Origin: Litoreibacter ascidiaceicola
GTDB lineage: Bacteria; Pseudomonadota; Alphaproteobacteria; Rhodobacterales; Rhodobacteraceae
Direction: 5' to 3'
NCBI RefSeq assembly: GCF_900129235.1
Contig: NZ_FQUV01000001.1
Location: 124,001 to 188,000, forward strand
Length of the DNA stretch: 64,000 nucleotides
Shown: positions 1-64,000 of the stretch, one piece after another
Position numbering within the stretch: position 1 is the first letter of the stretch
How the letters are laid out: the number at the start of each line of letters is the position of its first letter
Program-made: the position numbers and the translations under genes
The notes under the pieces: model-generated
Database searches by the model: none
Told to the model about the DNA's origin: nothing
The model's input: the letters and a program-made list of their open reading frames with translations, nothing else

Positions 1-1
1 C

Positions 2-217
2 ACGATCTATGGCCGCGACGACGTGGAATACGTCAAATGCTCTGACGAGCATGGCGTGGTCTCCGACCCGAAGGGCGTCTTGAAGGTCAACGACAAGCTG
101 CGCCTTGTTCCCGGTCACTGCGACCCGACCTGCAACGTGCATGACTGGTATGTCGGTGTCCGTAACGGCAAGGTCGAAACCCTGTGGCCCGTCTCGGCCC
201 GCGGTAAAGCCTACTAA
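2..217 (+). CDS. bhcC: beta-hydroxyaspartate aldolase (DSD1/D-threonine aldolase family), C-terminal part
   Basis: Only the last 71 codons are present; the frame is open from base 2, so the gene begins before the window. The fragment has the metal-binding end of the D-threonine aldolase/D-serine dehydratase-like PLP fold: PGHCDPTCN, whose His and Cys normally bind the divalent metal, followed by a short strand and the stop. From the fragment alone it could be any DSD1-type aldolase or dehydratase. The next gene, 65 bp downstream on the same strand, looks like iminosuccinate reductase, and bhcC-bhcD is the end of the beta-hydroxyaspartate cycle operon. This makes cleavage of (2R,3S)-beta-hydroxyaspartate, or its formation from glycine and glyoxylate, the likely role. 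The assignment leans on context. Confidence 0.8.
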   Translation, partial: TIYGRDDVEYVKCSDEHGVVSDPKGVLKVNDKLRLVPGHCDPTCNVHDWYVGVRNGKVETLWPVSARGKAY

Positions 218-282
218 AACAAGACCCCCGTATGCGCCGTCAAAGGCGCGTGCGGGCGCGCGCATCCCAAAGGAAATAGCCC

Positions 283-1248
283 ATGTTTATCGTCCCAGAA
301 CGCGAAATTGCCGACCTGATGACCCGCGACGCCGCTTTCGACGCTGTCGAAAGTGTGTTTGCCGCAATGGCGTCTAAAGACGCCTATAACTTCCCCGTCA
401 TTCGCGAGGCGATCGGCCACGAAGACGCGCTCTATGGCTTCAAGGGCGGGTTCGACAAAGCAGGCATGACGCTTGGCCTGAAGGCGGGTGGCTACTGGCC
501 GAACAATCTCGAAAAACATGGCCATATCAACCATCAGTCCACGATTTTCCTGTTTAATCCAGACACTGGCATGGTCAGCGCCATGGTCGGCGGCAACCTG
601 TTGACCGCCCTGCGCACCGCCGCCGCGTCATCGGTGTCGATCAAGCATCTGGCCCGCAAGGACGCGAAGGTCATGGGCATGGTGGGGGCCGGCCATCAGG
701 CTACATTCCAGCTGCGCGCCGCCCTTGAGCAGCGTCAGTTCGAGAAAGTCATCGGTTGGAACTACCACCCCGAGATGCTGCCCAATATTGAGAAAATTGC
801 CATTGAAGCGGGGCTGCCGTTTGAAGCGGTCGAGCTTGACGGCATGCGTGAAGCCGACGTGGTGATTTCCATCACCTCCACTTTTGCGCCGACCATCATG
901 GCCGACCACATTGCACCCGGCACACATATCGCCTGCATGGGCACCGACACCAAAGGCAAGCAAGAGGTTGAGGCCGCCCTGCTCGCCCGCGCCACGGTCT
1001 TCACCGACGAGGTCGCGCAGTCCGTCAGCATCGGCGAGGCGCAGCACGCCGTCGCCCAAGGTCTGATCAAGGAAAGCGACGTGCACCAGCTTGGTGCGGT
1101 GATCAACGGCACCCACAAAGGCCGCACGTCTGACGATGAAATCACGTTGTTCGATGGCACGGGCGTTGGTTTGCAAGATTTGGCGGTCGCCGCGAGCGTT
1201 GTCGAATTAGCCGTCGCAAAAGGCGTTGCAATCGAGGTCGATTTCTAA
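283..1248 (+). CDS. bhcD: iminosuccinate reductase (ornithine cyclodeaminase/mu-crystallin family)
   Basis: A 321-aa NAD(P)H-dependent enzyme of the ornithine cyclodeaminase/mu-crystallin family. The N-terminal part carries the substrate-side segment with GGNLLTALRTAAAS (about residues 105-118). The Rossmann fold follows with the family motif GAGHQA near residue 137. The start is preceded by AAAGGAAATAGCCC, an adequate ribosome binding site. In Paracoccus-type beta-hydroxyaspartate cycles BhcD reduces iminosuccinate to aspartate, closing the amino-group loop that turns two glyoxylates into oxaloacetate. A DSD1-type aldolase end lies directly upstream, which is the bhcC-bhcD order, and a strong terminator follows. 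Other members of the family (ornithine cyclodeaminase, alanine dehydrogenase, ketimine reductase) cannot be excluded from sequence alone, but the context favours BhcD. Confidence 0.85.
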   Translation: MFIVPEREIADLMTRDAAFDAVESVFAAMASKDAYNFPVIREAIGHEDALYGFKGGFDKAGMTLGLKAGGYWPNNLEKHGHINHQSTIFLFNPDTGMVSAMVGGNLLTALRTAAASSVSIKHLARKDAKVMGMVGAGHQATFQLRAALEQRQFEKVIGWNYHPEMLPNIEKIAIEAGLPFEAVELDGMREADVVISITSTFAPTIMADHIAPGTHIACMGTDTKGKQEVEAALLARATVFTDEVAQSVSIGEAQHAVAQGLIKESDVHQLGAVINGTHKGRTSDDEITLFDGTGVGLQDLAVAASVVELAVAKGVAIEVDF

Positions 1249-1277
1249 GGGTAGGCCATTTGCATAAGTCTGAAATG

Positions 1278-1313
1278 TGAAACGCGCGCTCTTGGGCGCG
1301 CGTTTCAGTTTTT
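1278..1313 (+). terminator. intrinsic terminator of the bhc operon
   Basis: A perfect 12-bp stem (TGAAACGCGCGC and its complement) with a 6-nt loop is followed by GTTTTT. It lies 29 bp after the bhcD stop and before the convergent lpd gene. The T run is on the + strand side, so it mainly serves bhcD. Confidence 0.9.
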
Positions 1314-1330
1314 CGGCCGCTGGATACAGA

Positions 1331-3070
1331 TCAGTGCCGTTTTTTCGGCGGCATCAGGTCGGTGATCGTCCCTTCAAACATTTCTGCTGCGAAGTTCACC
1401 GTTTCCGACAAGGTCGGGTGCGGGTGGATGGTGTGGCCCAGATCGGTCGCGTCGCAGCCCATCTCGATTGCCAGCGCCACCTCGGCGATCAGATCGCCCG
1501 CGTTGGTGCCGACGATAGCCGCGCCGACGACACGGTCGTCGGTCGGGTCAAACAGCACCTTGGTCATCCCTTCGGAGCGCGCGTTGGACAGCGCCCGACC
1601 GGACGCCGCCCATGGAAACACGCCCTTGCCGACTTTCAGACCTTTGGCCTTGGCTTCGGTTTCGGTGATCCCGACCCAAGCGACCTCGGGGTCGGTATAG
1701 GCCACCGACGGGATCACCAGCGCATCGAAGGCGCGGTTGTGTCCCGCGCAGACTTCGGCTGCGACCTTGCCTTCATGCACGGCCTTATGCGCCAGCATCG
1801 GCTGGCCGACCACATCGCCGATGGCGAAGATATGCGGCACGCCGGTGCGTTGCTGGTTGTCGACGGCGATGAAGCCGCGCTCGTCCACGGCGACACCTGC
1901 GGCTTCGGCGTTGATCAACTTGCCGTTCGGACGCCGCCCGACCGAGACGAGGACCTTGTCGAACGTGTCGGTCGTGACCTCGCCCTTGTCGTCCTCGAAG
2001 GTCACTTTAAGGCCCTTCTTCTGGGCCTCCATCGCGGTGACCTTGGTTTTTAGCATGATCTTCTCATACCGCTTGGCGATCCGCGTTTGCAGCGGTTTGA
2101 CCATGTCCTTGTCGGCACCGGGCATCAGCTGGTCCATGAACTCGACGACGGAGATCTTCGCCCCGAGCGCGTCATAGACGCAGGCCATTTCCAAGCCGAT
2201 GATACCGCCGCCAAGGATCAGCATGCGCTTGGGGATGTCCGCCAATTCCAACGCGCCCGTGCTGTCGAGCACGCGAGGATCATCATGCGGGATGAACGGC
2301 AACTCGACTGGCTCGGAGCCCGCCGCGATGATGCACTGATCGAAGCTGACCGTCTTGGTGCCGTCGTCGCCAGTGACCTCGATCATGTTGGGACCGGTGA
2401 AGCGCCCGGAGCCGCGCACGGTGGTTACCTTGCGGGCTTTCGCCAGACCGTCAAGGCCGCCAGTCAACTGCCCAACAACCGAGTCTTTCCAGCCACGCAG
2501 GGCGTCCAGATCAATCTTCGGCTTGGCGAAGGTGATGCCATGGGCCGACATCTCGTCCGCCTCGGTCAGGACCTTGGCCACGTGCAGCAACGCCTTGGAC
2601 GGGATACAGCCCACGTTCAGGCACACACCGCCAAGGGTCGGATTCTTCTCGATCAGCACGACATTCTTGCCCAGATCCGCCGCGCGGAATGCAGCCGTGT
2701 AGCCCCCCGGGCCGGAACCCAGAACAACGACTTCGGCGTGGATATCGCCCGGTCCGGTGGCCGTGCCAGTGGCCGCAGTCGCGACCGGAGCAGCGGGTGC
2801 TTCGGCTGCGGGCGTTGCCTCAGCCGGAGCTTCCGCCGCACCAGCGCCTTCAAACACCATGATGACAGCGCCCATAGACACCTTGTCGCCTTCGGCAACC
2901 TTAATCTCTTTTACCACGCCAGCGGCGGGGCTTGGCACTTCCAGCGTGGCCTTGTCGCTTTCCAATTCGATCAGCGGGTCTTCGGCAGCGACAGTGTCGC
3001 CGACCGAAACCAGAACGCTAACCACGGGCACATCGGTGAAATCACCGATATCAGGAACCTTGATTTCCAT
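1331..3070 (-). CDS. lpdA: dihydrolipoyl dehydrogenase with N-terminal lipoyl domain (PDH E3)
   Basis: A 579-aa E3 that reoxidises dihydrolipoamide with NAD+ in the pyruvate dehydrogenase complex. Residues 1 to about 78 form a lipoyl domain ([11 protein letters not shown], lipoyl Lys at residue 40), followed by an Ala/Pro linker to about 115. The flavoprotein part has the FAD motif GSGPGGY, the redox disulfide in [13 protein letters not shown], and the C-terminal HPHPTLSE, whose His-Glu pair forms the active-site base. The start at 3070 (MEIKVPDIG) was chosen over the longer open frame because the lipoyl domain begins there, 14 bp after the aceF stop. It is last in aceE-aceF-lpd. E3 with a fused lipoyl domain is known in several proteobacteria. 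The lipoyl domain is nearly identical to that of the adjacent AceF. Confidence 0.96.
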
Positions 3071-3084
3071 CTGAACGCCCCCCC

Positions 3085-4347
3085 CTACAACATCAACCGG
3101 CGGACGTCGCCGAGCAGGTGTTTCAGCGACGCGTTGAAGCGTGCACCCAATGCGCCGTCTATGGCGCGGTGATCGAAGGACAGCGACAAGGGCTGCATCA
3201 GGCGGGGCACGAATTCCTCGCCATTCCAGACAGGGGCCATCTTGGCGCGGGTCAGGCCAAGGATCGCAACCTCGGGCGCGTTGACGATGGGCGTGAAGCC
3301 CGTGCCGCCAATGCCACCCAAAGACGAGATCGTGAAGGTAGCCCCCTGCATGTCGGGGCCTTTCAGCTTGCCCTCGCGGGCTGCCAATGACAGCGAGCCA
3401 AGCTCCTTGGAAATCTCGACGATCCCCTTGCGGTCGGCATCCTTGATCACCGGAACCATCAGGCCTTGTGGCGTATCCGCCGCAAACCCGATGTTGTAGA
3501 AGTTCTTCTTTATCAGCTTGTCGCCATCGGGGTGGATCGAGGAATTGACCTCCCAATGCTCTTTCAGGGCCGAGACGCAGGCCTTGATCACGAAGCTGAG
3601 CAACGTGACGCGGTAACCCTGCTCTTTGGCCGCCGTGTCGAGTTCCTTGCGGTATTTGTCCAGCTCGGTGATATCCGCCTCTTCATCCACAGTAACGTGC
3701 GGAATGTTGAGCCAAGCGCGGTGCAGCGCGGGGCCGGACAGCTTTTTGATGCGGGGCATCTCGACGTCTTCGACGGGGCCGAATTTCGAGAAGTCCACGA
3801 CTGGCATTTGGGGGATGCCCATGCCGCCACCGCTTGCGCCCGCAGGGGCAGAAGCCGTGTTGGATTTCAGGAACTTGGTCACGTCCTCGCGCAGGATACG
3901 ACCCTTGCGGCCCGTACCGTTCACCTTGGTGATGTCGATTTCCAACTGGCGCGCAAAGGCGCGCACGGACGGGGATGCGTGGGATTTGGAGAAGCCGCTA
4001 TCGACCACCGCTGCCGGAGCTGCCGAAACGGGGGCTGCCGCAGGAGCAGGTGCCGCTGCCGGAGCAGCAGGTGCGGGTGCTGCCTCGGCCGCAGGAGCCG
4101 CAGCACCCGCCGCGTCGCCTTCAAGCACCAGCAGAACCGAGCCCATAGACACCTTGTCGCCTTCGGCCACTTTGATCTCTTTGACCACACCGGCGGCAGA
4201 GCTTGGCACTTCCATGGTGGCCTTGTCGCTTTCCAGCTCTACCAGCGGGTCTTCCACCGCAACGGTGTCACCAACGCTGACCAGAATCGAGACCACCGGC
4301 ACTTCGTCGAAGTCACCGATGTCAGGGACTGTAATTTCAATAGTCAT
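3085..4347 (-). CDS. aceF: dihydrolipoamide acetyltransferase (PDH E2)
   Basis: A 420-aa E2 core of the aceE-type pyruvate dehydrogenase, transferring acetyl from lipoamide to CoA. One N-terminal lipoyl domain (lipoyl Lys about residue 42 in [11 protein letters not shown]) is followed by a long Ala/Pro linker. A peripheral-subunit-binding domain starts near [11 protein letters not shown] (about 126-162), and the catalytic domain ends with [10 protein letters not shown], the DHRxxDG active-site motif. It has one lipoyl domain where enterobacterial AceF has three; the adjacent E3 supplies a second. It lies 27 bp downstream of aceE and 14 bp upstream of lpd, so the three are one operon. Confidence 0.96.
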
Positions 4348-4374
4348 ATGTTTGTTCCTTCTCTCAGGCGCTGA

Positions 4375-7032
4375 TTAAGCGAGCCGTGGGTTCGGCTTGG
4401 CGCCGTCGATGTCGTATTTCTTGAGGGCTGCTTCCAAGTCTTTCTTGGTCACGTTGCCCGCCTTGTAGAGATCCACCATCGCCGCCGCGGCAATGTGATT
4501 TGCATCCACCTCGAAGAAGCGGCGCAGATTGACCCGGCTGTCGGAGCGGCCAAAGCCGTCCGTGCCCAGCACGGTGTAGGACCCCGGCACAAAGGCGCGG
4601 ATTTGTTCGGCGTAGTTCTTCATGTAATCCGTCGCCGCGATGATCGGGCCTTGGGCCTTGCTCAGGGCTTGGGTCACATATGGCACTTGGCTGTCCATCA
4701 GCGGATTCAGCCTGTTGTGGCGTGCTGCGTCCTGACCGTCGCGGGCCAACTCGTTGAACGAGGTGGCCGACCAGATGTCGGAAGTAACGCCAAAATCGTC
4801 TTTCAGCATCTTCGCCGCCTCGATCGCCTGCACCAGAATGGTGCCGGAGCCCATCAGGTTGACGTGTTTCTTGCCCGGCTTCTTGGTCTCGGACATGCGG
4901 TAGAGTCCGCGCAGGATCCCCTCCTCCGCGCCCATTGGCATATCGGGATGGCTGTAATTCTCGTTCATCAGGGTGATGTAGAAGGTGATATCTTCCTGAT
5001 CGACGAACATGCGCTGCAGGCCGTTATGGATAATCACCGCAACCTCGTAGCTGAAGGTCGGATCATAGGTGACGCAGTTCGGAATGGTGCCTGCCAGAAT
5101 GTGGCTGTGGCCATCCTCGTGTTGGAGCCCCTCGCCGTTCAGCGTGGTCCGGCCTGCCGTTGCCCCCAAAAGGAAGCCCCGCGCGCGGCTGTCGCCTGCG
5201 GCCCATGCCAAGTCACCAACACGCTGATGCCCGAACATCGAGTAGTAGATGTAGAACGGGATCATAGGCACGCCGTGGTTGGAATACGACGTCGCCGCCG
5301 CGATCCAGTCGGCCATGGCGCCGGCCTCGTTGATGCCTTCCTGCAGGACCTGACCGTCGGTCGTTTCCTTGTAGAACATCATCTGGTCGGCATCTTCAGG
5401 CGTGTAGTTTTGCCCCAGCGGGTTATAAATCCCGGCCGAGCGGAACAGCCCTTCCATCCCGAATGTGCGGGACTCGTCGGGCACAATCGGCACCACGAAC
5501 TTGCCGATGGTCTTGTCGCGCAGCAGCGTCGTCAGAATGCGCACATAGGCCATCGTCGTCGAGATTTCCCGATCGCCCGTGCCTTTCAATTGCGCCTCGA
5601 ACTTCGTCAAAGGTGGTATTTCCAGCTTCGGCGCATCACGCCATTCGCGTTTCGGGAACGCTCCGCCAAGTGCCGTGCGACGGTCCGCCAGATACGCTTT
5701 CTGTGAGTTGTTCAACGCCACAAACGGCGCTTTCAGCAGGTCTTCGTCCGAGACGGGAATGTCGAACCGGTCACGGAAGTCACGCAGCTGGTTGTCGGCG
5801 AACTTTTTGGCTGAGTGGGTCGTGTTCTGCCCCTCGCCCGCCGTCCCCATGCCATAGCCTTTGACCGTTTTGATCAACAGACAGGTCGGCTGGCCCTTGG
5901 TGTCGCTGGCTTTCTTGAACGCCGTATACACCTTCTGCGGATCATGTCCGCCACGCCGCAACGCCCAGATTTGCTCGTCGCTCCAGTCGGCCACCAAGGC
6001 CGCCGTTTCGGGATATTTGCCGAAGAAGTGCTTGCGAATATAAGCGCCGTCTTTCGACTTGAAGGTCTGGTAATCGCCATCGACGGTCTCGTCCATCAAC
6101 TGCTTGAGACGTCCGGTGCTGTCATTTTCCAGCAGATCATCCCAACCCTTACCCCAGAGCAGCTTGATCACGTTCCAACCGGCCCCGCGGAAGTCGCCTT
6201 CCAGTTCCTGCACAATCTTGCCGTTGCCGCGTACCGGCCCGTCAAGGCGTTGCAGGTTGCAGTTCACCACGAAGATCAGGTTGTCCAAGCCTTCGCGCGC
6301 CGCCAGATCAATCGCGCCACGGCTTTCCGGCTCGTCCATCTCGCCATCGCCGAGGAATGCCCAGACCTTGCGGTCGGCCATGTCGATATGGCCACGGTTG
6401 TGCATGTATTTCATGAACCGCGCCTGATAGATCGCCATCAGCGGGCCAAGGCCCATCGAGACGGTCGGGAATTGCCAATAATCCGGCATCAGCCACGGGT
6501 GCGGATAGGAGGACAAACCGCCACCATCCACTTCGGACCGGAAGTTCTCCAGCTGCTCCTCGCTGATCCGGCCCTCCATGAACGACCGCGCATAGATGCC
6601 CGGGATCACGTGGCCTTGGAAGAACACCAGGTCGCCGCCGTGGATCGCGGATTTGGAGCGCCAGAAGTGGTTCAGCCCGATGTCATACATAACTGCCGAC
6701 GATGCGAAGGACGCGATATGTCCGCCGTATTCGCTGCTTTCCTTGTTGCGGCGCACAACCGTCGCCATCGCGTTCCAGCGGTTGATCGTGCGGATACGCC
6801 ATTCCATGTCCAGATCGCCCGGCACGGCCAGCTCGTCATCGGCAGGAATGGTGTTCTGATACGGCGTCGTGGCGGAAAACGGCAGCGTGGCCCCTGCAGC
6901 GCGCGCTTGCTGAACCGCTTTGTCCAGCAGGTAGTGGGCACGGTTTGCGCCATCTTTTTCGATCACATCCTGAATGGATTCCTGCCATTCCTGACTCTCG
7001 ATCGGATCAATGTCGGTGTTCTGGATTGTCAT
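4375..7032 (-). CDS. aceE: pyruvate dehydrogenase E1 component, homodimeric type
   Basis: An 885-aa thiamine-diphosphate enzyme that decarboxylates pyruvate and reductively acetylates the AceF lipoyl domain. Its length matches the single-chain E. coli-type E1 family (about 885-890). The thiamine motif runs from GDGEMDEPESRGA to VNCN. The start at 7032 (MTIQNTDIDPIESQEW) was chosen because a GGAGAT ribosome binding site lies just upstream; the frame stays open further but without family-like sequence. It is first of aceE-aceF-lpd. A second, heterodimeric E1 (pdhA/pdhB) starts at 61119, so the cell has two unrelated pyruvate dehydrogenases. Confidence 0.97.
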   Translation of the reverse strand: MTIQNTDIDPIESQEWQESIQDVIEKDGANRAHYLLDKAVQQARAAGATLPFSATTPYQNTIPADDELAVPGDLDMEWRIRTINRWNAMATVVRRNKESSEYGGHIASFASSAVMYDIGLNHFWRSKSAIHGGDLVFFQGHVIPGIYARSFMEGRISEEQLENFRSEVDGGGLSSYPHPWLMPDYWQFPTVSMGLGPLMAIYQARFMKYMHNRGHIDMADRKVWAFLGDGEMDEPESRGAIDLAAREGLDNLIFVVNCNLQRLDGPVRGNGKIVQELEGDFRGAGWNVIKLLWGKGWDDLLENDSTGRLKQLMDETVDGDYQTFKSKDGAYIRKHFFGKYPETAALVADWSDEQIWALRRGGHDPQKVYTAFKKASDTKGQPTCLLIKTVKGYGMGTAGEGQNTTHSAKKFADNQLRDFRDRFDIPVSDEDLLKAPFVALNNSQKAYLADRRTALGGAFPKREWRDAPKLEIPPLTKFEAQLKGTGDREISTTMAYVRILTTLLRDKTIGKFVVPIVPDESRTFGMEGLFRSAGIYNPLGQNYTPEDADQMMFYKETTDGQVLQEGINEAGAMADWIAAATSYSNHGVPMIPFYIYYSMFGHQRVGDLAWAAGDSRARGFLLGATAGRTTLNGEGLQHEDGHSHILAGTIPNCVTYDPTFSYEVAVIIHNGLQRMFVDQEDITFYITLMNENYSHPDMPMGAEEGILRGLYRMSETKKPGKKHVNLMGSGTILVQAIEAAKMLKDDFGVTSDIWSATSFNELARDGQDAARHNRLNPLMDSQVPYVTQALSKAQGPIIAATDYMKNYAEQIRAFVPGSYTVLGTDGFGRSDSRVNLRRFFEVDANHIAAAAMVDLYKAGNVTKKDLEAALKKYDIDGAKPNPRLA

Positions 7033-7077
7033 TCTGTATCTCCGATAGACGCGCGGAATTGGGTCAGTGTCAGTATT

Positions 7078-7101
7078 CAGACGCGAACCGCTTGGCGTCT
7101 G
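7078..7101. promoter_or_regulatory. inverted repeat in the aceE leader
   Basis: CAGACGC and its exact complement GCGTCTG are separated by 10 bp, between the upstream terminator-like hairpin and the aceE ribosome binding site. It could be an operator or an RNA hairpin in the aceE leader. Function is not known. Confidence 0.4.
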
Positions 7102-7111
7102 GTTTTGAGTC

Positions 7112-7136
7112 AAAAAAGCCGGGTCACATCCCCGGC
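7112..7136 (-). terminator. intrinsic terminator or attenuator upstream of aceE
   Basis: On the minus strand GCCGGG and CCCGGC form a 6-bp all-GC stem with a 7-nt loop, followed by six T. The hairpin lies 80 bp before the aceE start, and its loop contains the TGA stop of the 49-codon ORF. It may end transcripts from upstream or act as a translation-coupled attenuator for aceE. Confidence 0.65.
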
Positions 7137-7273
7137 CTGCTGTAGAAAATCGAGTTGTCGCGCTGCCCCATGACACAATCTGGCAACGAGATGACAGCTT
7201 TCCGGATTGCTGCAATGCAACCTGCGGCACTGGGGCCGATACCACCAGATGGGCTTGAGAATGGGTAAATCAT
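7124..7273 (-). CDS. possible 49-aa leader or small protein upstream of aceE
   Basis: An ATG at 7273 is preceded by GGAGGAAAA, one of the best ribosome binding sites in the window. The frame encodes 49 residues beginning MIYPFSSPSGGIGPSAAG and ends inside the loop of the following intrinsic terminator. The family is not recognised. It could be a stand-alone small protein with its own terminator or a leader peptide controlling read-through into aceE. No run of one regulatory amino acid is visible. Conservation has not been checked. Confidence 0.35.
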   Translation of the reverse strand: MIYPFSSPSGGIGPSAAGCIAAIRKAVISLPDCVMGQRDNSIFYSRPGM

Positions 7274-7499
7274 TTTTCCTCCGGTTTTCCTACGATACCC
7301 ATTACTGAGGGCGCGCCAACCGGATTCTTTTGCCCTGATGAGATATGTCTCCGGCAACCAGAGCCCTAACGAACGCAGTAAATGTGCCCTCAGGGCATGT
7401 CAGGTTTCGTTGTTTGTATTTCGAAGCAACTAAATTGTTTGTCAAAATAAACGCGAAGGTATCTTTGCGAAGGGCGTAGCCTTGCCAGACCGGAAGCGC

Positions 7500-8432
7500 C
7501 TAGCGCGGCAATTGTTCCGGTAACCTTGTTTTTTTGATCACGCCACTGATGCGGTCGAAAACAAACTCCATGAACAGGCGGGTTTTTGGGTCTTGGTGGC
7601 GGCGATGGGTAAACAGGCACGCCATCTGGATCGGCTCGGGCGGTGTCTCTTCGCCCACCACAACCAACTCGCCCGACTTCAGATACTCGGCCACTTCGAA
7701 GACAGGTTTCAGCGTGATGCCCTGCCCCGCCAATGCCCAATCCACTAAAATGTCACCATCGTCACATTCGTAATGCCCCGACGCGCGATATCGTTTCGGG
7801 CCCGCTTTGGTCATCAACGGCCATTGAAACTCGGCCGCGCCGGGAAAGCGAAGGTTCAGGCATTCATGCTTGTCCTTGACGATCTCGTCGCCTGACCGAG
7901 GATGTCCGTGTTTCTCGATATAGTGTGGCGAGGCACACAACACACGCTGGACGTCGGCGATTTTCTTGATGCGAAGGGTGCTGTCTTCGGGCTGGCCTAG
8001 GAAATAGGCAAGGTCCAAGCCTTCCGTGGTCAGGTCCACCGTTCTGTCCGTCAGTCTTAGCCGAACGCTCACTTCGGGATACTCAGCCAAAAAGGCAGGA
8101 ACTTGCGGCGCGATCAGCCGTCGGCCAACCCCCAACGGGGCCGCCACATAAAGCGAGCCGCGCGGGTAGTCGGTGATGTCGACGACTTGCGCCTCCGCGG
8201 CCTCTACGGATTCCAGTACGGTACACGCCCCGCCGTAAAACACCTTGCCTTGCTCTGTCGGGGCCAGATTTCGCGTGGTCCGCTGGAACAATCGCACCCC
8301 CAGATGCTGCTCTAGTTGCGATATCCGCGAGGACGTCACCGCAGGCGAAATGCGCAAATCCCGACCGGCAGCAGACATGCTGCCTAGCTCGTAGACTCGG
8401 ACAAATGTGCGGATATTATCTAGATAAGACAT
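7500..8432 (-). CDS. LysR-family transcriptional regulator
   Basis: A 310-aa LysR regulator with an N-terminal winged helix-turn-helix (MSAAGRDLRISPAVTSSRISQLEQHLG, about residues 17-43) and an effector-binding region from about residue 90. The start at 8432 (MSYLDNIRTF) fits the family; the longer frame would add 20 unrelated residues. It diverges from puuD, whose start is 99 bp away, so control of urate/purine catabolism is the simplest inference. It also lies upstream of aceE on the same strand, 467 bp away. The intergenic region holds a short dyad, TTGT-N6-ACAA, compatible with a LysR box. Confidence 0.9.
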   Translation of the reverse strand: MSYLDNIRTFVRVYELGSMSAAGRDLRISPAVTSSRISQLEQHLGVRLFQRTTRNLAPTEQGKVFYGGACTVLESVEAAEAQVVDITDYPRGSLYVAAPLGVGRRLIAPQVPAFLAEYPEVSVRLRLTDRTVDLTTEGLDLAYFLGQPEDSTLRIKKIADVQRVLCASPHYIEKHGHPRSGDEIVKDKHECLNLRFPGAAEFQWPLMTKAGPKRYRASGHYECDDGDILVDWALAGQGITLKPVFEVAEYLKSGELVVVGEETPPEPIQMACLFTHRRHQDPKTRLFMEFVFDRISGVIKKTRLPEQLPR

Positions 8433-8463
8433 TGTTTTGTTTTTTTTGATGCTGCTTGGTGTT

Positions 8464-8477
8464 TTGTAACAATACAA
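8464..8477. promoter_or_regulatory. possible LysR-type binding site between lysR and puuD
   Basis: TTGTAACAATACAA is a short dyad (TTGT/ACAA with 6 bp between) in the divergent lysR-puuD intergenic region. LysR boxes are typically imperfect dyads of this size. The assignment rests on position and symmetry only. Confidence 0.35.
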
Positions 8478-8531
8478 GAATAACGCAGGCACGCCTAGAG
8501 TGTGAATGAACTCGAATCGTGGGAGGATGCT

Positions 8532-9767
8532 ATGTACGACCTGGCTATCATGTGGGACTGGATCGCTTTCTCGGTCCGCTGGTTACATCTAATCACCGCG
8601 ATGGCGTGGATCGGTGCATCCTTCTATTTCATCGCCCTTGATCTGGGCCTGCGCAAAGCCCCCAACATGCCCGTAGGTGCGCATGGCGAAGAATGGCAGG
8701 TGCATGGCGGCGGGTTCTACCACATCCAGAAATATCTGGTCGCCCCCGAGAACATGCCGGAGCATCTGATCTGGCACAAATGGCAAAGCTACATCACCTG
8801 GGTGTCCGGTGCAGCCATGCTGATGATCGTCTATTGGGTCGGCGGTGAGCTGTATCTTCTTGACCCGACCAAAGCCGAATTGAGCTTGTGGCAAGGCATC
8901 GCGATCTCCGGCGGCTCCCTGACCATCGGCTGGCTGGCCTACGACTTCATGTGCAAATCCAAGCTGAGCGAGCAACCTACCCTGCTGATGCTGCTGCTAT
9001 TCGTGATCCTTGTGATCATGTCATGGGGCTACAACCAGATTTTCACAGGCCGCGCCGCCCTGCTGCATCTGGGTGCCTTCACCGCGACGATCATGACTGC
9101 GAATGTGTTCTTCCAGATCATGCCGAACCAGCGGATCGTCGTGGCCGACCTTAAGGCAGGCCGCACACCGGACGCCAAGTATGGCAAGATCGCCAAAGTG
9201 CGCTCCACCCATAACAATTACCTGACCCTGCCAGTCGTGTTCCTGATGCTGTCCAACCACTACCCGCTGGCTTTCGGGACGCAATATGCGTGGATCATTG
9301 CCAGCCTGATCTTCCTGACCGGTGTCACCATCCGTCACTACTTCAACACCATGCACTCCACCGGCAAAGGTCCGAACTGGACTTGGGGCGTGACCGTGGT
9401 TTTGATGATCGTGATCGCGTGGCTGTCCACCGTGCGCACCGGCGAGACATGGGAAGAGGCCGAGGCTCGCCCCCTGACCGCCTATGAGGAGAAATTCGCC
9501 TCCGCCGCCTCGTTCGAGGACGCTTACGACACTGTCGTCGGAAACTGCTCGATGTGCCATGCACGCGAGCCCGTCTGGGATGGGATGCTGTGGGCGCCCA
9601 AAGGTGTCTACCTTGAAACCAAAGGCGACGTTGCGCGGCACGCCAGCGAGATTTACCTTCACGCAGGTGTCAGCCACGCCATGCCGCCGCCCAACGCAGT
9701 CCAGATGGATCTGGAGGCCCGCGCGACGATCATCGCCTGGGTCCGCGAAGTCCGCACTGGTGGTTAA
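8532..9767 (+). CDS. puuD: membrane urate hydroxylase with cytochrome c domain
   Basis: A 411-aa integral membrane enzyme that oxidises urate to 5-hydroxyisourate and passes electrons to a c-type haem instead of O2. The N-terminal part has several hydrophobic helices and the family start WDWIAFSVRWLHLITAMAWIGASFYFI. The C-terminal domain has one haem site, CSMCH (about residues 339-343), and a likely axial Met in AMPPP. The start at 8532 has GGGAGG just upstream; an earlier in-frame GTG at 8502 lacks one. A LysR gene diverges from it. The rest of the purine pathway is outside the window. Confidence 0.93.
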   Translation: MYDLAIMWDWIAFSVRWLHLITAMAWIGASFYFIALDLGLRKAPNMPVGAHGEEWQVHGGGFYHIQKYLVAPENMPEHLIWHKWQSYITWVSGAAMLMIVYWVGGELYLLDPTKAELSLWQGIAISGGSLTIGWLAYDFMCKSKLSEQPTLLMLLLFVILVIMSWGYNQIFTGRAALLHLGAFTATIMTANVFFQIMPNQRIVVADLKAGRTPDAKYGKIAKVRSTHNNYLTLPVVFLMLSNHYPLAFGTQYAWIIASLIFLTGVTIRHYFNTMHSTGKGPNWTWGVTVVLMIVIAWLSTVRTGETWEEAEARPLTAYEEKFASAASFEDAYDTVVGNCSMCHAREPVWDGMLWAPKGVYLETKGDVARHASEIYLHAGVSHAMPPPNAVQMDLEARATIIAWVREVRTGG

Positions 9768-9844
9768 CCGCGCCTCCAGGGAGTAACGCCCAAAGATCGC
9801 AGTTCGCCCAAGGCGACCAGATGAAACTCTACAAAATGGGGTGG

Positions 9845-9934
9845 TGGCGGACAGACAGGGATTCGAACCCTGGAGACGGTCTCCCGCCTACACACTTTCC
9901 AGGCGTGCGCCTTCGACCACTCGGCCACCTGTCC
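9845..9934 (-). tRNA. tRNA-Ser (anticodon GGA)
   Basis: A 90-nt class II tRNA including an encoded CCA. The acceptor stem GGACAGG pairs with the 3' strand TCTGTCC, followed by discriminator G. The anticodon loop is CTGGAAA on a 5-bp stem, giving anticodon GGA, which reads UCC and UCU. A long variable arm (GGGAGACCGTCTCC region) and the T loop GGTTCGAATCC are present. Confidence 0.97.
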
Positions 9935-10029
9935 GTGGCGCAGGGTGTAGCCAAAAGCACAGGGGAAGCGCAAGGGGCAATTCCGCTCTTTTCAAGAAGA
10001 GTTAAGCGCCGCAGTGCAACCGCATCACA

Positions 10030-10743
10030 CTAGCTTTCAAGATGCAGGTGCACCCGTCTGTTGTTGCGGCCCTTGTTTTCGATTTTGCCGATCCGAACAG
10101 GGCCAATTTCCGCGCTGCACGCCACATGGGTGCCGCCACAGGGTTGCAGGTCGATTTGCTCGGCTTCATCCCCGATACGAACCAGACGCACGCGCCCTGC
10201 CCCTTTGGGCGGCTGCACGGACATGGTTTTGACGAGGCCGGGATTGGCCTCAAGTTCCGCATCCGTGATCCATTGTTCCGAGATCAGCAGATCGCGCTCA
10301 ATCAGCGCGTTCAGCGCCTGTTCAAGCGCGGCCTTGTCTTCGGGCGGCTCGGGCATGTCAAAATCCAGCCGGCCTTTTTCGGTGCCGATCTGGCCACCTG
10401 TCACACCTAGCGGGATCACAACCGACAACAGATGCAGCGCCGTATGCACCCGCATATGCGCATGACGACGATCCCAGTCGAGGATTTGGGTCACCTGCAT
10501 GCCGGTCTCCGGCATCGGGTCACCCTCTTGCACGATCAGCACAACCTCGTCGCCTGTGCCTTTCCGTGCGTCCACAATGGCGCAACTTGCACCCGCCCAG
10601 TCCAGTCGCCCCATGTCACCCGGCTGTCCGCCACCCGTGGGGTAGAACAACGCGCGATCCAAGATCACGCCCTGCTCGGTGACGGCGGCAACCATTGCTT
10701 TGGCTTCTTTCAGATAGGCATCGTCGCGAAACAACAGGCTCAT
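10030..10743 (-). CDS. alaX: alanyl-tRNA editing protein AlaX
   Basis: A 237-aa stand-alone version of the AlaRS editing domain, which hydrolyses Ser- or Gly-tRNA(Ala) in trans. The zinc-binding residues are HTALH (His100 and His104) and CGGTH (Cys202 and His206). The N-terminal GGGQPGD motif marks the longer AlaX type. It overlaps the upstream mscS-type gene by 4 bp (ATGA), so the two are translationally coupled. It ends the operon running from cfa; the tRNA-Ser gene lies about 95 bp beyond its stop. Confidence 0.92.
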   Translation of the reverse strand: MSLLFRDDAYLKEAKAMVAAVTEQGVILDRALFYPTGGGQPGDMGRLDWAGASCAIVDARKGTGDEVVLIVQEGDPMPETGMQVTQILDWDRRHAHMRVHTALHLLSVVIPLGVTGGQIGTEKGRLDFDMPEPPEDKAALEQALNALIERDLLISEQWITDAELEANPGLVKTMSVQPPKGAGRVRLVRIGDEAEQIDLQPCGGTHVACSAEIGPVRIGKIENKGRNNRRVHLHLES

Positions 10744-13211
10744 AACTTTGGTCCCTGCTTTGGCGCCGGTTTTTCGGTCGCAGGCTTCTTGGCTGCTGAC
10801 TTCTTCGCCTCTGGCTTCTTCTCCGCAGGTTTCTTCTCCGCTGACGCTTGCAGCGCCTCGGGGTTGCGCAGCCAGACGTCGCGCTGTGCGAAGGGTATTT
10901 CGATCCCCTCTTCGGCGAAGCGGCGTGCAATCTCGTGGTTCATCTCGGATGGCACATGGGTCACATAGTTCACGTCGCGGATAATCGCGCGGATCTCGAA
11001 ATCCAGCGAATCCGCACCAAAGCCACGGAACAGCACGCTGGGCGGCGGGTTCAGGATCACCAGCGGTTCGGCTTCCGCAATCTCGCGCAAAATCCGCTCG
11101 ACCCGTTTGGTGTCCGTCCCATAAGCCACCCCGACCGAGACGATGATCCGTCCCGTCAGATTGCCCTTGGTCCAGTTCGTCACCGAGGTCGAAATCAGGT
11201 CCGCGTTGGGCACGATCACGTCGCGGCGATCAAAGGTCTCGACCCGCGTCGCACGCACCGAGATGTCGCGCACCACGCCCATGGTGCCCCCGACCTCGAT
11301 CCAGTCGCCCTCGGAAATCGGGCGCTCGATCAACAAGATAATGCCGGACACGAAGTTTGACACGATGGTTTGCAGCCCGAAGCCGATACCAACAGACAGC
11401 GCACCTGCGACAATCGCCAGAGAGGACAAGTCAATCCCTGCGCTGGTGATGGCAATCAGGGCGGCAAGGAAAATACCGATATAGCCCGTTCCGGCCACCA
11501 TGGCGTTGCGCCCGCCCGTGTCGAGATCGGTGCGCGGAAGGATCTGCGTGCGCAGTGTGCCTTGCATCAGGCGGGTCAGGCCGTAGCCTGCCGCGAAGAT
11601 CACCGCGAATTTCAGGAAATCGACGGGCGAGATGCGGCTGTCGCCCAATTGCACGCCCGACGCCACCATCGTCCACGCTTCGCTCAGATCGGTGACACGC
11701 GCGCCCCAGATCAACGCCAGAAGCGGCAGGGAGCATAGGGTTAGGGCGAAGCCGATCAGCACCGGAATAAGCCCGTTGCTGCCTGCTTCTTCTCCGCGGA
11801 TCATCGAGTAGATGTCACGCACAAGTCTTTGCAGGATCGCGACACCCGCCATCACCGCAAGGGTCAGATAGGTGGAATACACCAGCACGTTGCCCGCGTA
11901 AGTGTAGCCAATTATCGCCAGCAGCGGCCCGACGATGGCCACGATGCGCGCCGCGCGGCCAAGATACCGAAGAACCAGCCCGTTGGGGCCGTCCGGACCT
12001 ATGCTTTGCTCTTCGGCGTCGCTGGCTTCAGCCGACTGGACCTGTGCCGCCTTCGCCGAAACCACCATCAATGTTGCAATGCGGAACAAGAACAGCCCCG
12101 CCAGTATGATCACCGGCAGGCCAAGAACGGATGCGGCAGCATCGGTCAGCAGATCGGTTAACAACAGCCCGCCGATCGCCGCATTGGCCGCGATGAATAG
12201 CCCTGCGAAGTTGATCAACACGCGAATTTGCAGCCCTTGCCCTTCAGCCAAAGTCAGCAACGGATGCGGTGGATAGGCAGGTGGTGCAATCTGACGGGCA
12301 AGCCAGCGTGCTACATAGATGATGATGACCACGGCTGACAGAATTTCCAGAACCGCGTCGCCAGCGACACCGGTCAACTCGCTTTGATCAGCTGCTTCAA
12401 GGATCAGCGTCAACCCGACAATCGGCAAGATGAGCGAGGCCAGCGAAATCAGGAACACGCCGACCCGAACACGGGCGCGACTGGCGTGGCGACTGTCGCG
12501 CAGCTTGGCCAGACCGCGTTCGACCCACGCGCCGCCTCGAACGACAAAAATCAGCCCCGTCACCAGTAAAACAAGGATCAGGGGCAAGCTGCCTTTCAAG
12601 GTTTCATAGCGTTTCGCCGAGGCCAGGTTGGACTTCACCTCGGTGACAACCTTAGCCCCGACCTCTGCCACCGACAGTATGGCACCGGACCACAATGCAG
12701 GGTTCAGGGGCGTGGAATTCAGTTCCAGAAACTGGTTTGTCTGACGGTCCCTCACGCTGCTATCGAGCCGTGAAATAAGGCCGTCGGCCCGCGTATAGGC
12801 TTCCTCGGCGCGCCGGATCGGGGCGGTCGCGGAATCAAGCTCCGTTGTCAGTTCTGCACGTCGGCTGGCGATCTCTTCAGGCTCGCTTTCCCCTTCGGCG
12901 GGCAAAGGACCCAAAGCGCTGATCTGGCTTTTGAGTGTGGATATGCGGTCCTTGTTTACGCTTTGACGGCGCAAAAACACCTCGCGCCACGAGGCAAGCT
13001 GCTCACGCAGGGATTGCAGCCCCTCGACCGAGGCGCGGTCTTGCACCAGCACCTCGTCAGCACGCGTTGCATCACGCTCCCATGCGTCATAATCCGGCGC
13101 GCCACTTTGGGTCGTAACCGCCTGCGCCAACACAGGGCCCTGTCCGGCGACGACGCCAAAACACAAGGTAAGCGCGACAAGGAAAGCGCGCAGTAACGTC
13201 AAACGGGCCAT
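10740..13211 (-). CDS. large MscS-family mechanosensitive channel with N-terminal DUF3772 region
   Basis: An 823-aa inner-membrane protein. A signal peptide (about residues 1-30) is followed by a coiled-coil-rich periplasmic region of the DUF3772 type (to about 195), then about ten hydrophobic segments. The MscS pore and beta domain contain ALSVGIGFGLQTIVSNFVSG and ERPISEGDWIEVGG. The C-terminal tail is made of Lys/Ala/Pro repeats of the KKPAEKK type. Large MscS paralogues release osmolytes on hypo-osmotic shock. It starts directly after the cysK stop (TAGATG) and overlaps alaX by 4 bp. The role in this operon is not evident. Confidence 0.9.
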   Translation of the reverse strand: MARLTLLRAFLVALTLCFGVVAGQGPVLAQAVTTQSGAPDYDAWERDATRADEVLVQDRASVEGLQSLREQLASWREVFLRRQSVNKDRISTLKSQISALGPLPAEGESEPEEIASRRAELTTELDSATAPIRRAEEAYTRADGLISRLDSSVRDRQTNQFLELNSTPLNPALWSGAILSVAEVGAKVVTEVKSNLASAKRYETLKGSLPLILVLLVTGLIFVVRGGAWVERGLAKLRDSRHASRARVRVGVFLISLASLILPIVGLTLILEAADQSELTGVAGDAVLEILSAVVIIIYVARWLARQIAPPAYPPHPLLTLAEGQGLQIRVLINFAGLFIAANAAIGGLLLTDLLTDAAASVLGLPVIILAGLFLFRIATLMVVSAKAAQVQSAEASDAEEQSIGPDGPNGLVLRYLGRAARIVAIVGPLLAIIGYTYAGNVLVYSTYLTLAVMAGVAILQRLVRDIYSMIRGEEAGSNGLIPVLIGFALTLCSLPLLALIWGARVTDLSEAWTMVASGVQLGDSRISPVDFLKFAVIFAAGYGLTRLMQGTLRTQILPRTDLDTGGRNAMVAGTGYIGIFLAALIAITSAGIDLSSLAIVAGALSVGIGFGLQTIVSNFVSGIILLIERPISEGDWIEVGGTMGVVRDISVRATRVETFDRRDVIVPNADLISTSVTNWTKGNLTGRIIVSVGVAYGTDTKRVERILREIAEAEPLVILNPPPSVLFRGFGADSLDFEIRAIIRDVNYVTHVPSEMNHEIARRFAEEGIEIPFAQRDVWLRNPEALQASAEKKPAEKKPEAKKSAAKKPATEKPAPKQGPKL

Positions 13212-14240
13212 CTATTCGAACACGCTCGGCATGGGCTGTGGCGCACGCGCCAGCCATTCAGGGTATGGCAGCCCCTTCTCTTTCAGGAACTCCGGGTTCC
13301 ACAGTTTTGACTGATACCGAGTGCCGTAGTCACACAGGATGGTCACGATGGTATGGCCCGGTCCCATATCTTTCGCCTGACGGATCGCCCCGGCGATATT
13401 GATGCCGGACGAGGCACCGAGGCACAGCCCTTCATGTTGCAGCGTGTCGAACACAATCGGCAGCGCCTCTTCGTCGGGGATCTGATAATTGTAGTCCGGC
13501 GTCAGCCCTTCAAGGTTCTTGGTGATGCGCACCTGACCGATCCCTTCGGCGATGGAGCCGCCATCCATGGTCAGCTCCCCCTTCGTGTACCAGTCATACA
13601 GTGCCGCCCCCATCGGGTCCGCCAAGCCGATCTTCACGCCCTTCGGCTGCAACGCCATGGCGATCCCCGCCAAGGTGCCACCAGAGCCGACTGCGCAGAT
13701 AAAGCCGTCGACCTTGCCGCCGGTTTGCTCCCAAATCTCCGGACCTGTGGTCTCGATATGGGCCTGACGGTTGGCCACGTTGTCAAATTGGTTCGCCCAG
13801 ATCGCGCCGTTCGGCTCGGTTTCGTTCAGCTTCTTGGCCAAACGCTCCGAATAGCGCACGAAATTGTTCGGTTTGCGGTAAGGTGCGGCTGGCACTTCGA
13901 CCAGCTCCGCCCCCGCAAGGCGTAGCATGTCTTTCTTTTCCTGACTTTGCGTCTCGGGGATGACGATCACGGTCTTGAAGCCCATCGACGCGCCGACCAG
14001 TGCAAGGCCGATGCCCGTGTTGCCCGCGGTGCCTTCGACAATCGTGCCACCGGGCTTCAACGCACCAGAGGCAATCGCATCCCGAATGATATAGAGCGCA
14101 GGCCGGTCCTTGACCGACTGACCGGGGTTCATGAATTCGGCTTTGCCCAGTATTTCGCAGCCCGTCGCCTCGCTGGCGGCGTTCAATCGGATAAGGGGCG
14201 TGTTGCCCACCAACTCGGCTAGGTTTTTCTTGATAGCCAT
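13212..14240 (-). CDS. cysK: cysteine synthase A
   Basis: A 342-aa PLP enzyme that makes cysteine from O-acetylserine and sulfide. PLP binds the Lys of SVKDR (about residue 44), and the substrate loop is GTAGNTG. It is slightly longer than the usual 310-320 residues, with the extra sequence at the C terminus. It lies downstream of trgA-trgB, the same trio as the Rhodobacter sphaeroides high-level tellurite resistance locus. A role in oxyanion tolerance as well as in sulfur assimilation is therefore likely. Confidence 0.93.
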   Translation of the reverse strand: MAIKKNLAELVGNTPLIRLNAASEATGCEILGKAEFMNPGQSVKDRPALYIIRDAIASGALKPGGTIVEGTAGNTGIGLALVGASMGFKTVIVIPETQSQEKKDMLRLAGAELVEVPAAPYRKPNNFVRYSERLAKKLNETEPNGAIWANQFDNVANRQAHIETTGPEIWEQTGGKVDGFICAVGSGGTLAGIAMALQPKGVKIGLADPMGAALYDWYTKGELTMDGGSIAEGIGQVRITKNLEGLTPDYNYQIPDEEALPIVFDTLQHEGLCLGASSGINIAGAIRQAKDMGPGHTIVTILCDYGTRYQSKLWNPEFLKEKGLPYPEWLARAPQPMPSVFE

Positions 14241-14294
14241 CTGCGAAACTCCTGTTCAGCGCTTGCCCTTTGATAGGCATCGCACGGGGCGAAC

Positions 14295-15422
14295 TCAAGC
14301 AGGTGTTGCGTCCGCGCGCAGCCTTGTGCGTTCACGATCCAGACAAAAGGCGCAAATCAAAAGCGGCCCGTTCTGGACCTCTCCGCTGCGCACGGCGTCC
14401 ATCAATGTTGCAAACGGGATCACCATCGACCGGATGTCCTCGGCCTCGGCGTCCAACCCGCCCAGCCCCGCCGCAGCGTCAGGCAGGTCTGCAAGTCCAA
14501 GGAAGCAATACAAATACTCCGTAAACGCCCCCGGTGACGGGTAGTAATTTGCCGCTGGCACCAATTCGGACAGAGACAGTCCCGTCTCTTCCTCCGCCTC
14601 GCGATGGGCCGCGGTCTCTGGGCTTTCGCCCCCGTCAATACGTCCGGCCACCGCTTCAAGGCACCACGGGTTCAAATCACCACGCGCGAAGGGCGCGGGG
14701 CGAAACTGCTCGATCAGCAAAACGGTGTCGCGCACCGGATCATAGGGCAGCACCACAACCGCATCGACCGCGACGAACACCTCGCGCTCCACAAGGTTTG
14801 TCCCGCCATCAAATCGGGTATGGCGCAGCGTCAGCTCGTCCAACGCAAAGAACCGTGAATAGGGTCGGTTCTGCGCGACCACCTCGACCGCGTCACGCGA
14901 CGCACCTTGCCGTAAGGTGACCGGAGGCGCATCATTCAGCGCGTTCACACGCGCCTGCGCCCGCGCCCGGATCGGTCCAAGCTTTCGCACCAAATCAGCA
15001 ATCGCTATTTTGCCGAACAGGTCCATAATCTCGTGGGCCGCCTCGCGGGTCACAGCGCCCATGGTCTGCTGCCAATGCGCAAGGCTCCATGGCGCGCCCT
15101 TGCCATACTGGTTGTCGGTTGGCGTGTAGAGCCGCGCGCGCTGCCCGTCCGCCAGCACAACCGGCACCAACTCATATCCATAGGGGGCTTCGTAATAGTC
15201 CAGCCGTGCAACCTGCTCGTCCGTCAGATTCTGCAGAAGCAACCCTTCCGCTTGCGCACCTTCGCAGGGCAACAGCAGCGGAAAGGTCTCGCCTGCCGCC
15301 GTAAACACGCGGTGATCGGCCAGCGCGACGGGTTGCGCATCTGCCACAGCGCCCAGCACGATTTCCAGAAGTTCAGGGTCTGTCAGGGTGCCGAACAGGA
15401 CGATGTCGTCCGCAGCTGCCAT
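14295..15422 (-). CDS. trgB: NUDIX hydrolase with N-terminal gamma-glutamylcyclotransferase-like domain (TrgB type)
   Basis: A 375-aa two-domain protein. Residues 1 to about 130 resemble a gamma-glutamylcyclotransferase/AIG2-like fold (LFGTLTDPELLE start, YEAPYGYELVPV core). A linker leads to a NUDIX domain with a complete Nudix box at about residues 260-282 (GRIDGGE, then REAEEETGL). The NUDIX half resembles ADP-ribose pyrophosphatases. The start at 15422 lies 13 bp after the trgA stop. The fusion plus the trgA and cysK neighbours match the TrgB protein of Rhodobacter. The biochemical link to tellurite is not explained by the domains. Confidence 0.88.
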   Translation of the reverse strand: MAAADDIVLFGTLTDPELLEIVLGAVADAQPVALADHRVFTAAGETFPLLLPCEGAQAEGLLLQNLTDEQVARLDYYEAPYGYELVPVVLADGQRARLYTPTDNQYGKGAPWSLAHWQQTMGAVTREAAHEIMDLFGKIAIADLVRKLGPIRARAQARVNALNDAPPVTLRQGASRDAVEVVAQNRPYSRFFALDELTLRHTRFDGGTNLVEREVFVAVDAVVVLPYDPVRDTVLLIEQFRPAPFARGDLNPWCLEAVAGRIDGGESPETAAHREAEEETGLSLSELVPAANYYPSPGAFTEYLYCFLGLADLPDAAAGLGGLDAEAEDIRSMVIPFATLMDAVRSGEVQNGPLLICAFCLDRERTRLRADATPA

Positions 15423-15435
15423 TATGTTCACGCCG

Positions 15436-15894
15436 TCACTCGAACTTGCGATGCGCCCATTCGGAGGCAATCCCGCCGAAGAACCCACCGATAACCAGCA
15501 CCGCCAACACAAACGGGTTCAGCAACAGCAATCCGTATTCAAGCATCAATGCGAAGACATCGACCAAGGCCTCCATCGGGCCGTCATATTGCAAGCGGCG
15601 GGATTTCTTGATCATCAAAGCTACCGCGAAGATGAAGGTGACAGAAACCGTAGATACAACAACGACATAGAGGCCATTGTTCATACTGGCGCCGTAGTTC
15701 TTGCCCACCAGTTTTCCCATGATACGCCAGCCGACAATCAGCGGAATCCCGACGCAAATCGGCAACAGCCATTTCAGCGGTTGCCCCTCTGGAAGCGTTG
15801 GTCTGATCAGTTCGGCCACGAAGTAACCCGTGATCGCAAAAATGACTCCGGCAACAAGTTTGGCGGCTGTGGGCATCTTGGCAGTGGTGGTCAT
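15436..15894 (-). CDS. trgA: TrgA-family membrane protein
   Basis: A 152-aa protein with about four hydrophobic segments and short charged ends. The motif GWRIMGKLVGKNYGASMNNGLY is typical of TrgA homologues of Rhodobacterales. The start at 15894 (MTTTAKMPTAAKLVAG) is 8 bp from the cfa stop; the longer open frame would run into cfa. It is first of trgA-trgB-cysK, named for tellurite resistance in Rhodobacter sphaeroides. The biochemical function is unknown. Confidence 0.85.
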   Translation of the reverse strand: MTTTAKMPTAAKLVAGVIFAITGYFVAELIRPTLPEGQPLKWLLPICVGIPLIVGWRIMGKLVGKNYGASMNNGLYVVVVSTVSVTFIFAVALMIKKSRRLQYDGPMEALVDVFALMLEYGLLLLNPFVLAVLVIGGFFGGIASEWAHRKFE

Positions 15895-15902
15895 TGTAGA
15901 AA

Positions 15903-17138
15903 CTACTCGGTTTTTTTCATGGTGATCTGCGTCACATCGCAGTTTCCACTCCAAAACGTAGCGGCGCAAGAGGTCAGATAGAAATTCCACATGTTTCTAA
16001 AGCGTTGGTCAAACCCCAATTCTTCCACCTCGCCCCATCGGGCGTTGAACGTCTCATGCCACAGGCGCAGGGTTTTCGAATAGCTTTGCCCGAATTCGAT
16101 GGAGCGCACGGTCTCCAGCCCTGCCCGCTTGATCTGCGTTCGCAGCACCGACGGGCACGGCAACATGCCGCCCGGAAAGATGTATTTCTGGATGAAATCC
16201 ACCTGACGGTTGTAGACCTCCCAGCGGCGATCCTCGACGGTGATTATCTGCAGGGTCGCACTTTTGCCGGGCTTCAGGCAGTCGCGCACTGCATCGAAAT
16301 AAACCGGCCAGTATTTTTCGCCCACCGCCTCGAACATCTCGATGCTGGCAATCCCGTCATACTGCCCGCGCTCGTCGCGGTAATCCTGCATCTTGATCTC
16401 GACCAGATCGCTGAGGCCAGCCTGCGCAATCCGCGCCACCGCATAATCATGCTGTTCCTGACTGATCGTCAGCCCGGTAACCCTGATCCCCTTGCGCGCG
16501 GCATGTTCGGCAAACCCGCCCCAGCCGCAGCCGATTTCAAGCACATGATCGCCTGTCTGCGCGCCCATCTGCTCCAGCATGGAGGCATATTTGGCCTGCT
16601 GCGCCTCCTCATGGCTCTCGTCGCCTTTGAACAACGCCGAGCTATAGGTCATCGACGGATCAAGCCACAAGGCGTAAAACTCGTTCCCCAGATCGTAGTG
16701 ATAGCTGATGTTCTTGCGCGCCTGTTCGCGTGAATTGCGCTGCATCCAGAACCGCATCTTCTCATAGGCCCGCACCAGCCCGAGGCCGGGAAAGCCGTCA
16801 TAGACCTCCTCGTTGTCAGCGTGCATCAAGTCCATGAAAGCCTGCAAATCGGGGGTGGTCCACCAGCCGTCCAGATAGGCGTCACAAAAACCCAGATCAC
16901 CCTCGCGGATCAAACGGGCAAACAGGTCGGCATTGTGAATGTCGATCTCGGCACAAATCCCCGCCTCGCGCCCTTCGGCACGAAACACGCGGCCATCTGG
17001 CAGCTTCATATCCAGCCGCCCCGCGCGCATCTTTTGAGCGGTGGCAAAAGCCTGCGGAAAATAGCGCGGAAGCGCGTGCTGTCCTTGCGTGCTCGTTAAC
17101 ACATCCTGTGTCAGCACATCGCCAGTGAGAACATTCAT
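15903..17138 (-). CDS. cfa: cyclopropane-fatty-acyl-phospholipid synthase
   Basis: A 411-aa SAM-dependent enzyme that adds a methylene across double bonds of membrane phospholipid acyl chains. The SAM site is VLEIGCGWGGFAEHAA, and the family motif SYHYDLGNEFY lies before it. YIFPGGMLPCP marks the C-terminal half. The start at 17138 (MNVLTGDV) has a GGGAGG site at the right distance. It is first of a tightly packed minus-strand run with trgA, trgB, cysK, mscS and alaX. Confidence 0.92.
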   Translation of the reverse strand: MNVLTGDVLTQDVLTSTQGQHALPRYFPQAFATAQKMRAGRLDMKLPDGRVFRAEGREAGICAEIDIHNADLFARLIREGDLGFCDAYLDGWWTTPDLQAFMDLMHADNEEVYDGFPGLGLVRAYEKMRFWMQRNSREQARKNISYHYDLGNEFYALWLDPSMTYSSALFKGDESHEEAQQAKYASMLEQMGAQTGDHVLEIGCGWGGFAEHAARKGIRVTGLTISQEQHDYAVARIAQAGLSDLVEIKMQDYRDERGQYDGIASIEMFEAVGEKYWPVYFDAVRDCLKPGKSATLQIITVEDRRWEVYNRQVDFIQKYIFPGGMLPCPSVLRTQIKRAGLETVRSIEFGQSYSKTLRLWHETFNARWGEVEELGFDQRFRNMWNFYLTSCAATFWSGNCDVTQITMKKTE

Positions 17139-17243
17139 GCCCTGCCTCCCTAACTTAGCATATTCATGAATTTTGACAGATAGCGCGAAATTTCTCAAGT
17201 AAAGCAACGCGGTCGTGTTTTTTCAGTGATCGCCGAGCGGTGC

Positions 17244-18662
17244 TTATCCCTTGCGTTGCTGATAGGCGTCCAACGCACGCTGCCGGCCTTCATCCAACGC
17301 CACAACCGGCTTGGGATAGTCGTCAGTGATCGCCATGCTCCACGACTTCGGAATGGCCTTGAAGTAATCTTCCGCCTCCCCGCCGTGATCCTTGAACAGC
17401 TCCCCCAAATAGCGCGCGCGGTAGCTGCGATCATTGTCGAACTTCTCGGCCTGCGTCGCGGGATTGAAGACGCGGAAATAGGGCGTCGCATCGGGGCCAG
17501 AGCCCGCCGACCACTGCCATCCCATTGCATTTGAAGCCGGATCCCAGTCGATCAGGCAATCGTCAAACCACGCCTGCCCTACCTTCCAATGGGTCATCAG
17601 GTGCTTGGTCAGGTAAGAGGCCACGATCATCCGCCCGCGATTGTGCATGTAGCCGGTGACATACATCTCGCGCATGGCCGCATCCACCAACTGGATACCC
17701 GTGCGCCCTTGTTTCCAGGCCTTGATCTCGGCGGCGCGTTCGTCGTCCTTCCACGGGAAGTCATCCCATTCCTCACGCCAGTTTTTGTCCATTATGCGTG
17801 GTGTGTGGTAGGCCAGATGGTAGGCAAATTCCCGCCAGACCAGCTCTTTCAGGAAGGTCTCCGCGCCCGATTTGCCTTCATGCACCGCTCGCCAGCCCGC
17901 ATGCCAGCAACGGCGCGGGGAGATTTCGCCATAGGTCAGGTTTTCCGACAGCATCGAGGTGCCGCGCGCTGCCATCTGGTCGCGAGCATCTTTGTAGCCG
18001 TCGATGCGGTCGCGGATGAAGGTGGCCAGACGGGTCGATGCCGCCTCTTCACCTACAGCCACATGCTTGGCCACGATATCCGCGCCACGGCGCATCGCAG
18101 CCCCCATCTGCCAGTCGTCGATTTTGTCCGAAGACGGCCACTGGTCGGGCGCGCATAGTTCGCTCACCGCCGAGATGTCCGCCGCAAGGTCCCATCCGCG
18201 CACGGATTTCCACATCGGGCTGAAGACCCGGTAAAACCCGCCTGTTTTGGTCTCGACGGTCCACGGCTCGAACAGCACATGCCCCTTGAAGCTTTGCGCG
18301 TCGATGCCGTCGTCTTTCAGGGCTTCCTTCACACCTTTGTCCCGCGCAATCGCGTCGGGGTCATAGGCCCGCGACCACCACACGGCCCCTGCCCCTGTCT
18401 CGCCGATCAGATCGCGGAGCACGTCGAGCGCCTTGCCGCGCCGCAAGATCAGTTTGGAGCCGATGTCCTCCAGCGTCCCCGCGAAATGGTCCACCCCCAG
18501 CCCCAACCGCCATTTCGGCGCGGCGCCGTGGGTCTCGACCACTTCGTCATGGATAAAAACGGGGATCACGGGTCGGCCGGTCTTGGCCGCCGCACTCAGG
18601 CCTTCATGGTCGCCCAACCGCAGGTCGCGGCGGAACCAGAACAGAATTGGTGTATCACTCAT
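17244..18662 (-). CDS. phrB: deoxyribodipyrimidine photo-lyase
   Basis: A 472-aa flavoprotein that repairs cyclobutane pyrimidine dimers with light. The N-terminal antenna-binding domain starts FWFRRDLRLGDHEGL. The C-terminal FAD domain has ENLTYGEISPRR, MREMYVTGYMHNRGRMIVASYLTKHL and WDPASNAMGWQWSAGSG, the signature of class I CPD photolyases. It overlaps the upstream aminotransferase gene by 4 bp (ATGA). Confidence 0.94.
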   Translation of the reverse strand: MSDTPILFWFRRDLRLGDHEGLSAAAKTGRPVIPVFIHDEVVETHGAAPKWRLGLGVDHFAGTLEDIGSKLILRRGKALDVLRDLIGETGAGAVWWSRAYDPDAIARDKGVKEALKDDGIDAQSFKGHVLFEPWTVETKTGGFYRVFSPMWKSVRGWDLAADISAVSELCAPDQWPSSDKIDDWQMGAAMRRGADIVAKHVAVGEEAASTRLATFIRDRIDGYKDARDQMAARGTSMLSENLTYGEISPRRCWHAGWRAVHEGKSGAETFLKELVWREFAYHLAYHTPRIMDKNWREEWDDFPWKDDERAAEIKAWKQGRTGIQLVDAAMREMYVTGYMHNRGRMIVASYLTKHLMTHWKVGQAWFDDCLIDWDPASNAMGWQWSAGSGPDATPYFRVFNPATQAEKFDNDRSYRARYLGELFKDHGGEAEDYFKAIPKSWSMAITDDYPKPVVALDEGRQRALDAYQQRKG

Positions 18663-19882
18663 AAAACCTGATCTAGTGCGTCTATCAGCCGGTCAACCTC
18701 TGCCTTTGAAGTATAATGCACAAACGACAACCGCAGCACGCCGCGGTCCATGTCGACGCCCATCGCCTCCAGCGCGCGGCCTGCGTAGAAATCGCCGCCA
18801 CCCGCCATGATACCGAGCGGTGCCAGTTGCGCTGCCGTCTCCTCTGCGTTCGCTTGCAGGGCAAGTGCCACGGTCGGTGCCCGTGAGGCCGCCTTGTCCG
18901 GCCCGATCAACCTCACCGAGTTCTTGGCCGACGCGTAGTCCAGCAACGGTTGCAACACCTCATGCTCATGCGCCTGCATCAGGTCGTGCACCGCCGCCCC
19001 TTTGGTCGCAGGGGCCGCGTCGCCGCCTATGTGGTGGTCATACAAAGCGTCGACATAGTCCGCAATGCCCGCGCTGGCCGCGACCTGTGCGTGGTCCGGC
19101 CCCGCAGGGGTGAACCGCTTGTAGAGGGAGTCGCCGTTGAAGTGGTGGCCTTGGTTCGGAAGTTTCATCCCCAGATCGCGGCGGATCACCATGATCCCCT
19201 GATGCGGCCCGTAGGTCTTGTAGGCCGAGAACAAGTAGATATCCGCCCCCAGCTTGCCCACATCCGGCAAGCCATGCGGCGCGTAGGACACGCCGTCGAC
19301 GCAGGCCACAGCCCCCGCTTCATGCACTTGGGCGCAGATGGCGGCGACGTCGTTGATCTCGCCGACCACGTTGGAGCAATGCGGGAACGCCACCAACCGC
19401 ACCTTGTCGTCCAGCAGGTTTGCCAGATCGGCGGGGTCCAGATGGCCGGTCTCGGGGTTGATCTGCCACTCGCGCACCTCGAACCCGCGCTCCGCCAGAC
19501 GCCGCCACGGGCCGGAATTGGCCTCGTGGTCCTGATTGGTCACGATGATCGCGTCACCCGGCGTCATCCATTGCGCGAAGGCTTGCGAAAGAACGTAGGT
19601 GTTTTGCGTGGTCGACGGCCCAAACGATAGCTCGTCGGTCTCGACGCCAAGGATCGCCGAGAGCCGCGCCCGCGCCTCGTCCATCTCTGCGCCGCCAAGG
19701 GTCGACGCCTCATAGGGCGCGTAGGGCTGTACCTTGCGTTCGGTATAGAACCGGAAAAGCCGGTCGATCACAGGGCGGCAGGTATAGGACCCGCCTGCAT
19801 TTTCAAAGAAAGCCTGCCCCTTCAAAGGGGCCGCGTCGAAAGCCGGGAATTGCGCCCGCACGAATTCAATATCAAGTTTCAT
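18659..19882 (-). CDS. class V aminotransferase, cysteine desulfurase-like
   Basis: A 407-aa fold-type I PLP enzyme. The PLP Lys lies in FSAYKTYGPHQG, and FFENAGGSYTCRPVID is the usual start region of the VC1184-type branch. The substrate is not known. The start at 19882 (MKLDIEFVRAQFPAFD) was preferred over a frame extended by 30 residues that lacks family similarity. It is translationally coupled to phrB, though no functional link is obvious. It is divergent from the BCCT gene at 20087. Confidence 0.85.
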   Translation of the reverse strand: MKLDIEFVRAQFPAFDAAPLKGQAFFENAGGSYTCRPVIDRLFRFYTERKVQPYAPYEASTLGGAEMDEARARLSAILGVETDELSFGPSTTQNTYVLSQAFAQWMTPGDAIIVTNQDHEANSGPWRRLAERGFEVREWQINPETGHLDPADLANLLDDKVRLVAFPHCSNVVGEINDVAAICAQVHEAGAVACVDGVSYAPHGLPDVGKLGADIYLFSAYKTYGPHQGIMVIRRDLGMKLPNQGHHFNGDSLYKRFTPAGPDHAQVAASAGIADYVDALYDHHIGGDAAPATKGAAVHDLMQAHEHEVLQPLLDYASAKNSVRLIGPDKAASRAPTVALALQANAEETAAQLAPLGIMAGGGDFYAGRALEAMGVDMDRGVLRLSFVHYTSKAEVDRLIDALDQVL

Positions 19883-20086
19883 TGGGCGATCTTGGCCCGT
19901 CAGTTTACGCCACGCAAGCACCCAATCTGTCGCCAACAGACAGAATCGCATCGCTTTCAGACGTTGCGACATTCTGTCACCTGCTTAGGCTTCGCCATGA
20001 CCCGTCCGAGGAGGACGGGAAGACGGGGCTTATAGAATTTCGAACGATAACGAACAGCATGCCCCGCCCAACATGGACAGGGAAAT

Positions 20087-21910
20087 ATGAGTATCAAACC
20101 ACCCTTCACCGACCTCGACATCTCAACAGCAGATGGCGGGTTTTACCACGGAAACAGCGTTCCAATCGCTTTGATCTCCAAGGGGATCATGGTTGCGCTG
20201 GTACTTTGGGCGCTGGTCTTTCCGGGCTACGCCAACAGCACGCTAAGCAGCTGGAACAGCGCGATCCTCGCCAGCTTCAACTCGTTTTATGTCATCATCA
20301 CGGGGCTGTTCTTCTTCTTCCTCGCGATCATCGCAATCATTCCATCCACTGGCCGGCGCGTCATGGGCACGCCGGGCGAGAAGCCGGAGTTCTCGAATTT
20401 CTCATGGTTTTCCATGATGTTCGGGGCCGGTCTGGGCGTGGGCCTGATGGTCTTCGCGACCGCCGAGCCTTTGGGCCTTTGGGGCTCTAACCCTGTTGTG
20501 CTGGCCGGTGACGTTCCCGCCAATTCGGAAGAAGCGCTGCAATCGGCCTATCGCTACACCTTCCTGCATTACGGCTTCCACGCATGGGCAATCTATGTCG
20601 TGACCGGCCTCAGCTTGGCCTATTACGCTTACACACGTGACATGCCGCTGACGATCCGCGCGGCGCTGACGCCTTTGTTTGGCAGCGCGATGAATGGCTT
20701 CTTGGGCCATGTCGTCGACGTGCTGGGGGTTGTGGCCACCATCTTGGGTGTGTCCGTGACCATCGGGTTCGGTGTCAGCCAGTTCATTGACGGGGTCTAT
20801 GCGATCACCGGCATGGAATGGATGATGAACATGGAGGGCGACGCCCCTGCACCGGGCAAAGTCGGCCTTGTGGCTGGTCTTGTGGTGATCATGGCAATGT
20901 CGATCCTGTCTGCTGTGTCAGGCGTTGGCCGGGGGGTTAAGTACCTCTCAAACCTCAATCTGGTTCTGTCGTTGGTCCTGCTGCTGGTCTTCATCATATT
21001 CGGGTCTTTCACCTTTGCCCTGTCGACCTATGGCTCGGCGTTCATCGACTACATCCTGAACTTCGTGCAGCTGTCCTTCGGGGCATATGGTCCGCAATCC
21101 GCAGACGCCTTTGCAGCCGCATTGCCGGAAGCCGCCAAACCATTGGCGGGTGATCTGATGGCAGGTGCGACAAATGCCTGGGGCTCCTTCGACGGTTTCA
21201 AATCCGGCCTTGAAGGCGCCGCAGCAGAGCTGCCAGACGACGTTCTGGCCGCAGCCTACGAAGCAGGCAACCAAGGCCGTCAGTTTGGCTGGCAATCCGG
21301 TTGGTCCACCTTCTACTGGGCGTGGTGGATCGCGTTCTCGCCGTTCGTGGGCCTGTTCCTTGCACGTATCTCCAAAGGCCGTTCCGTGCGCGAATTCATC
21401 ATCGGTTGCGTGATCGCGCCGTCGCTGGTGTGCTTTGCATGGATGACCATCCTTGGTGGCACCGCAATTGATCTGGAACTGACCGGCGGCGCAGAAGGCA
21501 CCATCATCGGGGCGTCCAACACGGCCAAGCTGTTCGTGACACTGGGCGAGATGATCTCCGGCGGATTCCTGTCGGCCATCACCATCATGTGTGTGGTGCT
21601 GATCATGACCTTCCTCGTGACCTCCGCAGACTCGGGCATTCTGGTGATGAACACCATCATGTCCGGTGGCGAGCAGGAAACCGGCGTCAAGCACCGCATC
21701 GTTTGGGGTGTTATCCTGACCTTGGTGATCGGCACGCTGCTGCTTGCCGCGGGGGACAATAACCCGATGGACGCGCTGCGCAACGCGATGATTATCGGGG
21801 CGCTTCCGTTCACCATGGTCATGGGGCTGATGATGATCGCCCTGACCAAGGCGCTGTATCGTGACGGCAAGCGCGACAAGTTCGCGGCGGAAGGACAACC
21901 CGCCGAATAG
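20087..21910 (+). CDS. BCCT-family transporter (betaine/choline/DMSP type)
   Basis: A 607-aa transporter with twelve predicted helices and the family signature in WSTFYWAWWIAFSPFVGLFLARISKGRSVREF. BCCT proteins import quaternary ammonium or sulfonium osmolytes such as glycine betaine, choline or DMSP, coupled to Na+ or H+. The loop rich in Ala and acidic residues around positions 345-405 is longer than usual. A weak AGGGAAAT site precedes the start. It converges on a second BCCT gene across a strong terminator. The nearby dmdA-acuI genes make DMSP a plausible substrate. Confidence 0.92.
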   Translation: MSIKPPFTDLDISTADGGFYHGNSVPIALISKGIMVALVLWALVFPGYANSTLSSWNSAILASFNSFYVIITGLFFFFLAIIAIIPSTGRRVMGTPGEKPEFSNFSWFSMMFGAGLGVGLMVFATAEPLGLWGSNPVVLAGDVPANSEEALQSAYRYTFLHYGFHAWAIYVVTGLSLAYYAYTRDMPLTIRAALTPLFGSAMNGFLGHVVDVLGVVATILGVSVTIGFGVSQFIDGVYAITGMEWMMNMEGDAPAPGKVGLVAGLVVIMAMSILSAVSGVGRGVKYLSNLNLVLSLVLLLVFIIFGSFTFALSTYGSAFIDYILNFVQLSFGAYGPQSADAFAAALPEAAKPLAGDLMAGATNAWGSFDGFKSGLEGAAAELPDDVLAAAYEAGNQGRQFGWQSGWSTFYWAWWIAFSPFVGLFLARISKGRSVREFIIGCVIAPSLVCFAWMTILGGTAIDLELTGGAEGTIIGASNTAKLFVTLGEMISGGFLSAITIMCVVLIMTFLVTSADSGILVMNTIMSGGEQETGVKHRIVWGVILTLVIGTLLLAAGDNNPMDALRNAMIIGALPFTMVMGLMMIALTKALYRDGKRDKFAAEGQPAE

Positions 21911-21934
21911 GCGTCTTTCGCTACTCCAAAAAGA

Positions 21935-21964
21935 AACGGCGCCCCGATCGGGGCGCCGTTTTTC
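21935..21964. terminator. bidirectional intrinsic terminator between two BCCT genes
   Basis: AACGGCGCCC and its complement GGGCGCCGTT form a perfect stem around CGATCG. A T run follows on the + strand, and an A-rich flank gives a partial one on the minus strand. It lies between the convergent genes ending at 21910 and 21984. Confidence 0.92.
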
Positions 21965-21983
21965 GTTTGTGTCGAGATGAAGT

Positions 21984-23621
21984 TTAGCGTTCTTCGGTTT
22001 GAAGCCCTTTGAAGATCGCCCAGCACATCATCAGCAGCACCACCGTAAACGGCAGTCCCGTCGAAATCACCATGGATTGGAGCGACTTCAGCCCCCCGAC
22101 TGACAACAACAGCACGATCGCCACCGCGCCTTCGAAGATGCACCAAAACACGCGCTGTGGCACCGGAGCGTCGATCTTGCCGCCTGCAGTAATCGTGTCG
22201 ATCACAAGGCTGCCGGAATCCGACGAGGTGACGAAGAACACGATTACCAGAATGATCCCGATCAGCGAGGTAATCTGGGTGAGCGGCAAGGCGTCCAGCA
22301 TCTTGAACAGCTTCAACTCAAGCGGCGCATCCTGTGCGGCAACGTAGCCGTCGGCCACAACCTGATGGATCGCGGTGCCACCGAAGACGCTCATCCACAA
22401 CACGCAGACAAGGCTCGGGATCAGCAGAACGCAGATGATGAACTCGCGCACGGTGCGGCCACGGCTGACGCGGGCGATGAACATGCCGACGAAAGGTGAC
22501 CAACTGATCCACCACGCCCAGTAGAACGCGGTCCAGCCCTGGCTGAAGTTCACGTCCTCACGCCCAAGCGGATTGGACAGCGCCGGCAGATACTGGACAT
22601 AGGCCAGCAGGCTGTCGGCAAAGCCGGTCAGGATCGCGACGGTCGGCCCCACGATCAGCACGAACAAGAGCAGCAGGAAGGCCAGCCCCATGTTGATTTC
22701 GGACAGGATCTTCACCCCGCCGTCCAGACCACGCACAACCGAGATCAGCGCGATCGCGGTGATGACGGAGATCAGGATCACCTGCGTGGTGCCGCTGATC
22801 GGCACGCCGAACAGCTCGTTCAGCCCCGCATTTGCCTGCGTCGCGCCAAAGCCCAACGAGGTCGCCAGACCGAACAGCGTGGCAAACACCGCCAGCGTGT
22901 CGATGATGTGGCCGGTCCAGCCCCAGACGCGATCCCCGAAGATCGGGTAAAACGCGGAGCGGATCGTCAGAGGCAAGCCCTTGTTGTAGGTGAACAAGGC
23001 AAGGCTAAGCGCCACGACCGCATAGATCGCCCATGGGTGTAGGCCCCAGTGGAAAATCGTCGCTGCCATGCCAAGTCGGATGGCCTCTTCCTGATTGCCC
23101 GCTGCAGCACCAAGCGGTGCCCAGTCGGTGCGCACGCCGCCCTCGGACGCGGTGCCTCCAAAGGAGCTGGAGAAGTGGCTCATCGGTTCCGACACGCCGT
23201 AGAACATCAGCCCGATGCCCATACCAGCGGCGAACAGCATCGCGAACCAACCGACATAGCTATAGTCCGGCACCGCGTCTTTGCCACCCAACCGCACCTT
23301 GCCCATGGGCAGCACGATCAGCAAAAAGCAGAACAAAACGAAGATGTTGGCCGCCCCGATGAAGAACCAGTCAAAGCCCTTCGTCACCGCCCCGAAAAGC
23401 CATGCGAACAAGGCCCCCGACTGCTCTGGCAGGGCGAGCGTGTAAAACACGAACGCCACGATGGCGACGCCCGAAATGCCAAACACCGGGTTGTGGATGT
23501 CGAACCCGAACGGCCCGACGCTGCCTTCCACATTGTCTTGACCAATCTCGTAATCCGTATCGATCAAATCCGATTCACCGTCCGGCGGGCGGATCCCTTC
23601 ACTTTCAATTTCATCGACCAT
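21984..23621 (-). CDS. BCCT-family transporter
   Basis: A 545-aa member of the same family as the convergent neighbour, with twelve helices and the signature in WTAFYWAWWISWSPFVGMFIARVSRGRTVREF. It lacks the long acidic loop of the other copy, and the two are clearly diverged, so this is not a recent duplication. GGGGAGAT precedes the start. It lies 32 bp downstream of a universal stress protein gene on the same strand, so the two are probably cotranscribed. The substrate (betaine, choline, DMSP) cannot be read from the sequence. Confidence 0.92.
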   Translation of the reverse strand: MVDEIESEGIRPPDGESDLIDTDYEIGQDNVEGSVGPFGFDIHNPVFGISGVAIVAFVFYTLALPEQSGALFAWLFGAVTKGFDWFFIGAANIFVLFCFLLIVLPMGKVRLGGKDAVPDYSYVGWFAMLFAAGMGIGLMFYGVSEPMSHFSSSFGGTASEGGVRTDWAPLGAAAGNQEEAIRLGMAATIFHWGLHPWAIYAVVALSLALFTYNKGLPLTIRSAFYPIFGDRVWGWTGHIIDTLAVFATLFGLATSLGFGATQANAGLNELFGVPISGTTQVILISVITAIALISVVRGLDGGVKILSEINMGLAFLLLLFVLIVGPTVAILTGFADSLLAYVQYLPALSNPLGREDVNFSQGWTAFYWAWWISWSPFVGMFIARVSRGRTVREFIICVLLIPSLVCVLWMSVFGGTAIHQVVADGYVAAQDAPLELKLFKMLDALPLTQITSLIGIILVIVFFVTSSDSGSLVIDTITAGGKIDAPVPQRVFWCIFEGAVAIVLLLSVGGLKSLQSMVISTGLPFTVVLLMMCWAIFKGLQTEER

Positions 23622-23653
23622 TGTCTGATCTCCCCTGTATTATTTTATTATTA

Positions 23654-24067
23654 TCAACGTACCAAAAAGACGGACGCTTTCGCGTGCTGGGCCAGATGCC
23701 CCCCGTGCGATGCCCAAATATGCTCGCTAAACCCCGGTGTGTGCGTGGCCATTACGACCAGATCACAGCCCGTTTCATCCACTGCGGCCAGCAGCGTCTT
23801 GTCCAGATCAACCGCCGGATCGTGGCTGGTCATCGCATGCGACGACGCGGTGACCCCGTGCGATTTGCCCTGCTCTTGCGCGAAGGTTTCCAGCTTCTGC
23901 GCGTATTCCTTGGGACTGTGCGCCACCTTGCCCGGTGTGTTGGACGTTACGCCGACGAAGCAAAGCTCTGCCGTGTGAGTCTTGGCAAGTTCCGCTGCGC
24001 AAAGCAGGGATTTGCCCATCTTACCGCTATGGGCCAGATCGATCGGTACCATAATTTTGTGAAACAT
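23654..24067 (-). CDS. universal stress protein
   Basis: A 137-aa UspA-fold protein. It starts MFHKIMVPIDLAHS and ends VVMATHTPGFSEHIWASHGGHLAQHAKASVFLVR, which resembles the usual ATP-binding G-2x-G-9x-G-S/T pattern but is imperfect. The start at 24067 was chosen for its family N terminus and the GGAGGGACC site upstream. Usp domains are often paired with osmolyte transporters, and this gene is followed by the BCCT gene 32 bp downstream. Confidence 0.88.
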   Translation of the reverse strand: MFHKIMVPIDLAHSGKMGKSLLCAAELAKTHTAELCFVGVTSNTPGKVAHSPKEYAQKLETFAQEQGKSHGVTASSHAMTSHDPAVDLDKTLLAAVDETGCDLVVMATHTPGFSEHIWASHGGHLAQHAKASVFLVR

Positions 24068-24226
24068 CGGTCCCTCCAATTTTGGAAACTGCCGCCGGAG
24101 CAACGCTCAAGCCTTTGAATTTCCATACGCTTTGCAAGGCGGTGGGCCGAGCGCCCGACCGCCTCGTCGCAAAACCGTAACAGGAGGGCGGGTTGCAACG
24201 CAACCTGATCGCCCGACAGGATTTTG

Positions 24227-25210
24227 TCAGGCGTTCACATCGACGACGACGCGACCCTTAACCTGACCTTTCAGGATGTCCTTCCCAAGCTTTGGCAAAT
24301 CCGCCAGCGTCGCGGGCTGAACCATGGCGTCGAGCTTGTCCATCGGCAGGTCTTTCGCGATCCGCTGCCACGCCCGCAGACGGTTGTCATAGGGCTGCAT
24401 CACGCTGTCGATGCCCAGCAGGTTCACGCCGCGCAACAGGAACGGGATCACCGTGGCAGGCAAGGCCGCGCCGCCTGCCAGCCCCACGGCGGAGACCGAT
24501 GCGCCGTATTTCATTTGCCCCAGCAGGCGGGCCAGCATTTCGCCGCCCACCGCGTCAACGCAACCGCCCCACATCTCGGCCTCCAAAGGCCGCTTGGTGG
24601 TCTCGTTGATCTCTTCGCGGGGCACGATCTGCGTTGCACCAAGGCTTTTCAGGTAGTCGGCCGTCTCGGGCCGCCCAGTTACCGCCGCGACCTCATGGCC
24701 CAGATTGGCGAGGATCGCCGTCGCGACCGAGCCCACGCCACCCGCAGCCCCCGTGACCAGCACGGGGCCGTCCTTGATGCCATGGTCCTCAAGCGCCATC
24801 ACCGCCAGCATCGCCGTAAAGCCCGCCGTGCCGACCGCCATCGCCTGCCGTGTGTCCAAGCCATCAGGCAGCGGCACCAGCCAGTCGGCCTTGACGCGGG
24901 CCTTCTGGGAGTAGCCACCCCAATGCGCCTCGCCCACGCGCCAGCCGGTCAGCACCACCTTGTCACCGGGTTTGTAGCGATCGTCGTCCGACGCTTCCAC
25001 CGTGCCCGCGAAGTCGATGCCCGGGATATGCGGGTAGTTCCGCACCAATCCGCCACCCGGCCCGATGCACAGCCCGTCCTTGTAGTTCACAGTGGAATAT
25101 TCCACCGCAACCGTCACCTCACCCTCCGGCAAGCGGTCCAAGGAAATGCTTTGGACAGAGGCACTTGTCTTGCCCTCTTCATCCTTCTCGACGATCAGTG
25201 CGTTAAACAT
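24227..25210 (-). CDS. acuI: acryloyl-CoA reductase (MDR family, AcuI)
   Basis: A 327-aa medium-chain reductase of the YhdH/AcuI branch, without catalytic zinc. NADPH binding is at TGAAGGVGSVATAILANLG, and the N terminus has YSTVNYKDGL and the GIDFAGTV turn. AcuI reduces toxic acryloyl-CoA to propionyl-CoA in DMSP catabolism. It starts 12 bp after the dmdA stop, the dmdA-acuI arrangement of roseobacters, which makes the assignment strong. Confidence 0.93.
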   Translation of the reverse strand: MFNALIVEKDEEGKTSASVQSISLDRLPEGEVTVAVEYSTVNYKDGLCIGPGGGLVRNYPHIPGIDFAGTVEASDDDRYKPGDKVVLTGWRVGEAHWGGYSQKARVKADWLVPLPDGLDTRQAMAVGTAGFTAMLAVMALEDHGIKDGPVLVTGAAGGVGSVATAILANLGHEVAAVTGRPETADYLKSLGATQIVPREEINETTKRPLEAEMWGGCVDAVGGEMLARLLGQMKYGASVSAVGLAGGAALPATVIPFLLRGVNLLGIDSVMQPYDNRLRAWQRIAKDLPMDKLDAMVQPATLADLPKLGKDILKGQVKGRVVVDVNA

Positions 25211-25222
25211 AGGCTCTCTCCT

Positions 25223-26323
25223 TTAAATCCAGAATTCTTCGTGGACCGTCGCCATGCGCGGCCCGTCTTGCGTTTCCACATGCACCTGCGTGCCATCGTC
25301 CCAATGGGTCATCCGCACCATGCCGATGGCGACATTGGTGCCAAAGTCAGGGCTTTTCGCCGCCGAGGTCACCTGCCCGATCACCTTGTCCTTCGCGGTG
25401 ATTTTCCACAGCCGGTCACAGGGCGGCAGGTCTCCCTCAATGCTCAGGGCGCGGATTTGTTTCACCGGGCCTTCCTTGGCCACCCGCAGCAACGCATCGC
25501 GCCCAACGCAGCCGATGGCGGTCTGCGTCGAGCAGAACCGCCCCAGCCCACATTCATGCGGGGTGTTGTCGCGGGTCATGTCGTTGCCATAGGACAGCAT
25601 CCCGCCCTCGACCCGCTCGATCAGGTTGGGGCATCCGGCGTGAACGTCCAGATCACGGCCCGCCTCCATCAAGGCATTCCACAGCGGCATGCCTTTCTCG
25701 GTGCCTTCGACATAAATCTCGAAGCCGCCTTGCTTGGAATAGCCGGACCGCGCGACCAGCATCATGTGGCCCTGAAAGTCGAAATAGCCGTAGCGGAAGA
25801 AGCGCAGATCTTTGACTCCGTCGCCGAACACCCGTGCGGCCAAAGCATCCGCTTGCGGTCCTTGAATGGCCAAGGGGGATACGTCCGGCTCGTCCACGAT
25901 CACATCAAGATGAAAAGCGTAGGCTATCCCTTTGACCCACAACAACATATCGCTATCCGCGATGGACACCCAATAGCGGTCATCGGCCAGCTTCAGCGCC
26001 ACCGGATCGTTGAGCATGCCGCCCGTTTCGTCCACCGTCGGCACGTAGTAGCACATCCCCGGCAGCATCCCCCGCAGGTCGCGCGGGGTTAGCATCTGCA
26101 TCAGACGCCCCGCGTCGGGGCCGCGCAACTCCACCTGCCGCTCGCAGGCGACATCCCAAACCTGCACGGCGGATTTCAGGTGGTGGTAATCCTCCTCGAC
26201 CGAGCGGAACACCGTCGGCAGCAGCATGTGGTTGTAGACGGTGTATCCCTTGACGCCCGCCGCCTCGACCCCGTCCGAGAACGGCGTCCGGCGCACGCGG
26301 CGCGATGGTGCGATTGTGGCCAT
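25223..26323 (-). CDS. dmdA: dimethylsulfoniopropionate demethylase
   Basis: A 366-aa tetrahydrofolate-dependent DMSP demethylase of the glycine-cleavage T-protein fold, yielding methylmercaptopropionate. Features are YTVYNHMLLPTVFRSVEEDYHHLKSAVQVWDVACERQVELRG near the N terminus, then GYSKQGGFEIYVEG and the C-terminal HWDDGTQVHVETQDG. GcvT/AMT proteins are the alternative, but the AcuI neighbour and these segments support DmdA. The start at 26323 has AAGGGGAGGG upstream and lies 2 bp after the stop of an 84-aa gene, so dmdA may be read from an upstream promoter with DUF2182, DUF1326 and DinB genes. Confidence 0.92.
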   Translation of the reverse strand: MATIAPSRRVRRTPFSDGVEAAGVKGYTVYNHMLLPTVFRSVEEDYHHLKSAVQVWDVACERQVELRGPDAGRLMQMLTPRDLRGMLPGMCYYVPTVDETGGMLNDPVALKLADDRYWVSIADSDMLLWVKGIAYAFHLDVIVDEPDVSPLAIQGPQADALAARVFGDGVKDLRFFRYGYFDFQGHMMLVARSGYSKQGGFEIYVEGTEKGMPLWNALMEAGRDLDVHAGCPNLIERVEGGMLSYGNDMTRDNTPHECGLGRFCSTQTAIGCVGRDALLRVAKEGPVKQIRALSIEGDLPPCDRLWKITAKDKVIGQVTSAAKSPDFGTNVAIGMVRMTHWDDGTQVHVETQDGPRMATVHEEFWI

Positions 26324-26325
26324 GT

Positions 26326-26580
26326 TCAAAGCCCTCCCCTTATATTTCGTTTGCAATCAACCGGTCCTCGGCTGGTGCGGCTATAGGCCGACACGCCGCA
26401 GGTCTCGCAACGGAATTCTTGCGGCGCGCCCTTACCGTCGCCGGTTGGCCGCCACTTGCACGGTTTGCGCCGGAATAGTTTGTCGAGCCGGAACGCAACT
26501 TCGTTGCCCGCCCGCCTGCGTCCCCAGCTCCACCAGACAAAGCCCGCGACGGCCAGCAGGATCGCCAGCACCACGGGCAT
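26326..26580 (-). CDS. small membrane-anchored four-Cys protein
   Basis: An 84-aa protein of no family I recognise. A hydrophobic helix (about residues 2-19) is followed by a basic region and four cysteines, one in KPCKW, two in RCETCG and one in DCKRN. This is a likely zinc-ribbon-like or other metal site on the cytoplasmic side. Its ATG overlaps the DinB stop (TGATG), and its own stop is 2 bp before dmdA, so it is locked into that operon. Function unknown. Confidence 0.75.
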   Translation of the reverse strand: MPVVLAILLAVAGFVWWSWGRRRAGNEVAFRLDKLFRRKPCKWRPTGDGKGAPQEFRCETCGVSAYSRTSRGPVDCKRNIRGGL

Positions 26581-27086
26581 CAGGCGTCATCCGGCATGAG
26601 CACAAGGTCGGTATCATCAGGCCGCTGTCCCGCCGCCGTCAGCATCGCGTGAATTTGCCCGCGATGGTGGGTCTGGTGGTTGAAGAAATGCACCGCGCAC
26701 AAGGCCATGGGCTTGCTGAACTCACGATCTGACATGACAGAATAATAGGTCAGCGGCCCAACCAAATCTATCTGGTTCAGCCCCTTCGCCCACCGCTCTA
26801 TCCGCGCATCCGTGCGCAGGCGGTCATCCAGAAACAGCTGCAAATCCTCATGCAGGTTGACGCTATCCGCGCCGCCACTTTTTGGGCCCAGCCCGCCATC
26901 GAAGCGCGACATCCATAGCTGGTCGGCCCACAACAGATGGTTGGCGGTCGCAAAAACCGACCCGAAGAAGGCCTTGCGATCCTTGCGCAGCTCCGCGGGC
27001 TTCATGGATTTGAAAATCTCCATCTGCCCGCGGTTTTGCCACGCATTGTAGCGGGCCATTTCACGGCAATACTCAATCGTGATCAT
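26580..27086 (-). CDS. DinB-family protein
   Basis: A 168-aa four-helix DinB/YfiT-like protein. The metal-binding histidines are expected in ANHLLWAD (about residue 50) and FNHQTHHRGQI (about 134-143). Members act as metal-dependent hydrolases or thiol transferases with bacillithiol, mycothiol or glutathione, though many are uncharacterised. It overlaps DUF1326 by 4 bp (ATGA) upstream and the 84-aa gene by 1 bp downstream. Confidence 0.85.
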   Translation of the reverse strand: MITIEYCREMARYNAWQNRGQMEIFKSMKPAELRKDRKAFFGSVFATANHLLWADQLWMSRFDGGLGPKSGGADSVNLHEDLQLFLDDRLRTDARIERWAKGLNQIDLVGPLTYYSVMSDREFSKPMALCAVHFFNHQTHHRGQIHAMLTAAGQRPDDTDLVLMPDDA

Positions 27087-27724
27087 TTTGGCGCTGGTCC
27101 TCCCCAGTCAATCTGGCAAATCTCGGCGGAGCGCCCGTCGAAGTCCCAAACCCGACCATAAGCACGGACCTTGCCGCGTTTGGCAGTGGCCACGGTGATG
27201 TCTTTGCCCATCCAGTACTCGGTGTTGGTAATCACCATATCCGCGCCGTCCTTACCCGCGACCGGAACAACTTCGCCCTGGATTTTCTTGCCGACCATCA
27301 GGCGGCGCACATTGCCTTCGGTGGTGAAGGACACAGGCGCGCGCTCGGCCCCTAAAAACTCCCCGACCAACATGCTGAACAGGCCCGTCGTGCCTTTCGC
27401 GGCCCCTGACAGGATCGCCTCCAGCCCCGCATAGGCCGCATCGCTGGCTTGGTCGTCAATATAAGCCGCCGCCTTCCAGTTGCCGCGCCCCATATTGCCG
27501 GGAATGTCCATCAACATGCCCACGGCCATGCCGGACAGGTCTTCGTCGCCGTAATGGCCCTCGTCGATGCGGATACCCAGCCACGCCTGACAGTAGCCCT
27601 CTGTCGGCGGGTGTTTACCCAGCGAAACCACGCAAGGGCAAAACACGGTGCAGTTGCAGTTGAGAATAAGCTCGCCCTTGATGTTCCACGGAACAGTTCC
27701 AAGTTCTTGCGCGTCTAAAGCCAT
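27083..27724 (-). CDS. DUF1326 domain protein
   Basis: A 213-aa protein of the DUF1326 family. The N-terminal cysteine cluster LNCNCTVFCPCVV (about residues 22-34), with another Cys in EGYCQAW, suggests a thiol metal site. No signal peptide is visible. It lies 15 bp after the DUF2182 gene; the two families are commonly neighbours. The function is not known, and metal handling is an inference from the cysteines. Confidence 0.82.
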   Translation of the reverse strand: MALDAQELGTVPWNIKGELILNCNCTVFCPCVVSLGKHPPTEGYCQAWLGIRIDEGHYGDEDLSGMAVGMLMDIPGNMGRGNWKAAAYIDDQASDAAYAGLEAILSGAAKGTTGLFSMLVGEFLGAERAPVSFTTEGNVRRLMVGKKIQGEVVPVAGKDGADMVITNTEYWMGKDITVATAKRGKVRAYGRVWDFDGRSAEICQIDWGGPAPK

Positions 27725-27739
27725 GGTTCTTTCCTTTTC

Positions 27740-28501
27740 TTAAATCGCGGTCACGAGGGTCCATGCGCCTGCAATCAGCAGAAGCCCCCCCAGAGGTTTC
27801 GTTATGTATCGACCCAGATCAGGCAGTTTTTCCACCACCATGATCACGGTCGCCAATCCCATGAAAGCCACGCTCATCACGCCGCCCACAAAGGCCAAAA
27901 GCATCAAGGCCCAGCAGCAGCCGAGGCAGACCAGTCCCAGCCGTAATCCGCTGCGCCACGGCCCCTCGTCGAAATGCTGCATGAAGAAGGTCATCGGTTG
28001 GCGGCACTTGCTCAGGCACGCCTCTTTCAGGTTCGAGAACTGGTAGAGCCCCGCCAAAATCAGCAACGCACCCGACAGGCCCGCCGAGAGGCTGCCACCG
28101 AACGCACCGATCAGGCCCGCTTGGAACAAGCCAATTTGCAACCCAGCGGCGATGATGGAAAAGCCAAACCAAACAACAAGATAGCCTGACACCAGCGCGC
28201 CGAAATTCGCGCGGTCGCTGACATGGGTCAGGTCGTCATAGGTGGCCAAAGCGGGCAATACCGTCGGTGCCATCATCGCCGCCGACATCAGCGACCACAT
28301 CAACACCATGCGCAGATATCCGGCGGCGTCGGGCGTGATGGTGCACAGGCTGATCCAAAAATCGCGGCCATAGGTTTGCTCAAGCAGGCGCAGCTCCGGC
28401 GGGATCGACATGGCATAAAGCGCGGTCCAGGACAGCACGATCAGCCCGAACAGCGCAAGCCAATGAGCGCCAGACATTGCTCTGATCCGATCCGACCACA
28501 T
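27740..28501 (-). CDS. DUF2182 integral membrane protein
   Basis: A 253-aa multi-helix membrane protein of the DUF2182 family, described as predicted metal-binding. Features are SLMSAAMMAPTVLPALATYDDL (Met-rich), EACLSKCRQPMTFFMQHFDEGPWRSGLRLGLVCLGCCWALMLL and about six hydrophobic segments. It is the first gene of the minus-strand run ending in dmdA-acuI. Its start is 82 bp from the divergent GntR-type gene, with a strong inverted repeat between them. Confidence 0.82.
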   Translation of the reverse strand: MWSDRIRAMSGAHWLALFGLIVLSWTALYAMSIPPELRLLEQTYGRDFWISLCTITPDAAGYLRMVLMWSLMSAAMMAPTVLPALATYDDLTHVSDRANFGALVSGYLVVWFGFSIIAAGLQIGLFQAGLIGAFGGSLSAGLSGALLILAGLYQFSNLKEACLSKCRQPMTFFMQHFDEGPWRSGLRLGLVCLGCCWALMLLAFVGGVMSVAFMGLATVIMVVEKLPDLGRYITKPLGGLLLIAGAWTLVTAI

Positions 28502-28535
28502 CTGCGTTGCGACTCCCGTATGACCTGCTAGTTTA

Positions 28536-28565
28536 AATTGTCAGACTTTTATATGTCTGACAATT
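28536..28565. promoter_or_regulatory. probable operator between DUF2182 operon and FadR-type gene
   Basis: AATTGTCAGAC, 8 bp, then its exact complement GTCTGACAATT: an 11-bp perfect inverted repeat. Each arm holds the pseudo-palindrome GTC-N-GAC, typical of FadR-subfamily half sites. The GTCNGAC centres are 15 bp apart. It lies 19 bp before the regulator start and 35 bp from the DUF2182 start, so it can control both directions. Confidence 0.7.
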
Positions 28566-28583
28566 GATTTTGATGCGAGACCG

Positions 28584-29312
28584 ATGAAAAATTCTTCGAC
28601 ACCACAAGGCGACCTGTCCGCCCAGATCGCGGCCTCCATCCGCGACGCCATCATCGCCGGTGACCTGATCGTAGACGCCCGCCTGCCGTCAGAGGCGGAA
28701 CTGGCGGAGCAATTCAAGGTCTCCCGTCCCACCGTGCGCGAGGCGCTGAAACGGCTGGCGGCCCAAGCCTTGATCCGCACGCAGCGCGGGGCAACGGGCG
28801 GTGCTTTCGTGAACCACCTGAAATACCCGGACGCTTACGCCCAGCAGATCACCACCTCGACGCTACTGTTGTCGATGAACGAGGTGTCCATCGCCACCGC
28901 CTGCGAGGCCCGCTTCGCGCTAGAGCGCGCCTGCACCCGCCTGTCCGCAGAGCGGCGCAGCGCGGATCATTTGGCCACCATGCGGGCCGAGATGTTCCGT
29001 CAATCCCAGCCCGGCCTCAGCGACGAGGCGTTCTGCGCCTCCGACGTGGCCTTCCACCGCGCGTTGGTCGACGGGGCGCAAAACCCCGTGATGTCGTACC
29101 AGCTGGCGGGGGCTGTCGAGGCGATGCAGCCGTTGATGAACATGATCACCTTCACCGCGCGGTCCCGCGAAAAGATCGTCGCCCTGCACGGGCAGATCGC
29201 CGATGCGCTGGAGGCCCAGAACGCCGCCGACGCAGACGCCGCCCTGACCGAGCTGGAGGCTTATACCATCTCGCTGGCCCGTGACGTACTCGACGCCCAC
29301 GCGCGGCGCTGA
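28584..29312 (+). CDS. GntR/FadR-family transcriptional regulator
   Basis: A 242-aa regulator. The winged helix-turn-helix has LPSEAELAEQFKVSRPTVREALKRL (about residues 33-57), and an all-helical FCD effector domain follows from about residue 85. FCD regulators respond to organic acids. It diverges from the DUF2182-to-acuI run across an 11-bp perfect inverted repeat, so autoregulation plus control of that run is likely. Regulation of dmdA-acuI by a GntR protein would fit roseobacter DMSP loci, but the effector cannot be read from sequence. Confidence 0.9.
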   Translation: MKNSSTPQGDLSAQIAASIRDAIIAGDLIVDARLPSEAELAEQFKVSRPTVREALKRLAAQALIRTQRGATGGAFVNHLKYPDAYAQQITTSTLLLSMNEVSIATACEARFALERACTRLSAERRSADHLATMRAEMFRQSQPGLSDEAFCASDVAFHRALVDGAQNPVMSYQLAGAVEAMQPLMNMITFTARSREKIVALHGQIADALEAQNAADADAALTELEAYTISLARDVLDAHARR

Positions 29313-29400
29313 CGGTTGCAGTTTATCGCTTGCCGCATCGGGGTTGCTCCCCTACGCTCCGCCCCCAGTATCGCCTTTATCCATCTGGGAGACTTCACTA

Positions 29401-30450
29401 ATGAACCGTATGACCAAACTGCTGGGCACTGCTGCCCTTGCTCTGGCCACCACCTCCGCTTTCGCGGCTGACCCTGATCTTCTGGTCTTTGACTGGTCGG
29501 GTTTCGAAGAAGAAGGGTTCTTCGTCAAATACGCCGAAAAACATGGCTCCGGCCCCACCTATGCGTTCTTCGGTGAAGAAGAAGAAGCATTTCAGAAGCT
29601 GCGCTCCGGCTTCAAGGCCGACGTGGCGCATCCCTGCTCCCAATCCATCGAAAAATGGGCTCAGGCGGAGCTGATCGAGCCGTGGGACATCTCCAAAATC
29701 CCGAGCTACGCAACCTTAGCGGAAACCTACCGCACCGACCCGACCTTCGTGCGCGACGGCGAGGTTTACTTCATCCCAACCGATCTGGGCATGACCGGCA
29801 TCGCCTACAACGCCGACGAGATCAAACCCGAGCAGGTCGCCTCGCTGGAAATCTTCCTCGATCCTGAAATGTCAGGCCGCACCTCCCTGCCCGACAATGT
29901 CGAGGATTCCTATGCGCTGGCCTATCTGGCTACCGGCACCTCAGACTGGACCAAAGCCACCGAAGAGGACTTCAAGAAAGCCTCCGACTGGCTGCGCAAA
30001 GCCCACGCCAACGCGCGGGCCTATTGGGCTGACGGCGCAGAGTTGGCGCAACTGATGGCCACCGGTGAAGTTCTGATTGCTTGGTCGTGGAACGAAACCC
30101 CTGTGCAAATGGTCGGCGACGGCTACAACATCGGGTTCGAGCGTGAGGCCAAAGAAGGCTCCTCCGCGTGGTTCTGTGGTTATGTGAACCTCAAAGACGG
30201 CCCCGGTTCCGAAGAGAAGGCGCATGAATTCATCGAAAGCTTCCTGTCTCAGGAAACCGCCGATTACATCGTCAACGAATGGGGCTACGGCCACTCCAAC
30301 ACGACCGCGATGGGCACTTTCGACGAGGAAACCCTGACCGAGGTGGGTCTGAACCAGATCACTGCGCCGCAGTTGGAGCAGCTGCCGATGGACATCTCCT
30401 TGCGTGAGATGATGATCAAGGAATTCGAACGCATCAAAGCGGGCTTCTAA
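29401..30450 (+). CDS. extracellular solute-binding protein, PotD-like
   Basis: A 349-aa periplasmic binding protein with a cleavable signal peptide (about residues 1-22, ending AFA). The sequence resembles the spermidine/putrescine-binding PotD/PotF group (DLLVFDWSGFEEEGF, VAHPCSQSIEKW, FIPTDLGMTGIAYN). The start at 29401 has GGGAG upstream; the frame is open 40 codons earlier but without family sequence. No ABC permease or ATPase is adjacent: a hairpin follows, then unrelated genes. It must work with a transporter encoded elsewhere or be a remnant of a longer cluster. Confidence 0.88.
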   Translation: MNRMTKLLGTAALALATTSAFAADPDLLVFDWSGFEEEGFFVKYAEKHGSGPTYAFFGEEEEAFQKLRSGFKADVAHPCSQSIEKWAQAELIEPWDISKIPSYATLAETYRTDPTFVRDGEVYFIPTDLGMTGIAYNADEIKPEQVASLEIFLDPEMSGRTSLPDNVEDSYALAYLATGTSDWTKATEEDFKKASDWLRKAHANARAYWADGAELAQLMATGEVLIAWSWNETPVQMVGDGYNIGFEREAKEGSSAWFCGYVNLKDGPGSEEKAHEFIESFLSQETADYIVNEWGYGHSNTTAMGTFDEETLTEVGLNQITAPQLEQLPMDISLREMMIKEFERIKAGF

Positions 30451-30456
30451 ACGACC

Positions 30457-30486
30457 GTGGCAGCCGTCACATTTAACGGCTGCCAC
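30457..30486 (+). terminator. hairpin after the binding-protein gene
   Basis: GTGGCAGCCGT and its exact complement form an 11-bp stem with an 8-nt loop, starting 6 bp after the stop at 30450. There is no T run after it. It could be a mRNA 3'-end stabiliser or a weak terminator. Confidence 0.6.
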
Positions 30487-30638
30487 CTCAGTCCCAATCT
30501 GTGCTGGATGTCCGCTGTGCGGACGAAGCTGCCGTTTGAACCCCAACATCAAATTTCCGCTTTGCTTGTTGTTCGAGACGACACGTGGCACTCTCGGCAA
30601 GGGCAAGAGCTCAAGTTTCACATTAAAGCAATTCAAGT

Positions 30639-31520
30639 GTGGCAGAATTGAAAAAGTGCATCGAATGCCAAAAAGAAATTGAGATGGGCGCGAAACTCTG
30701 CGTCGAGTGCGGGTCCCATCAAGATTGGCGTCGGCATGTCAAAGTATGGACACCCCTTCTCGGATTTCTCCTAGCTTTTCTGGCTTTTGTTTTTTCAATT
30801 TCCCCGCAGATCAAGTCGGCTTGGTTTCCGTCACCTCCGAAATTTAGCGCGCACCTTAGGTCGGTATCTGAACGAAGCGTAACTTTCGATGTTTCAAACC
30901 TAGGCGAACAACGGTTGATCATTGATCCAGTATTGAAGTGCGTCGCGGCCAATAGAATTGACGAAAAGATTATTGACTATGAAGAGCCGTTTCGAGTTTG
31001 GTTCGCAACTGTTGAAGGTCAATCGGACAGGCCAATAACTGTTGCAGAGTTTGGTGGAAATGAGGTCGCGACCTTTGCCATCCCTCAGGATTTGGAGGGT
31101 AGCTGGCTCGAAAACAAGGCTATTTTCTTGCCTCCGGAGGATGAAAGAGTGAGCGACATAGAGAGGCGTTTTTCGCCCGGATTGACGCTTAGGCACACTT
31201 GGTTTGGAGCTAGCCGGGCGTCGAAGATACCTGTCTACCACATCATAGGCAAAGACGGCCTGATATCGCTTCAGCCAGTTTCAGACATAGCAACCTTCTG
31301 TCAGTTGACTGCTCTTGATCCGGTTTCTGGAAAAGAAGTAAGCGAAGGTTTTGCTATTTGGCAAATCGCCAACGACCTTTGGCAAGGCGGACGTGCCAGC
31401 CTACTGTATGACGTATTAGGCAGCTTAATCTACGTTAGTGGACCCGGCGGTTTGAATGAAACAGACCCAGAGCTTTGCAATTCGGACTCTCCGCCTTGGG
31501 GCTGCATTACCAAAGACTGA
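30639..31520 (+). CDS. zinc-ribbon membrane protein of unknown function
   Basis: A 293-aa protein with a GTG start and no clear ribosome binding site. Residues 7-24 have CIECQKEIEMGAKLCVEC, a zinc-ribbon with two CxxC pairs. One hydrophobic helix (about 38-56) follows, then a roughly 235-residue domain, probably periplasmic, with no family I recognise. Codon use is more AT-rich than in neighbouring genes, and it lies between an orphan binding-protein gene and ssrA, a common integration site. It is therefore a candidate acquired gene. Function unknown. Confidence 0.75.
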   Translation: MAELKKCIECQKEIEMGAKLCVECGSHQDWRRHVKVWTPLLGFLLAFLAFVFSISPQIKSAWFPSPPKFSAHLRSVSERSVTFDVSNLGEQRLIIDPVLKCVAANRIDEKIIDYEEPFRVWFATVEGQSDRPITVAEFGGNEVATFAIPQDLEGSWLENKAIFLPPEDERVSDIERRFSPGLTLRHTWFGASRASKIPVYHIIGKDGLISLQPVSDIATFCQLTALDPVSGKEVSEGFAIWQIANDLWQGGRASLLYDVLGSLIYVSGPGGLNETDPELCNSDSPPWGCITKD

Positions 31521-31628
31521 GTTTTGAGCTCTCTCTGAAAGCTGTCATTCATTGCCACCGCAGCATCCGGTAAAAAGGGCTCAAAACAGACATTCCCAAA
31601 CACACTGATCATCATCACAACGATTGTA

Positions 31629-31656
31629 TTGCCCCACGCCCCGCCCTATATATGAT
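31629..31656 (+). promoter_or_regulatory. probable ssrA promoter
   Basis: TTGCCC (31629-31634) and TATGAT (31651-31656) are separated by 16 bp; an overlapping pair TTGTAT/TATATA has 17 bp. A start near 31663 fits the acceptor piece of the tmRNA. Confidence 0.6.
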
Positions 31657-31662
31657 CTGTCT

Positions 31663-31972
31663 CTTCGGGGACTATGGACATAAACGCGCTCGTAATAAGC
31701 GGATCGGACCCGGGGGCGGTACCCGGCGACTCCACCAATACCCCCTCATTTGGGGACCATGGGGTCGAAATAGGATCGACGGACGTCTAAAGGGGTTTGC
31801 TTTGTCTCGGTGAGTTACCACCGTTATCGGTACATACAAGCTAGTTGCAAATGACAACAAAGCTCCAATGGCGATGGCTGCGTAAGCAGTCGGAACTATT
31901 GAAAACTTAAGTCCTCTCGCTTAGCAGCGTTTGGCGGGGTTTGCAGGTACCTGGCAACAGAAACCTGCGCTA
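31663..31972 (+). ncRNA. ssrA: two-piece (permuted) transfer-messenger RNA
   Basis: A circularly permuted tmRNA gene of the alphaproteobacterial type. The acceptor piece comes first and ends GGCGACTCCACCA, with CCA at 31735-31737. A short spacer (31738-31760) follows, then the coding piece begins GGGGTCG at 31761, whose 7 bases pair with the acceptor 3' strand CGACTCC. The tag frame begins at GCA (31847) and ends TAA (31883-31885), encoding ANDNKAPMAMAA. A promoter with TATGAT at 31651-31656 precedes it. The 5' and 3' ends given are estimates; a hairpin with GCAGGT/ACCTGC arms closes the coding piece. Confidence 0.93.
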
Positions 31973-31979
31973 ATTCCCT

Positions 31980-32159
31980 TCAGTGGTACCTCTCACCCGT
32001 TTCCAGTAGTTCGAAACCGACGATTTCGAATTCATAGTAATTGCCCTCCGCTGTGCGCGCTCGCGCGATGAGACGGTTTTCCTCATCGCGGAAAACGGCA
32101 TGGGTGCTGTGCAAGGCACGATAGCAATGGCTTCCATCAGGGTAGATGTATTTAATCAT
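31980..32159 (-). CDS. 59-aa hypothetical protein downstream of the ArsR-type regulator
   Basis: An ATG at 32159 is preceded by AAGGAAA and followed by 59 codons starting MIKYIYPDGSHCYRALHST and ending ETGERYH. The residue composition is typical of a small soluble basic/acidic protein with alternating beta-type segments. It starts 14 bp after the stop of the regulator gene at 32174, in the same direction, so it is probably cotranscribed. It is convergent with ssrA, nearly touching its 3' end. No family recognised. Confidence 0.6.
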   Translation of the reverse strand: MIKYIYPDGSHCYRALHSTHAVFRDEENRLIARARTAEGNYYEFEIVGFELLETGERYH

Positions 32160-32173
32160 GACATATTTCCTTT

Positions 32174-32848
32174 TTAGACATTAAACGCCTTGCGGAACGC
32201 ACCTTCACCAATTCCGGAAAAGCGAACGATCCGCGTGCCTTCGGGTCGCATCGCCCAGCCTTGGGCGAAAGTGAAATCGAGAATACCCCGCCCCAGCCGA
32301 CCCGCCAGATGCGACCGCCGTGCTGACCAGTCGAGACAGGATTTGCATTCGGGGCTGCGCGACGCAGCGCTCAGGTCAATCCCAAGCGCGGCCATCTCGG
32401 CCCGTCCTGCATCGGTGAGCGCGATACCCTCGCCCTCCCCCGTCAAAACACCGCGCGCGCGCAGTCCGTCGTAAAGCATCACGCCAACCTCGCCCGCCAG
32501 ATGGTTGTAGCACACCCGCGCACGGCGCAGCTCTGGATCGCGCGGGCCGGTGCGGGTGCGCAATTGTCCCTTGGCCGCCGCTAACCCCATCAAGGCTTCC
32601 AGCACCCCCGCCACATCGGTGTCCGCCAACCGGAAATAATGATGCCGTCCCTGACGCTCCCGCGCGATAAGGCCGCCCTCCTCCAGCCGTGTCAAATGGC
32701 CCGATGCGGTTTGCACCCGCACCCCGGCTTCACGCGCCAGCTCTCCGGCGGTGAGGGCTTTGCCGCTCATTAAAGCCGCCAGCATGTTGGCGCGACCTGG
32801 GTCGCCGATGAGGCTCGCGATGCGGGCAATGTCGGGGCCGTCTTTCAT
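32174..32848 (-). CDS. ArsR-type winged-helix transcriptional regulator
   Basis: A 224-aa regulator, longer than the 100-120 residues of simple ArsR proteins. Its N-terminal winged helix has NMLAALMSGKALTAGELAREAGVRVQTASGHLTRLEEGGLI. The C-terminal part has cysteines in RVCYNHLAGEVG and in CKSCLDWSARRSHLAGRLG, motifs of a known long-ArsR branch. The start at 32848 was chosen for its family N terminus; the open frame extends 27 residues further. It is divergent from the NIPSNAP-ABM-chrBA run and flanked by two similar 18-bp dyads. Confidence 0.85.
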   Translation of the reverse strand: MKDGPDIARIASLIGDPGRANMLAALMSGKALTAGELAREAGVRVQTASGHLTRLEEGGLIARERQGRHHYFRLADTDVAGVLEALMGLAAAKGQLRTRTGPRDPELRRARVCYNHLAGEVGVMLYDGLRARGVLTGEGEGIALTDAGRAEMAALGIDLSAASRSPECKSCLDWSARRSHLAGRLGRGILDFTFAQGWAMRPEGTRIVRFSGIGEGAFRKAFNV

Positions 32849-32863
32849 GATATGCTCTCCATA

Positions 32864-32881
32864 GTTCGTCTCACACCGAAG
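32864..32881. promoter_or_regulatory. second, imperfect copy of the ArsR-type operator
   Basis: GTTCGTCTCACACCGAAG has the same 18-bp frame as the perfect dyad at 32909-32926, with most outer bases matching. It lies 16 bp before the regulator start codon, so binding would repress the regulator. Confidence 0.5.
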
Positions 32882-32908
32882 CATGTACGACAAGCGGATG
32901 CAAGAATA

Positions 32909-32926
32909 GTTCGGTCCAGACCGAAC
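32909..32926. promoter_or_regulatory. operator-like dyad in the arsR/chromate divergent promoter
   Basis: GTTCGGTC, 2 bp, then GACCGAAC: a perfect 8-bp inverted repeat. A related imperfect copy is 45 bp away, close to four helical turns, on the regulator side. Both lie between the divergent starts at 32848 and 32979. Confidence 0.65.
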
Positions 32927-32978
32927 CATTCCCTTGCGCCGACGCGGTAAGTCAGGTCAGCACCAAAGGAGACACTTC

Positions 32979-33302
32979 ATGCTAACCTGCTTCATCCGTT
33001 ACCATATCGACCCCACCAAACGCGCCCAGTTCGAGCAATATGCCCGCAACTGGGGCCAAGCCATTCCGCGCAACGGGGCGGATTTGATCGGCTATTACGC
33101 GCCGCATGAAGGCTCCTCGACGCTGGCTTACGGGGTCTATAACATCCCGTCATTGGCCGAATACGAGGCCTACCGCGCCCGCCTGTCCGCCGACCCGCAG
33201 GGCCGCGAAAACTACGAGTTCGCCCAGAAGGAGAAGTTCATCTTGCGCGAGGACCGCACCTTCCTGAAGCTGGCAAGCGCACCACATGGGAGCCGCACAT
33301 GA
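32979..33302 (+). CDS. NIPSNAP-family protein
   Basis: A 107-aa small alpha/beta-barrel protein of the NIPSNAP type (MLTCFIRYHIDPTKRAQFEQYARNWGQAIPRNGADLIGYYAPHEGS). The start at 32979 has AAAGGAG. It overlaps the next gene by 4 bp (ATGA). It is first of a run leading to chrB and chrA and is controlled by the divergent ArsR-type protein by position. The molecular function of such proteins is poorly defined. Confidence 0.85.
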   Translation: MLTCFIRYHIDPTKRAQFEQYARNWGQAIPRNGADLIGYYAPHEGSSTLAYGVYNIPSLAEYEAYRARLSADPQGRENYEFAQKEKFILREDRTFLKLASAPHGSRT

Positions 33303-33661
33303 TTGCCGTTATCTTTGAAGTCATCCCCGCCGAGGGCCGGAAAACCGCCTATCTGGACATCGCCGCCGACCTGCGCCCGTTGCTCGAGAAGGTCGACGGT
33401 TTCATCTCGGTCGAGCGGTTCCAGTCGATCACAGATCCCGGCAAAATGCTGTCCCTCAGCTTCTTTCGCGACGAAGAGGCCTTGGCAAACTGGCGCGCGC
33501 TGGCGGAGCATCGTGCGGCACAAAAGGCAGGTCGCAGCGGTATCTTCAAAGGGTACCGCCTGCGCATCGGTTCCGTCATCCGCGACTATGAACTGGACGA
33601 GCGTCGTGATCAGGCCCCTGCTGACAGCAACGCAGCCCATGGCTGCCCCTATCGGTCTTGA
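33299..33661 (+). CDS. antibiotic biosynthesis monooxygenase (ABM) fold protein
   Basis: A 120-aa dimeric alpha/beta-barrel protein of the ABM superfamily (IAVIFEVIPAEGRKTAYLDIAADLRPLLEKVDGFISVERFQS). Members include small monooxygenases and stress proteins, and similar genes occur beside chromate resistance genes. It is translationally coupled to the NIPSNAP gene. An 8-bp hairpin (33663-33681) follows the stop, before chrB. The substrate is unknown. Confidence 0.82.
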   Translation: MIAVIFEVIPAEGRKTAYLDIAADLRPLLEKVDGFISVERFQSITDPGKMLSLSFFRDEEALANWRALAEHRAAQKAGRSGIFKGYRLRIGSVIRDYELDERRDQAPADSNAAHGCPYRS

Positions 33662-33662
33662 C

Positions 33663-33681
33663 GCCTTGCGCCACGCAAGGC
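33663..33681 (+). terminator. hairpin between the ABM gene and chrB
   Basis: GCCTTGCG, 3-nt loop, CGCAAGGC: a perfect 8-bp stem two bases after the ABM stop, with no T run. It may limit rather than end transcription into chrBA. Confidence 0.45.
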
Positions 33682-33770
33682 AGGTTACCCCCATGGGGAC
33701 CCCGCGACACCCCGTGAGGCGACAGCCGAAAGTTCGCACCCTTAGACACAAAACCACGGGGTGCTTTACC

Positions 33771-34556
33771 ATGACCGGCTTTACCGAAATCTCTCCCACT
33801 GCCTTGATGCGCCTGATCGGCACGCCTGATGCGCCAACCATTCTGGACGTTTGCATCGACGACTACTTTGCCGAGGACCCGCGCCTGATCCCCACCGCGC
33901 GGCGTTTTCCGCATAGCCGCATCGGTGACTACGAAGACGAAGGCCCCGTCGTCGTGGTCTGCCAGAAGGGCCGCAAGCTCAGTCACGGGGCAGCCGCTTT
34001 GTTGCGTGCCAAGGGCATAGCGGCCGAGTCTTTGGAAGGCGGGAATTACGCGTGGCGGGACGCGGGCCTGCCTCTGATCCCCGCCGCCGTGATCCCTGCG
34101 CCCCTATGGGTCACGCGTCACCGCCCCAAGATCGACCGCATCGCCTGCCCTTGGCTGATCCGGCGCTTTGTCGATCCGTCAGCCCAGTTCCTTTTTGTCC
34201 CCCCAGCAGAGGTGCTGGCGGTGGCCGAGAAATTCGACGCGACGCCGTTCGATATAGAGGGCGTTGCGTTTTCCCATGAGGGCGAGCGGTGCAGCTTTGA
34301 CACCATGCTCACCACCTTCAAACTCGACACCCCAGCACTTCAAACCATGGCAACCGTCATCCGTGCGGCGGATACCAATCGCCACGACCTCGCACCGGAG
34401 GCTGCGGGCCTGCTGGCCCTGTCAGTCGGGCTGTCACGTCAATTTAAGGACGACACCGCGCAGCTGGAGGCGGGCATGACGCTCTATGACGCGCTCTACC
34501 GCTGGGCGCGCGACGGGCAAGGTGAAGGGCATGACTGGCCCGGAGTGGGCAAATGA
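33771..34556 (+). CDS. chrB: chromate resistance protein ChrB with rhodanese-like N terminus
   Basis: A 261-aa protein. Residues 1 to about 100 form a rhodanese-like domain with the active-site loop CQKGRK (about residue 64-69). The ChrB C-terminal domain follows (RHRPKIDRIACPWLIRRFVDPSAQFLFVP). ChrB acts as a chromate sensor or resistance factor beside ChrA. The open frame extends far upstream, but ATG 33771 is the first that gives family sequence, and the intergenic stretch before it is non-coding. It overlaps chrA by 4 bp (ATGA). Confidence 0.88.
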   Translation: MTGFTEISPTALMRLIGTPDAPTILDVCIDDYFAEDPRLIPTARRFPHSRIGDYEDEGPVVVVCQKGRKLSHGAAALLRAKGIAAESLEGGNYAWRDAGLPLIPAAVIPAPLWVTRHRPKIDRIACPWLIRRFVDPSAQFLFVPPAEVLAVAEKFDATPFDIEGVAFSHEGERCSFDTMLTTFKLDTPALQTMATVIRAADTNRHDLAPEAAGLLALSVGLSRQFKDDTAQLEAGMTLYDALYRWARDGQGEGHDWPGVGK

Positions 34557-35758
34557 CGCCACTGTCCGCAATGACCCGTGTTTTCGGGCGCATCGGGCTG
34601 TTGTCCTTCGGCGGCCCCGCGGCGCAGATCGCGTTGATGCACAAGGAACTGGTCGAGGACCGCCCGTGGCTGACCGAGGCGCAATTCCTGCGCGCGCTGT
34701 CGTTTTGTATGCTACTGCCCGGGCCGGAGGCGATGCAGCTTGCCACCTATGCTGGCTGGCGGATGCGCGGGGTCACTGGCGGGCTGCTGGCGGGGCTTTT
34801 GTTTGTCGTGCCGGGGGCCTTGGTCATCATGGTATTGGCCTTGGCCTACGGCCTTTACGGGCAACTCCCCTTGGTGCAGTCGCTGTTCATCGGGGTGAAG
34901 GCCTGTGTGGTGGTGATTGTGGTTCAAGCCCTGATCAAAGTGGCGCGGAAAGCCGTGAAAGGCCCCGTCCATATCGCCATTGCGGTCGCCAGTTTTCTGG
35001 CGCTGTTCGCCCTGAATGCCCCGTTCCCCTTGGTGATCGTCGCCGCCGCCTGTGTTGGCGCACTCACTTTGAGGGGCGAGGCCGAGGGCGGTGCCCCTGC
35101 CCCGAAAACATCCGCAATGGCGACCTTGAAAACCGTCGCCCTGTGGCTGGTCATCTGGTTCGCGCCCGTGCTGGTGCTGGCGCTGGTCGCACCGGGCATC
35201 TTGGTCGATATGGCCAAGTTCTTCTCCACCCTTGCCGTGGTCACATTCGGCGGGGCCTACGCGGTGCTGGCCTATATGACGCAAGCCGTCGTCGGGGATT
35301 TCGGCTGGCTGACCACCGCGCAGATGGTCGACGCTTTGGGGCTGGCCGAGACCACCCCCGGCCCGTTGATCCTTGTGACGCAATTCGTCGCCATGGTGGC
35401 GGGCTTCAAGGCGGGCGGCATCGGGTTGGCACTGGTCGCGGGGCTGGTCACGCTCTGGGTGACCTTCGCGCCGTGCTTTTTGTGGATCTTCGCCGGCGCG
35501 CCCTATATCGATCGCCTCGCCCATATGCCGCGCTTGTCTGGTGCGCTGAGTGCCATCACTGCCGCCGTGGTCGGTGTCATCGCCAATCTGGGCCTTTGGT
35601 TCGCCGGTGCCGTGTTCTTCGACGCAGGTACAGTGCAACCTGTTCCCGTGGTCATCGCCGTGATCGCCGCCGCGCTGCTGCTGTGGCGCAAGTGGGATAT
35701 GTTGGTGGTTTTGCCTATTTGCGCGGCACTCGGTCTGGTTTTGGTCGGGGGCGCATAA
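34553..35758 (+). CDS. chrA: chromate transporter ChrA
   Basis: A 401-aa long-chain CHR transporter that exports chromate. Two homologous halves are visible, each with an FGGP/FGGAY-type motif: FGGPAAQIALMHKELVEDRPWLTEAQFLRALSFCMLLPGPEA in the first and TFGGAYAVLAYM in the second. The hydrophobic profile fits 10-11 helices. It is translationally coupled to chrB and is the last gene of the run. Confidence 0.93.
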   Translation: MTPLSAMTRVFGRIGLLSFGGPAAQIALMHKELVEDRPWLTEAQFLRALSFCMLLPGPEAMQLATYAGWRMRGVTGGLLAGLLFVVPGALVIMVLALAYGLYGQLPLVQSLFIGVKACVVVIVVQALIKVARKAVKGPVHIAIAVASFLALFALNAPFPLVIVAAACVGALTLRGEAEGGAPAPKTSAMATLKTVALWLVIWFAPVLVLALVAPGILVDMAKFFSTLAVVTFGGAYAVLAYMTQAVVGDFGWLTTAQMVDALGLAETTPGPLILVTQFVAMVAGFKAGGIGLALVAGLVTLWVTFAPCFLWIFAGAPYIDRLAHMPRLSGALSAITAAVVGVIANLGLWFAGAVFFDAGTVQPVPVVIAVIAAALLLWRKWDMLVVLPICAALGLVLVGGA

Positions 35759-35828
35759 GCCCCCCTTTCCCTCACCAACGAATCCGCGCATTGTATACGC
35801 CAAGGTCAACCCGGGGGGCTGAGACGAC

Positions 35829-36353
35829 ATGTCCGACACAATCGACTATGGCAACAAAATGCACCGCGCGATGCGTGGACTGATTGCCGAAGTGTTGGAA
35901 GATGTCGGCGCGAACGGCCTGCCCGGCGAGCATCATTTTTTCATCACCTTTGACACCCGCCATCCGGACGTCGAAATGGCCGACTGGTTGTTTGACCGCT
36001 ACCCGTCCGAGATGACGATTGTGGTGCAGCACTGGTTCGACAATCTGATCGTGGCCCCTGACGGCTTCCAGATCACTCTGAATTTCGGTGACAACCCCGA
36101 ACCGCTGGCGATCCCGTTCGACGCGATCCGCACTTTTGTAGACCCGTCGGTGGAATTCGGTCTGCGGTTCGAGTCTCAGGACGACGAGGAAGAAGAGCAC
36201 GAGGTGGTGGAACTGCCGGATGTCGACCTTGCAGAAGCGCTGGAACTCGACAAGTCGGACGACCCCAAGCCAAAATCCAAAACGGATAAGGGCGAAACTG
36301 TCCCCGCAAAAGAGGCCGAAGTGGTCTCGCTGGACGCATTTCGCAAGACTTGA
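35829..36353 (+). CDS. sspB: ClpXP adaptor SspB, alpha-type
   Basis: A 174-aa adaptor that delivers ssrA-tagged proteins to ClpXP. The fold region (about residues 5-115) has HHFFITFDTRHPDVEMADWLFDRYPSEMTIVVQHWFDNL. An acidic stretch (DDEEEEHEVVE) and a flexible Lys/Asp-rich linker lead to the C-terminal tail EVVSLDAFRKT, the ClpX-binding peptide (its VSLDAFRK core is typical). The ssrA gene lies 4 kb upstream, so the tag and its adaptor are close neighbours. Confidence 0.9.
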   Translation: MSDTIDYGNKMHRAMRGLIAEVLEDVGANGLPGEHHFFITFDTRHPDVEMADWLFDRYPSEMTIVVQHWFDNLIVAPDGFQITLNFGDNPEPLAIPFDAIRTFVDPSVEFGLRFESQDDEEEEHEVVELPDVDLAEALELDKSDDPKPKSKTDKGETVPAKEAEVVSLDAFRKT

Positions 36354-36359
36354 GGGCGT

Positions 36360-36371
36360 GTTAGCGCAACC
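36360..36371. promoter_or_regulatory. degenerate LacI-type site upstream of fumC
   Basis: GTTAGCGCAACC, 79 bp before the fumC start. The identical 12-mer lies upstream of fba (59565). It differs by two bases from a GTTAGCGCTAAC palindrome, and related palindromes precede gap and pdhA. Confidence 0.4.
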
Positions 36372-36449
36372 TTAAGCCTTCCCCTAATTGTCAAGCCGCC
36401 TGCACCCCGCTACATCGGGGCCATTCTTGCATTTTGAAGGACGATCCTC

Positions 36450-37841
36450 ATGACCGCGACCCGCACCGAGACCGACAGCTTTGGCCCTTTGGAGGTTCCA
36501 GCCGACAAATACTGGGGCGCGCAAACGCAACGCTCGATCATGAACTTCCCGATTGGCTGGGAAAAGCAGCCTGTCGCCATCGTCCGCGCGCTTGGAGTGA
36601 TCAAGAAAGCCGCCGCCGCCGTAAACTTGGAATTCGGTGATCTGGACGCGGAACTTGCCCCCGCCATCCAGCAGGCCGCGCAAGAGGTGATCGACGGCAA
36701 GTTTGATGACAACTTCCCGCTGGTGGTTTGGCAGACGGGTTCCGGCACGCAAAGCAACATGAACTCGAACGAGGTGATTTCCAACCGCGCCATCGAGATC
36801 ATGGGCGGCGAGATGGGCTCCAAAAAACCCGTTCACCCCAACGACCATTGCAACATGGGGCAGTCCTCCAACGACACCTTCCCGACCGCGATGCATGTCG
36901 CCATCGGCATGGTCGCCCGCGACACATTGCTGCCGGGCCTGCGCAAGCTGCACGCCGCTTTGGAAGCCAAGTCCGAAGAATTCAAAGACATCATCAAGAT
37001 CGGCCGCACGCATACGCAGGACGCGACGCCTTTGACACTGGGTCAGGAATTTGGCGGCTACGCGCACCAGATGAAAAAGGGCATCGAGCGGGTCGAGATG
37101 TGCCTGCCCGACATCTACGAGCTGGCGCAAGGCGGCACCGCCGTGGGCACCGGCCTGAACACCCGCAAGGGCTTTGCAGAAAAGGTCGCGGCGGAAATCG
37201 CCTCCATCACTGGCCTGCCCTTCGTCACAGCACCCAACAAGTTCGAAGCCCTCGCCGCCCATGACGCCATGGTGATGTTCTCCGGCGCGCTGAAAACAGT
37301 CGCGGCGTCCATGTTCAAAATCGCCAACGACATGCGGCTTCTGGGCTCCGGCCCCCGCTCTGGTCTGGGCGAGCTGATCTTGCCCGAAAACGAGCCCGGC
37401 TCGTCGATCATGCCGGGCAAGGTGAACCCGACGCAGGCCGAGGCGCTGACCATGGTGTGTATCCACGTCATGGGCAACGATGCCGCTGTGGGCATGGCGG
37501 GCAGCCAAGGGCATTTCGAGCTCAACGTCTACAATCCGATGATGAGCTACAACGTCATCCAGTCCATGCAACTGCTGGGCGACGCGGCGGGCAGCTTCAC
37601 CGACAACATGGTCGTCGGAACGCTGGCCAACAAGGAACGCATTGACAAGCTGATGAAAGAGTCGCTGATGCTGGTGACAGCGCTGGCCCCGACCATCGGC
37701 TATGACAACGCAACCAAGGTCGCCAAGACCGCCCATAAGAACGGCACGACCCTCAAGGAAGAGGCGATCGCCCTTGGCTTGGTAGACGAAGAAACCTTCG
37801 ACCGCGTCGTGCGGCCTGAAGATATGATTGGACCGAAATGA
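36450..37841 (+). CDS. fumC: class II fumarate hydratase
   Basis: A 463-aa iron-free fumarase of the TCA cycle, converting fumarate and L-malate. The signature [16 protein letters not shown] is complete, [19 protein letters not shown] and [20 protein letters not shown] are the other active-site segments. GAAGGA precedes the ATG. The stop overlaps the start of a 57-aa gene by 4 bp. A LacI-type degenerate site lies 79 bp before the start. Confidence 0.96.
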
Positions 37842-38011
37842 AAGCTGGAAACCTGAGCAAGGCTCGCAAGGAACGCACCCGCGCCGACAAGCGGGCACAG
37901 GGTGATGCCAATGCGCTCAAATTCGGGCGCACCAAAGTGCAAAAGCAGGCTGACATGAAAGCGCAGCTTGCCGCGCGCACCAAGCTCGACGGACACAAGC
38001 TGGACGAATGA
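37838..38011 (+). CDS. DUF4169-like small basic protein
   Basis: A 57-aa, Lys/Arg-rich protein starting [21 protein letters not shown] with a middle [10 protein letters not shown] segment. It overlaps the fumC stop by 4 bp (ATGA) and the following gene start by 4 bp. The sequence matches the short DUF4169 family that is found beside fumC and a ribbon-helix-helix gene in Rhodobacterales. Function unknown; nucleic-acid binding is possible from the charge. Confidence 0.8.
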
Positions 38012-38232
38012 GCAGACCCAAGAAACGCTCTTTGACCTTGAAGGGGCACCGCACGTCGGTGTCCCTCGAAGACGAGTTCTGGGCGGAATTCCGACGCATC
38101 GCGGCGGAGACAGGCCAACCGATCAACGCGCTGGCCGCCAAGATCGACGCGGAGCGTGGCACGGATCTGGGTCTGGCCTCTGCCATCCGCTTGTTCATCC
38201 TGCGCGCGTTGATTGCGAGCCGTGAAACCTAG
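38008..38232 (+). CDS. ribbon-helix-helix domain protein
   Basis: A 74-aa protein. SLTLKGHRTSVSLEDEFWAEFRRIAAETGQPINALAAKIDAE is a ribbon-helix-helix DNA-binding fold: the beta strand TSVSLE, then two helices. It is the third gene of fumC-DUF4169-RHH, by 4-bp overlaps. It converges with the DUF3592 gene, the two stops overlapping by 4 bp. Confidence 0.82.
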   Translation: MSRPKKRSLTLKGHRTSVSLEDEFWAEFRRIAAETGQPINALAAKIDAERGTDLGLASAIRLFILRALIASRET

Positions 38233-38702
38233 GTTTTGACTTTGCGCGGGCGTGCCCGCCAGCGCCCGAATGTGAACCACAGCGATGTCAAAACCATCGC
38301 CGCCCCGAGCAACGTAATCACCCACATCAGGATCGAAACGCCGAAATGCCGCTTGAACGGCAGGTCGATTGCGATGGACTGGCTGTCAGCCCGCCACAAC
38401 ACAGTGACTTTCTCGCCTCGGCGGAAATTGTAATGCGTGGAGCCGCGTTTGACGCTCATCTCCCGCGGCACGCCACCGGGATCGGTGAATTCAACGCGCG
38501 GCAGGAATGTCAGATAGGTGTCTGACGGCGACACACGGCGGCTCTGCATGTCGACGACCCTGCCCGACACCTGCTCTCCGTCGCGGGTTATGCTCCAGAT
38601 CAGGCGGTCGATATTGCCCAAGAACAGCAAGACAAGGCCAATCCCGAACAAGATTGCAATCAGGCTCCAAGGCGCAGGCCCGCTTCCGGTGCTTTTACTC
38701 AT
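38229..38702 (-). CDS. DUF3592 membrane protein
   Basis: A 157-aa protein with a hydrophobic helix near the N terminus (about 12-33), a beta-rich segment with GRVVDMQSRRVSPSDTYLTFLPRVEFTDPGG, and a second helix near the end. This is the DUF3592 architecture. It overlaps the P450 stop by 8 bp, so it may be the last gene of that operon. Function unknown. Confidence 0.78.
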   Translation of the reverse strand: MSKSTGSGPAPWSLIAILFGIGLVLLFLGNIDRLIWSITRDGEQVSGRVVDMQSRRVSPSDTYLTFLPRVEFTDPGGVPREMSVKRGSTHYNFRRGEKVTVLWRADSQSIAIDLPFKRHFGVSILMWVITLLGAAMVLTSLWFTFGRWRARPRKVKT

Positions 38703-40047
38703 TCTCTGCCCTTTTGCTGATCTTCAACCAAATCCCGTCTTTGGAGCGTACGGTCAAATGCGCCACAGGAACAGGGCTGCGTTCGGTGGTCTCGAACCGG
38801 AAGTGGCGCACCAGCATCGACAACAGCAACGGCCCCTCGACCATCGCGAACCCTGCGCCCGTACACACCCGTGGCCCGCTGGAGAACGGGATGAACGCCT
38901 CGCGCATACATTGCTTGCCGTTCTCGGTGGCCCAGCGTGCGGGGTCGAACCCGTCGGGGTTGTCCCAAAGTCGCTCGTGCCGGTGCAGGTGCCATGGCGA
39001 AATCACCACCTGCGCGCCCGTCTTGATAACGCGGTCGCGGAAGGTTTCGGGGCACGTTGTCTCACGCACCATCATCGGGACCGGAGGATAAAGCCGCAAC
39101 GCCTCGCGGAACACATCGCGCGAGGCACGCAGCTTGGACATCACCTTGAAGTCGCAGCCCGCGTCCAAAGCCTTTGCCTCCGCGGCCAGCTTGTCCTGCC
39201 ACTCTGGGAACAACGCCAAAAGGTAGAGTGTCCACGCAAGGGCCGAGGCGCTGGTCTCGTGACCCGCAAGAAAGAAGATCGCCACTTGGTCGACCATTTC
39301 CTCGATGGTGAAGGTGTCGCCGGTTTCGGGGTCGGCGGTGGTCATGATCTTGGTCGCCAGATCATCGGGGGCTGTGCCAGCCTCGATCTGCGCCATGCGT
39401 GCGCTGGTCAGCTGCGTGATCAGCGCGCGGATCGACTGCGCGGTTTCCTTGGTGCGTTTGCGAAACAGGCGCGGCATCCATTTGGGGCCTTTGATAAAGG
39501 CAGCGAGGTTCAGGATGGGCTGCGTGCGCTGGTAGTCGCGAAACTCGGAAAACACTGCTTGCGCGATCTCGTCTTCGATGGGGATGGAAAACAGCGTGCG
39601 GAAGATGACATCCGCTGCCGCGAAGCTGGTGGCTTCCTCGACCTCGTGCACGCCCTCGTCCAGCCGAGCGACCGCCGCCTGCCCTGCCTCCCACATGGCC
39701 GGAAACGTATCGCGCAGCCGCCCGCCTTCGAAAGCGGGGTCGATGATGCGGCGTTGCCGTTCCCATGTATCGCCGTTCGTCAGGAAGACCGAGTTACCGA
39801 GCAGCGGTCGCAGCCCCGCGCCGATGCGGTCGGACTTTGGGAACGCACGGGGGCGCTCGTTTAACACCGTCTTAACCAGTGATGGCTGGTTGATCAGGTA
39901 GCTGCGGAAGAACGGCGTTTTGAATTCGGCCATCCACGCGCGGTAAAGCTTGGCCGGTTGCGCCGACAGGATGTCCTGCCGGAACAGCCGCACATATTTC
40001 AGCAACGAAACCTTTTCGGGCCGCGCAGGGGGTTTTGGCGGGATCAT
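38695..40047 (-). CDS. cytochrome P450
   Basis: A 450-aa soluble P450. The haem-binding loop is FSSGPRVCTGAG (Cys ligand), the oxygen-activation motif AGHETSA lies in the I helix, and the ExxR is in REALRLYPP. No membrane anchor. The start at 40047 (MIPPKPPARPEKVSLL) overlaps the stop of the membrane hydrolase gene by 4 bp. The substrate is unknown; no electron-donor ferredoxin or reductase gene is adjacent. Confidence 0.92.
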   Translation of the reverse strand: MIPPKPPARPEKVSLLKYVRLFRQDILSAQPAKLYRAWMAEFKTPFFRSYLINQPSLVKTVLNERPRAFPKSDRIGAGLRPLLGNSVFLTNGDTWERQRRIIDPAFEGGRLRDTFPAMWEAGQAAVARLDEGVHEVEEATSFAAADVIFRTLFSIPIEDEIAQAVFSEFRDYQRTQPILNLAAFIKGPKWMPRLFRKRTKETAQSIRALITQLTSARMAQIEAGTAPDDLATKIMTTADPETGDTFTIEEMVDQVAIFFLAGHETSASALAWTLYLLALFPEWQDKLAAEAKALDAGCDFKVMSKLRASRDVFREALRLYPPVPMMVRETTCPETFRDRVIKTGAQVVISPWHLHRHERLWDNPDGFDPARWATENGKQCMREAFIPFSSGPRVCTGAGFAMVEGPLLLSMLVRHFRFETTERSPVPVAHLTVRSKDGIWLKISKRAENE

Positions 40048-41384
40048 GACATGGACGTGTAGCCGGACGCGGCCACATCTATGCGCGTCCACGATTGCGG
40101 ACGGTCATGATAGCGATCATGCAAGGTCAAAGGGCCTGCGGTGATCTGGAAGTAATCGTAATCCTTGGGTCGGTCAAACGCGCAGAGATACTGGAAATGC
40201 AGCCGGAAGAAGCGCCAGCGCAATTCTGTCCACCGCTCTGGCGACAGGCTTTGGGTGAAGGCGGCGGAAAAAACCAGTGGCCATTTCTTGCCCTCAGGCT
40301 TCACGCCGGAGACCGACACCGGATCACATAGCGCAAACGCGCAGCCGTCGCCGGGGGCCGAGACATCCACCCATGTGAGCGCGTCGCTTGCGGCCAGAAA
40401 ATGCAAATCCCCCCGCAGCCTGTCGGCTTTGGGCAGGAAAGACACCATCGGCACCACATGCCCGAGGCTCAGGAAAGCCAGCTTCGGGCCATTGTCCGGA
40501 ACACCGCCTGCGCGGATCAGATCGGCCAGGATCGACACCGCCAGATGCGCGCCGGAGGAATGTCCGACGACCAGCACCTCGTCGACGTCATCTTGCAAGG
40601 CCATCGCAATGGCGACGCGGAACTCGGCCATACGCTCCTCTAGGGCGGGCGGGTTGGCCCCCATCCAGCGCGCCGAATAGGCGAAATCATGCATCAGGTA
40701 ATAGGCGAAGAACTTGCCATCCTTGGCCTTGAACCAGCGCAAAATGAAGACCGTGACAGCGGCCCACAAAATCCAACGCAGAACCAGCCCGATGCCCACC
40801 ACGACGAGCACAGCGGTTGCCACAAAATCGCGCGACAGACTGTTGAACCATGTGTCGAGGCCCGTCATCTCTGCCAGAGGGAACACCACGGCGGCGAGCG
40901 CCGCCGAGAGCCCCCACAGGGCCAGCCCTGACAGAATAGAGCCGGCCACAACCGCCAGCAGCAATTGCAGCAGCAACATGCCAATCGGGTAGAGCGCGGC
41001 GATGATCGGACCCTTGCGCAGGCGCATCAGCCGGAACAGTGCGCGGGTGGAAATATAGGTGAAGGCTGTGCGCAGCAATTGCAGGTAGGTTGCGGGGATG
41101 GAATTCGACATGGAACTGCGCACGATGTCGGACCAGACCAGCACCTCCACCTGCGCGTCGGTTTGCGCCCCGTCGATTTCGGTGGAGGCGTACCAACCGT
41201 AAGCGCCCTCGCCCGTCTTTGGTTTTAAATCAAGGGTATAGCCGCTGATCTTCGCCTGCTCCGCGCCTTCCTTGCGAAACAACTCGCGGTAGCGTCTGGG
41301 GTGAATCGGATCATAACCGGGGATGTAGAACACCCGCCGTTTGCGCACGCTTTGCGCACCTGTTTGATCTGCCACCTCGTCCAT
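40044..41384 (-). CDS. membrane-embedded alpha/beta hydrolase-like protein
   Basis: A 446-aa protein. The alpha/beta-hydrolase nucleophile motif GHSSGAH (about residue 273-279) is preceded by HG-like FYIPGYDPIHPRRYRE near the N terminus. Three or four hydrophobic helices (about residues 120-220) are inserted between them. Such proteins are annotated as hypothetical. It overlaps the P450 gene by 4 bp, suggesting a lipid or hydrophobic substrate pathway. The catalytic His and Asp are not assigned. Confidence 0.65.
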   Translation of the reverse strand: MDEVADQTGAQSVRKRRVFYIPGYDPIHPRRYRELFRKEGAEQAKISGYTLDLKPKTGEGAYGWYASTEIDGAQTDAQVEVLVWSDIVRSSMSNSIPATYLQLLRTAFTYISTRALFRLMRLRKGPIIAALYPIGMLLLQLLLAVVAGSILSGLALWGLSAALAAVVFPLAEMTGLDTWFNSLSRDFVATAVLVVVGIGLVLRWILWAAVTVFILRWFKAKDGKFFAYYLMHDFAYSARWMGANPPALEERMAEFRVAIAMALQDDVDEVLVVGHSSGAHLAVSILADLIRAGGVPDNGPKLAFLSLGHVVPMVSFLPKADRLRGDLHFLAASDALTWVDVSAPGDGCAFALCDPVSVSGVKPEGKKWPLVFSAAFTQSLSPERWTELRWRFFRLHFQYLCAFDRPKDYDYFQITAGPLTLHDRYHDRPQSWTRIDVAASGYTSMS

Positions 41385-41466
41385 GGCCGCAGGTTAGCCC
41401 GCGTTTCTGGCAAAAGTAAGAACAGCTTACGTGGACAAGAGCCTGCGTGTCGCCTAGATCACGGTT

Positions 41467-41694
41467 ATGGAACATGACGCCGAACTCGATGCTTTGGGGC
41501 TGCTTTGCCCCCTGCCCGTTTTAAAGGCCCGCAAGCGGTTGCAGGCCTTGTCTTCCGGGCAGGTTTTGCGCGTTCTGGCGGACGATCCGGCGGCCCTGAT
41601 CGACATGCCGCATTTTTGCGCGGAAGCAGGGCATGTGCTTGTGTCGATGACCGAGGACGGCGCGCATCACATCTACCTTTTGCGCAAAGGCTAG
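41467..41694 (+). CDS. tusA: TusA-family sulfurtransferase
   Basis: A 75-aa SirA/TusA fold protein. LCPLPVLKARK holds the CPxP motif, with its Cys as persulfide carrier. TusA relays sulfur for tRNA thiolation or for sulfur oxidation. No good ribosome binding site is visible before the ATG. Other persulfide-pathway genes are not adjacent, so the specific partner is unknown. Confidence 0.88.
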   Translation: MEHDAELDALGLLCPLPVLKARKRLQALSSGQVLRVLADDPAALIDMPHFCAEAGHVLVSMTEDGAHHIYLLRKG

Positions 41695-41733
41695 CCGTCC
41701 CTTCGGGGAGAATATTTTTGCCAAGATGAAACG

Positions 41734-44700
41734 CTATTGCGCGGCCATGGACGGCTCCGCCTTGTCGAGGACGGCGCGCAGTTCTTCGCGGCGCTTGGCG
41801 GCTTTTGCCTCATTGGCCTCTTTCACCGGACCGAAGCCGCGGATTTGCAGCGGAAGCTCCGCTAAAGCGATGGCGGCGTCACGGTTTGTCGCGGCACGGA
41901 TTTTGGGCAGATCAGCCTCGTATTGGGCGATGAGGGCACGCTCCATCTTGCGCTCCGCGCTGTAGCCGAAGGGATCGAACGGCGTGCCGCGCAGGGATTT
42001 GAGTTTGGCCAGCAGCTTGAAGCCACGCGCCATCCATGCGCCGTATTCCTTCTTCAGCGGACGGCCATTTGGGCCCATCTTGGAGAAGATCGGCGGGGCC
42101 AGATGGTAGGTCAGTTTCAAGTCGCCATCGAAGGCGTCGCGGGCCTTGGCTTCGGTGTCGAGATGCAGACGCGCGACTTCGTATTCGTCCTTATAGGCCA
42201 GCAGCTTATGGTAGCCCTTGGCCACGGCCTCTTTCAGCGCCGGATCGTCGATCTGCGCCAGCGCCTTTTGGTAGCGTTTGGCAAGCCTGTTGGATTGGTA
42301 AGCCTTCAGATGGTCACTGCGGAAGGCGATTTTGTCATCCAGCGACTTGGGCAGGTTGACCACCTTGTCGGTGATATAGCCCGCTGCTTGTTCTGGGTGT
42401 TCTGCGGCCCAGCGGCCTAGGGCAAAGGCACGCTTGTTGCGCTCAGGCGCGGCGCCGTTCAGATCAATCGCCTGCATCAACGCATCATGGCTGATCGGCA
42501 GCAAACCCTTTTGCCATGCAGCGCCGAAGATCATCATGTTGGAATAGATGCTGTCACCCATCAACACGCGGGCAAGTTCCGACGCGTCGAAGAACTGAAC
42601 GCGGTCTTGCAGGCGGGCCTCCAGCGACAATTCAAGCCGATCGGAGGGGATTTTGAACTCAGTGTCGCGGGTGAAGTCGCCGGTGACGATCTCGTGGTTA
42701 TTCACCACGGCTCCGGTGCGGTTGGTAGTCATCAGGCCAAGCGTTTTGGCCCCTGCAGTGACCACCAGATCACCGCCAATCACGGCGTCAGCTTCGCCTG
42801 TCGCCACGCGGATGGCGCTGATATCGTCAGGGCTGTTGGCAAGGCGGCAATGGATGTGAACAGCACCGCCTTTCTGGGCCAGCCCCGCCATTTCCATCAT
42901 GCCCGCGCCCTTGCCGTCGATATGCGCGGCCATGGCCAGCACAGCACCAATGGTGACAACGCCGGTGCCGCCGACGCCGGTGATGACGACGTTATGGGTG
43001 CCGTTGATCTGCGGGAGGTTCGGCTTCGGCAAATCAGGGATTTCGACTTTGGCAGTCGCCTGTTTTTTCACCTGTGCACCTTCGATGGTCACGAAGGACG
43101 GGCAGAAGCCGTTGACGCAGGAGAAATCCTTGTTACACGACGACTGGTCGATGGCGCGCTTGCGGCCCAATTCGGTCTCGGCGGGAACGATGGAGACACA
43201 GTTGGATTGCACCCCGCAATCGCCGCAACCTTCGCAGACATCGGTGTTGATGAACACGCGCTTGTCGGGGTCAGGAAACAGGCCGCGCTTGCGGCGGCGG
43301 CGCTTCTCGGCGGCGCAGGTTTGGATATAAACAATGGCCGACACGCCTTTGACCTTGCTCAGTTTTTCCTGAACCAACGGAAGCTCCGCACGTTCGTGGC
43401 GCTCCAGATCTGACGGGAATTGCGAGAAGTCGACATCTTCCTTGTCGTCGTAAACCATAACGACGTCCTTGATGCCCATTGCCTTCAGTTCCGCGACGAT
43501 GCGCGGCGCGTCCAGCCCGCCCTCGTTGCCCTGACCGCCAGTCATCGCAACGGCATCGTTGAACAGCACTTTGTACGTGATGTTCGTCTCTGCCGCGACG
43601 GCGGCGCGGATCGCTTGAATGCCGGAGTGGTTATAGGTCCCGTCGCCAAGGTTCTGGAACACGTGGTCGCGGGTGCTGAACGGCGCCTCACCGATCCAGT
43701 TCGCGCCCTCACCGCCCATCTGGGTGAAGCCGACGGTGCTGCGGTCCATCCATTGCACCATGTAGTGGCAACCGATCCCCGCATAGGCGCGGGAGCCTTC
43801 CGGCACCTTGGTCGAGGAGTTATGCGGGCAGCCGGAGCAGAAATACGGCAAGCGTGCCGCGATATCCTGCGCGTTGTCGGAGCGTTTGGCCTCCGCCAGC
43901 TTGGCAAGCCCTGCTTCGATGCGGTCGGTGCGGCGGCCTTCCTCGATCAGGATGCCGCCAAGTTTCTCTGCAATATCAATCGGGTCGAGTGCGGCGCGGG
44001 TCGGGAACAGCTCCAGCCTGCGGCCATGCTCCCACGTGTCGCCCTTATGCCAACCATAGACGCGCTGGTGGTAGTGGTCGTCGAACAGCGCCTCTTTGAC
44101 CTGCACCTCGATCAGCTTGCGCTTTTCCTCGACGACGATCACCAGATCAAGGTCCTTGGCGAAGTCGTGGAAGCTGTCCATGTCCAGCGGCCAGACCTGT
44201 CCGACCTTGTAGGTGGTCAGCCCCAAACGCTCCGCCTCGGCGGCGTCGATGCCCAGCAGTGACAGCGCATGTTGCAAGTCCAGCCAGTTCTTGCCAGCGG
44301 CGACGAAGCCGATCTTCGCGCCGGGCTTTCCCCATACGCGTTTGTCAATTTTGTTAGCCTTCGCAAAGGCTTCTGCGGCGAACCTACGGTGATCAATCAC
44401 CCGCGCTTCTTGCAATTGAGGGGTATCCACAAGGCGGATGTTCAACCCGCCTTCGGGCATGTCGAACTCGGGCGTGACGAATTGCATCCGGTCAGGGCTG
44501 CCATCAACGACCGAGGTGACCTCGATCGTGTCTTTCATCGTCTTGAGGCCGACCCAGAGGCCGGAGAACCGTGACAAGGCCCAGCCATACATGCCGTAAT
44601 CTAGAATTTCCTGTACGCCTGCGGGCGACAGGACCGGCATGTAAGCGTCTACCATGGCCCAGTCGGATTGGTGCAATGTCGTCGAGGATTCGCCCGTATG

Positions 44701-45141
44701 GTCGTCCCCCATTGCCATCAGCACGCCACCATGGGGCGAAGTGCCTGCCATGTTCGCGTGCCGCATCACGTCGCCGGAGCGATCCACACCAGGGCCTTTG
44801 CCGTACCACAGGCCGAAGACGCCGTCATAACGCCCCTCGCCCCGTAACTCCGCCTGTTGGGCGCCCCAGATCGCGGTCGCCGCAAGGTCTTCGTTCAAGC
44901 CCAGCTGGAATTTGATATCGGCAGGCGCCAACACTTTCTCGGCCTTGGCCATCTGCAAATCGACCGCGCCCAAAGGCGAGCCGCGATAGCCCGTGACCAA
45001 TCCAGCGGTGTTCAGCCCTGCGGCCTTGTCGCGGGCCTTTTGCATCAAAACAAGGCGGACCAGCGCCTGTGTGCCGTTCAGAAGCACTGGTGACTTGCTC
45101 AGATCGAACCGGTCGTTCAGAGAAATTGATTGATCGCCCAT
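41734..45141 (-). CDS. indolepyruvate ferredoxin oxidoreductase, fused subunits
   Basis: A 1135-aa single-chain 2-oxoacid:ferredoxin oxidoreductase of the indolepyruvate type, where archaeal enzymes have separate IorA and IorB chains. The thiamine region has GDGTYNHSGIQAIRAA. A cysteine-rich segment, CEGCGDCGVQSNC followed by CNKDFSCVNGFCPSF, should bind [4Fe-4S]. The catalytic gamma-type part has GVGGTGVVTIGAVLAMAAHIDGKG. It oxidatively decarboxylates arylpyruvates or related acids to acyl-CoA. The start at 45141 (MGDQSISLND) was chosen because the upstream extension is unlike the family. A LysR gene diverges. Confidence 0.92.
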   Translation of the reverse strand: MGDQSISLNDRFDLSKSPVLLNGTQALVRLVLMQKARDKAAGLNTAGLVTGYRGSPLGAVDLQMAKAEKVLAPADIKFQLGLNEDLAATAIWGAQQAELRGEGRYDGVFGLWYGKGPGVDRSGDVMRHANMAGTSPHGGVLMAMGDDHTGESSTTLHQSDWAMVDAYMPVLSPAGVQEILDYGMYGWALSRFSGLWVGLKTMKDTIEVTSVVDGSPDRMQFVTPEFDMPEGGLNIRLVDTPQLQEARVIDHRRFAAEAFAKANKIDKRVWGKPGAKIGFVAAGKNWLDLQHALSLLGIDAAEAERLGLTTYKVGQVWPLDMDSFHDFAKDLDLVIVVEEKRKLIEVQVKEALFDDHYHQRVYGWHKGDTWEHGRRLELFPTRAALDPIDIAEKLGGILIEEGRRTDRIEAGLAKLAEAKRSDNAQDIAARLPYFCSGCPHNSSTKVPEGSRAYAGIGCHYMVQWMDRSTVGFTQMGGEGANWIGEAPFSTRDHVFQNLGDGTYNHSGIQAIRAAVAAETNITYKVLFNDAVAMTGGQGNEGGLDAPRIVAELKAMGIKDVVMVYDDKEDVDFSQFPSDLERHERAELPLVQEKLSKVKGVSAIVYIQTCAAEKRRRRKRGLFPDPDKRVFINTDVCEGCGDCGVQSNCVSIVPAETELGRKRAIDQSSCNKDFSCVNGFCPSFVTIEGAQVKKQATAKVEIPDLPKPNLPQINGTHNVVITGVGGTGVVTIGAVLAMAAHIDGKGAGMMEMAGLAQKGGAVHIHCRLANSPDDISAIRVATGEADAVIGGDLVVTAGAKTLGLMTTNRTGAVVNNHEIVTGDFTRDTEFKIPSDRLELSLEARLQDRVQFFDASELARVLMGDSIYSNMMIFGAAWQKGLLPISHDALMQAIDLNGAAPERNKRAFALGRWAAEHPEQAAGYITDKVVNLPKSLDDKIAFRSDHLKAYQSNRLAKRYQKALAQIDDPALKEAVAKGYHKLLAYKDEYEVARLHLDTEAKARDAFDGDLKLTYHLAPPIFSKMGPNGRPLKKEYGAWMARGFKLLAKLKSLRGTPFDPFGYSAERKMERALIAQYEADLPKIRAATNRDAAIALAELPLQIRGFGPVKEANEAKAAKRREELRAVLDKAEPSMAAQ

Positions 45142-45175
45142 GCCGCGCCTCCCAGTGCTCAGGTTACCGCTATTA

Positions 45176-45196
45176 TAGGTCACAAAAGCTGACCTA
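45176..45196. promoter_or_regulatory. inverted repeat between the ferredoxin oxidoreductase and LysR genes
   Basis: TAGGTCA, 7 bp, TGACCTA: a perfect 7-bp dyad 35 bp upstream of the oxidoreductase start. It may be the site of the divergent LysR protein or of another regulator. Confidence 0.45.
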
Positions 45197-45291
45197 CCAA
45201 GCGGTTTTTACAAATCAAGCCTTTTCGGGTCCCCCTTCGAAAGGTTACATGTCTGCAACTTAAAGTATTTTAGTAAGAAAGTGGGTCCTTT

Positions 45292-46197
45292 ATGGATTGG
45301 GACAAGTTGCGAATTTTTCATGCGGTGGCCGATGCGGGCAGCTTAACACATGCCGGTGATACCCTGCATCTGTCGCAATCCGCCGTGTCGCGGCAAGTGC
45401 GCGCGCTTGAAGAATCCCTCAACACCACCCTGTTCCACCGCCATGCCCGCGGCCTGATTCTGACCGAACAGGGCGAGCTGCTGTTCGACGCGACCCGCGC
45501 CATGACCAAGCGTCTTGACGCGGCCTCGGCCCGTATTCGCGACAGCGAGGAAGAGGTATTCGGCGAGTTGCGGATCACCACAACAATCGGTTTCGGATCT
45601 CTCTGGCTCGCGCCCCGCCTATCGCGGCTGTACGACAAATACCCCGACCTCAATATCAATTTGATGCTGGACGAGAGGGTCCTTGACCTGCCCATGCGCG
45701 AGGCCGATGTGGCGATCCGTATGAAAGAGCCCTCGCAGGCTGATCTTGTCCGCAAACGGCTGATGTCGGTGCGGATGCGGCTTTACGCATCGCGTGAATA
45801 CCTGACCACTCAAGACATCCCTGAGACCATGGAAGATTTGCAAGAACATCGCCTGATTTGTCAGAACGTCAATTCGGAGCAAGTGTCCGCGGGTGCCACA
45901 CTGGTGCGAGAATTGATGAGTTATGACCTGCCGAACGTGTTGACAGTGAACAACTATTTTGGATGTTTGCAGGCTGTGCGAAATGGCTTGGGCATTGGCG
46001 TATTGCCCGATTACGTCGCAATCGACGATGCGGAACTGGTGCGTGTGCTGCCGGAAGTCGAATCGAACGCTGTTCCTGTATTTCTGGCGTTTCCCGAAGA
46101 GTTGCGGCAGTCCAAGCGGATATCGGCCTTCCGTGACTTTGTTCTGGAGCAGATCGGCGAGCAAAAGAAACGCGCGCAAATGGTTGATAACGAGTGA
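45292..46197 (+). CDS. LysR-family transcriptional regulator
   Basis: A 301-aa LysR regulator with MDWDKLRIFHAVADAGSLTHAGDTLHLSQSAVSRQVRALEE as its winged helix-turn-helix (residues 1-41) and an effector domain from about residue 90. It is divergent from the indolepyruvate ferredoxin oxidoreductase gene, which it may control. The 3' region carries a candidate transcript and a strong terminator at 46334. Confidence 0.9.
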   Translation: MDWDKLRIFHAVADAGSLTHAGDTLHLSQSAVSRQVRALEESLNTTLFHRHARGLILTEQGELLFDATRAMTKRLDAASARIRDSEEEVFGELRITTTIGFGSLWLAPRLSRLYDKYPDLNINLMLDERVLDLPMREADVAIRMKEPSQADLVRKRLMSVRMRLYASREYLTTQDIPETMEDLQEHRLICQNVNSEQVSAGATLVRELMSYDLPNVLTVNNYFGCLQAVRNGLGIGVLPDYVAIDDAELVRVLPEVESNAVPVFLAFPEELRQSKRISAFRDFVLEQIGEQKKRAQMVDNE

Positions 46198-46333
46198 TTT
46201 AGAGCTTGATATGCGCTGGACGCATAGCGGATATGCTTTAAAAACTGCCTATTTTTCTTGAACCGAACAGTTCGGATGCCTAGTTCTTGGTCATGGGAAA
46301 CACCTAGTGTCTCCCACCTCCCTGTTGGACTTC

Positions 46334-46362
46334 GGCCGAGCTTTATGCTCGGCCTTTTTTTT
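46334..46362 (+). terminator. strong intrinsic terminator
   Basis: GGCCGAGC, loop TTTAT, GCTCGGCC: a perfect 8-bp stem followed by eight T. It ends the LysR transcript or a short RNA beginning upstream of it (46206-46262). Confidence 0.95.
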
Positions 46363-46393
46363 GACAACAGGTTCGATAATCAGGCGAGAAACG

Positions 46394-46684
46394 ATGACAA
46401 CAAAAGCAAACATAATTTTTCGCTTGTTTTTGGACGCTCTCTTGGTGGGATTCAGCTTTCCCCTCGTGAAGAGTCTCAGTCAGGCGATTGAAGACGATTT
46501 AACTCGATTTGAGTCAATTGCCCCGATCGCGCTGTTCAGCGCTGGTGTGAATTTGTTGATTTTGGATGTCTTCACGTCGCTGGAAGAAAAGTCGACGCTG
46601 TTTCAACAAGGAAAAAGAGAGCCGTTATCCATATTCTTCATGGTTTTAACTGTTTTGGCGATCTACTGGCTTTGGCTCAACTAG
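46394..46684 (+). CDS. small membrane protein of unknown function
   Basis: A 96-aa protein with three hydrophobic segments (about residues 7-28, 42-62 and 79-94) separated by short charged loops. The ATG at 46394 gives the first residues MTTKANIIFRLFLDALL; the longer frame runs through the preceding terminator, so it is not real. AGGCGAG is a weak ribosome binding site. No family recognised. Confidence 0.6.
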   Translation: MTTKANIIFRLFLDALLVGFSFPLVKSLSQAIEDDLTRFESIAPIALFSAGVNLLILDVFTSLEEKSTLFQQGKREPLSIFFMVLTVLAIYWLWLN

Positions 46685-46774
46685 TCTGCGGAAAGCTAAA
46701 ACACCAGAACTGAAGACAAGTTCCAAATGTCTCTACGACCCCTGGCAGATCCTCGACGAGTATCTGAAAATTGA

Positions 46775-46814
46775 GTTTTCTTGAAAGTCTGTCCGTCGGC
46801 GCAGTCAAGAAAAC
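46775..46814. promoter_or_regulatory. inverted repeat upstream of purL
   Basis: GTTTTCTTGA, 20 bp, then its exact complement TCAAGAAAAC, within the 205-bp gap before purL. It could be an operator pair or an RNA stem. Function unknown. Confidence 0.4.
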
Positions 46815-46889
46815 GCCATCCCCCCTTCCCCCTGCGGCCCCTGTGCAATATGAGGTCCGCAAGCAGAAATGATCTGGGGAATTCACGGC

Positions 46890-49049
<2,160 letters not shown>

Positions 49050-49123
49050 ACGTGGGTTGTCACCCAACCTTCGGCTGCCTACTTTCCTATTAACGACGAT
49101 CCCCTGACAGGAGCCTTAAGCCC

Positions 49124-49348
49124 ATGCAACCCAATGACATCGAGGACTTGATCCGCGTGAGCTTCCCCAACGCGCATATTGAAGTACAAGGCGACGACGG
49201 CGCGCATTTCTCGGCGCTTGTGGTGGATGAAAGTTTCAAAGGCCAAAACCGTGTGCAGCAACAACGTGCGGTAATGGCAGCTGTGAAAGACAAAGTGGAC
49301 AGCGGCGAATTGCACGCGCTGGCCCTGACAACGAAAGCACCGGAGTAA
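49124..49348 (+). CDS. bolA: BolA-family protein
   Basis: A 74-aa BolA fold protein (MQPNDIEDLIRVSFPNAHIEVQGDDGAHFSALVVDESFKGQNRVQQQRAVMAAV). The conserved Cys/His-type ligand area is GAHFSALV, and the invariant FXGXXXXXXXXXV region is present. BolA partners with CGFS glutaredoxins in [2Fe-2S] handling, and the Grx4 gene is 3 bp downstream. Short BolA of the YrbA/IbaG type. Confidence 0.9.
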   Translation: MQPNDIEDLIRVSFPNAHIEVQGDDGAHFSALVVDESFKGQNRVQQQRAVMAAVKDKVDSGELHALALTTKAPE

Positions 49349-49351
49349 GAC

Positions 49352-49714
49352 ATGACTGACGCAAACGCACAAATCAAAGACACCGTGACCAGCAACGACG
49401 TGGTGCTGTTCATGAAAGGCACCTCAGAGATGCCGCAATGCGGCTTCTCGTCCAAAGTGGCGGGTGTACTGAACTACATGGGCGTCCAGTACAAAGACGT
49501 GAATGTGCTGGCGGATGACGCCATCCGGAACGGCATTAAGGAATTCTCGGATTGGCCAACGATCCCGCAGCTTTACGTCAAAGGCGAGTTCGTCGGTGGC
49601 TGCGATATCATCACCGAGATGACCCTGTCGGGCGAGCTGGATACCCTGCTGGAGCAAAACGGTGTAAGCTTCGACAAAGACGCGGCCAACAAAATCCGCG
49701 AACACAACACCTGA
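49352..49714 (+). CDS. grxD: monothiol glutaredoxin Grx4
   Basis: A 120-aa CGFS monothiol glutaredoxin; the active site is [28 protein letters not shown] holds the glutathione-binding cis-Pro and GG. It delivers [2Fe-2S] clusters with BolA. GGAG lies before the start. A paralogue with no catalytic Cys follows immediately. Confidence 0.95.
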
Positions 49715-49727
49715 AAGGGCCTGAGCC

Positions 49728-50093
49728 ATGAGCGATGAAATTGAAGACTACCTGAATGATGTCTTCTCCAAGCATCGCGTGGTCTTGTTCATGAATGGCA
49801 CGGTCGAAGCGCCGGCGGACGCGGAATCGATGGCGGCTCGGAATCTGCTTTCGTCGATTAAGATCGCGTTCCATCCCGTCGACGTCAGCCGCGACCCACG
49901 CCTGTTGCCTGCCGTGCAAAAGCGGTCGGAATGGGAGCAACTGGCGCAGCTGTTCATCGACGGGCAGTTCATCTGCGACAGCTTCAATATGGGGACATTT
50001 CTGAAATCCAAGGATCTTGATAAAATCCTTAAATCCAAGAAGGTCCCGTTCGACGAGGCCGCTGCCGATCAGTTTCGAGAGATGAATTCCTAA
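49728..50093 (+). CDS. glutaredoxin-like protein without the CGFS cysteine
   Basis: A 121-aa paralogue of the preceding Grx4. The aligned region reads VVLFMNGTVEAPADAES where Grx4 has [17 protein letters not shown], so the active-site Cys and Phe are gone. The cis-Pro region is also changed (EWEQLAQLFIDGQFICDSF). It still keeps the thioredoxin-fold spacing, and one Cys in FICDSF aligns near the Grx4 GGCDI Cys. It is an intact frame 14 bp after grxD, so it is not an obvious pseudogene. Role unknown: perhaps a regulator or scaffold of the BolA-Grx4 complex. Confidence 0.85.
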   Translation: MSDEIEDYLNDVFSKHRVVLFMNGTVEAPADAESMAARNLLSSIKIAFHPVDVSRDPRLLPAVQKRSEWEQLAQLFIDGQFICDSFNMGTFLKSKDLDKILKSKKVPFDEAAADQFREMNS

Positions 50094-50112
50094 ATCGATC
50101 TACGCCCACAAA

Positions 50113-50146
50113 AAAGCCCGGCTGAAGCATCGCTTCGCCGGGCTTT
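50113..50146. terminator. terminator of tkt (and possibly of the glutaredoxin operon)
   Basis: AAAGCCCGGC and GCCGGGCTTT form a stem that extends inward through GAAGC/GCTTC with one bulge. On the minus strand six T follow, so it ends tkt transcripts. On the + strand the T run is shorter. Confidence 0.9.
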
Positions 50147-50165
50147 GTTATTCTTTCCGAGTGAC

Positions 50166-52181
50166 TTAGAGCAAGCTCTTCACCTTATCAACGACACCTT
50201 GTGCAGTGATGCCGAAATGCGCGTAAAGCTCGTCAGCCGGTGCAGAAGCCCCGAAGCTGTCCATGCCGACGAAGCCCGCTTTGCCGGTTTTACCGCGCTC
50301 GCCCAGTAGCCATTTGTCCCAGCCGAAGCCGATAGCGGCCTCGACCGCGACACGCACCGGACCGGCGGGCAGCACCTTGCGGCGGTACTTCTCGTCCTGC
50401 GCCTCGAACAGCTCCCAGCAGGGCATGGACACGACGCGGGTGCCAATACCTTCAGCCTCCAGCAACTCACGCGCGGCCAAGGCGATTTCCACCTCGGAGC
50501 CGGTCGCCATGATGATCGCCTGACGTTTGCTCTCGGCCTCGGCCAAGACATAGGCGCCCATCGCTGTCTGGTTTTTCAACGTGTGATCAGTCCGCACGGT
50601 GGGCAGGTTTTGACGTGACAGCGCCAGAACCGATGGCGTCGATTTGGATGTTAGCGCCAGCTCCCACGCCTCGGCCGTTTCCACCGCATCCGCAGGGCGG
50701 AAGACATTGGTGTTTGGCGTGGCGCGCAGCATGGCGAGGTGCTCTACTGGCTGGTGGGTCGGGCCATCTTCGCCAAGACCGATGCTGTCATGGGTCATCA
50801 CATAGGTGACCGGAATTCCCATCAAAGCGGACAGACGCATTGCACCACGCGCATAGTCGGTGAAACACATGAATGTCCCACCGTAAGGCTTTGTTCCGCC
50901 ATGCAAAGCCATGCCGTTCATCGCAGCGGCCATACCGTGTTCGCGGATGCCGTAATACATGTAGCGGCCTTTGCGGTTCTCCGGAGAGAACACGCCCATA
51001 TCCGTTGTCAGCGTGTTGTTGGACCCTGTCAGGTCGGCAGAGCCGCCGAAGGTTTCCTGCATGATCGGGTTGATCACTTCCAACGCCATCTCAGACGCTT
51101 TGCGGGTGGCCACTTTTGGCTGGGTGTCGCTGATCTGCTTTTTCAGCGCCTTTATGGTGGCCGACAGCTTTTTCGGAGCCTCCCCTGCATAGCAGCGGGC
51201 GAACTCTTTCTGCTTGGAGCCGGAGACCTCGCCAAGGCGGGTTTCCCATGACTTGCGGTCTTCCGCCCCGCGTTTGCCAATCTTTTCCCACTGGGATTTA
51301 ACGTCATCAGGAATTTCAAACGGGCCGTAGCTCCAGCCATAGGCCTCCTTGGTGTCGCGGATCAGCTCCTCCGAGGTCAGCGCGCCGTGACCTTTGGAGG
51401 TGTCCTGCGCTGATGAGCCGAGCGCGATATGCGTTTTGCACGCGATCATCGACGGCTTTTTGGTCTTCTTGGCCTTCTCGATGGCCGCATCGATCTGCTC
51501 GGGGTCGTGGCCGTCGATTTCCTGCACATGCCAGCCGGACGCCTTGAAGCGCATGACCTGATCGGTGCGGTCTGACAGATCGACTTTGCCGTCGATGGTG
51601 ATGTTGTTGTTGTCCCAGAACACAACAAGGCGACCCAACTCGTGGCGACCTGCAAGGCTGATGGCCTCCTGGCTGACGCCTTCCATCAGGCAGCCGTCGC
51701 CGGCGACGCAGTAGGTATAGTGGTCAACGATCTTCTTGCCGAACCGTGCGCGCTGGTTTTCCTCGGCCAGTGCGAAGCCGACAGAGTTGGCGATGCCTTG
51801 CCCCAACGGGCCGGTTGTTGTCTCGACGCCCTTGGCGTGACCGTATTCGGGGTGGCCCGCAGTAATTGCGCCCAATTGGCGGAAGTTCTTGATCTGCTCC
51901 AGCGTCATGTCGGAATATCCGGTGAGGTGCAGCAGCGAATAGATCAGCATGGAGCCGTGGCCCGCAGACAGGATGAAACGGTCGCGATCCGGCCATTCGG
52001 GCGCGGAGGCGTCAAACTTCAAATGCTTCTCGAACAGGACCGTCGCCACGTCAGCCATGCCCATAGGCATGCCGGAGTGGCCGGAATTTGCCGCCGCAAC
52101 GGCGTCCAGTGTCAGCGTGCGGATGGCGGCTGCGCGCATCCAATGTTCGGGGTGGGCTTTGCGCAGGGCTGCAATATCCAA
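50166..52181 (-). CDS. tkt: transketolase
   Basis: A 671-aa thiamine-diphosphate enzyme of the pentose phosphate pathway. Motifs: [13 protein letters not shown] (ThDP/Mg2+), NNNITIDG, and [19 protein letters not shown] in the second half. The usual N terminus is [40 protein letters not shown], and here TTG at 52181 encodes the residue just before DIAAL, with AAGGA 8 bases upstream. The track's ATG at 52277 would add 32 residues of unrelated sequence and overlap the CRP-like site. A TTG start is therefore chosen. Length matches the family (about 670). Confidence 0.94.
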
Positions 52182-52262
52182 GGCTCTGATCCTTATTAGG
52201 CGGTGCGTATCGACCGCGGTGATACCAGCGTTGGCGCGAAGTTCAAGCCGTGGCAGACGCCC

Positions 52263-52278
52263 TGTGACCGCGATCACA
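52263..52278. promoter_or_regulatory. CRP-like site upstream of tkt
   Basis: TGTGA, 6 bp, TCACA: exact match to the classical CRP half-site pattern, 82 bp before the tkt start codon. It lies in the divergent region shared with the zauP-like gene (start 52395). Whether the resident CRP/FNR protein uses this consensus is not known. Confidence 0.5.
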
Positions 52279-52394
52279 GCTTAAAGGGGAGGCATTCGGC
52301 GCAATCTATGGTTAAAATCAAGCCTGTGAGGCACGGAGTTGATTCGTGACGGGAAACCCCGTCTTTGGATCCTCCAACGAGACGAGGGATATAC

Positions 52395-52844
52395 ATGACT
52401 GACGTCACCGAGCTGGAGCAGCGCATTATCACTGCGTTGGACAGAATTGAGTACAGCGCCGACCAGATTGCCAGCGCACCAGCGGCCCCGGATGCCGATA
52501 TGGTGGAAGAGCTTGAAATCGAGCGGGACACGAACGCGCGACTGGTCGAGTCCGGCCAGCAGAACCTTGCCCGCATCGAGCGTCTGGAGACCCGTGTGGC
52601 CCGCCTGACCGACAGGCTGGAATTCATGGACGGCGAAAACAAGCGCCTGCAAGCCGTCATGGGGGCTTTGCGTGAGACCAACAAGCAACTGCGTGGCGCA
52701 AATGCGGAACACCAAGGCGCGGATGCCGCCATCAACACAGCGCTTGAGACCGAAAACGAGGCGCTCCACGCCGCCCGCACTGCCGATCTGGCGGAACTTG
52801 ATGACATTCTGAGCGAAATCGCACCACTGGTTAAGGAGGGATAA
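52395..52844 (+). CDS. zauP: coiled-coil protein, probable ZauP
   Basis: A 149-aa protein, Glu/Ala/Leu/Arg-rich, mostly coiled coil from about residue 30 to 135, with no membrane segment. It lies 3 bp upstream of zapA, as zauP does in Caulobacter, where ZauP and ZapA together focus the Z ring. The start at 52395 (MTDVTELEQRIITALDRIE) was preferred to the in-frame ATG 30 bases earlier. The name rests on position and coiled-coil nature. Confidence 0.75.
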   Translation: MTDVTELEQRIITALDRIEYSADQIASAPAAPDADMVEELEIERDTNARLVESGQQNLARIERLETRVARLTDRLEFMDGENKRLQAVMGALRETNKQLRGANAEHQGADAAINTALETENEALHAARTADLAELDDILSEIAPLVKEG

Positions 52845-52847
52845 GCC

Positions 52848-53231
52848 ATGCCCGAGATCAACATCGACATCGGAGGCCGTACCTTCCAAGTGGCGTGCCA
52901 AACCGGCGAAGAACATTTCCTGCAAACCGCCGCCAAGCTGTTGGACAACGAAGCCAGCGTGCTGGCCGACCAGATCGGGCGCATGCCGGAAACCCGTATG
53001 TTGCTGATGGCGGGCTTGATGCTGGCGGATAAAACCGCAGGCGTCGAAGAAGACCTGCGTGCGGCCGAAGACCGGCTTGATAAGATGCGCCGCGAATTGG
53101 AGAGCTTGAAATCTTCCCCGCCGCAAACAGTTGAAGTGCCCGTCATACCGGCCTCGGTCACTGACACGCTGGCAGAAATTGCTGCGCGGTCCGAAGCGCT
53201 TGCAGAAGCGCTTGAGGCTAAGCGCGCCTGA
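52848..53231 (+). CDS. zapA: cell division protein ZapA
   Basis: A 127-aa ZapA. The N-terminal domain is MPEINIDIGGRTFQVACQTGEEHFLQTAAKLLDNEASVLADQIGRMPETRMLLMAGLMLADK, followed by a coiled coil (about 65-90) and an extended tail. It cross-links FtsZ filaments. A perfect GC-rich terminator follows. No 6S RNA could be recognised downstream, where some proteobacteria have it. Confidence 0.92.
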   Translation: MPEINIDIGGRTFQVACQTGEEHFLQTAAKLLDNEASVLADQIGRMPETRMLLMAGLMLADKTAGVEEDLRAAEDRLDKMRRELESLKSSPPQTVEVPVIPASVTDTLAEIAARSEALAEALEAKRA

Positions 53232-53238
53232 TATGCTG

Positions 53239-53272
53239 GAAAGCGGTCACGAACACGTGATCGCTTTCTTTT
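53239..53272 (+). terminator. zapA terminator
   Basis: A 13-bp stem (GAAAGCGGTCACG and CGTGATCGCTTTC, one G-T pair), loop AACA, followed by TTTT. It starts 8 bp after the zapA stop. Confidence 0.93.
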
Positions 53273-53360
53273 GCATCAACGTGAAACTTATCTGATCCCG
53301 TTCTCGTGGGTTCTTGCATAGCCGGGCAGTTCGCCCTGCTCCATGTAAAGGACCACATCA

Positions 53361-53909
53361 ATGATCAAACACTTCCTCGCCGCCAGCGCCGCAACTCTTT
53401 CCCTCACAGCAACAGCAATCGCAGCTAACCCGAATGTGGGTGGTGCGCCGATGTTTGAATCGAAAAACATCGTAGAAAACGCCGTAAATTCTGCCGACCA
53501 CACGACATTGGTTGCCGCCGTAAAGGCAGCTGGTCTGGTCGAGACACTTGCGAGCGCGGGCCCGTTCACCGTCTTCGCACCCGTAAATGCAGCCTTTGAC
53601 GCCCTGCCCGCCGGCACCGTCGAGACATTGTTGAAACCGGAAAACAAAGCCCTGCTGACCAAAGTGCTGACCGCCCATGTGGTCGCTGGCAAGATGTCGG
53701 CTGCGGATATCTCTGCCAAGGTCCGCGCCTCCGACAACGGCTTTTACCAGTTCCTGACCGTATCGGGCGACACATTGTCGGCCACTATCAAGGACGGCAA
53801 GCTCTAAATCGTGGATGAAAGCGGCAACGGAGCTGGCATGACCATTCAGGACGTCAACCAGTCCAATGGCGTCATCCACGTAGTGAACTCGGTTCTTGTC
53901 CCGAAATAA
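53361..53909 (+). pseudogene. fasciclin (FAS1) domain protein with in-frame stop
   Basis: A secreted FAS1-domain protein with a signal peptide (MIKHFLAASAATLSLTATAIAA) and a domain that includes FTVFAPVNAAFDALPAGTVETLL and LTAHVVAGKM. TAA at 53805-53807 interrupts the frame after DGKL. Directly after it the same frame continues IVDESGNGAGMTIQDVNQSNGVIHVVNSVLVPK to TAA 53907-53909, the normal FAS1 ending. One base (TAC to TAA) would restore the Tyr expected in KDGKLYIVD. As read, the protein ends at residue 148 and lacks its last beta strands. A sequencing error is possible. Confidence 0.85.
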
Positions 53910-53994
53910 GCCCACGGTTTCACTGCACGCAAAAATCAGGGTGGCCACGCTTGGCCGCCCTTCCCCTCCTGCCCCGTCATAAGGACACCCAGCC

Positions 53995-54465
53995 ATGAAT
54001 AGCCCCAACCGCCGCACTTTCCTGCTTAGCGCCAGCGCTGTCGCTTGCTTCTCGTCGTCGGGACAGGCCGCAGGAACTTTCGAAATCACCCGCACCGATG
54101 CGCAATGGCGCGCGATGCTGACGGAGACACAGTATTTAGTAATGCGCAAAGAGAAGACGGAGAACCCCTATTCCAGCCCGCTCAATGACCAAAAAGCTGC
54201 GGGGACTTACATCTGCCGCGGCTGCGACCTGCCGCTCTATGCGTCGCGGACAAAGTACGACTCCGGCACCGGCTGGCCGAGCTTCACCGCTCCGTTGAAA
54301 AACGCAGTGGGAACCAAGCCGGACAACACTTTGTTCACCACCCGCACTGAGGTGCATTGTCGCCGCTGCGGCAGCCATCTGGGTCACATTTTTGATGACG
54401 GTCCTGCACCGGCGGGGAAACGCCACTGCCTGAACGGCGCCAGTCTGGTGTTCGTGGCGAAGTGA
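53995..54465 (+). CDS. msrB: peptide-methionine (R)-S-oxide reductase, Tat-type export signal
   Basis: A 156-aa MsrB that reduces Met-(R)-sulfoxide in proteins. Catalytic Cys in RHCLNGASL, zinc ligands CRGC and CRRC. The N terminus, NRRTFLLSASAVACFSSSGQAAG, has a twin-arginine motif, so it may be exported folded to the periplasm. It is shorter than fused MsrA/MsrB. The neighbouring FAS1 gene encodes another secreted protein. Confidence 0.93.
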   Translation: MNSPNRRTFLLSASAVACFSSSGQAAGTFEITRTDAQWRAMLTETQYLVMRKEKTENPYSSPLNDQKAAGTYICRGCDLPLYASRTKYDSGTGWPSFTAPLKNAVGTKPDNTLFTTRTEVHCRRCGSHLGHIFDDGPAPAGKRHCLNGASLVFVAK

Positions 54466-54500
54466 GTCGCCACGGGTTGGCAATCTGCGCGCTCGCAAAT

Positions 54501-54514
54501 CGTTAACGCTAACA
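54501..54514. promoter_or_regulatory. LacI-type operator 1 upstream of gap1
   Basis: CGTTAACGCTAACA, a near-perfect 14-bp pseudo-palindrome with core TTAACGCTAA, 146 bp before the gap start. A nearly identical site follows 52 bp downstream, about five helical turns away. Confidence 0.6.
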
Positions 54515-54552
54515 CGGAAACTGCGGCAATCTGCGCCTGCGGATTGTTGATG

Positions 54553-54566
54553 TGTTAACGCTAACA
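54553..54566. promoter_or_regulatory. LacI-type operator 2 upstream of gap1
   Basis: TGTTAACGCTAACA, a 14-bp pseudo-palindrome (one base from perfect), 94 bp before the gap start and 52 bp from site 1. Similar sites stand before gap2 and pdhA. The arrangement suggests a LacI-family regulator with looping. Confidence 0.65.
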
Positions 54567-54659
54567 GCCTCATTTTTAAGCCAAATCAAGCTATCCATAT
54601 GTGGTGCCGCCCCTTATACCCCTAACAAGACTGAGCGGAGCGCAGAGGAACCAGTGACC

Positions 54660-55658
54660 ATGACCACAACCGTAGCCATTAACGGGTTTGGCCGTATCGG
54701 CCGTTGCACACTTGCCCATATCGCCGAAAGCGCGCGCAACGACATTCAGGTCGTCGCAATCAACGCCACCGGCCCGATCGAGACCAACGCGCATTTGCTG
54801 AAATACGACAGCGTTCATGGCCGCTTTGGCCAAGAGGTCCGCGTGGACGGTGACACGATGGACATTGGCCGTGGCCCGATGAAGGTGTTCTCGACCTACA
54901 ATCCGGAAGATCTGGACTGGAACGGTGTCGACGTCGTGTTGGAATGCACCGGCAAGTTCAACTCCAAGGAACAGTCCGAAGTCCACCTGACCCGCGGCGC
55001 CAAGCGCGTGTTGATCTCGGCCCCTGCAAGCAATGTCGACCGCACCATCGTCTACGGCGTGAACCACCGCGACCTGCTGCCGGAGCACCGCGTGATTTCC
55101 AACGGCTCCTGCACCACCAACTGCCTCGCCCCCTTGGCAAAAGTCCTGAACGACGCCATCGGCATCGAGCGCGGCATCATGACCACGATCCACAGCTACA
55201 CCGGCGACCAGCCGACATTGGACCGTCGTCACGACGACCTGTACCGCGCCCGCGCAGCCGCCATGGCAATGATCCCAACCTCCACCGGGGCTGCGAAAGC
55301 CTTGGGCGAAGTTCTGCCGGAACTGGCAGGCAAGCTGGACGGCACCGCGATGCGCGTGCCGACACCGAACGTCTCCGCCGTGGACCTGACCTTCGAGGCC
55401 TCCAAGGACGTCACCGTCGAGGATGTGAACGAGGTTGTCCGCGAAGCCGCCGCCGGTCATATGGGTGCGGTGCTCAGCTACGACCCCGAGCAGAAAGTCT
55501 CCATCGACTTCAACCACACAAACTACTCGTCGATTTTCGCGCCCGACCAGACAAAGGTTGTCGGCGGGCGCACGGTTCGGGTATTGGCGTGGTATGACAA
55601 CGAATGGGGCTTTTCCTGCCGCATGGCCGACGTGGCCGCTGCAATGGGACGCCTCTGA
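54660..55658 (+). CDS. gap: glyceraldehyde-3-phosphate dehydrogenase, first copy
   Basis: A 332-aa GAPDH with GFGRIGR, the catalytic SCTTNCLAP and the C-terminal [14 protein letters not shown]. The residue after AIN in the cofactor region is A (VVAINATGP) where NAD-specific enzymes have Asp (AIND). This is a NADP-leaning, GapB-like feature. The start at 54660 was chosen for the family N terminus (MTTTVAINGFG); GTG at 54654 is possible. Two LacI-type sites precede it. Probably the gluconeogenic copy, by inference. Confidence 0.94.
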   Translation: MTTTVAINGFGRIGRCTLAHIAESARNDIQVVAINATGPIETNAHLLKYDSVHGRFGQEVRVDGDTMDIGRGPMKVFSTYNPEDLDWNGVDVVLECTGKFNSKEQSEVHLTRGAKRVLISAPASNVDRTIVYGVNHRDLLPEHRVISNGSCTTNCLAPLAKVLNDAIGIERGIMTTIHSYTGDQPTLDRRHDDLYRARAAAMAMIPTSTGAAKALGEVLPELAGKLDGTAMRVPTPNVSAVDLTFEASKDVTVEDVNEVVREAAAGHMGAVLSYDPEQKVSIDFNHTNYSSIFAPDQTKVVGGRTVRVLAWYDNEWGFSCRMADVAAAMGRL

Positions 55659-55682
55659 CACCCCAGAGGGCCCTAGGCTTAC

Positions 55683-55826
55683 ATGACCAACAAGATAGCT
55701 ATCGTTTTGGGGCTTCTAATCGTCGGCATATTCGCCGCTGACCTCTTTGTGTTCGGCTGGGATTTGCACATCTTCTTGGGCAAGAAACTAATGGTCCTGA
55801 CCGAGTATATGGCGTTCTGGCGTTAA
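55683..55826 (+). CDS. 47-aa single-helix membrane protein after gap1
   Basis: ATG 55683 starts 47 codons: MTNKIAIVLGLLIVGIFAADLFVFGWDLHIFLGKKLMVLTEYMAFWR. The first 24 residues form a hydrophobic helix, with a charged tail. It starts 25 bp after the gap1 stop on the same strand and may be cotranscribed. No family recognised. It has a clean frame and plausible start context (GAGGG, then TTAC). Confidence 0.6.
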   Translation: MTNKIAIVLGLLIVGIFAADLFVFGWDLHIFLGKKLMVLTEYMAFWR

Positions 55827-55868
55827 GTGGTGGCCGGGCTGCCGGAGACGGCTTTGGTGATCGAGAGA

Positions 55869-56264
55869 TTAAACCCCCTTCGCTCCCTTGAAAAGCCGCC
55901 GCGCCTCTCCTCCAAGCTCATCCGCAAGGTCACGCGGTGACTGTCCAAACTCGGAAACGCCAGAAACATCCGCACCAGCGTTGAGGAGTGCCTCTACTGC
56001 CGCAAAATCCTGCTGCTTGAGGGCAATATGAAGCGGTGTCTCTGACATATCACCGACCGCGTTTACATCTGCTCCAGCCTCAATGAACTTCAGCACTGCA
56101 TAGGTATTATTGCGCCACAGCATCACATGTAGCGGCGTATCGCCATCAACATCGCGACTATTCAAAGTCACGCCTGCTTCTCCCATTCCCTCTGGAAAAA
56201 GGGTGTCTGAGCAAGAGGCCAACATGTCCTCTAGAGATTCTCTCGTTTTTGGCTTCTTGGACAT
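55869..56264 (-). CDS. ankyrin-repeat protein
   Basis: A 131-aa protein, with two full ankyrin repeats and parts of flanking ones: GDTPLHVMLWRNNTYAVLKFIEAGADVNAVGD and ETPLHIALKQQDFAAVEALLNAGADVSGVSE. The start at 56264 (MSKKPKTRESLEDML) fits better than the 30-residue longer frame. It sits on the opposite strand between the two gap genes. Likely a small protein-binding adaptor; target unknown. Confidence 0.82.
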   Translation of the reverse strand: MSKKPKTRESLEDMLASCSDTLFPEGMGEAGVTLNSRDVDGDTPLHVMLWRNNTYAVLKFIEAGADVNAVGDMSETPLHIALKQQDFAAVEALLNAGADVSGVSEFGQSPRDLADELGGEARRLFKGAKGV

Positions 56265-56453
56265 TCTGAGGGATCCCGGATGTATGATGCGATATGTCGA
56301 AGACCGCCTTGCTGATAAACAAGCACGTTGGCAATTTGATGACAATAAGCGCAAGCCCAGTAAGGCCCGAGCGTCGATTCCACTTCAAAAATCCTGCTCA
56401 CTTACTGCGTCCTGTTATCGACCCAAAGCTTGACCTTTGCCCCAAAATGTAAT

Positions 56454-56467
56454 TGTTAGCGGTAACA
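56454..56467. promoter_or_regulatory. LacI-type operator upstream of gap2
   Basis: TGTTAGCGGTAACA, a 14-bp pseudo-palindrome with the same half-site (TGTTA...TAACA) as the two sites before gap1. It lies 36 bp before the gap2 start, where a repressor would act. Confidence 0.6.
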
Positions 56468-56503
56468 GAATTTTTCCAATCTCCCATCAGGAGGGTCTCC
56501 CCC

Positions 56504-57508
56504 ATGTCAGTTAAAGTCGCCATCAACGGATTTGGCCGCATCGGCCGCAATGTACTGCGTGCCATTATCGAAAGCGGTCGCACCGATATCGAGGTCGTCG
56601 CAATCAACGATCTTGGGCCAGTCGAGACCAACGCCCACCTGCTGCAATACGATTCAGTCCATGGCCGTTTCCCGCAAGAGGTTGTGGTCGACGGGGACAC
56701 CATCGACGTGGGTCGCGGCCCGATCAAGGTCAGCGCCATTCGCAACCCTGCCGACCTGCCATGGAGCGACGTGGACATCGTGATGGAATGCACCGGCATA
56801 TTCACCTCGAAAGAGGCCTGTCAGGCCCATCTGGAAAACGGCTCGTCGCGCGTTCTGATTTCTGCCCCCGGCAAAGATGCAGACAAAACCATCGTCTACG
56901 GCGTCAACCATGACAGCCTGACGAAGGACGACATCGTCGTCTCCAACGCGTCTTGCACCACCAATTGCCTGTCACCCGTCGTCCACGTGCTGCAAGACAA
57001 CATCGGCATCGTCAAAGGCTTCATGACCACGATCCACAGCTACACCGGCGACCAGCCGACGCTGGACACGATGCACAAAGACCTCTACCGCGCCCGCGCC
57101 GCTGCTTTGTCGATGATCCCGACGTCCACCGGAGCCGCCAAAGCCGTGGGCCTTGTTCTGCCCGAACTGGACGGCAAGCTGGACGGTGTGGCTATCCGCG
57201 TGCCAACCCCGAATGTCTCGGTCGTCGATCTGACATTCGAGGCCAGCCGCGACACAACGGTAGAAGAGGTCAATGCCTTGATGTCCGCCGCCGCCGAAAG
57301 TGGTCCATTGAAAGGCATCCTCGGCTACACCGAGAAAAAGCTGGTCAGCTCCGATTTCAACCACGATCCGCGCTCGTCAATCTTCGCAGCAGACCAAACC
57401 AAAGTTCTGGACGGCCGCATGGTCCGTATCCTGACCTGGTATGACAATGAATGGGGCTTCTCCAACCGCATGGCGGACACTGCCGTTGCGATGGGCAAAC
57501 TCCTCTAA
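56504..57508 (+). CDS. gap: glyceraldehyde-3-phosphate dehydrogenase, second copy
   Basis: A 334-aa GAPDH with [16 protein letters not shown] and [14 protein letters not shown]. It has the NAD-type sequence VVAINDL with Asp after AIN, unlike the first copy. The start at 56504 ([11 protein letters not shown]) has AGGAGG upstream. It is about 60-65 percent similar by eye to the copy at 54660; the pair is an old duplication. Probably the glycolytic, NAD-dependent enzyme. A GC hairpin (57553-57579) and pgk follow. Confidence 0.94.
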
Positions 57509-57552
57509 GCTTCATCTTGGTATAAATATTCAAATCACACGACTGGATCACG

Positions 57553-57579
57553 CGGCCCGCTCCTTATAGAAGCGGGCCG
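57553..57579 (+). terminator. hairpin between gap2 and pgk
   Basis: CGGCCCGCT and AGCGGGCCG form a 9-bp perfect stem with a 9-nt loop. There is no long T run, so it is a possible rho-independent terminator of low strength or a processing stem. Confidence 0.55.
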
Positions 57580-57606
57580 TAAGCATATAACGGGGATGGC
57601 ACGCAG

Positions 57607-58785
57607 ATGGCTTGGAAAACACTCGACGACATGGACCTGACCGGCAAACGCGTTTTGGTTCGCGTGGACATCAACGTGCCCATGGAAGATGGCCACGTCA
57701 CCGACACCACCCGCATCGACCGGATTGTGCCCACCGTGCGTGACGTGCTGGCTGCGGGCGGCATACCGATCCTGATGGCGCATTACGGCCGCCCCAAGGG
57801 CAAGGTGGTGCCAGAGATGTCGCTGAGCCATGTGGTCCCGACCCTGTCCGACATTCTCGACCAGCCTGTCGCCTTCATCGACGGCAATTACGGCGATCGT
57901 ATCGCGGCACTGCAGGCCGGAGACATCGCTCTGTTGGAAAACCTGCGCTTCAACCCGGGCGAAGAGGCCAATGACGCCAACTTCGCACAACGCCTCGCCT
58001 CGCTGGGCGATGTCTATGTCAACGATGCGTTCTCTGCTGCGCACCGTGCGCACGCCTCGACCGAAGCGCTCGCCAAGCTGTTGCCAGCCTGCGCAGGCCG
58101 TTTGATGCAAGAAGAGCTGAGCGCGCTGGAAGCCGCCCTTGGTACGCCAGAGCGCCCTGTGGTTGCGATTGTTGGCGGCGCCAAAGTGTCGACCAAGCTC
58201 GACCTGCTGGGCAATCTCGTGGAAAAGGTCGACCATCTGGTGATCGGGGGCGGCATGGCCAACACCTTCCTTGCCGCGCAAGGGATCGACGTGGGCAAAT
58301 CTCTGGCCGAGCATGAGATGGCCAACACCGCCCGCGACATCATCGCCAAGGCCAAGACAACCGGCTGCGAAATCATCCTGCCGCGCGACATCGTTGTCGC
58401 CAAGGAGTTCAAGGAAAACGCACAACATCGAACTGTTGCCGCTGGCGCCTGCCCCGAGGATCAGATGATCCTCGATGCCGGTCCCGAGACGGTGGACTAC
58501 ATCAAAGGCGTGCTAAAGGACGCCAAGACGCTCATCATGAACGGCCCGCTTGGCGTGTTCGAACTGGCGCCGTTTCACAAAGCGACCTTCGACGTGCTCG
58601 ACGAAATTGCACGCCAAACGAAGGCGGGTGATTTGGTCTCCGTCGCTGGCGGTGGCGATACCGTGGCCGCCGTGAATGCGAGCGGGCATGAGAGTGATTT
58701 CACCTATATCTCCACCGCGGGCGGCGCGTTTCTGGAGTGGATGGAGGGCAAGACCCTCCCCGGTGTCGCCGCGTTGGAAGGATAA
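57607..58785 (+). CDS. pgk: phosphoglycerate kinase
   Basis: A 392-aa kinase that interconverts 1,3-bisphosphoglycerate and 3-phosphoglycerate with [20 protein letters not shown] is the N-terminal signature, and [39 protein letters not shown] lies in the middle. [13 protein letters not shown] holds the nucleotide-binding loop. It follows gap2 and precedes an SDR gene by 3 bp. Confidence 0.96.
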
Positions 58786-58788
58786 ACT

Positions 58789-59559
58789 ATGGGCTTTGTG
58801 CTGATCACCGGAGCTTCCGAGGGGATTGGCAAAGCCATCGCCCATCGCGCCGCACAAGACGGGCGCGACCTGATCCTGAGCGCGCGTTCGGAAGACAAAT
58901 TGGAAGCGCTTGCAGGCGAGCTGCGCCAGATCGGACGCGATGTTCATGTGGTAATTGCAGATTTGAATGCGGCGGACGGAGCGAAAAAGCTTTGGGCCAA
59001 GGCCACGCAAATCGGCCAGATCGACGTGCTGGTGAACAATGCGGGGCTTGGCATCAACGGGCCTTTCGCCGAAACCGACACCGCCCGCGAAGAGGCCACA
59101 GCACAGGTCAACATGATCGCGCTGACCCAGCTGATGAAGGCGGGCGTGCAGCACATGGGACATCACGGCGGCGGCAAAATCCTCAACGTGTCCTCCACAG
59201 GCGCGTTTATGCCCGGCCCTCAGATGGCAGTGTATCACGCCAGCAAATCTTACGTGCTGTCGCTGTCCGAGGCGGTCGCGCAGGAACTGGCAGGGAGTGA
59301 TATCACCGTCACCGCCTTGTGCCCCGGTGCGACCAAAACCGAGTTTTTCGAAGATGCCGACATGAAAGACGTCAGGTTACTGAAACTGGGCCTGATGATG
59401 ACCGCCGAAGACGTGGCCGAGGCGGGTTGGTCCGGTATGATGCGCGGCAAGCGGGTGATCGTGCCGGGATTTATCAACAAGGTCTTCGCTGTGCTGCCCC
59501 GCTTTACCCCGCGCGGGCTTCTCACATGGATTGTCGCGCAGTTTTACGTGCGCTCCTGA
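58789..59559 (+). CDS. SDR-family oxidoreductase
   Basis: A 256-aa short-chain dehydrogenase. TGASEGIGKA (cofactor), NNAGLG, and the catalytic YHASK (Ser/Tyr/Lys set with SS upstream) are present. The segment ADLNAADGAKKL and the YxxxK put it in the classical SDR group; the substrate is unknown. It is cotranscribed with pgk (3 bp gap). Confidence 0.88.
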   Translation: MGFVLITGASEGIGKAIAHRAAQDGRDLILSARSEDKLEALAGELRQIGRDVHVVIADLNAADGAKKLWAKATQIGQIDVLVNNAGLGINGPFAETDTAREEATAQVNMIALTQLMKAGVQHMGHHGGGKILNVSSTGAFMPGPQMAVYHASKSYVLSLSEAVAQELAGSDITVTALCPGATKTEFFEDADMKDVRLLKLGLMMTAEDVAEAGWSGMMRGKRVIVPGFINKVFAVLPRFTPRGLLTWIVAQFYVRS

Positions 59560-59564
59560 GCGCC

Positions 59565-59576
59565 GTTAGCGCAACC
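59565..59576. promoter_or_regulatory. degenerate LacI-type site upstream of fba
   Basis: GTTAGCGCAACC is identical to the 12-mer upstream of fumC (36360). It lies 80 bp before the fba start and just after the SDR stop. Confidence 0.4.
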
Positions 59577-59644
59577 GTGATTGCAACCGCACGGCCCCTC
59601 GCCTAGAGATTGCGCAACTTAGCGTATCCAAGGCGAGGCCCATC

Positions 59645-60538
59645 ATGTCGAACTCCGAACAACTCGAACAAATCCGCAACGGCAACGGCTTCATCGCCGC
59701 GCTGGACCAGAGCGGCGGCTCGACCCCGAAAGCATTGCGCCAATATGGCGTCACCGAAGACGCCTACGCCAACGACGACGAAATGTTCGACCAGATCCAT
59801 CAGATGCGCACCCGCATCGTGAAGGCTCCGGCCTTTAACGGCGACAAGGTCATCGGCGCGATCCTGTTTGAGAAGACAATGGACCGCGAGATGGACGGTG
59901 TCCCCTCCGGCAAGTTCATCTGGGAAGACAGTGGCGTCGTCCCGTTCCTGAAAATCGACAAAGGTCTGGAAGCCGAAGCCGATGGCGTCCAGTTGATGAA
60001 ACATATCGACGGTCTGGATGCGTTGCTGAAACGCGGGGTGGAAAAGGGCATGTTCGGGACGAAAATGCGCTCGGTCATCAACGCAGCGTCGGCCTCCGGC
60101 ATCGCGGCCAACGTGGCGCAGCAGTTCGATCTGGGTCGCCAGATCATGGGCCACGGTCTGGTGCCGATTATCGAGCCGGAAATAAACATCACCATCGCTG
60201 ACAAGGCCGACGCCGAGGCGATCCTGCTGGTGGAACTGACAAAGCAATTGGATGCCCTGCCCGAGGGCAAAAACGTGATGCTGAAACTGACCCTTCCAGA
60301 GGTCGCGAACCTGTATCATCCGCTGGTCAACCATCCCCGCGTGATGCGCGTTGTCGCGCTTTCGGGCGGCTATTCCCGCGCCGAGGCCAACGCCCGCCTG
60401 TCCAAAAACACGGGTGTGATTGCCAGCTTCTCTCGCGCGTTGACCGAAGGGTTATCGGCGCAGCAAACCGACGCCGAGTTCAACGAGCTGATCGCAGCAA
60501 CCATCGACAGCATTTATCAGGCGTCTGTGGCGGGATAA
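59645..60538 (+). CDS. fba: class I fructose-bisphosphate aldolase
   Basis: A 297-aa aldolase of the class I (Schiff-base) type. AALDQSGGSTPKAL at the start, GAILFEKTMDREMDG, and the active-site Lys expected in VMLKLTLPE are visible. It converts fructose 1,6-bisphosphate to triose phosphates. It is shorter than eukaryotic class I (about 360), matching the bacterial fda group. Follows pgk and SDR. Confidence 0.92.
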   Translation: MSNSEQLEQIRNGNGFIAALDQSGGSTPKALRQYGVTEDAYANDDEMFDQIHQMRTRIVKAPAFNGDKVIGAILFEKTMDREMDGVPSGKFIWEDSGVVPFLKIDKGLEAEADGVQLMKHIDGLDALLKRGVEKGMFGTKMRSVINAASASGIAANVAQQFDLGRQIMGHGLVPIIEPEINITIADKADAEAILLVELTKQLDALPEGKNVMLKLTLPEVANLYHPLVNHPRVMRVVALSGGYSRAEANARLSKNTGVIASFSRALTEGLSAQQTDAEFNELIAATIDSIYQASVAG

Positions 60539-60654
60539 TCGGCAAAAACCCTAATAAAAATGCTGATTTAGCAATTTAGGGGATTCACAAACCGAATCAC
60601 ATGTGCGATTCATATCGGGCAGCGTCCGCAAAGAGGCGCATCCCGAGGTTTACA

Positions 60655-60957
60655 TTGACCAATTCGCGCACCACCTTTGGCATCACGCCCCTGCTGATCT
60701 TTTCGGCCTTCTTCCTCATGGGGGCGTATTTCGTATTTGCAGCGGTGCAAGGCGACTACGGGATTTTCCGGCGTGTGCAAGTCGAGTCCGAGATTGAAAC
60801 CCTACGCAGCGAGTTGGACGCATTGGAAGCCCAAGTGGCCGACATGCGCAACAAGACGCGGCGACTCTCCGACAATTACCTCGACCTCGATCTGCTCGAC
60901 ATGCAGGCCCGCGCAACGCTTGGCCTGATGCGGTCCGACGAAATCCTGTTGCGCTAA
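60655..60957 (+). CDS. ftsB: FtsB/DivIC-type septum formation protein
   Basis: A 100-aa bitopic protein with one hydrophobic helix (about residues 10-30) and a leucine-zipper-like coiled coil (VQVESEIETLRSELDALEAQVADMRNKTRRLSDNYLDLDLLDMQARATLGLMRSDEIL). Start is uncertain: the open frame begins at ATG 60601, but TTG 60655 has GAGG 7 bases upstream and gives the usual short N terminus (LTNSRTTFGITPLL). It sits between fba and pdhA, its common location in alphaproteobacteria. Confidence 0.82.
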   Translation: MTNSRTTFGITPLLIFSAFFLMGAYFVFAAVQGDYGIFRRVQVESEIETLRSELDALEAQVADMRNKTRRLSDNYLDLDLLDMQARATLGLMRSDEILLR

Positions 60958-60997
60958 CCCGATATAATTCCTCATTTTTATGGTTCCCCTGCGCGTC

Positions 60998-61016
60998 CAT
61001 GGTAAAAGTTACCATG
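60998..61016. promoter_or_regulatory. inverted repeat upstream of pdhA
   Basis: CATGGTAA, 3 bp, TTACCATG: a perfect 8-bp dyad in the 161-bp ftsB-pdhA gap, 46 bp upstream of another palindrome. Possible operator; regulator unknown. Confidence 0.45.
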
Positions 61017-61061
61017 CGGCACCTAAACGGGGGTGATCTTTCTGAAAAGCTCTGGTAAAAG

Positions 61062-61081
61062 ATAGTTTAACGTTAAACTAT
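61062..61081. promoter_or_regulatory. perfect palindrome upstream of pdhA, LacI-type core
   Basis: A perfect 20-bp palindrome with centre TTTAACGTTAAA, 37 bp before the pdhA start. The core TTAACG-TAA is the one seen at the gap sites (54501, 54553), so the same LacI-type regulator may bind. Confidence 0.6.
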
Positions 61082-61118
61082 ACCCTTTTGCGCTAAGATT
61101 TTTGGGAGGATTGCCAGC

Positions 61119-62120
61119 ATGGCCGCCAAGAAAACCACCAAGAAAGCGAATGTCTCGAAGGAAGAGCTTCTCAGCTACTACCGCGACATGCTTTTGATCC
61201 GTCGTTTTGAAGAAAAAGCGGGCCAGCTCTATGGCATGGGCCTGATCGGCGGTTTCTGCCACCTCTACATTGGCCAAGAGGCCGTGGTTGTGGGCTTGGA
61301 AGCGGCCACCAAGGACGGCGACAAGCGCATCACATCCTATCGTGACCACGGCCACATGCTGGCCTGCGGCATGGACCCCAAAGGCGTCATGGCCGAACTG
61401 ACCGGCCGTGAAGGCGGCTATTCCAAGGGCAAGGGCGGATCCATGCACATGTTCTCCAAGGAGAAGCATTTCTACGGCGGCCACGGCATCGTGGCAGCGC
61501 AAGTACCGCTGGGTGCGGGCCTCGCCTTCTCCGACAAGTATCGTGGCAACGACAATGTGACGTTTACCTATTTCGGCGACGGCGCCGCGAACCAAGGTCA
61601 GGTTTACGAGACGTTCAACATGGCGGCCCTGTGGGACCTGCCGGTGATCTTCGTGATCGAAAACAACCAATATGCCATGGGCACCGCGATGGCCCGCTCC
61701 ACTTCCTCCCCCGACATCTACACCCGTGGTGCTGCCTTCGGCGTCAAGGGCGAAGCGGTCGACGGCATGGACGTGTTGGCGGTCAAGGAAGCCTCCGAGA
61801 AGGCCGTGGCGCACTGCCGCGCAGGCAAGGGCCCGTATATTCTGGAAGTGAAAACATACCGGTATCGCGGCCACTCCATGTCCGACCCTGCGAAATACCG
61901 GACCCGCGAAGAAGTGCAGAAAATGCGCGACGAGCGGGATTGCATCGAACAAGTCCGCGACATTTTGCTGACGGGCAAGCACGCGACTGACGAGGACCTG
62001 AAGGCCATCGACAAGGAAATCAAAGGCATCGTGAACGAGGCCGCCGAATTCTCCAAAGAAAGCCCGGAGCCCAGCTTGGACGAGCTTTACACAGACATCT
62101 ATATGGAAGCGGAGGCTTAA
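61119..62120 (+). CDS. pdhA: pyruvate dehydrogenase E1 alpha subunit
   Basis: A 333-aa thiamine-diphosphate binding subunit of the heterotetrameric E1. GDGAANQGQVYETFNMAALWDLPVIFVIENNQYAMGT is the ThDP motif, and YRYRGHSMSDPAKYRTREE is the loop region. It has a basic N terminus (MAAKKTTKKANVSKEE). GGGAGG precedes the start. Followed by pdhB after 3 bp. This is a different E1 type from aceE at 4375. Confidence 0.96.
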   Translation: MAAKKTTKKANVSKEELLSYYRDMLLIRRFEEKAGQLYGMGLIGGFCHLYIGQEAVVVGLEAATKDGDKRITSYRDHGHMLACGMDPKGVMAELTGREGGYSKGKGGSMHMFSKEKHFYGGHGIVAAQVPLGAGLAFSDKYRGNDNVTFTYFGDGAANQGQVYETFNMAALWDLPVIFVIENNQYAMGTAMARSTSSPDIYTRGAAFGVKGEAVDGMDVLAVKEASEKAVAHCRAGKGPYILEVKTYRYRGHSMSDPAKYRTREEVQKMRDERDCIEQVRDILLTGKHATDEDLKAIDKEIKGIVNEAAEFSKESPEPSLDELYTDIYMEAEA

Positions 62121-62123
62121 GAC

Positions 62124-63497
62124 ATGGCGACCGAAATTCTAATGCCCGCCCTCTCGCCCACCATGGAAGAAGGCACCCTTGCCAAATGGCTCGTGAAGGA
62201 AGGCGACACTGTCTCCTCCGGCGACATTATGGCTGAAATAGAAACCGACAAAGCCACGATGGAATTTGAAGCCGTCGACGAAGGCATCATCGGCAAAATT
62301 CTGATCGCGGAAGGCACCGAAGGCGTCAAAGTGAACACCGCCATCGCCATTCTGGTCGAGGAAGGCGAAAGCGCCGACGACGTTGAGGCGTCTTCTGGTG
62401 GTGGGTCTGACGATGACGAGGACAAAGCCCCGATCGACGAGCCAATGTCCGCCAACCCCGGTGCGCCTGTTACGGTGGTTGTTCCCGCCGAAATGGACAT
62501 CCCCGAAGGCACCGAAATGAAACCCACCACGGTCCGCGAAGCCTTGCGCGACGCCATGGCCGAGGAAATGCGCCGCAGCGAAGACGTGTTCCTGATGGGC
62601 GAAGAAGTGGCCGAGTACCAAGGCGCTTACAAAATCTCCCAAGGGTTGCTGGACGAGTTCGGCGCCAAGCGGGTTATCGACACCCCCATCACCGAGCACG
62701 GCTTTGCCGGTATCGGTGTCGGCGCTGCGTTCGGTGGTCTAAACCCGATCGTGGAGTTTATGACCTTCAACTTCGCCATGCAGGCGATTGACCATATCAT
62801 CAACTCGGCGGCCAAGACGCTCTACATGTCCGGTGGCCAGATGGGGTGCCCGATTGTGTTCCGTGGCCCGAACGGGGCTGCTGCGCGCGTTGGTGCACAA
62901 CACTCCCACGATTACGCCGCCTGGTATTCCCAAATCCCAGGTTTGAAAGTGGTCATGCCCTACTCGGCAGCCGACGCGAAAGGGTTGTTGAAATCCGCCA
63001 TTCGCGACCCGAATCCTGTCGTCTTCCTCGAAAACGAAATCCTCTACGGCCAGTCCTTCGATGTGCCTGTGATGGACGATTACACCGTGCCGTTGGGCAA
63101 AGCCAAAATTTGGCGCGAGGGAACGGATGTCACCATCGTCAGTTTCGGAATTGGCATGAAGTACGCCTTGGAAGCCGCTGATAAGTTGGCAGAAGACGGG
63201 ATCAACGCCGAAGTTCTGGATCTGCGCACGCTGCGCCCGATGGACACTGGTGCGATCATTGAAAGCGTCAAGAAGACCAACCGTTGCGTGACCGTGGAGG
63301 AAGGCTTCCCCGTCTGTTCTATCGGCAGTTACATCAGCTCGGTCCTGATGCAGGAAGCGTTCGACTACCTCGACGCCCCCGTTATCAATTGTACCGGCAA
63401 GGACGTGCCTATGCCGTATGCCGCGAACCTCGAAAAGCTGGCGCTGACGACGACCAAAGAGGTCATCGACGCCGTCAAAGCTGTCACCTACCGTTAA
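62124..63497 (+). CDS. pdhB: pyruvate dehydrogenase E1 beta subunit with N-terminal lipoyl domain
   Basis: A 457-aa E1 beta with an added lipoyl domain (residues 1 to about 80, lipoyl Lys about residue 43 in ETDKATMEF). An acidic/Pro-rich linker follows (about 81-130), then the transketolase-like catalytic part from about 135 ([42 protein letters not shown]). The lipoyl domain is nearly the same as that at the start of the following pdhC, so it is a duplication. Such a lipoyl-E1 beta is found in alphaproteobacteria. Confidence 0.96.
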
Positions 63498-63509
63498 GGA
63501 GCGTAGATC

Positions 63510-64000
63510 ATGCCAATCGAAATTCTCATGCCCGCGCTCTCGCCCACGATGGAAGAGGGCACATTGGCCAAATGGCTGGTGAAGGAAGGCGACACCGTCA
63601 ACTCCGGCGACATCATGGCCGAAATCGAAACCGACAAGGCGACCATGGAGTTCGAAGCCGTGGATGAGGGCGTAGTCGGCAAGATCCTCATCGCGGAAGG
63701 CACTGACGGCGTGAAGGTGAACACGCCCATCGCTGTGCTGCTGGAAGATGGCGAAAGCGCCGATGACATCGGCAAAGCGTCCTCGTCCACCCCGAAAGAA
63801 GAGCCCAAAGCTGCACCAGAAGATGCAAAGCAGGATGCTCCTGTCGAAAAATCTTCCCCCGCGGCCCCTGCTCGCGCAGATGGTGATCGCGTTTTCGCAT
63901 CACCTCTGGCGCGTCGCATCGCGGCGGATAAGGGCATTGATCTTGCAGATGTCAAAGGCTCCGGCCCCAAGGGCCGCATCGTCAAAGCCGACGTGGAAGG
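63510..64000 (+). CDS. pdhC: dihydrolipoamide acetyltransferase (E2), N-terminal part
   Basis: Cut by the window end. The first 163 codons give a lipoyl domain (lipoyl Lys about residue 43), an Ala/Pro/Lys linker, and the beginning of the E3-binding domain ([37 protein letters not shown]). The catalytic domain is beyond 64000. GGAG precedes the start, 12 bp after the pdhB stop. Confidence 0.95.

Follow-up and report, generated by a model that had tools for sequence, protein, structure and literature searches.

A DUF2182-DUF1326 gene pair at the head of the dmdA-acuI run of Litoreibacter ascidiaceicola: very probable common regulation and a possible role in metal handling

The dmdA locus of Litoreibacter ascidiaceicola raises the question of why genes for cysteine-rich, metal-type proteins stand directly in front of genes for the catabolism of DMSP and acrylate. 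In the window, i.e. the whole analysed stretch of 64,000 nucleotides, six genes follow one another on the minus strand, namely those for a DUF2182/PpoB2-family membrane protein (27740-28501; PF09948, 200.4 bits, cut-off 28.7, 3e-59), a DUF1326 protein with a CNCxxxCPC motif (27083-27724; PF07040, 173 bits, cut-off 25, 1e-50), a DinB-superfamily protein (26580-27086; PF05163, 65.5 bits, cut-off 23, 7e-18), a small protein of 84 residues with four cysteines (26326-26580; an ORF with no family above cut-off), the DMSP demethylase DmdA (25223-26323, ATG at 26323; NF009133, 669 bits, cut-off 410) and the acryloyl-CoA reductase AcuI (24227-25210; TIGR02823, 453 against a cut-off of 297; NF051456, 424, just below the cut-off of 440). 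The single direction of these genes and the gaps of 15, -4, -1, 2 and 12 bp between them, the last placing acuI at the 3' side of dmdA, agree with the initial annotation when measured on the sequence. The 84-aa protein begins with a stretch that by eye is hydrophobic, and the 3' end of its gene holds a purine-rich, ribosome-binding-like stretch before dmdA.

The proposed link between the metal-type genes and dmdA was borne out by comparison of 295 Rhodobacteraceae genomes, in which the gene order is kept across genera. At least 91 of the 125 dmdA genomes have DUF1326 on the same strand as dmdA and no more than 2 kb upstream of it, against a chance expectation, by our own arithmetic, of about 0.03 cases per 125 genomes; the linkage counts are lower bounds, and shared descent keeps the genome counts from being independent. 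The DUF1326 gene as such was detected in 106 of the 125 dmdA genomes (19 lack it) and in 45 of the 170 genomes without dmdA. Moreover, among 102 DmdA proteins with 2.5 kb of upstream sequence, two deep lineages occupy the same slot, the clade of 58-63% identity being linked as well in 8 of 12 cases.

The idea that the whole four-gene block is tied specifically to demethylation was not supported. At least 37 genomes carry DUF1326 but have no DmdA that passes the cut-off, and 27 of them (28 loci) were examined; five of these (G024, G026, G133, G173 and G237) encode a DmdA-like protein below the cut-off, and at L061 a DmdA-like gene of 43% identity stands in front. Genomes in which no DmdA passes the cut-off gave 21 loci that begin with DUF2182, and in 17 of these the pair lies upstream of acuI with no dmdA behind it. 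A survey of downstream neighbours used 125 loci, each with 3.5 kb or more of downstream sequence, duplicates and broken reads being dropped; its dmdA score limit placed L115 and L118 among the loci without dmdA. Homologues of the 84-aa protein were found only in L003-L006, L099, L100 and L217 among the loci examined. The core of the run is DUF2182-DUF1326, while DinB, above all the 84-aa gene, and dmdA are optional.

A divergent gene for a GntR/FCD-family regulator (28584-29312, plus strand; PF00392 1e-18, PF07729 6e-17) precedes the run, as it does in 60 of the 72 named loci having 2.5 kb of upstream sequence. The gap between gntR and DUF2182 contains an 11-bp perfect inverted repeat (28536-28565) with the putative twin operator core TGTCAGAC-N8-GTCTGACA at 28539-28562, whose perfect form occurs only once in the whole 3.74-Mb genome; at two mismatches the genome yields two sites against three for a reversed control. 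Palindromes of this GTC-N-GAC type, which we take to be the operator consensus of the FadR subfamily, adjoin the GntR/FCD gene. With up to two mismatches allowed, the operator was found in 68 of 101 homologous gntR-flanking gaps and in none of 2020 shuffles, the count omitting L001, which is identical to the window, and L227, whose gap was too small; some of the 33 gaps without it are shortened by start calls. In 2.58 Mb of locus sequence there are 80 sites, 72 of them in the gap that separates gntR from the DUF pair, three between gntR and dmdA and one ahead of DinB-dmdA-acuI. Where gntR and dmdA occur without the pair, the operator precedes dmdA in three of four loci; no site was found at the gntR-dmdA locus L246, at the gntR-DinB-dmdA locus L083, at nine standalone acuI loci or at most dmdA loci without gntR.

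Within the run itself, including the sequence before dmdA, no operator was detected at up to five mismatches. A scan of the run for sigma-70-like promoters, which is insufficient to exclude promoters, gave three matches where 1.7 were expected. The only minus-strand match (27111-27082) lies at the DUF1326/DinB junction, and a plus-strand match (26317-26346) overlaps the end of the 84-aa gene; the strong promoter in that gene which the initial annotation had named as an argument against its own reading is thus not apparent in such a scan. Since the gene order is conserved and the operator stands at the head of the run and not inside it, the metal-type genes very probably belong to a DMSP/acrylate operon. 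The divergent GntR/FCD protein would control this operon through the putative twin operator, and regulation common to all genes of the run can be regarded as highly likely.

Comparison with Ruegeria pomeroyi points in the same direction. According to Todd et al. 2012 (PMC3338564), dmdA is followed directly by acuI in that strain (SPO1913-SPO1914), as in the window; dmdA-acuI fusions are induced by acrylate, and the promoter is carried on a 350-bp fragment that ends within dmdA. The latter suggests that R. pomeroyi probably lacks the DUF pair, whereas in the window four genes, and elsewhere two or three, separate the promoter/operator region from dmdA. An acrylate-responsive control common to both systems is likely, and by analogy with R. 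pomeroyi the DUF genes would be induced by acrylate. The acuR-acuI-dddL operon of Rhodobacter sphaeroides likewise combines acuI with a DMSP gene and the gene for a regulator; however, the regulator is of the TetR type, the DMSP gene encodes a lyase, and the accessible text makes no mention of DUF2182 or DUF1326 (PMC3338564).

As for the proteins themselves, family membership and conserved residues make a metal role of the pair plausible. The cysteines C162, C166, C192, C195 and C196 of DUF2182 are invariant in alignments of 19 and of 42 sequences; some members have 8-9 methionines in the loop where others, including the protein of the window, have cysteines. In DUF1326, C23, C25, C29, C31 and C45 are invariant in 21 sequences. 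PF09948, formerly DUF2182, bears the Pfam name PpoB2 'copper chaperone', and the name together with a COG link places the family with the PpoB2/COG5486 copper-transfer protein of Marinomonas mediterranea, which is also a membrane protein (PMC2855505). The gene for PpoB2 forms an operon with that for a tyrosinase (PMC2855505), whereas DUF2182 of the window has DUF1326 as its neighbour; no match to tyrosinase PF00264 was obtained in the L. ascidiaceicola genome, but the control genomes gave none either. Copper is our best guess for the metal. The histidines conserved in DinB metal-dependent thiol transferases bind metal. The DinB protein of the run may belong to this group, given its PF05163 match and its conserved histidines: in an alignment of 15 sequences H50 is invariant, and H137, H141 and H146 are nearly so. 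A literature search by name, with subscription journals mostly outside its scope and no positive control, returned nothing on DUF2182 or DUF1326, and a search by family number returned the Marinomonas review alone; nothing relevant was found that pairs dmdA with DinB, and all of the 'DmdR' matches listed look unrelated.

In the explanation we favour, transcription would be driven from the gntR-DUF2182 gap, the regulator binding at the operator and the genes being transcribed together, and the promoter-proximal pair would form a module for a soft metal, probably Cu(I), with DUF1326 as a soluble Cys-cluster carrier and DUF2182 as its membrane partner. We put the chance of such a soft-metal role at about one half, and the combined reading of the run as one regulatory unit of DMSP/acrylate catabolism that includes this role is likewise evenly balanced. 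Acrylate, acryloyl-CoA and, on the demethylation route, methylthioacryloyl-CoA may alkylate the thiols that buffer Cu(I); AcuI would clear the electrophile, DmdA would steer DMSP away from acrylate, and the metal or thiols set free would be dealt with by the pair and the optional DinB protein. This electrophile/copper-buffer step is a rather improbable part of the scheme. The operon encodes no copper protein. Equally tentative, and on the unlikely side, is the extension to a copper arm of DMSP/acrylate catabolism in most dmdA-bearing Rhodobacteraceae, in which an acrylate-induced pair captures the Cu(I) released when acryloyl-CoA or methylthioacryloyl-CoA depletes thiols; the apparent lack of the pair in the model strain R. 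pomeroyi is perhaps why such an arm has been overlooked.

An enzymatic function of DUF1326, in which an acetoacetate-decarboxylase-like barrel would convert a small pathway compound of acyl, keto or methylthio type and DUF2182 would be the partner in the membrane, has perhaps one chance in a handful. Such a barrel is weakly suggested by the predicted model, for which the 12 best rows of a structural re-alignment (Z 8.3-9.5, rmsd 3.6-4.6 over 150-162 residues; next row Z 6.2) and the 11 best Foldseek rows all belong to the acetoacetate-decarboxylase-like superfamily, but a best Z of 7-8 often arises by chance with this tool, the TM-scores are below 0.4, and the mean pLDDT is 64.5, falling below 50 in the Cys motif and the C-terminus. 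For DUF2182 the model gave no Foldseek match at E <= 0.001 and only Z values below 5, which is not evidence for a new fold, and sequence searches for solved relatives returned none for either protein (one DUF1326 row at E 0.35). The recruitment of an acyl-CoA ligase gene into operons in which the pair stands with dmdA would suit an enzyme. This ligase is named only as such and not as DmdB, since it passes PRK08162 (744 bits, cut-off 677) but falls well short of PRK07008, the model for MMPA-CoA ligase (299 against a cut-off of 822). On the other hand, the DUF1326 residues that are invariant across types cluster at CNC...CPC, and the pair also occurs in genomes outside the Rhodobacteraceae. Its occurrence with neither dmdA nor acuI, as at two loci from a different alphaproteobacterial family where it adjoins phosphatidylcholine-synthase-like and quinone-reductase genes, speaks against the favoured explanation too. 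No common client emerged: no Pfam family recurred in more than two of the 109 scanned neighbours (234 listed) of non-acuI-type pairs, and ten direct neighbours checked singly belong mostly to unrelated families. In L194 and L197 the neighbour of the pair that had been taken for acuI encodes a quinone reductase (PRK10754) and was dropped; L199-L203 have matches of 22-28% identity at the same distance.

Far less probable is the delivery of copper by the pair to MtoX, the methanethiol oxidase of the SBP56 family, which removes MeSH arising on the demethylation route and is reported to be a copper enzyme (PMC5739008). In its favour, mtoX directly follows dmdA in G110, while in G087 and G283 it lies near the unit's gntR gene, and SBP56 was found in 75 of 151 genomes with DUF1326 against 23 of 144 without; a weak link is seen also among genomes lacking dmdA (11 of 45 with DUF1326 and 13 of 125 without it, P 0.03). 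However, SBP56 tracks dmdA itself (74 of 125 against 24 of 170), which can account for the overall link, and within the dmdA genomes it does not follow DUF1326 (64 of 106 with, 10 of 19 without). Furthermore, the pair persists without dmdA, and mtoX is often accompanied by SCO1/SenC and mauG genes of its own (PMC5739008). As copper maturation genes on a route of DMSP-derived sulfur these would resemble the pair, but they belong to other families and are tied to MtoX. In the L. ascidiaceicola genome (99.98% complete) no PF05694 match was found, the Sulfolobus acidocaldarius control being matched, and the suggestion that the cysteine-rich proteins handle MeSH is for this reason doubtful.

That the neighbourhood is merely ancestral gene order with no functional tie is very unlikely, for although other genes likewise recur beside the unit, csd-like (24), photolyase (15) and cfa-like (11) genes are rarer within 5.5 kb downstream than acuI (62) and dmdA (54) in 68 named loci, which were chosen by DUF1326 (DinB, 30), the slot serves both DmdA lineages, the operator mostly heads whichever gene stands first, and the pair-dmdA block exists without an adjoining acuI in L091, L148, L151, L213 and L214 (L091/L172, L148/L211 and L151/L212 look like identical places counted under two labels).

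If the pair does handle a soft metal, many roseobacter-type bacteria may combine a step of ocean sulfur cycling with the handling of a metal. The dmdA gene marks the demethylation branch that sets how much DMSP sulfur turns into DMS, and a conserved, apparently co-regulated second pair in most such operons of many genera means that a metal, thiol or electrophile physiology may be unstudied there; a copper arm, if true, would couple marine sulfur turnover to copper status. Pair, regulator and operator form a directly testable set of two core genes, a single regulator and roughly one strong site in each genome.

Downstream of acuI, the annotation had two BCCT transporter genes and a Usp gene following the run. 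Both BCCT assignments (PF02028) stand, but the gene at 20087-21910 is read from the plus strand, convergent with the run and not part of it, which leaves the universal stress protein gene (23654-24103, minus; PF00582) and the BCCT gene at 21984-23621 (minus) as the only ones of the three to follow it. These two are occasional neighbours, present in 13 and 7 of the 68 named loci, respectively, and may form a separate transcript, given the 123-bp gap between acuI and the listed TTG start of usp.

The genes for DUF2182, DUF1326, DinB, an 84-aa four-Cys protein, DmdA and AcuI lie consecutively on the minus strand of the window, separated by 15, -4, -1, 2 and 12 bp, in agreement with the initial annotation, which had described a same-strand run with dmdA tightly spaced after metal-type genes. 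A gene for a GntR/FCD regulator stands divergently at the head of the run, and the 3' end of the 84-aa gene contains a purine-rich, ribosome-binding-like stretch preceding dmdA. The two BCCT genes and the Usp gene were likewise said to follow the run; this holds for Usp and one BCCT gene, which keep its strand, but not for the other BCCT gene, which is convergent on it. The genome (3.74 Mb, 22 contigs) is of the Rhodobacteraceae type and near Litoreibacter: its DUF1326 protein and the one from L. meonggei are 100% identical, while its DmdA shares 94% identity with that of L. meonggei and 98% with that of L. arenae. At 32174-35758 the window also carries what we take, from translations named by eye, to be an ArsR-like regulator, small ORFs, a rhodanese/ChrB-like ORF and a ChrA-like chromate transporter.

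The adjacency of dmdA and acuI is known, PMC3338564 reporting it for all but two of 26 DmdA-bearing Roseobacters. No mention of DUF2182 or DUF1326 beside dmdA was found in the literature searched, and the unit, with DUF2182-DUF1326 as its conserved core, is regarded here as a new form of that known operon. In same-genus loci, DUF1326 and DinB are each found upstream of dmdA in 19/19 cases and DUF2182 in 18/19, the sole exception being cut there by a contig end. Across 295 Rhodobacteraceae genomes from 294 genera, DmdA exceeded the curated cut-off in 125, DUF1326 was present in 151 and DUF2182 in 156; DUF1326 occurs in 106 of the 125 genomes with dmdA versus 45 of the 170 without; as these genomes are related by descent, the Fisher P of this comparison does not measure the probability of a functional tie. 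At least 91 of the 125 have DUF1326 within 2 kb upstream of dmdA on the same strand, which bears out, for DUF1326, the expectation of a gene order conserved beside dmdA in other roseobacters. The spacing between the two profile matches among the listed cases is 45-330 bp (n=39), 545-601 bp (n=41; enough space for DinB), 665-818 bp (n=4) or 1,501-1,702 bp (n=7).

The composition of the unit varies. Among 80 named loci, selected via DUF1326, searched by tblastn with the window's genes and representing genera that include Ruegeria, Leisingera, Shimia, Roseovarius, Yoonia and Marinovum, the commonest arrangement is gntR-DUF2182-DUF1326-dmdA-acuI (25 loci), followed by the same with DinB (19 loci). 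The 68 of these with 5.5 kb downstream contain DinB in 30, dmdA in 54 and acuI in 62 cases, and the 84-aa gene is rare (loci L003-L006, L099, L100 and L217); of the DUF2182-DUF1326-DinB-84-aa block described ahead of dmdA, the last two members are not generally present. An acyl-CoA ligase gene of the PRK08162 family (L091:5442-7046, for instance) is situated between DUF1326 and dmdA in eleven loci (L091, L135, L144, L148, L151, L172, L211-L215), three of these probably fetched twice, and adjoins dmdA in additional ones; locus L195, from another bacterial family, reads DUF2182-DUF1326-ligase, with dmdA absent.

dmdA itself is an optional member of the unit, and its presence switches at least 20 times across the 125 loci of a DUF1326 tree. 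Of 37 genomes in which DUF1326 was listed and DmdA did not exceed the cut-off, 27 were sampled, giving 28 loci; five of these 27 carry a DmdA-like protein under it. The order DUF2182-DUF1326 is found in 21 of the 28, with acuI then on the same strand in 17; in the other four, acuI lies across gntR (two), the contig is cut (one) or no acuI is within reach (one). acuI is likewise optional at this place, as the ligase-bearing loci show, and in genomes G100, G169, G184 and G228 it is on a separate contig from the unit. The reverse order, DUF1326-DUF2182 without acuI, is seen in 7 of the 28 and is a distinct type. Reverse-type pairs (L043, L046, L048, L050, L051, L054, L064, L067, L068, L073-L078) occasionally have a second DUF1326; true acuI and dmdA are absent and the neighbours are mixed.

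A quick tree of 102 DmdA proteins (81 linked to DUF1326), approximate in its fine branching, places most DUF1326-linked DmdA in a main group with about 70-100% identity to that of the window. A separate clade (n=12, SH-aLRT 92) shares 58-63% identity with it, and eight of its members (L104, L106, L113, L142, L155, L176, L097, L250) occupy the same slot behind DUF1326, as though dmdA had been replaced in place. The record of L106 is titled Nocardioides marinus, yet the locus is a typical Rhodobacteraceae one with the unit; the assembly probably bears a wrong label.

Between gntR and DUF2182 lie 82 bp that contain AATTGTCAGACATATAAAAGTCTGACAATT, an 11-bp perfect inverted repeat with two GTC-N-GAC units. 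The pattern TGTCWGAC-N8-GTCWGACA is matched perfectly at this site and nowhere else in the genome; at two mismatches one further place was found versus three for the reversed control, so that only the perfect match is informative in this genome. Among 101 gntR-flanking gaps, including that of the window, the site is perfect in 36 and within two mismatches in 68, versus 0/2020 shuffled gaps. By next gene, it precedes DUF2182 in 65/95, dmdA in 3/3 (L089, L225, L226), DinB in 0/1 and acuI in 0/2 gaps; at L246, a fourth gntR-dmdA locus, it was not found within two mismatches. In 2.58 Mb of fetched loci, a set containing the same or close species repeatedly, 80 sites were detected at up to two mismatches: 72 in the gap separating gntR from the DUF pair, three between gntR and dmdA, one ahead of DinB-dmdA-acuI and four bordered by a locus end at one side or both. 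At this threshold none was found in most dmdA loci without gntR, nor in nine acuI loci lacking dmdA and the pair (L231-L235, L237, L238, L240, L241). In 61 whole genomes, the window's own and relatives, a site with up to one mismatch is present in 17 (15/21 same-genus genomes, G025 and G040), with one extra site each in G002 and G025, and the reversed control gave no match. Given this placement, and since no site occurs inside the run up to five mismatches, the twin operator lies mostly at the head, ahead of whichever gene is first; we infer that the GntR protein binds it.

DUF2182 corresponds to the current Pfam family PpoB2, 'Copper chaperone'. Its C162, C166, C192, C195 and C196 are invariant in alignments of 42 and of 19 proteins, and its first loop is of two types, one with an LC motif and a conserved Cys (the window's protein included), the other with 8-9 methionines (L049, L053, L055, L079, L092); Cys and Met are soft-metal ligands. 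In DUF1326, a CNCxxxCPC-type motif (C23, C25, C29, C31) and C45 are invariant. Its predicted model is middling (mean pLDDT 64.5, pTM 0.70) and resembles acetoacetate-decarboxylase-like barrels at Z 8.3-9.5 (next row 6.2), although best Z values of 7-8 are frequent. The model of DUF2182 is of higher quality (pLDDT 80) but gave no clear match among structures. Pairs outside the acuI type showed no recurring partner among the neighbour genes scanned, and the link to DMSP genes therefore looks like a Rhodobacteraceae feature.

According to PMC3338564, DMSP induces the dmdA-acuI fusions of R. pomeroyi and acrylate does so more strongly; the promoter lies inside a 350-bp fragment whose end is in dmdA. 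The DUF pair would presumably be co-induced with dmdA-acuI. Since the pair is found beside acuI where dmdA is missing and beside dmdA where acuI is missing, it should serve a task shared by the two DMSP branches. Each branch yields acryloyl-type CoA thioesters, and these compounds react with thiols; for these two reasons, it is proposed that the pair would handle Cu(I) or thiols disturbed by acryloyl-type electrophiles.

The cysteine-rich genes had also been suggested to handle methanethiol (MeSH). A direct part of the pair in MeSH oxidation seems less likely, since a profile search found no match to SBP56, the methanethiol oxidase (MtoX) family, in the window's genome, SBP56 shows no link with DUF1326 among dmdA genomes (64/106 with versus 10/19 without), and mtoX is frequently accompanied by SCO1 and mauG genes of its own, according to PMC5739008. 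Over all 295 genomes, however, SBP56 is found in 75/151 with DUF1326 versus 23/144 without, which counts against dismissing such a role, and genomes without dmdA show a weak co-occurrence (11/45 versus 13/125). An SBP56-type gene is located near the gntR of the unit in genomes G087 and G283 and directly behind dmdA in G110 (loci L208, L210, L209).
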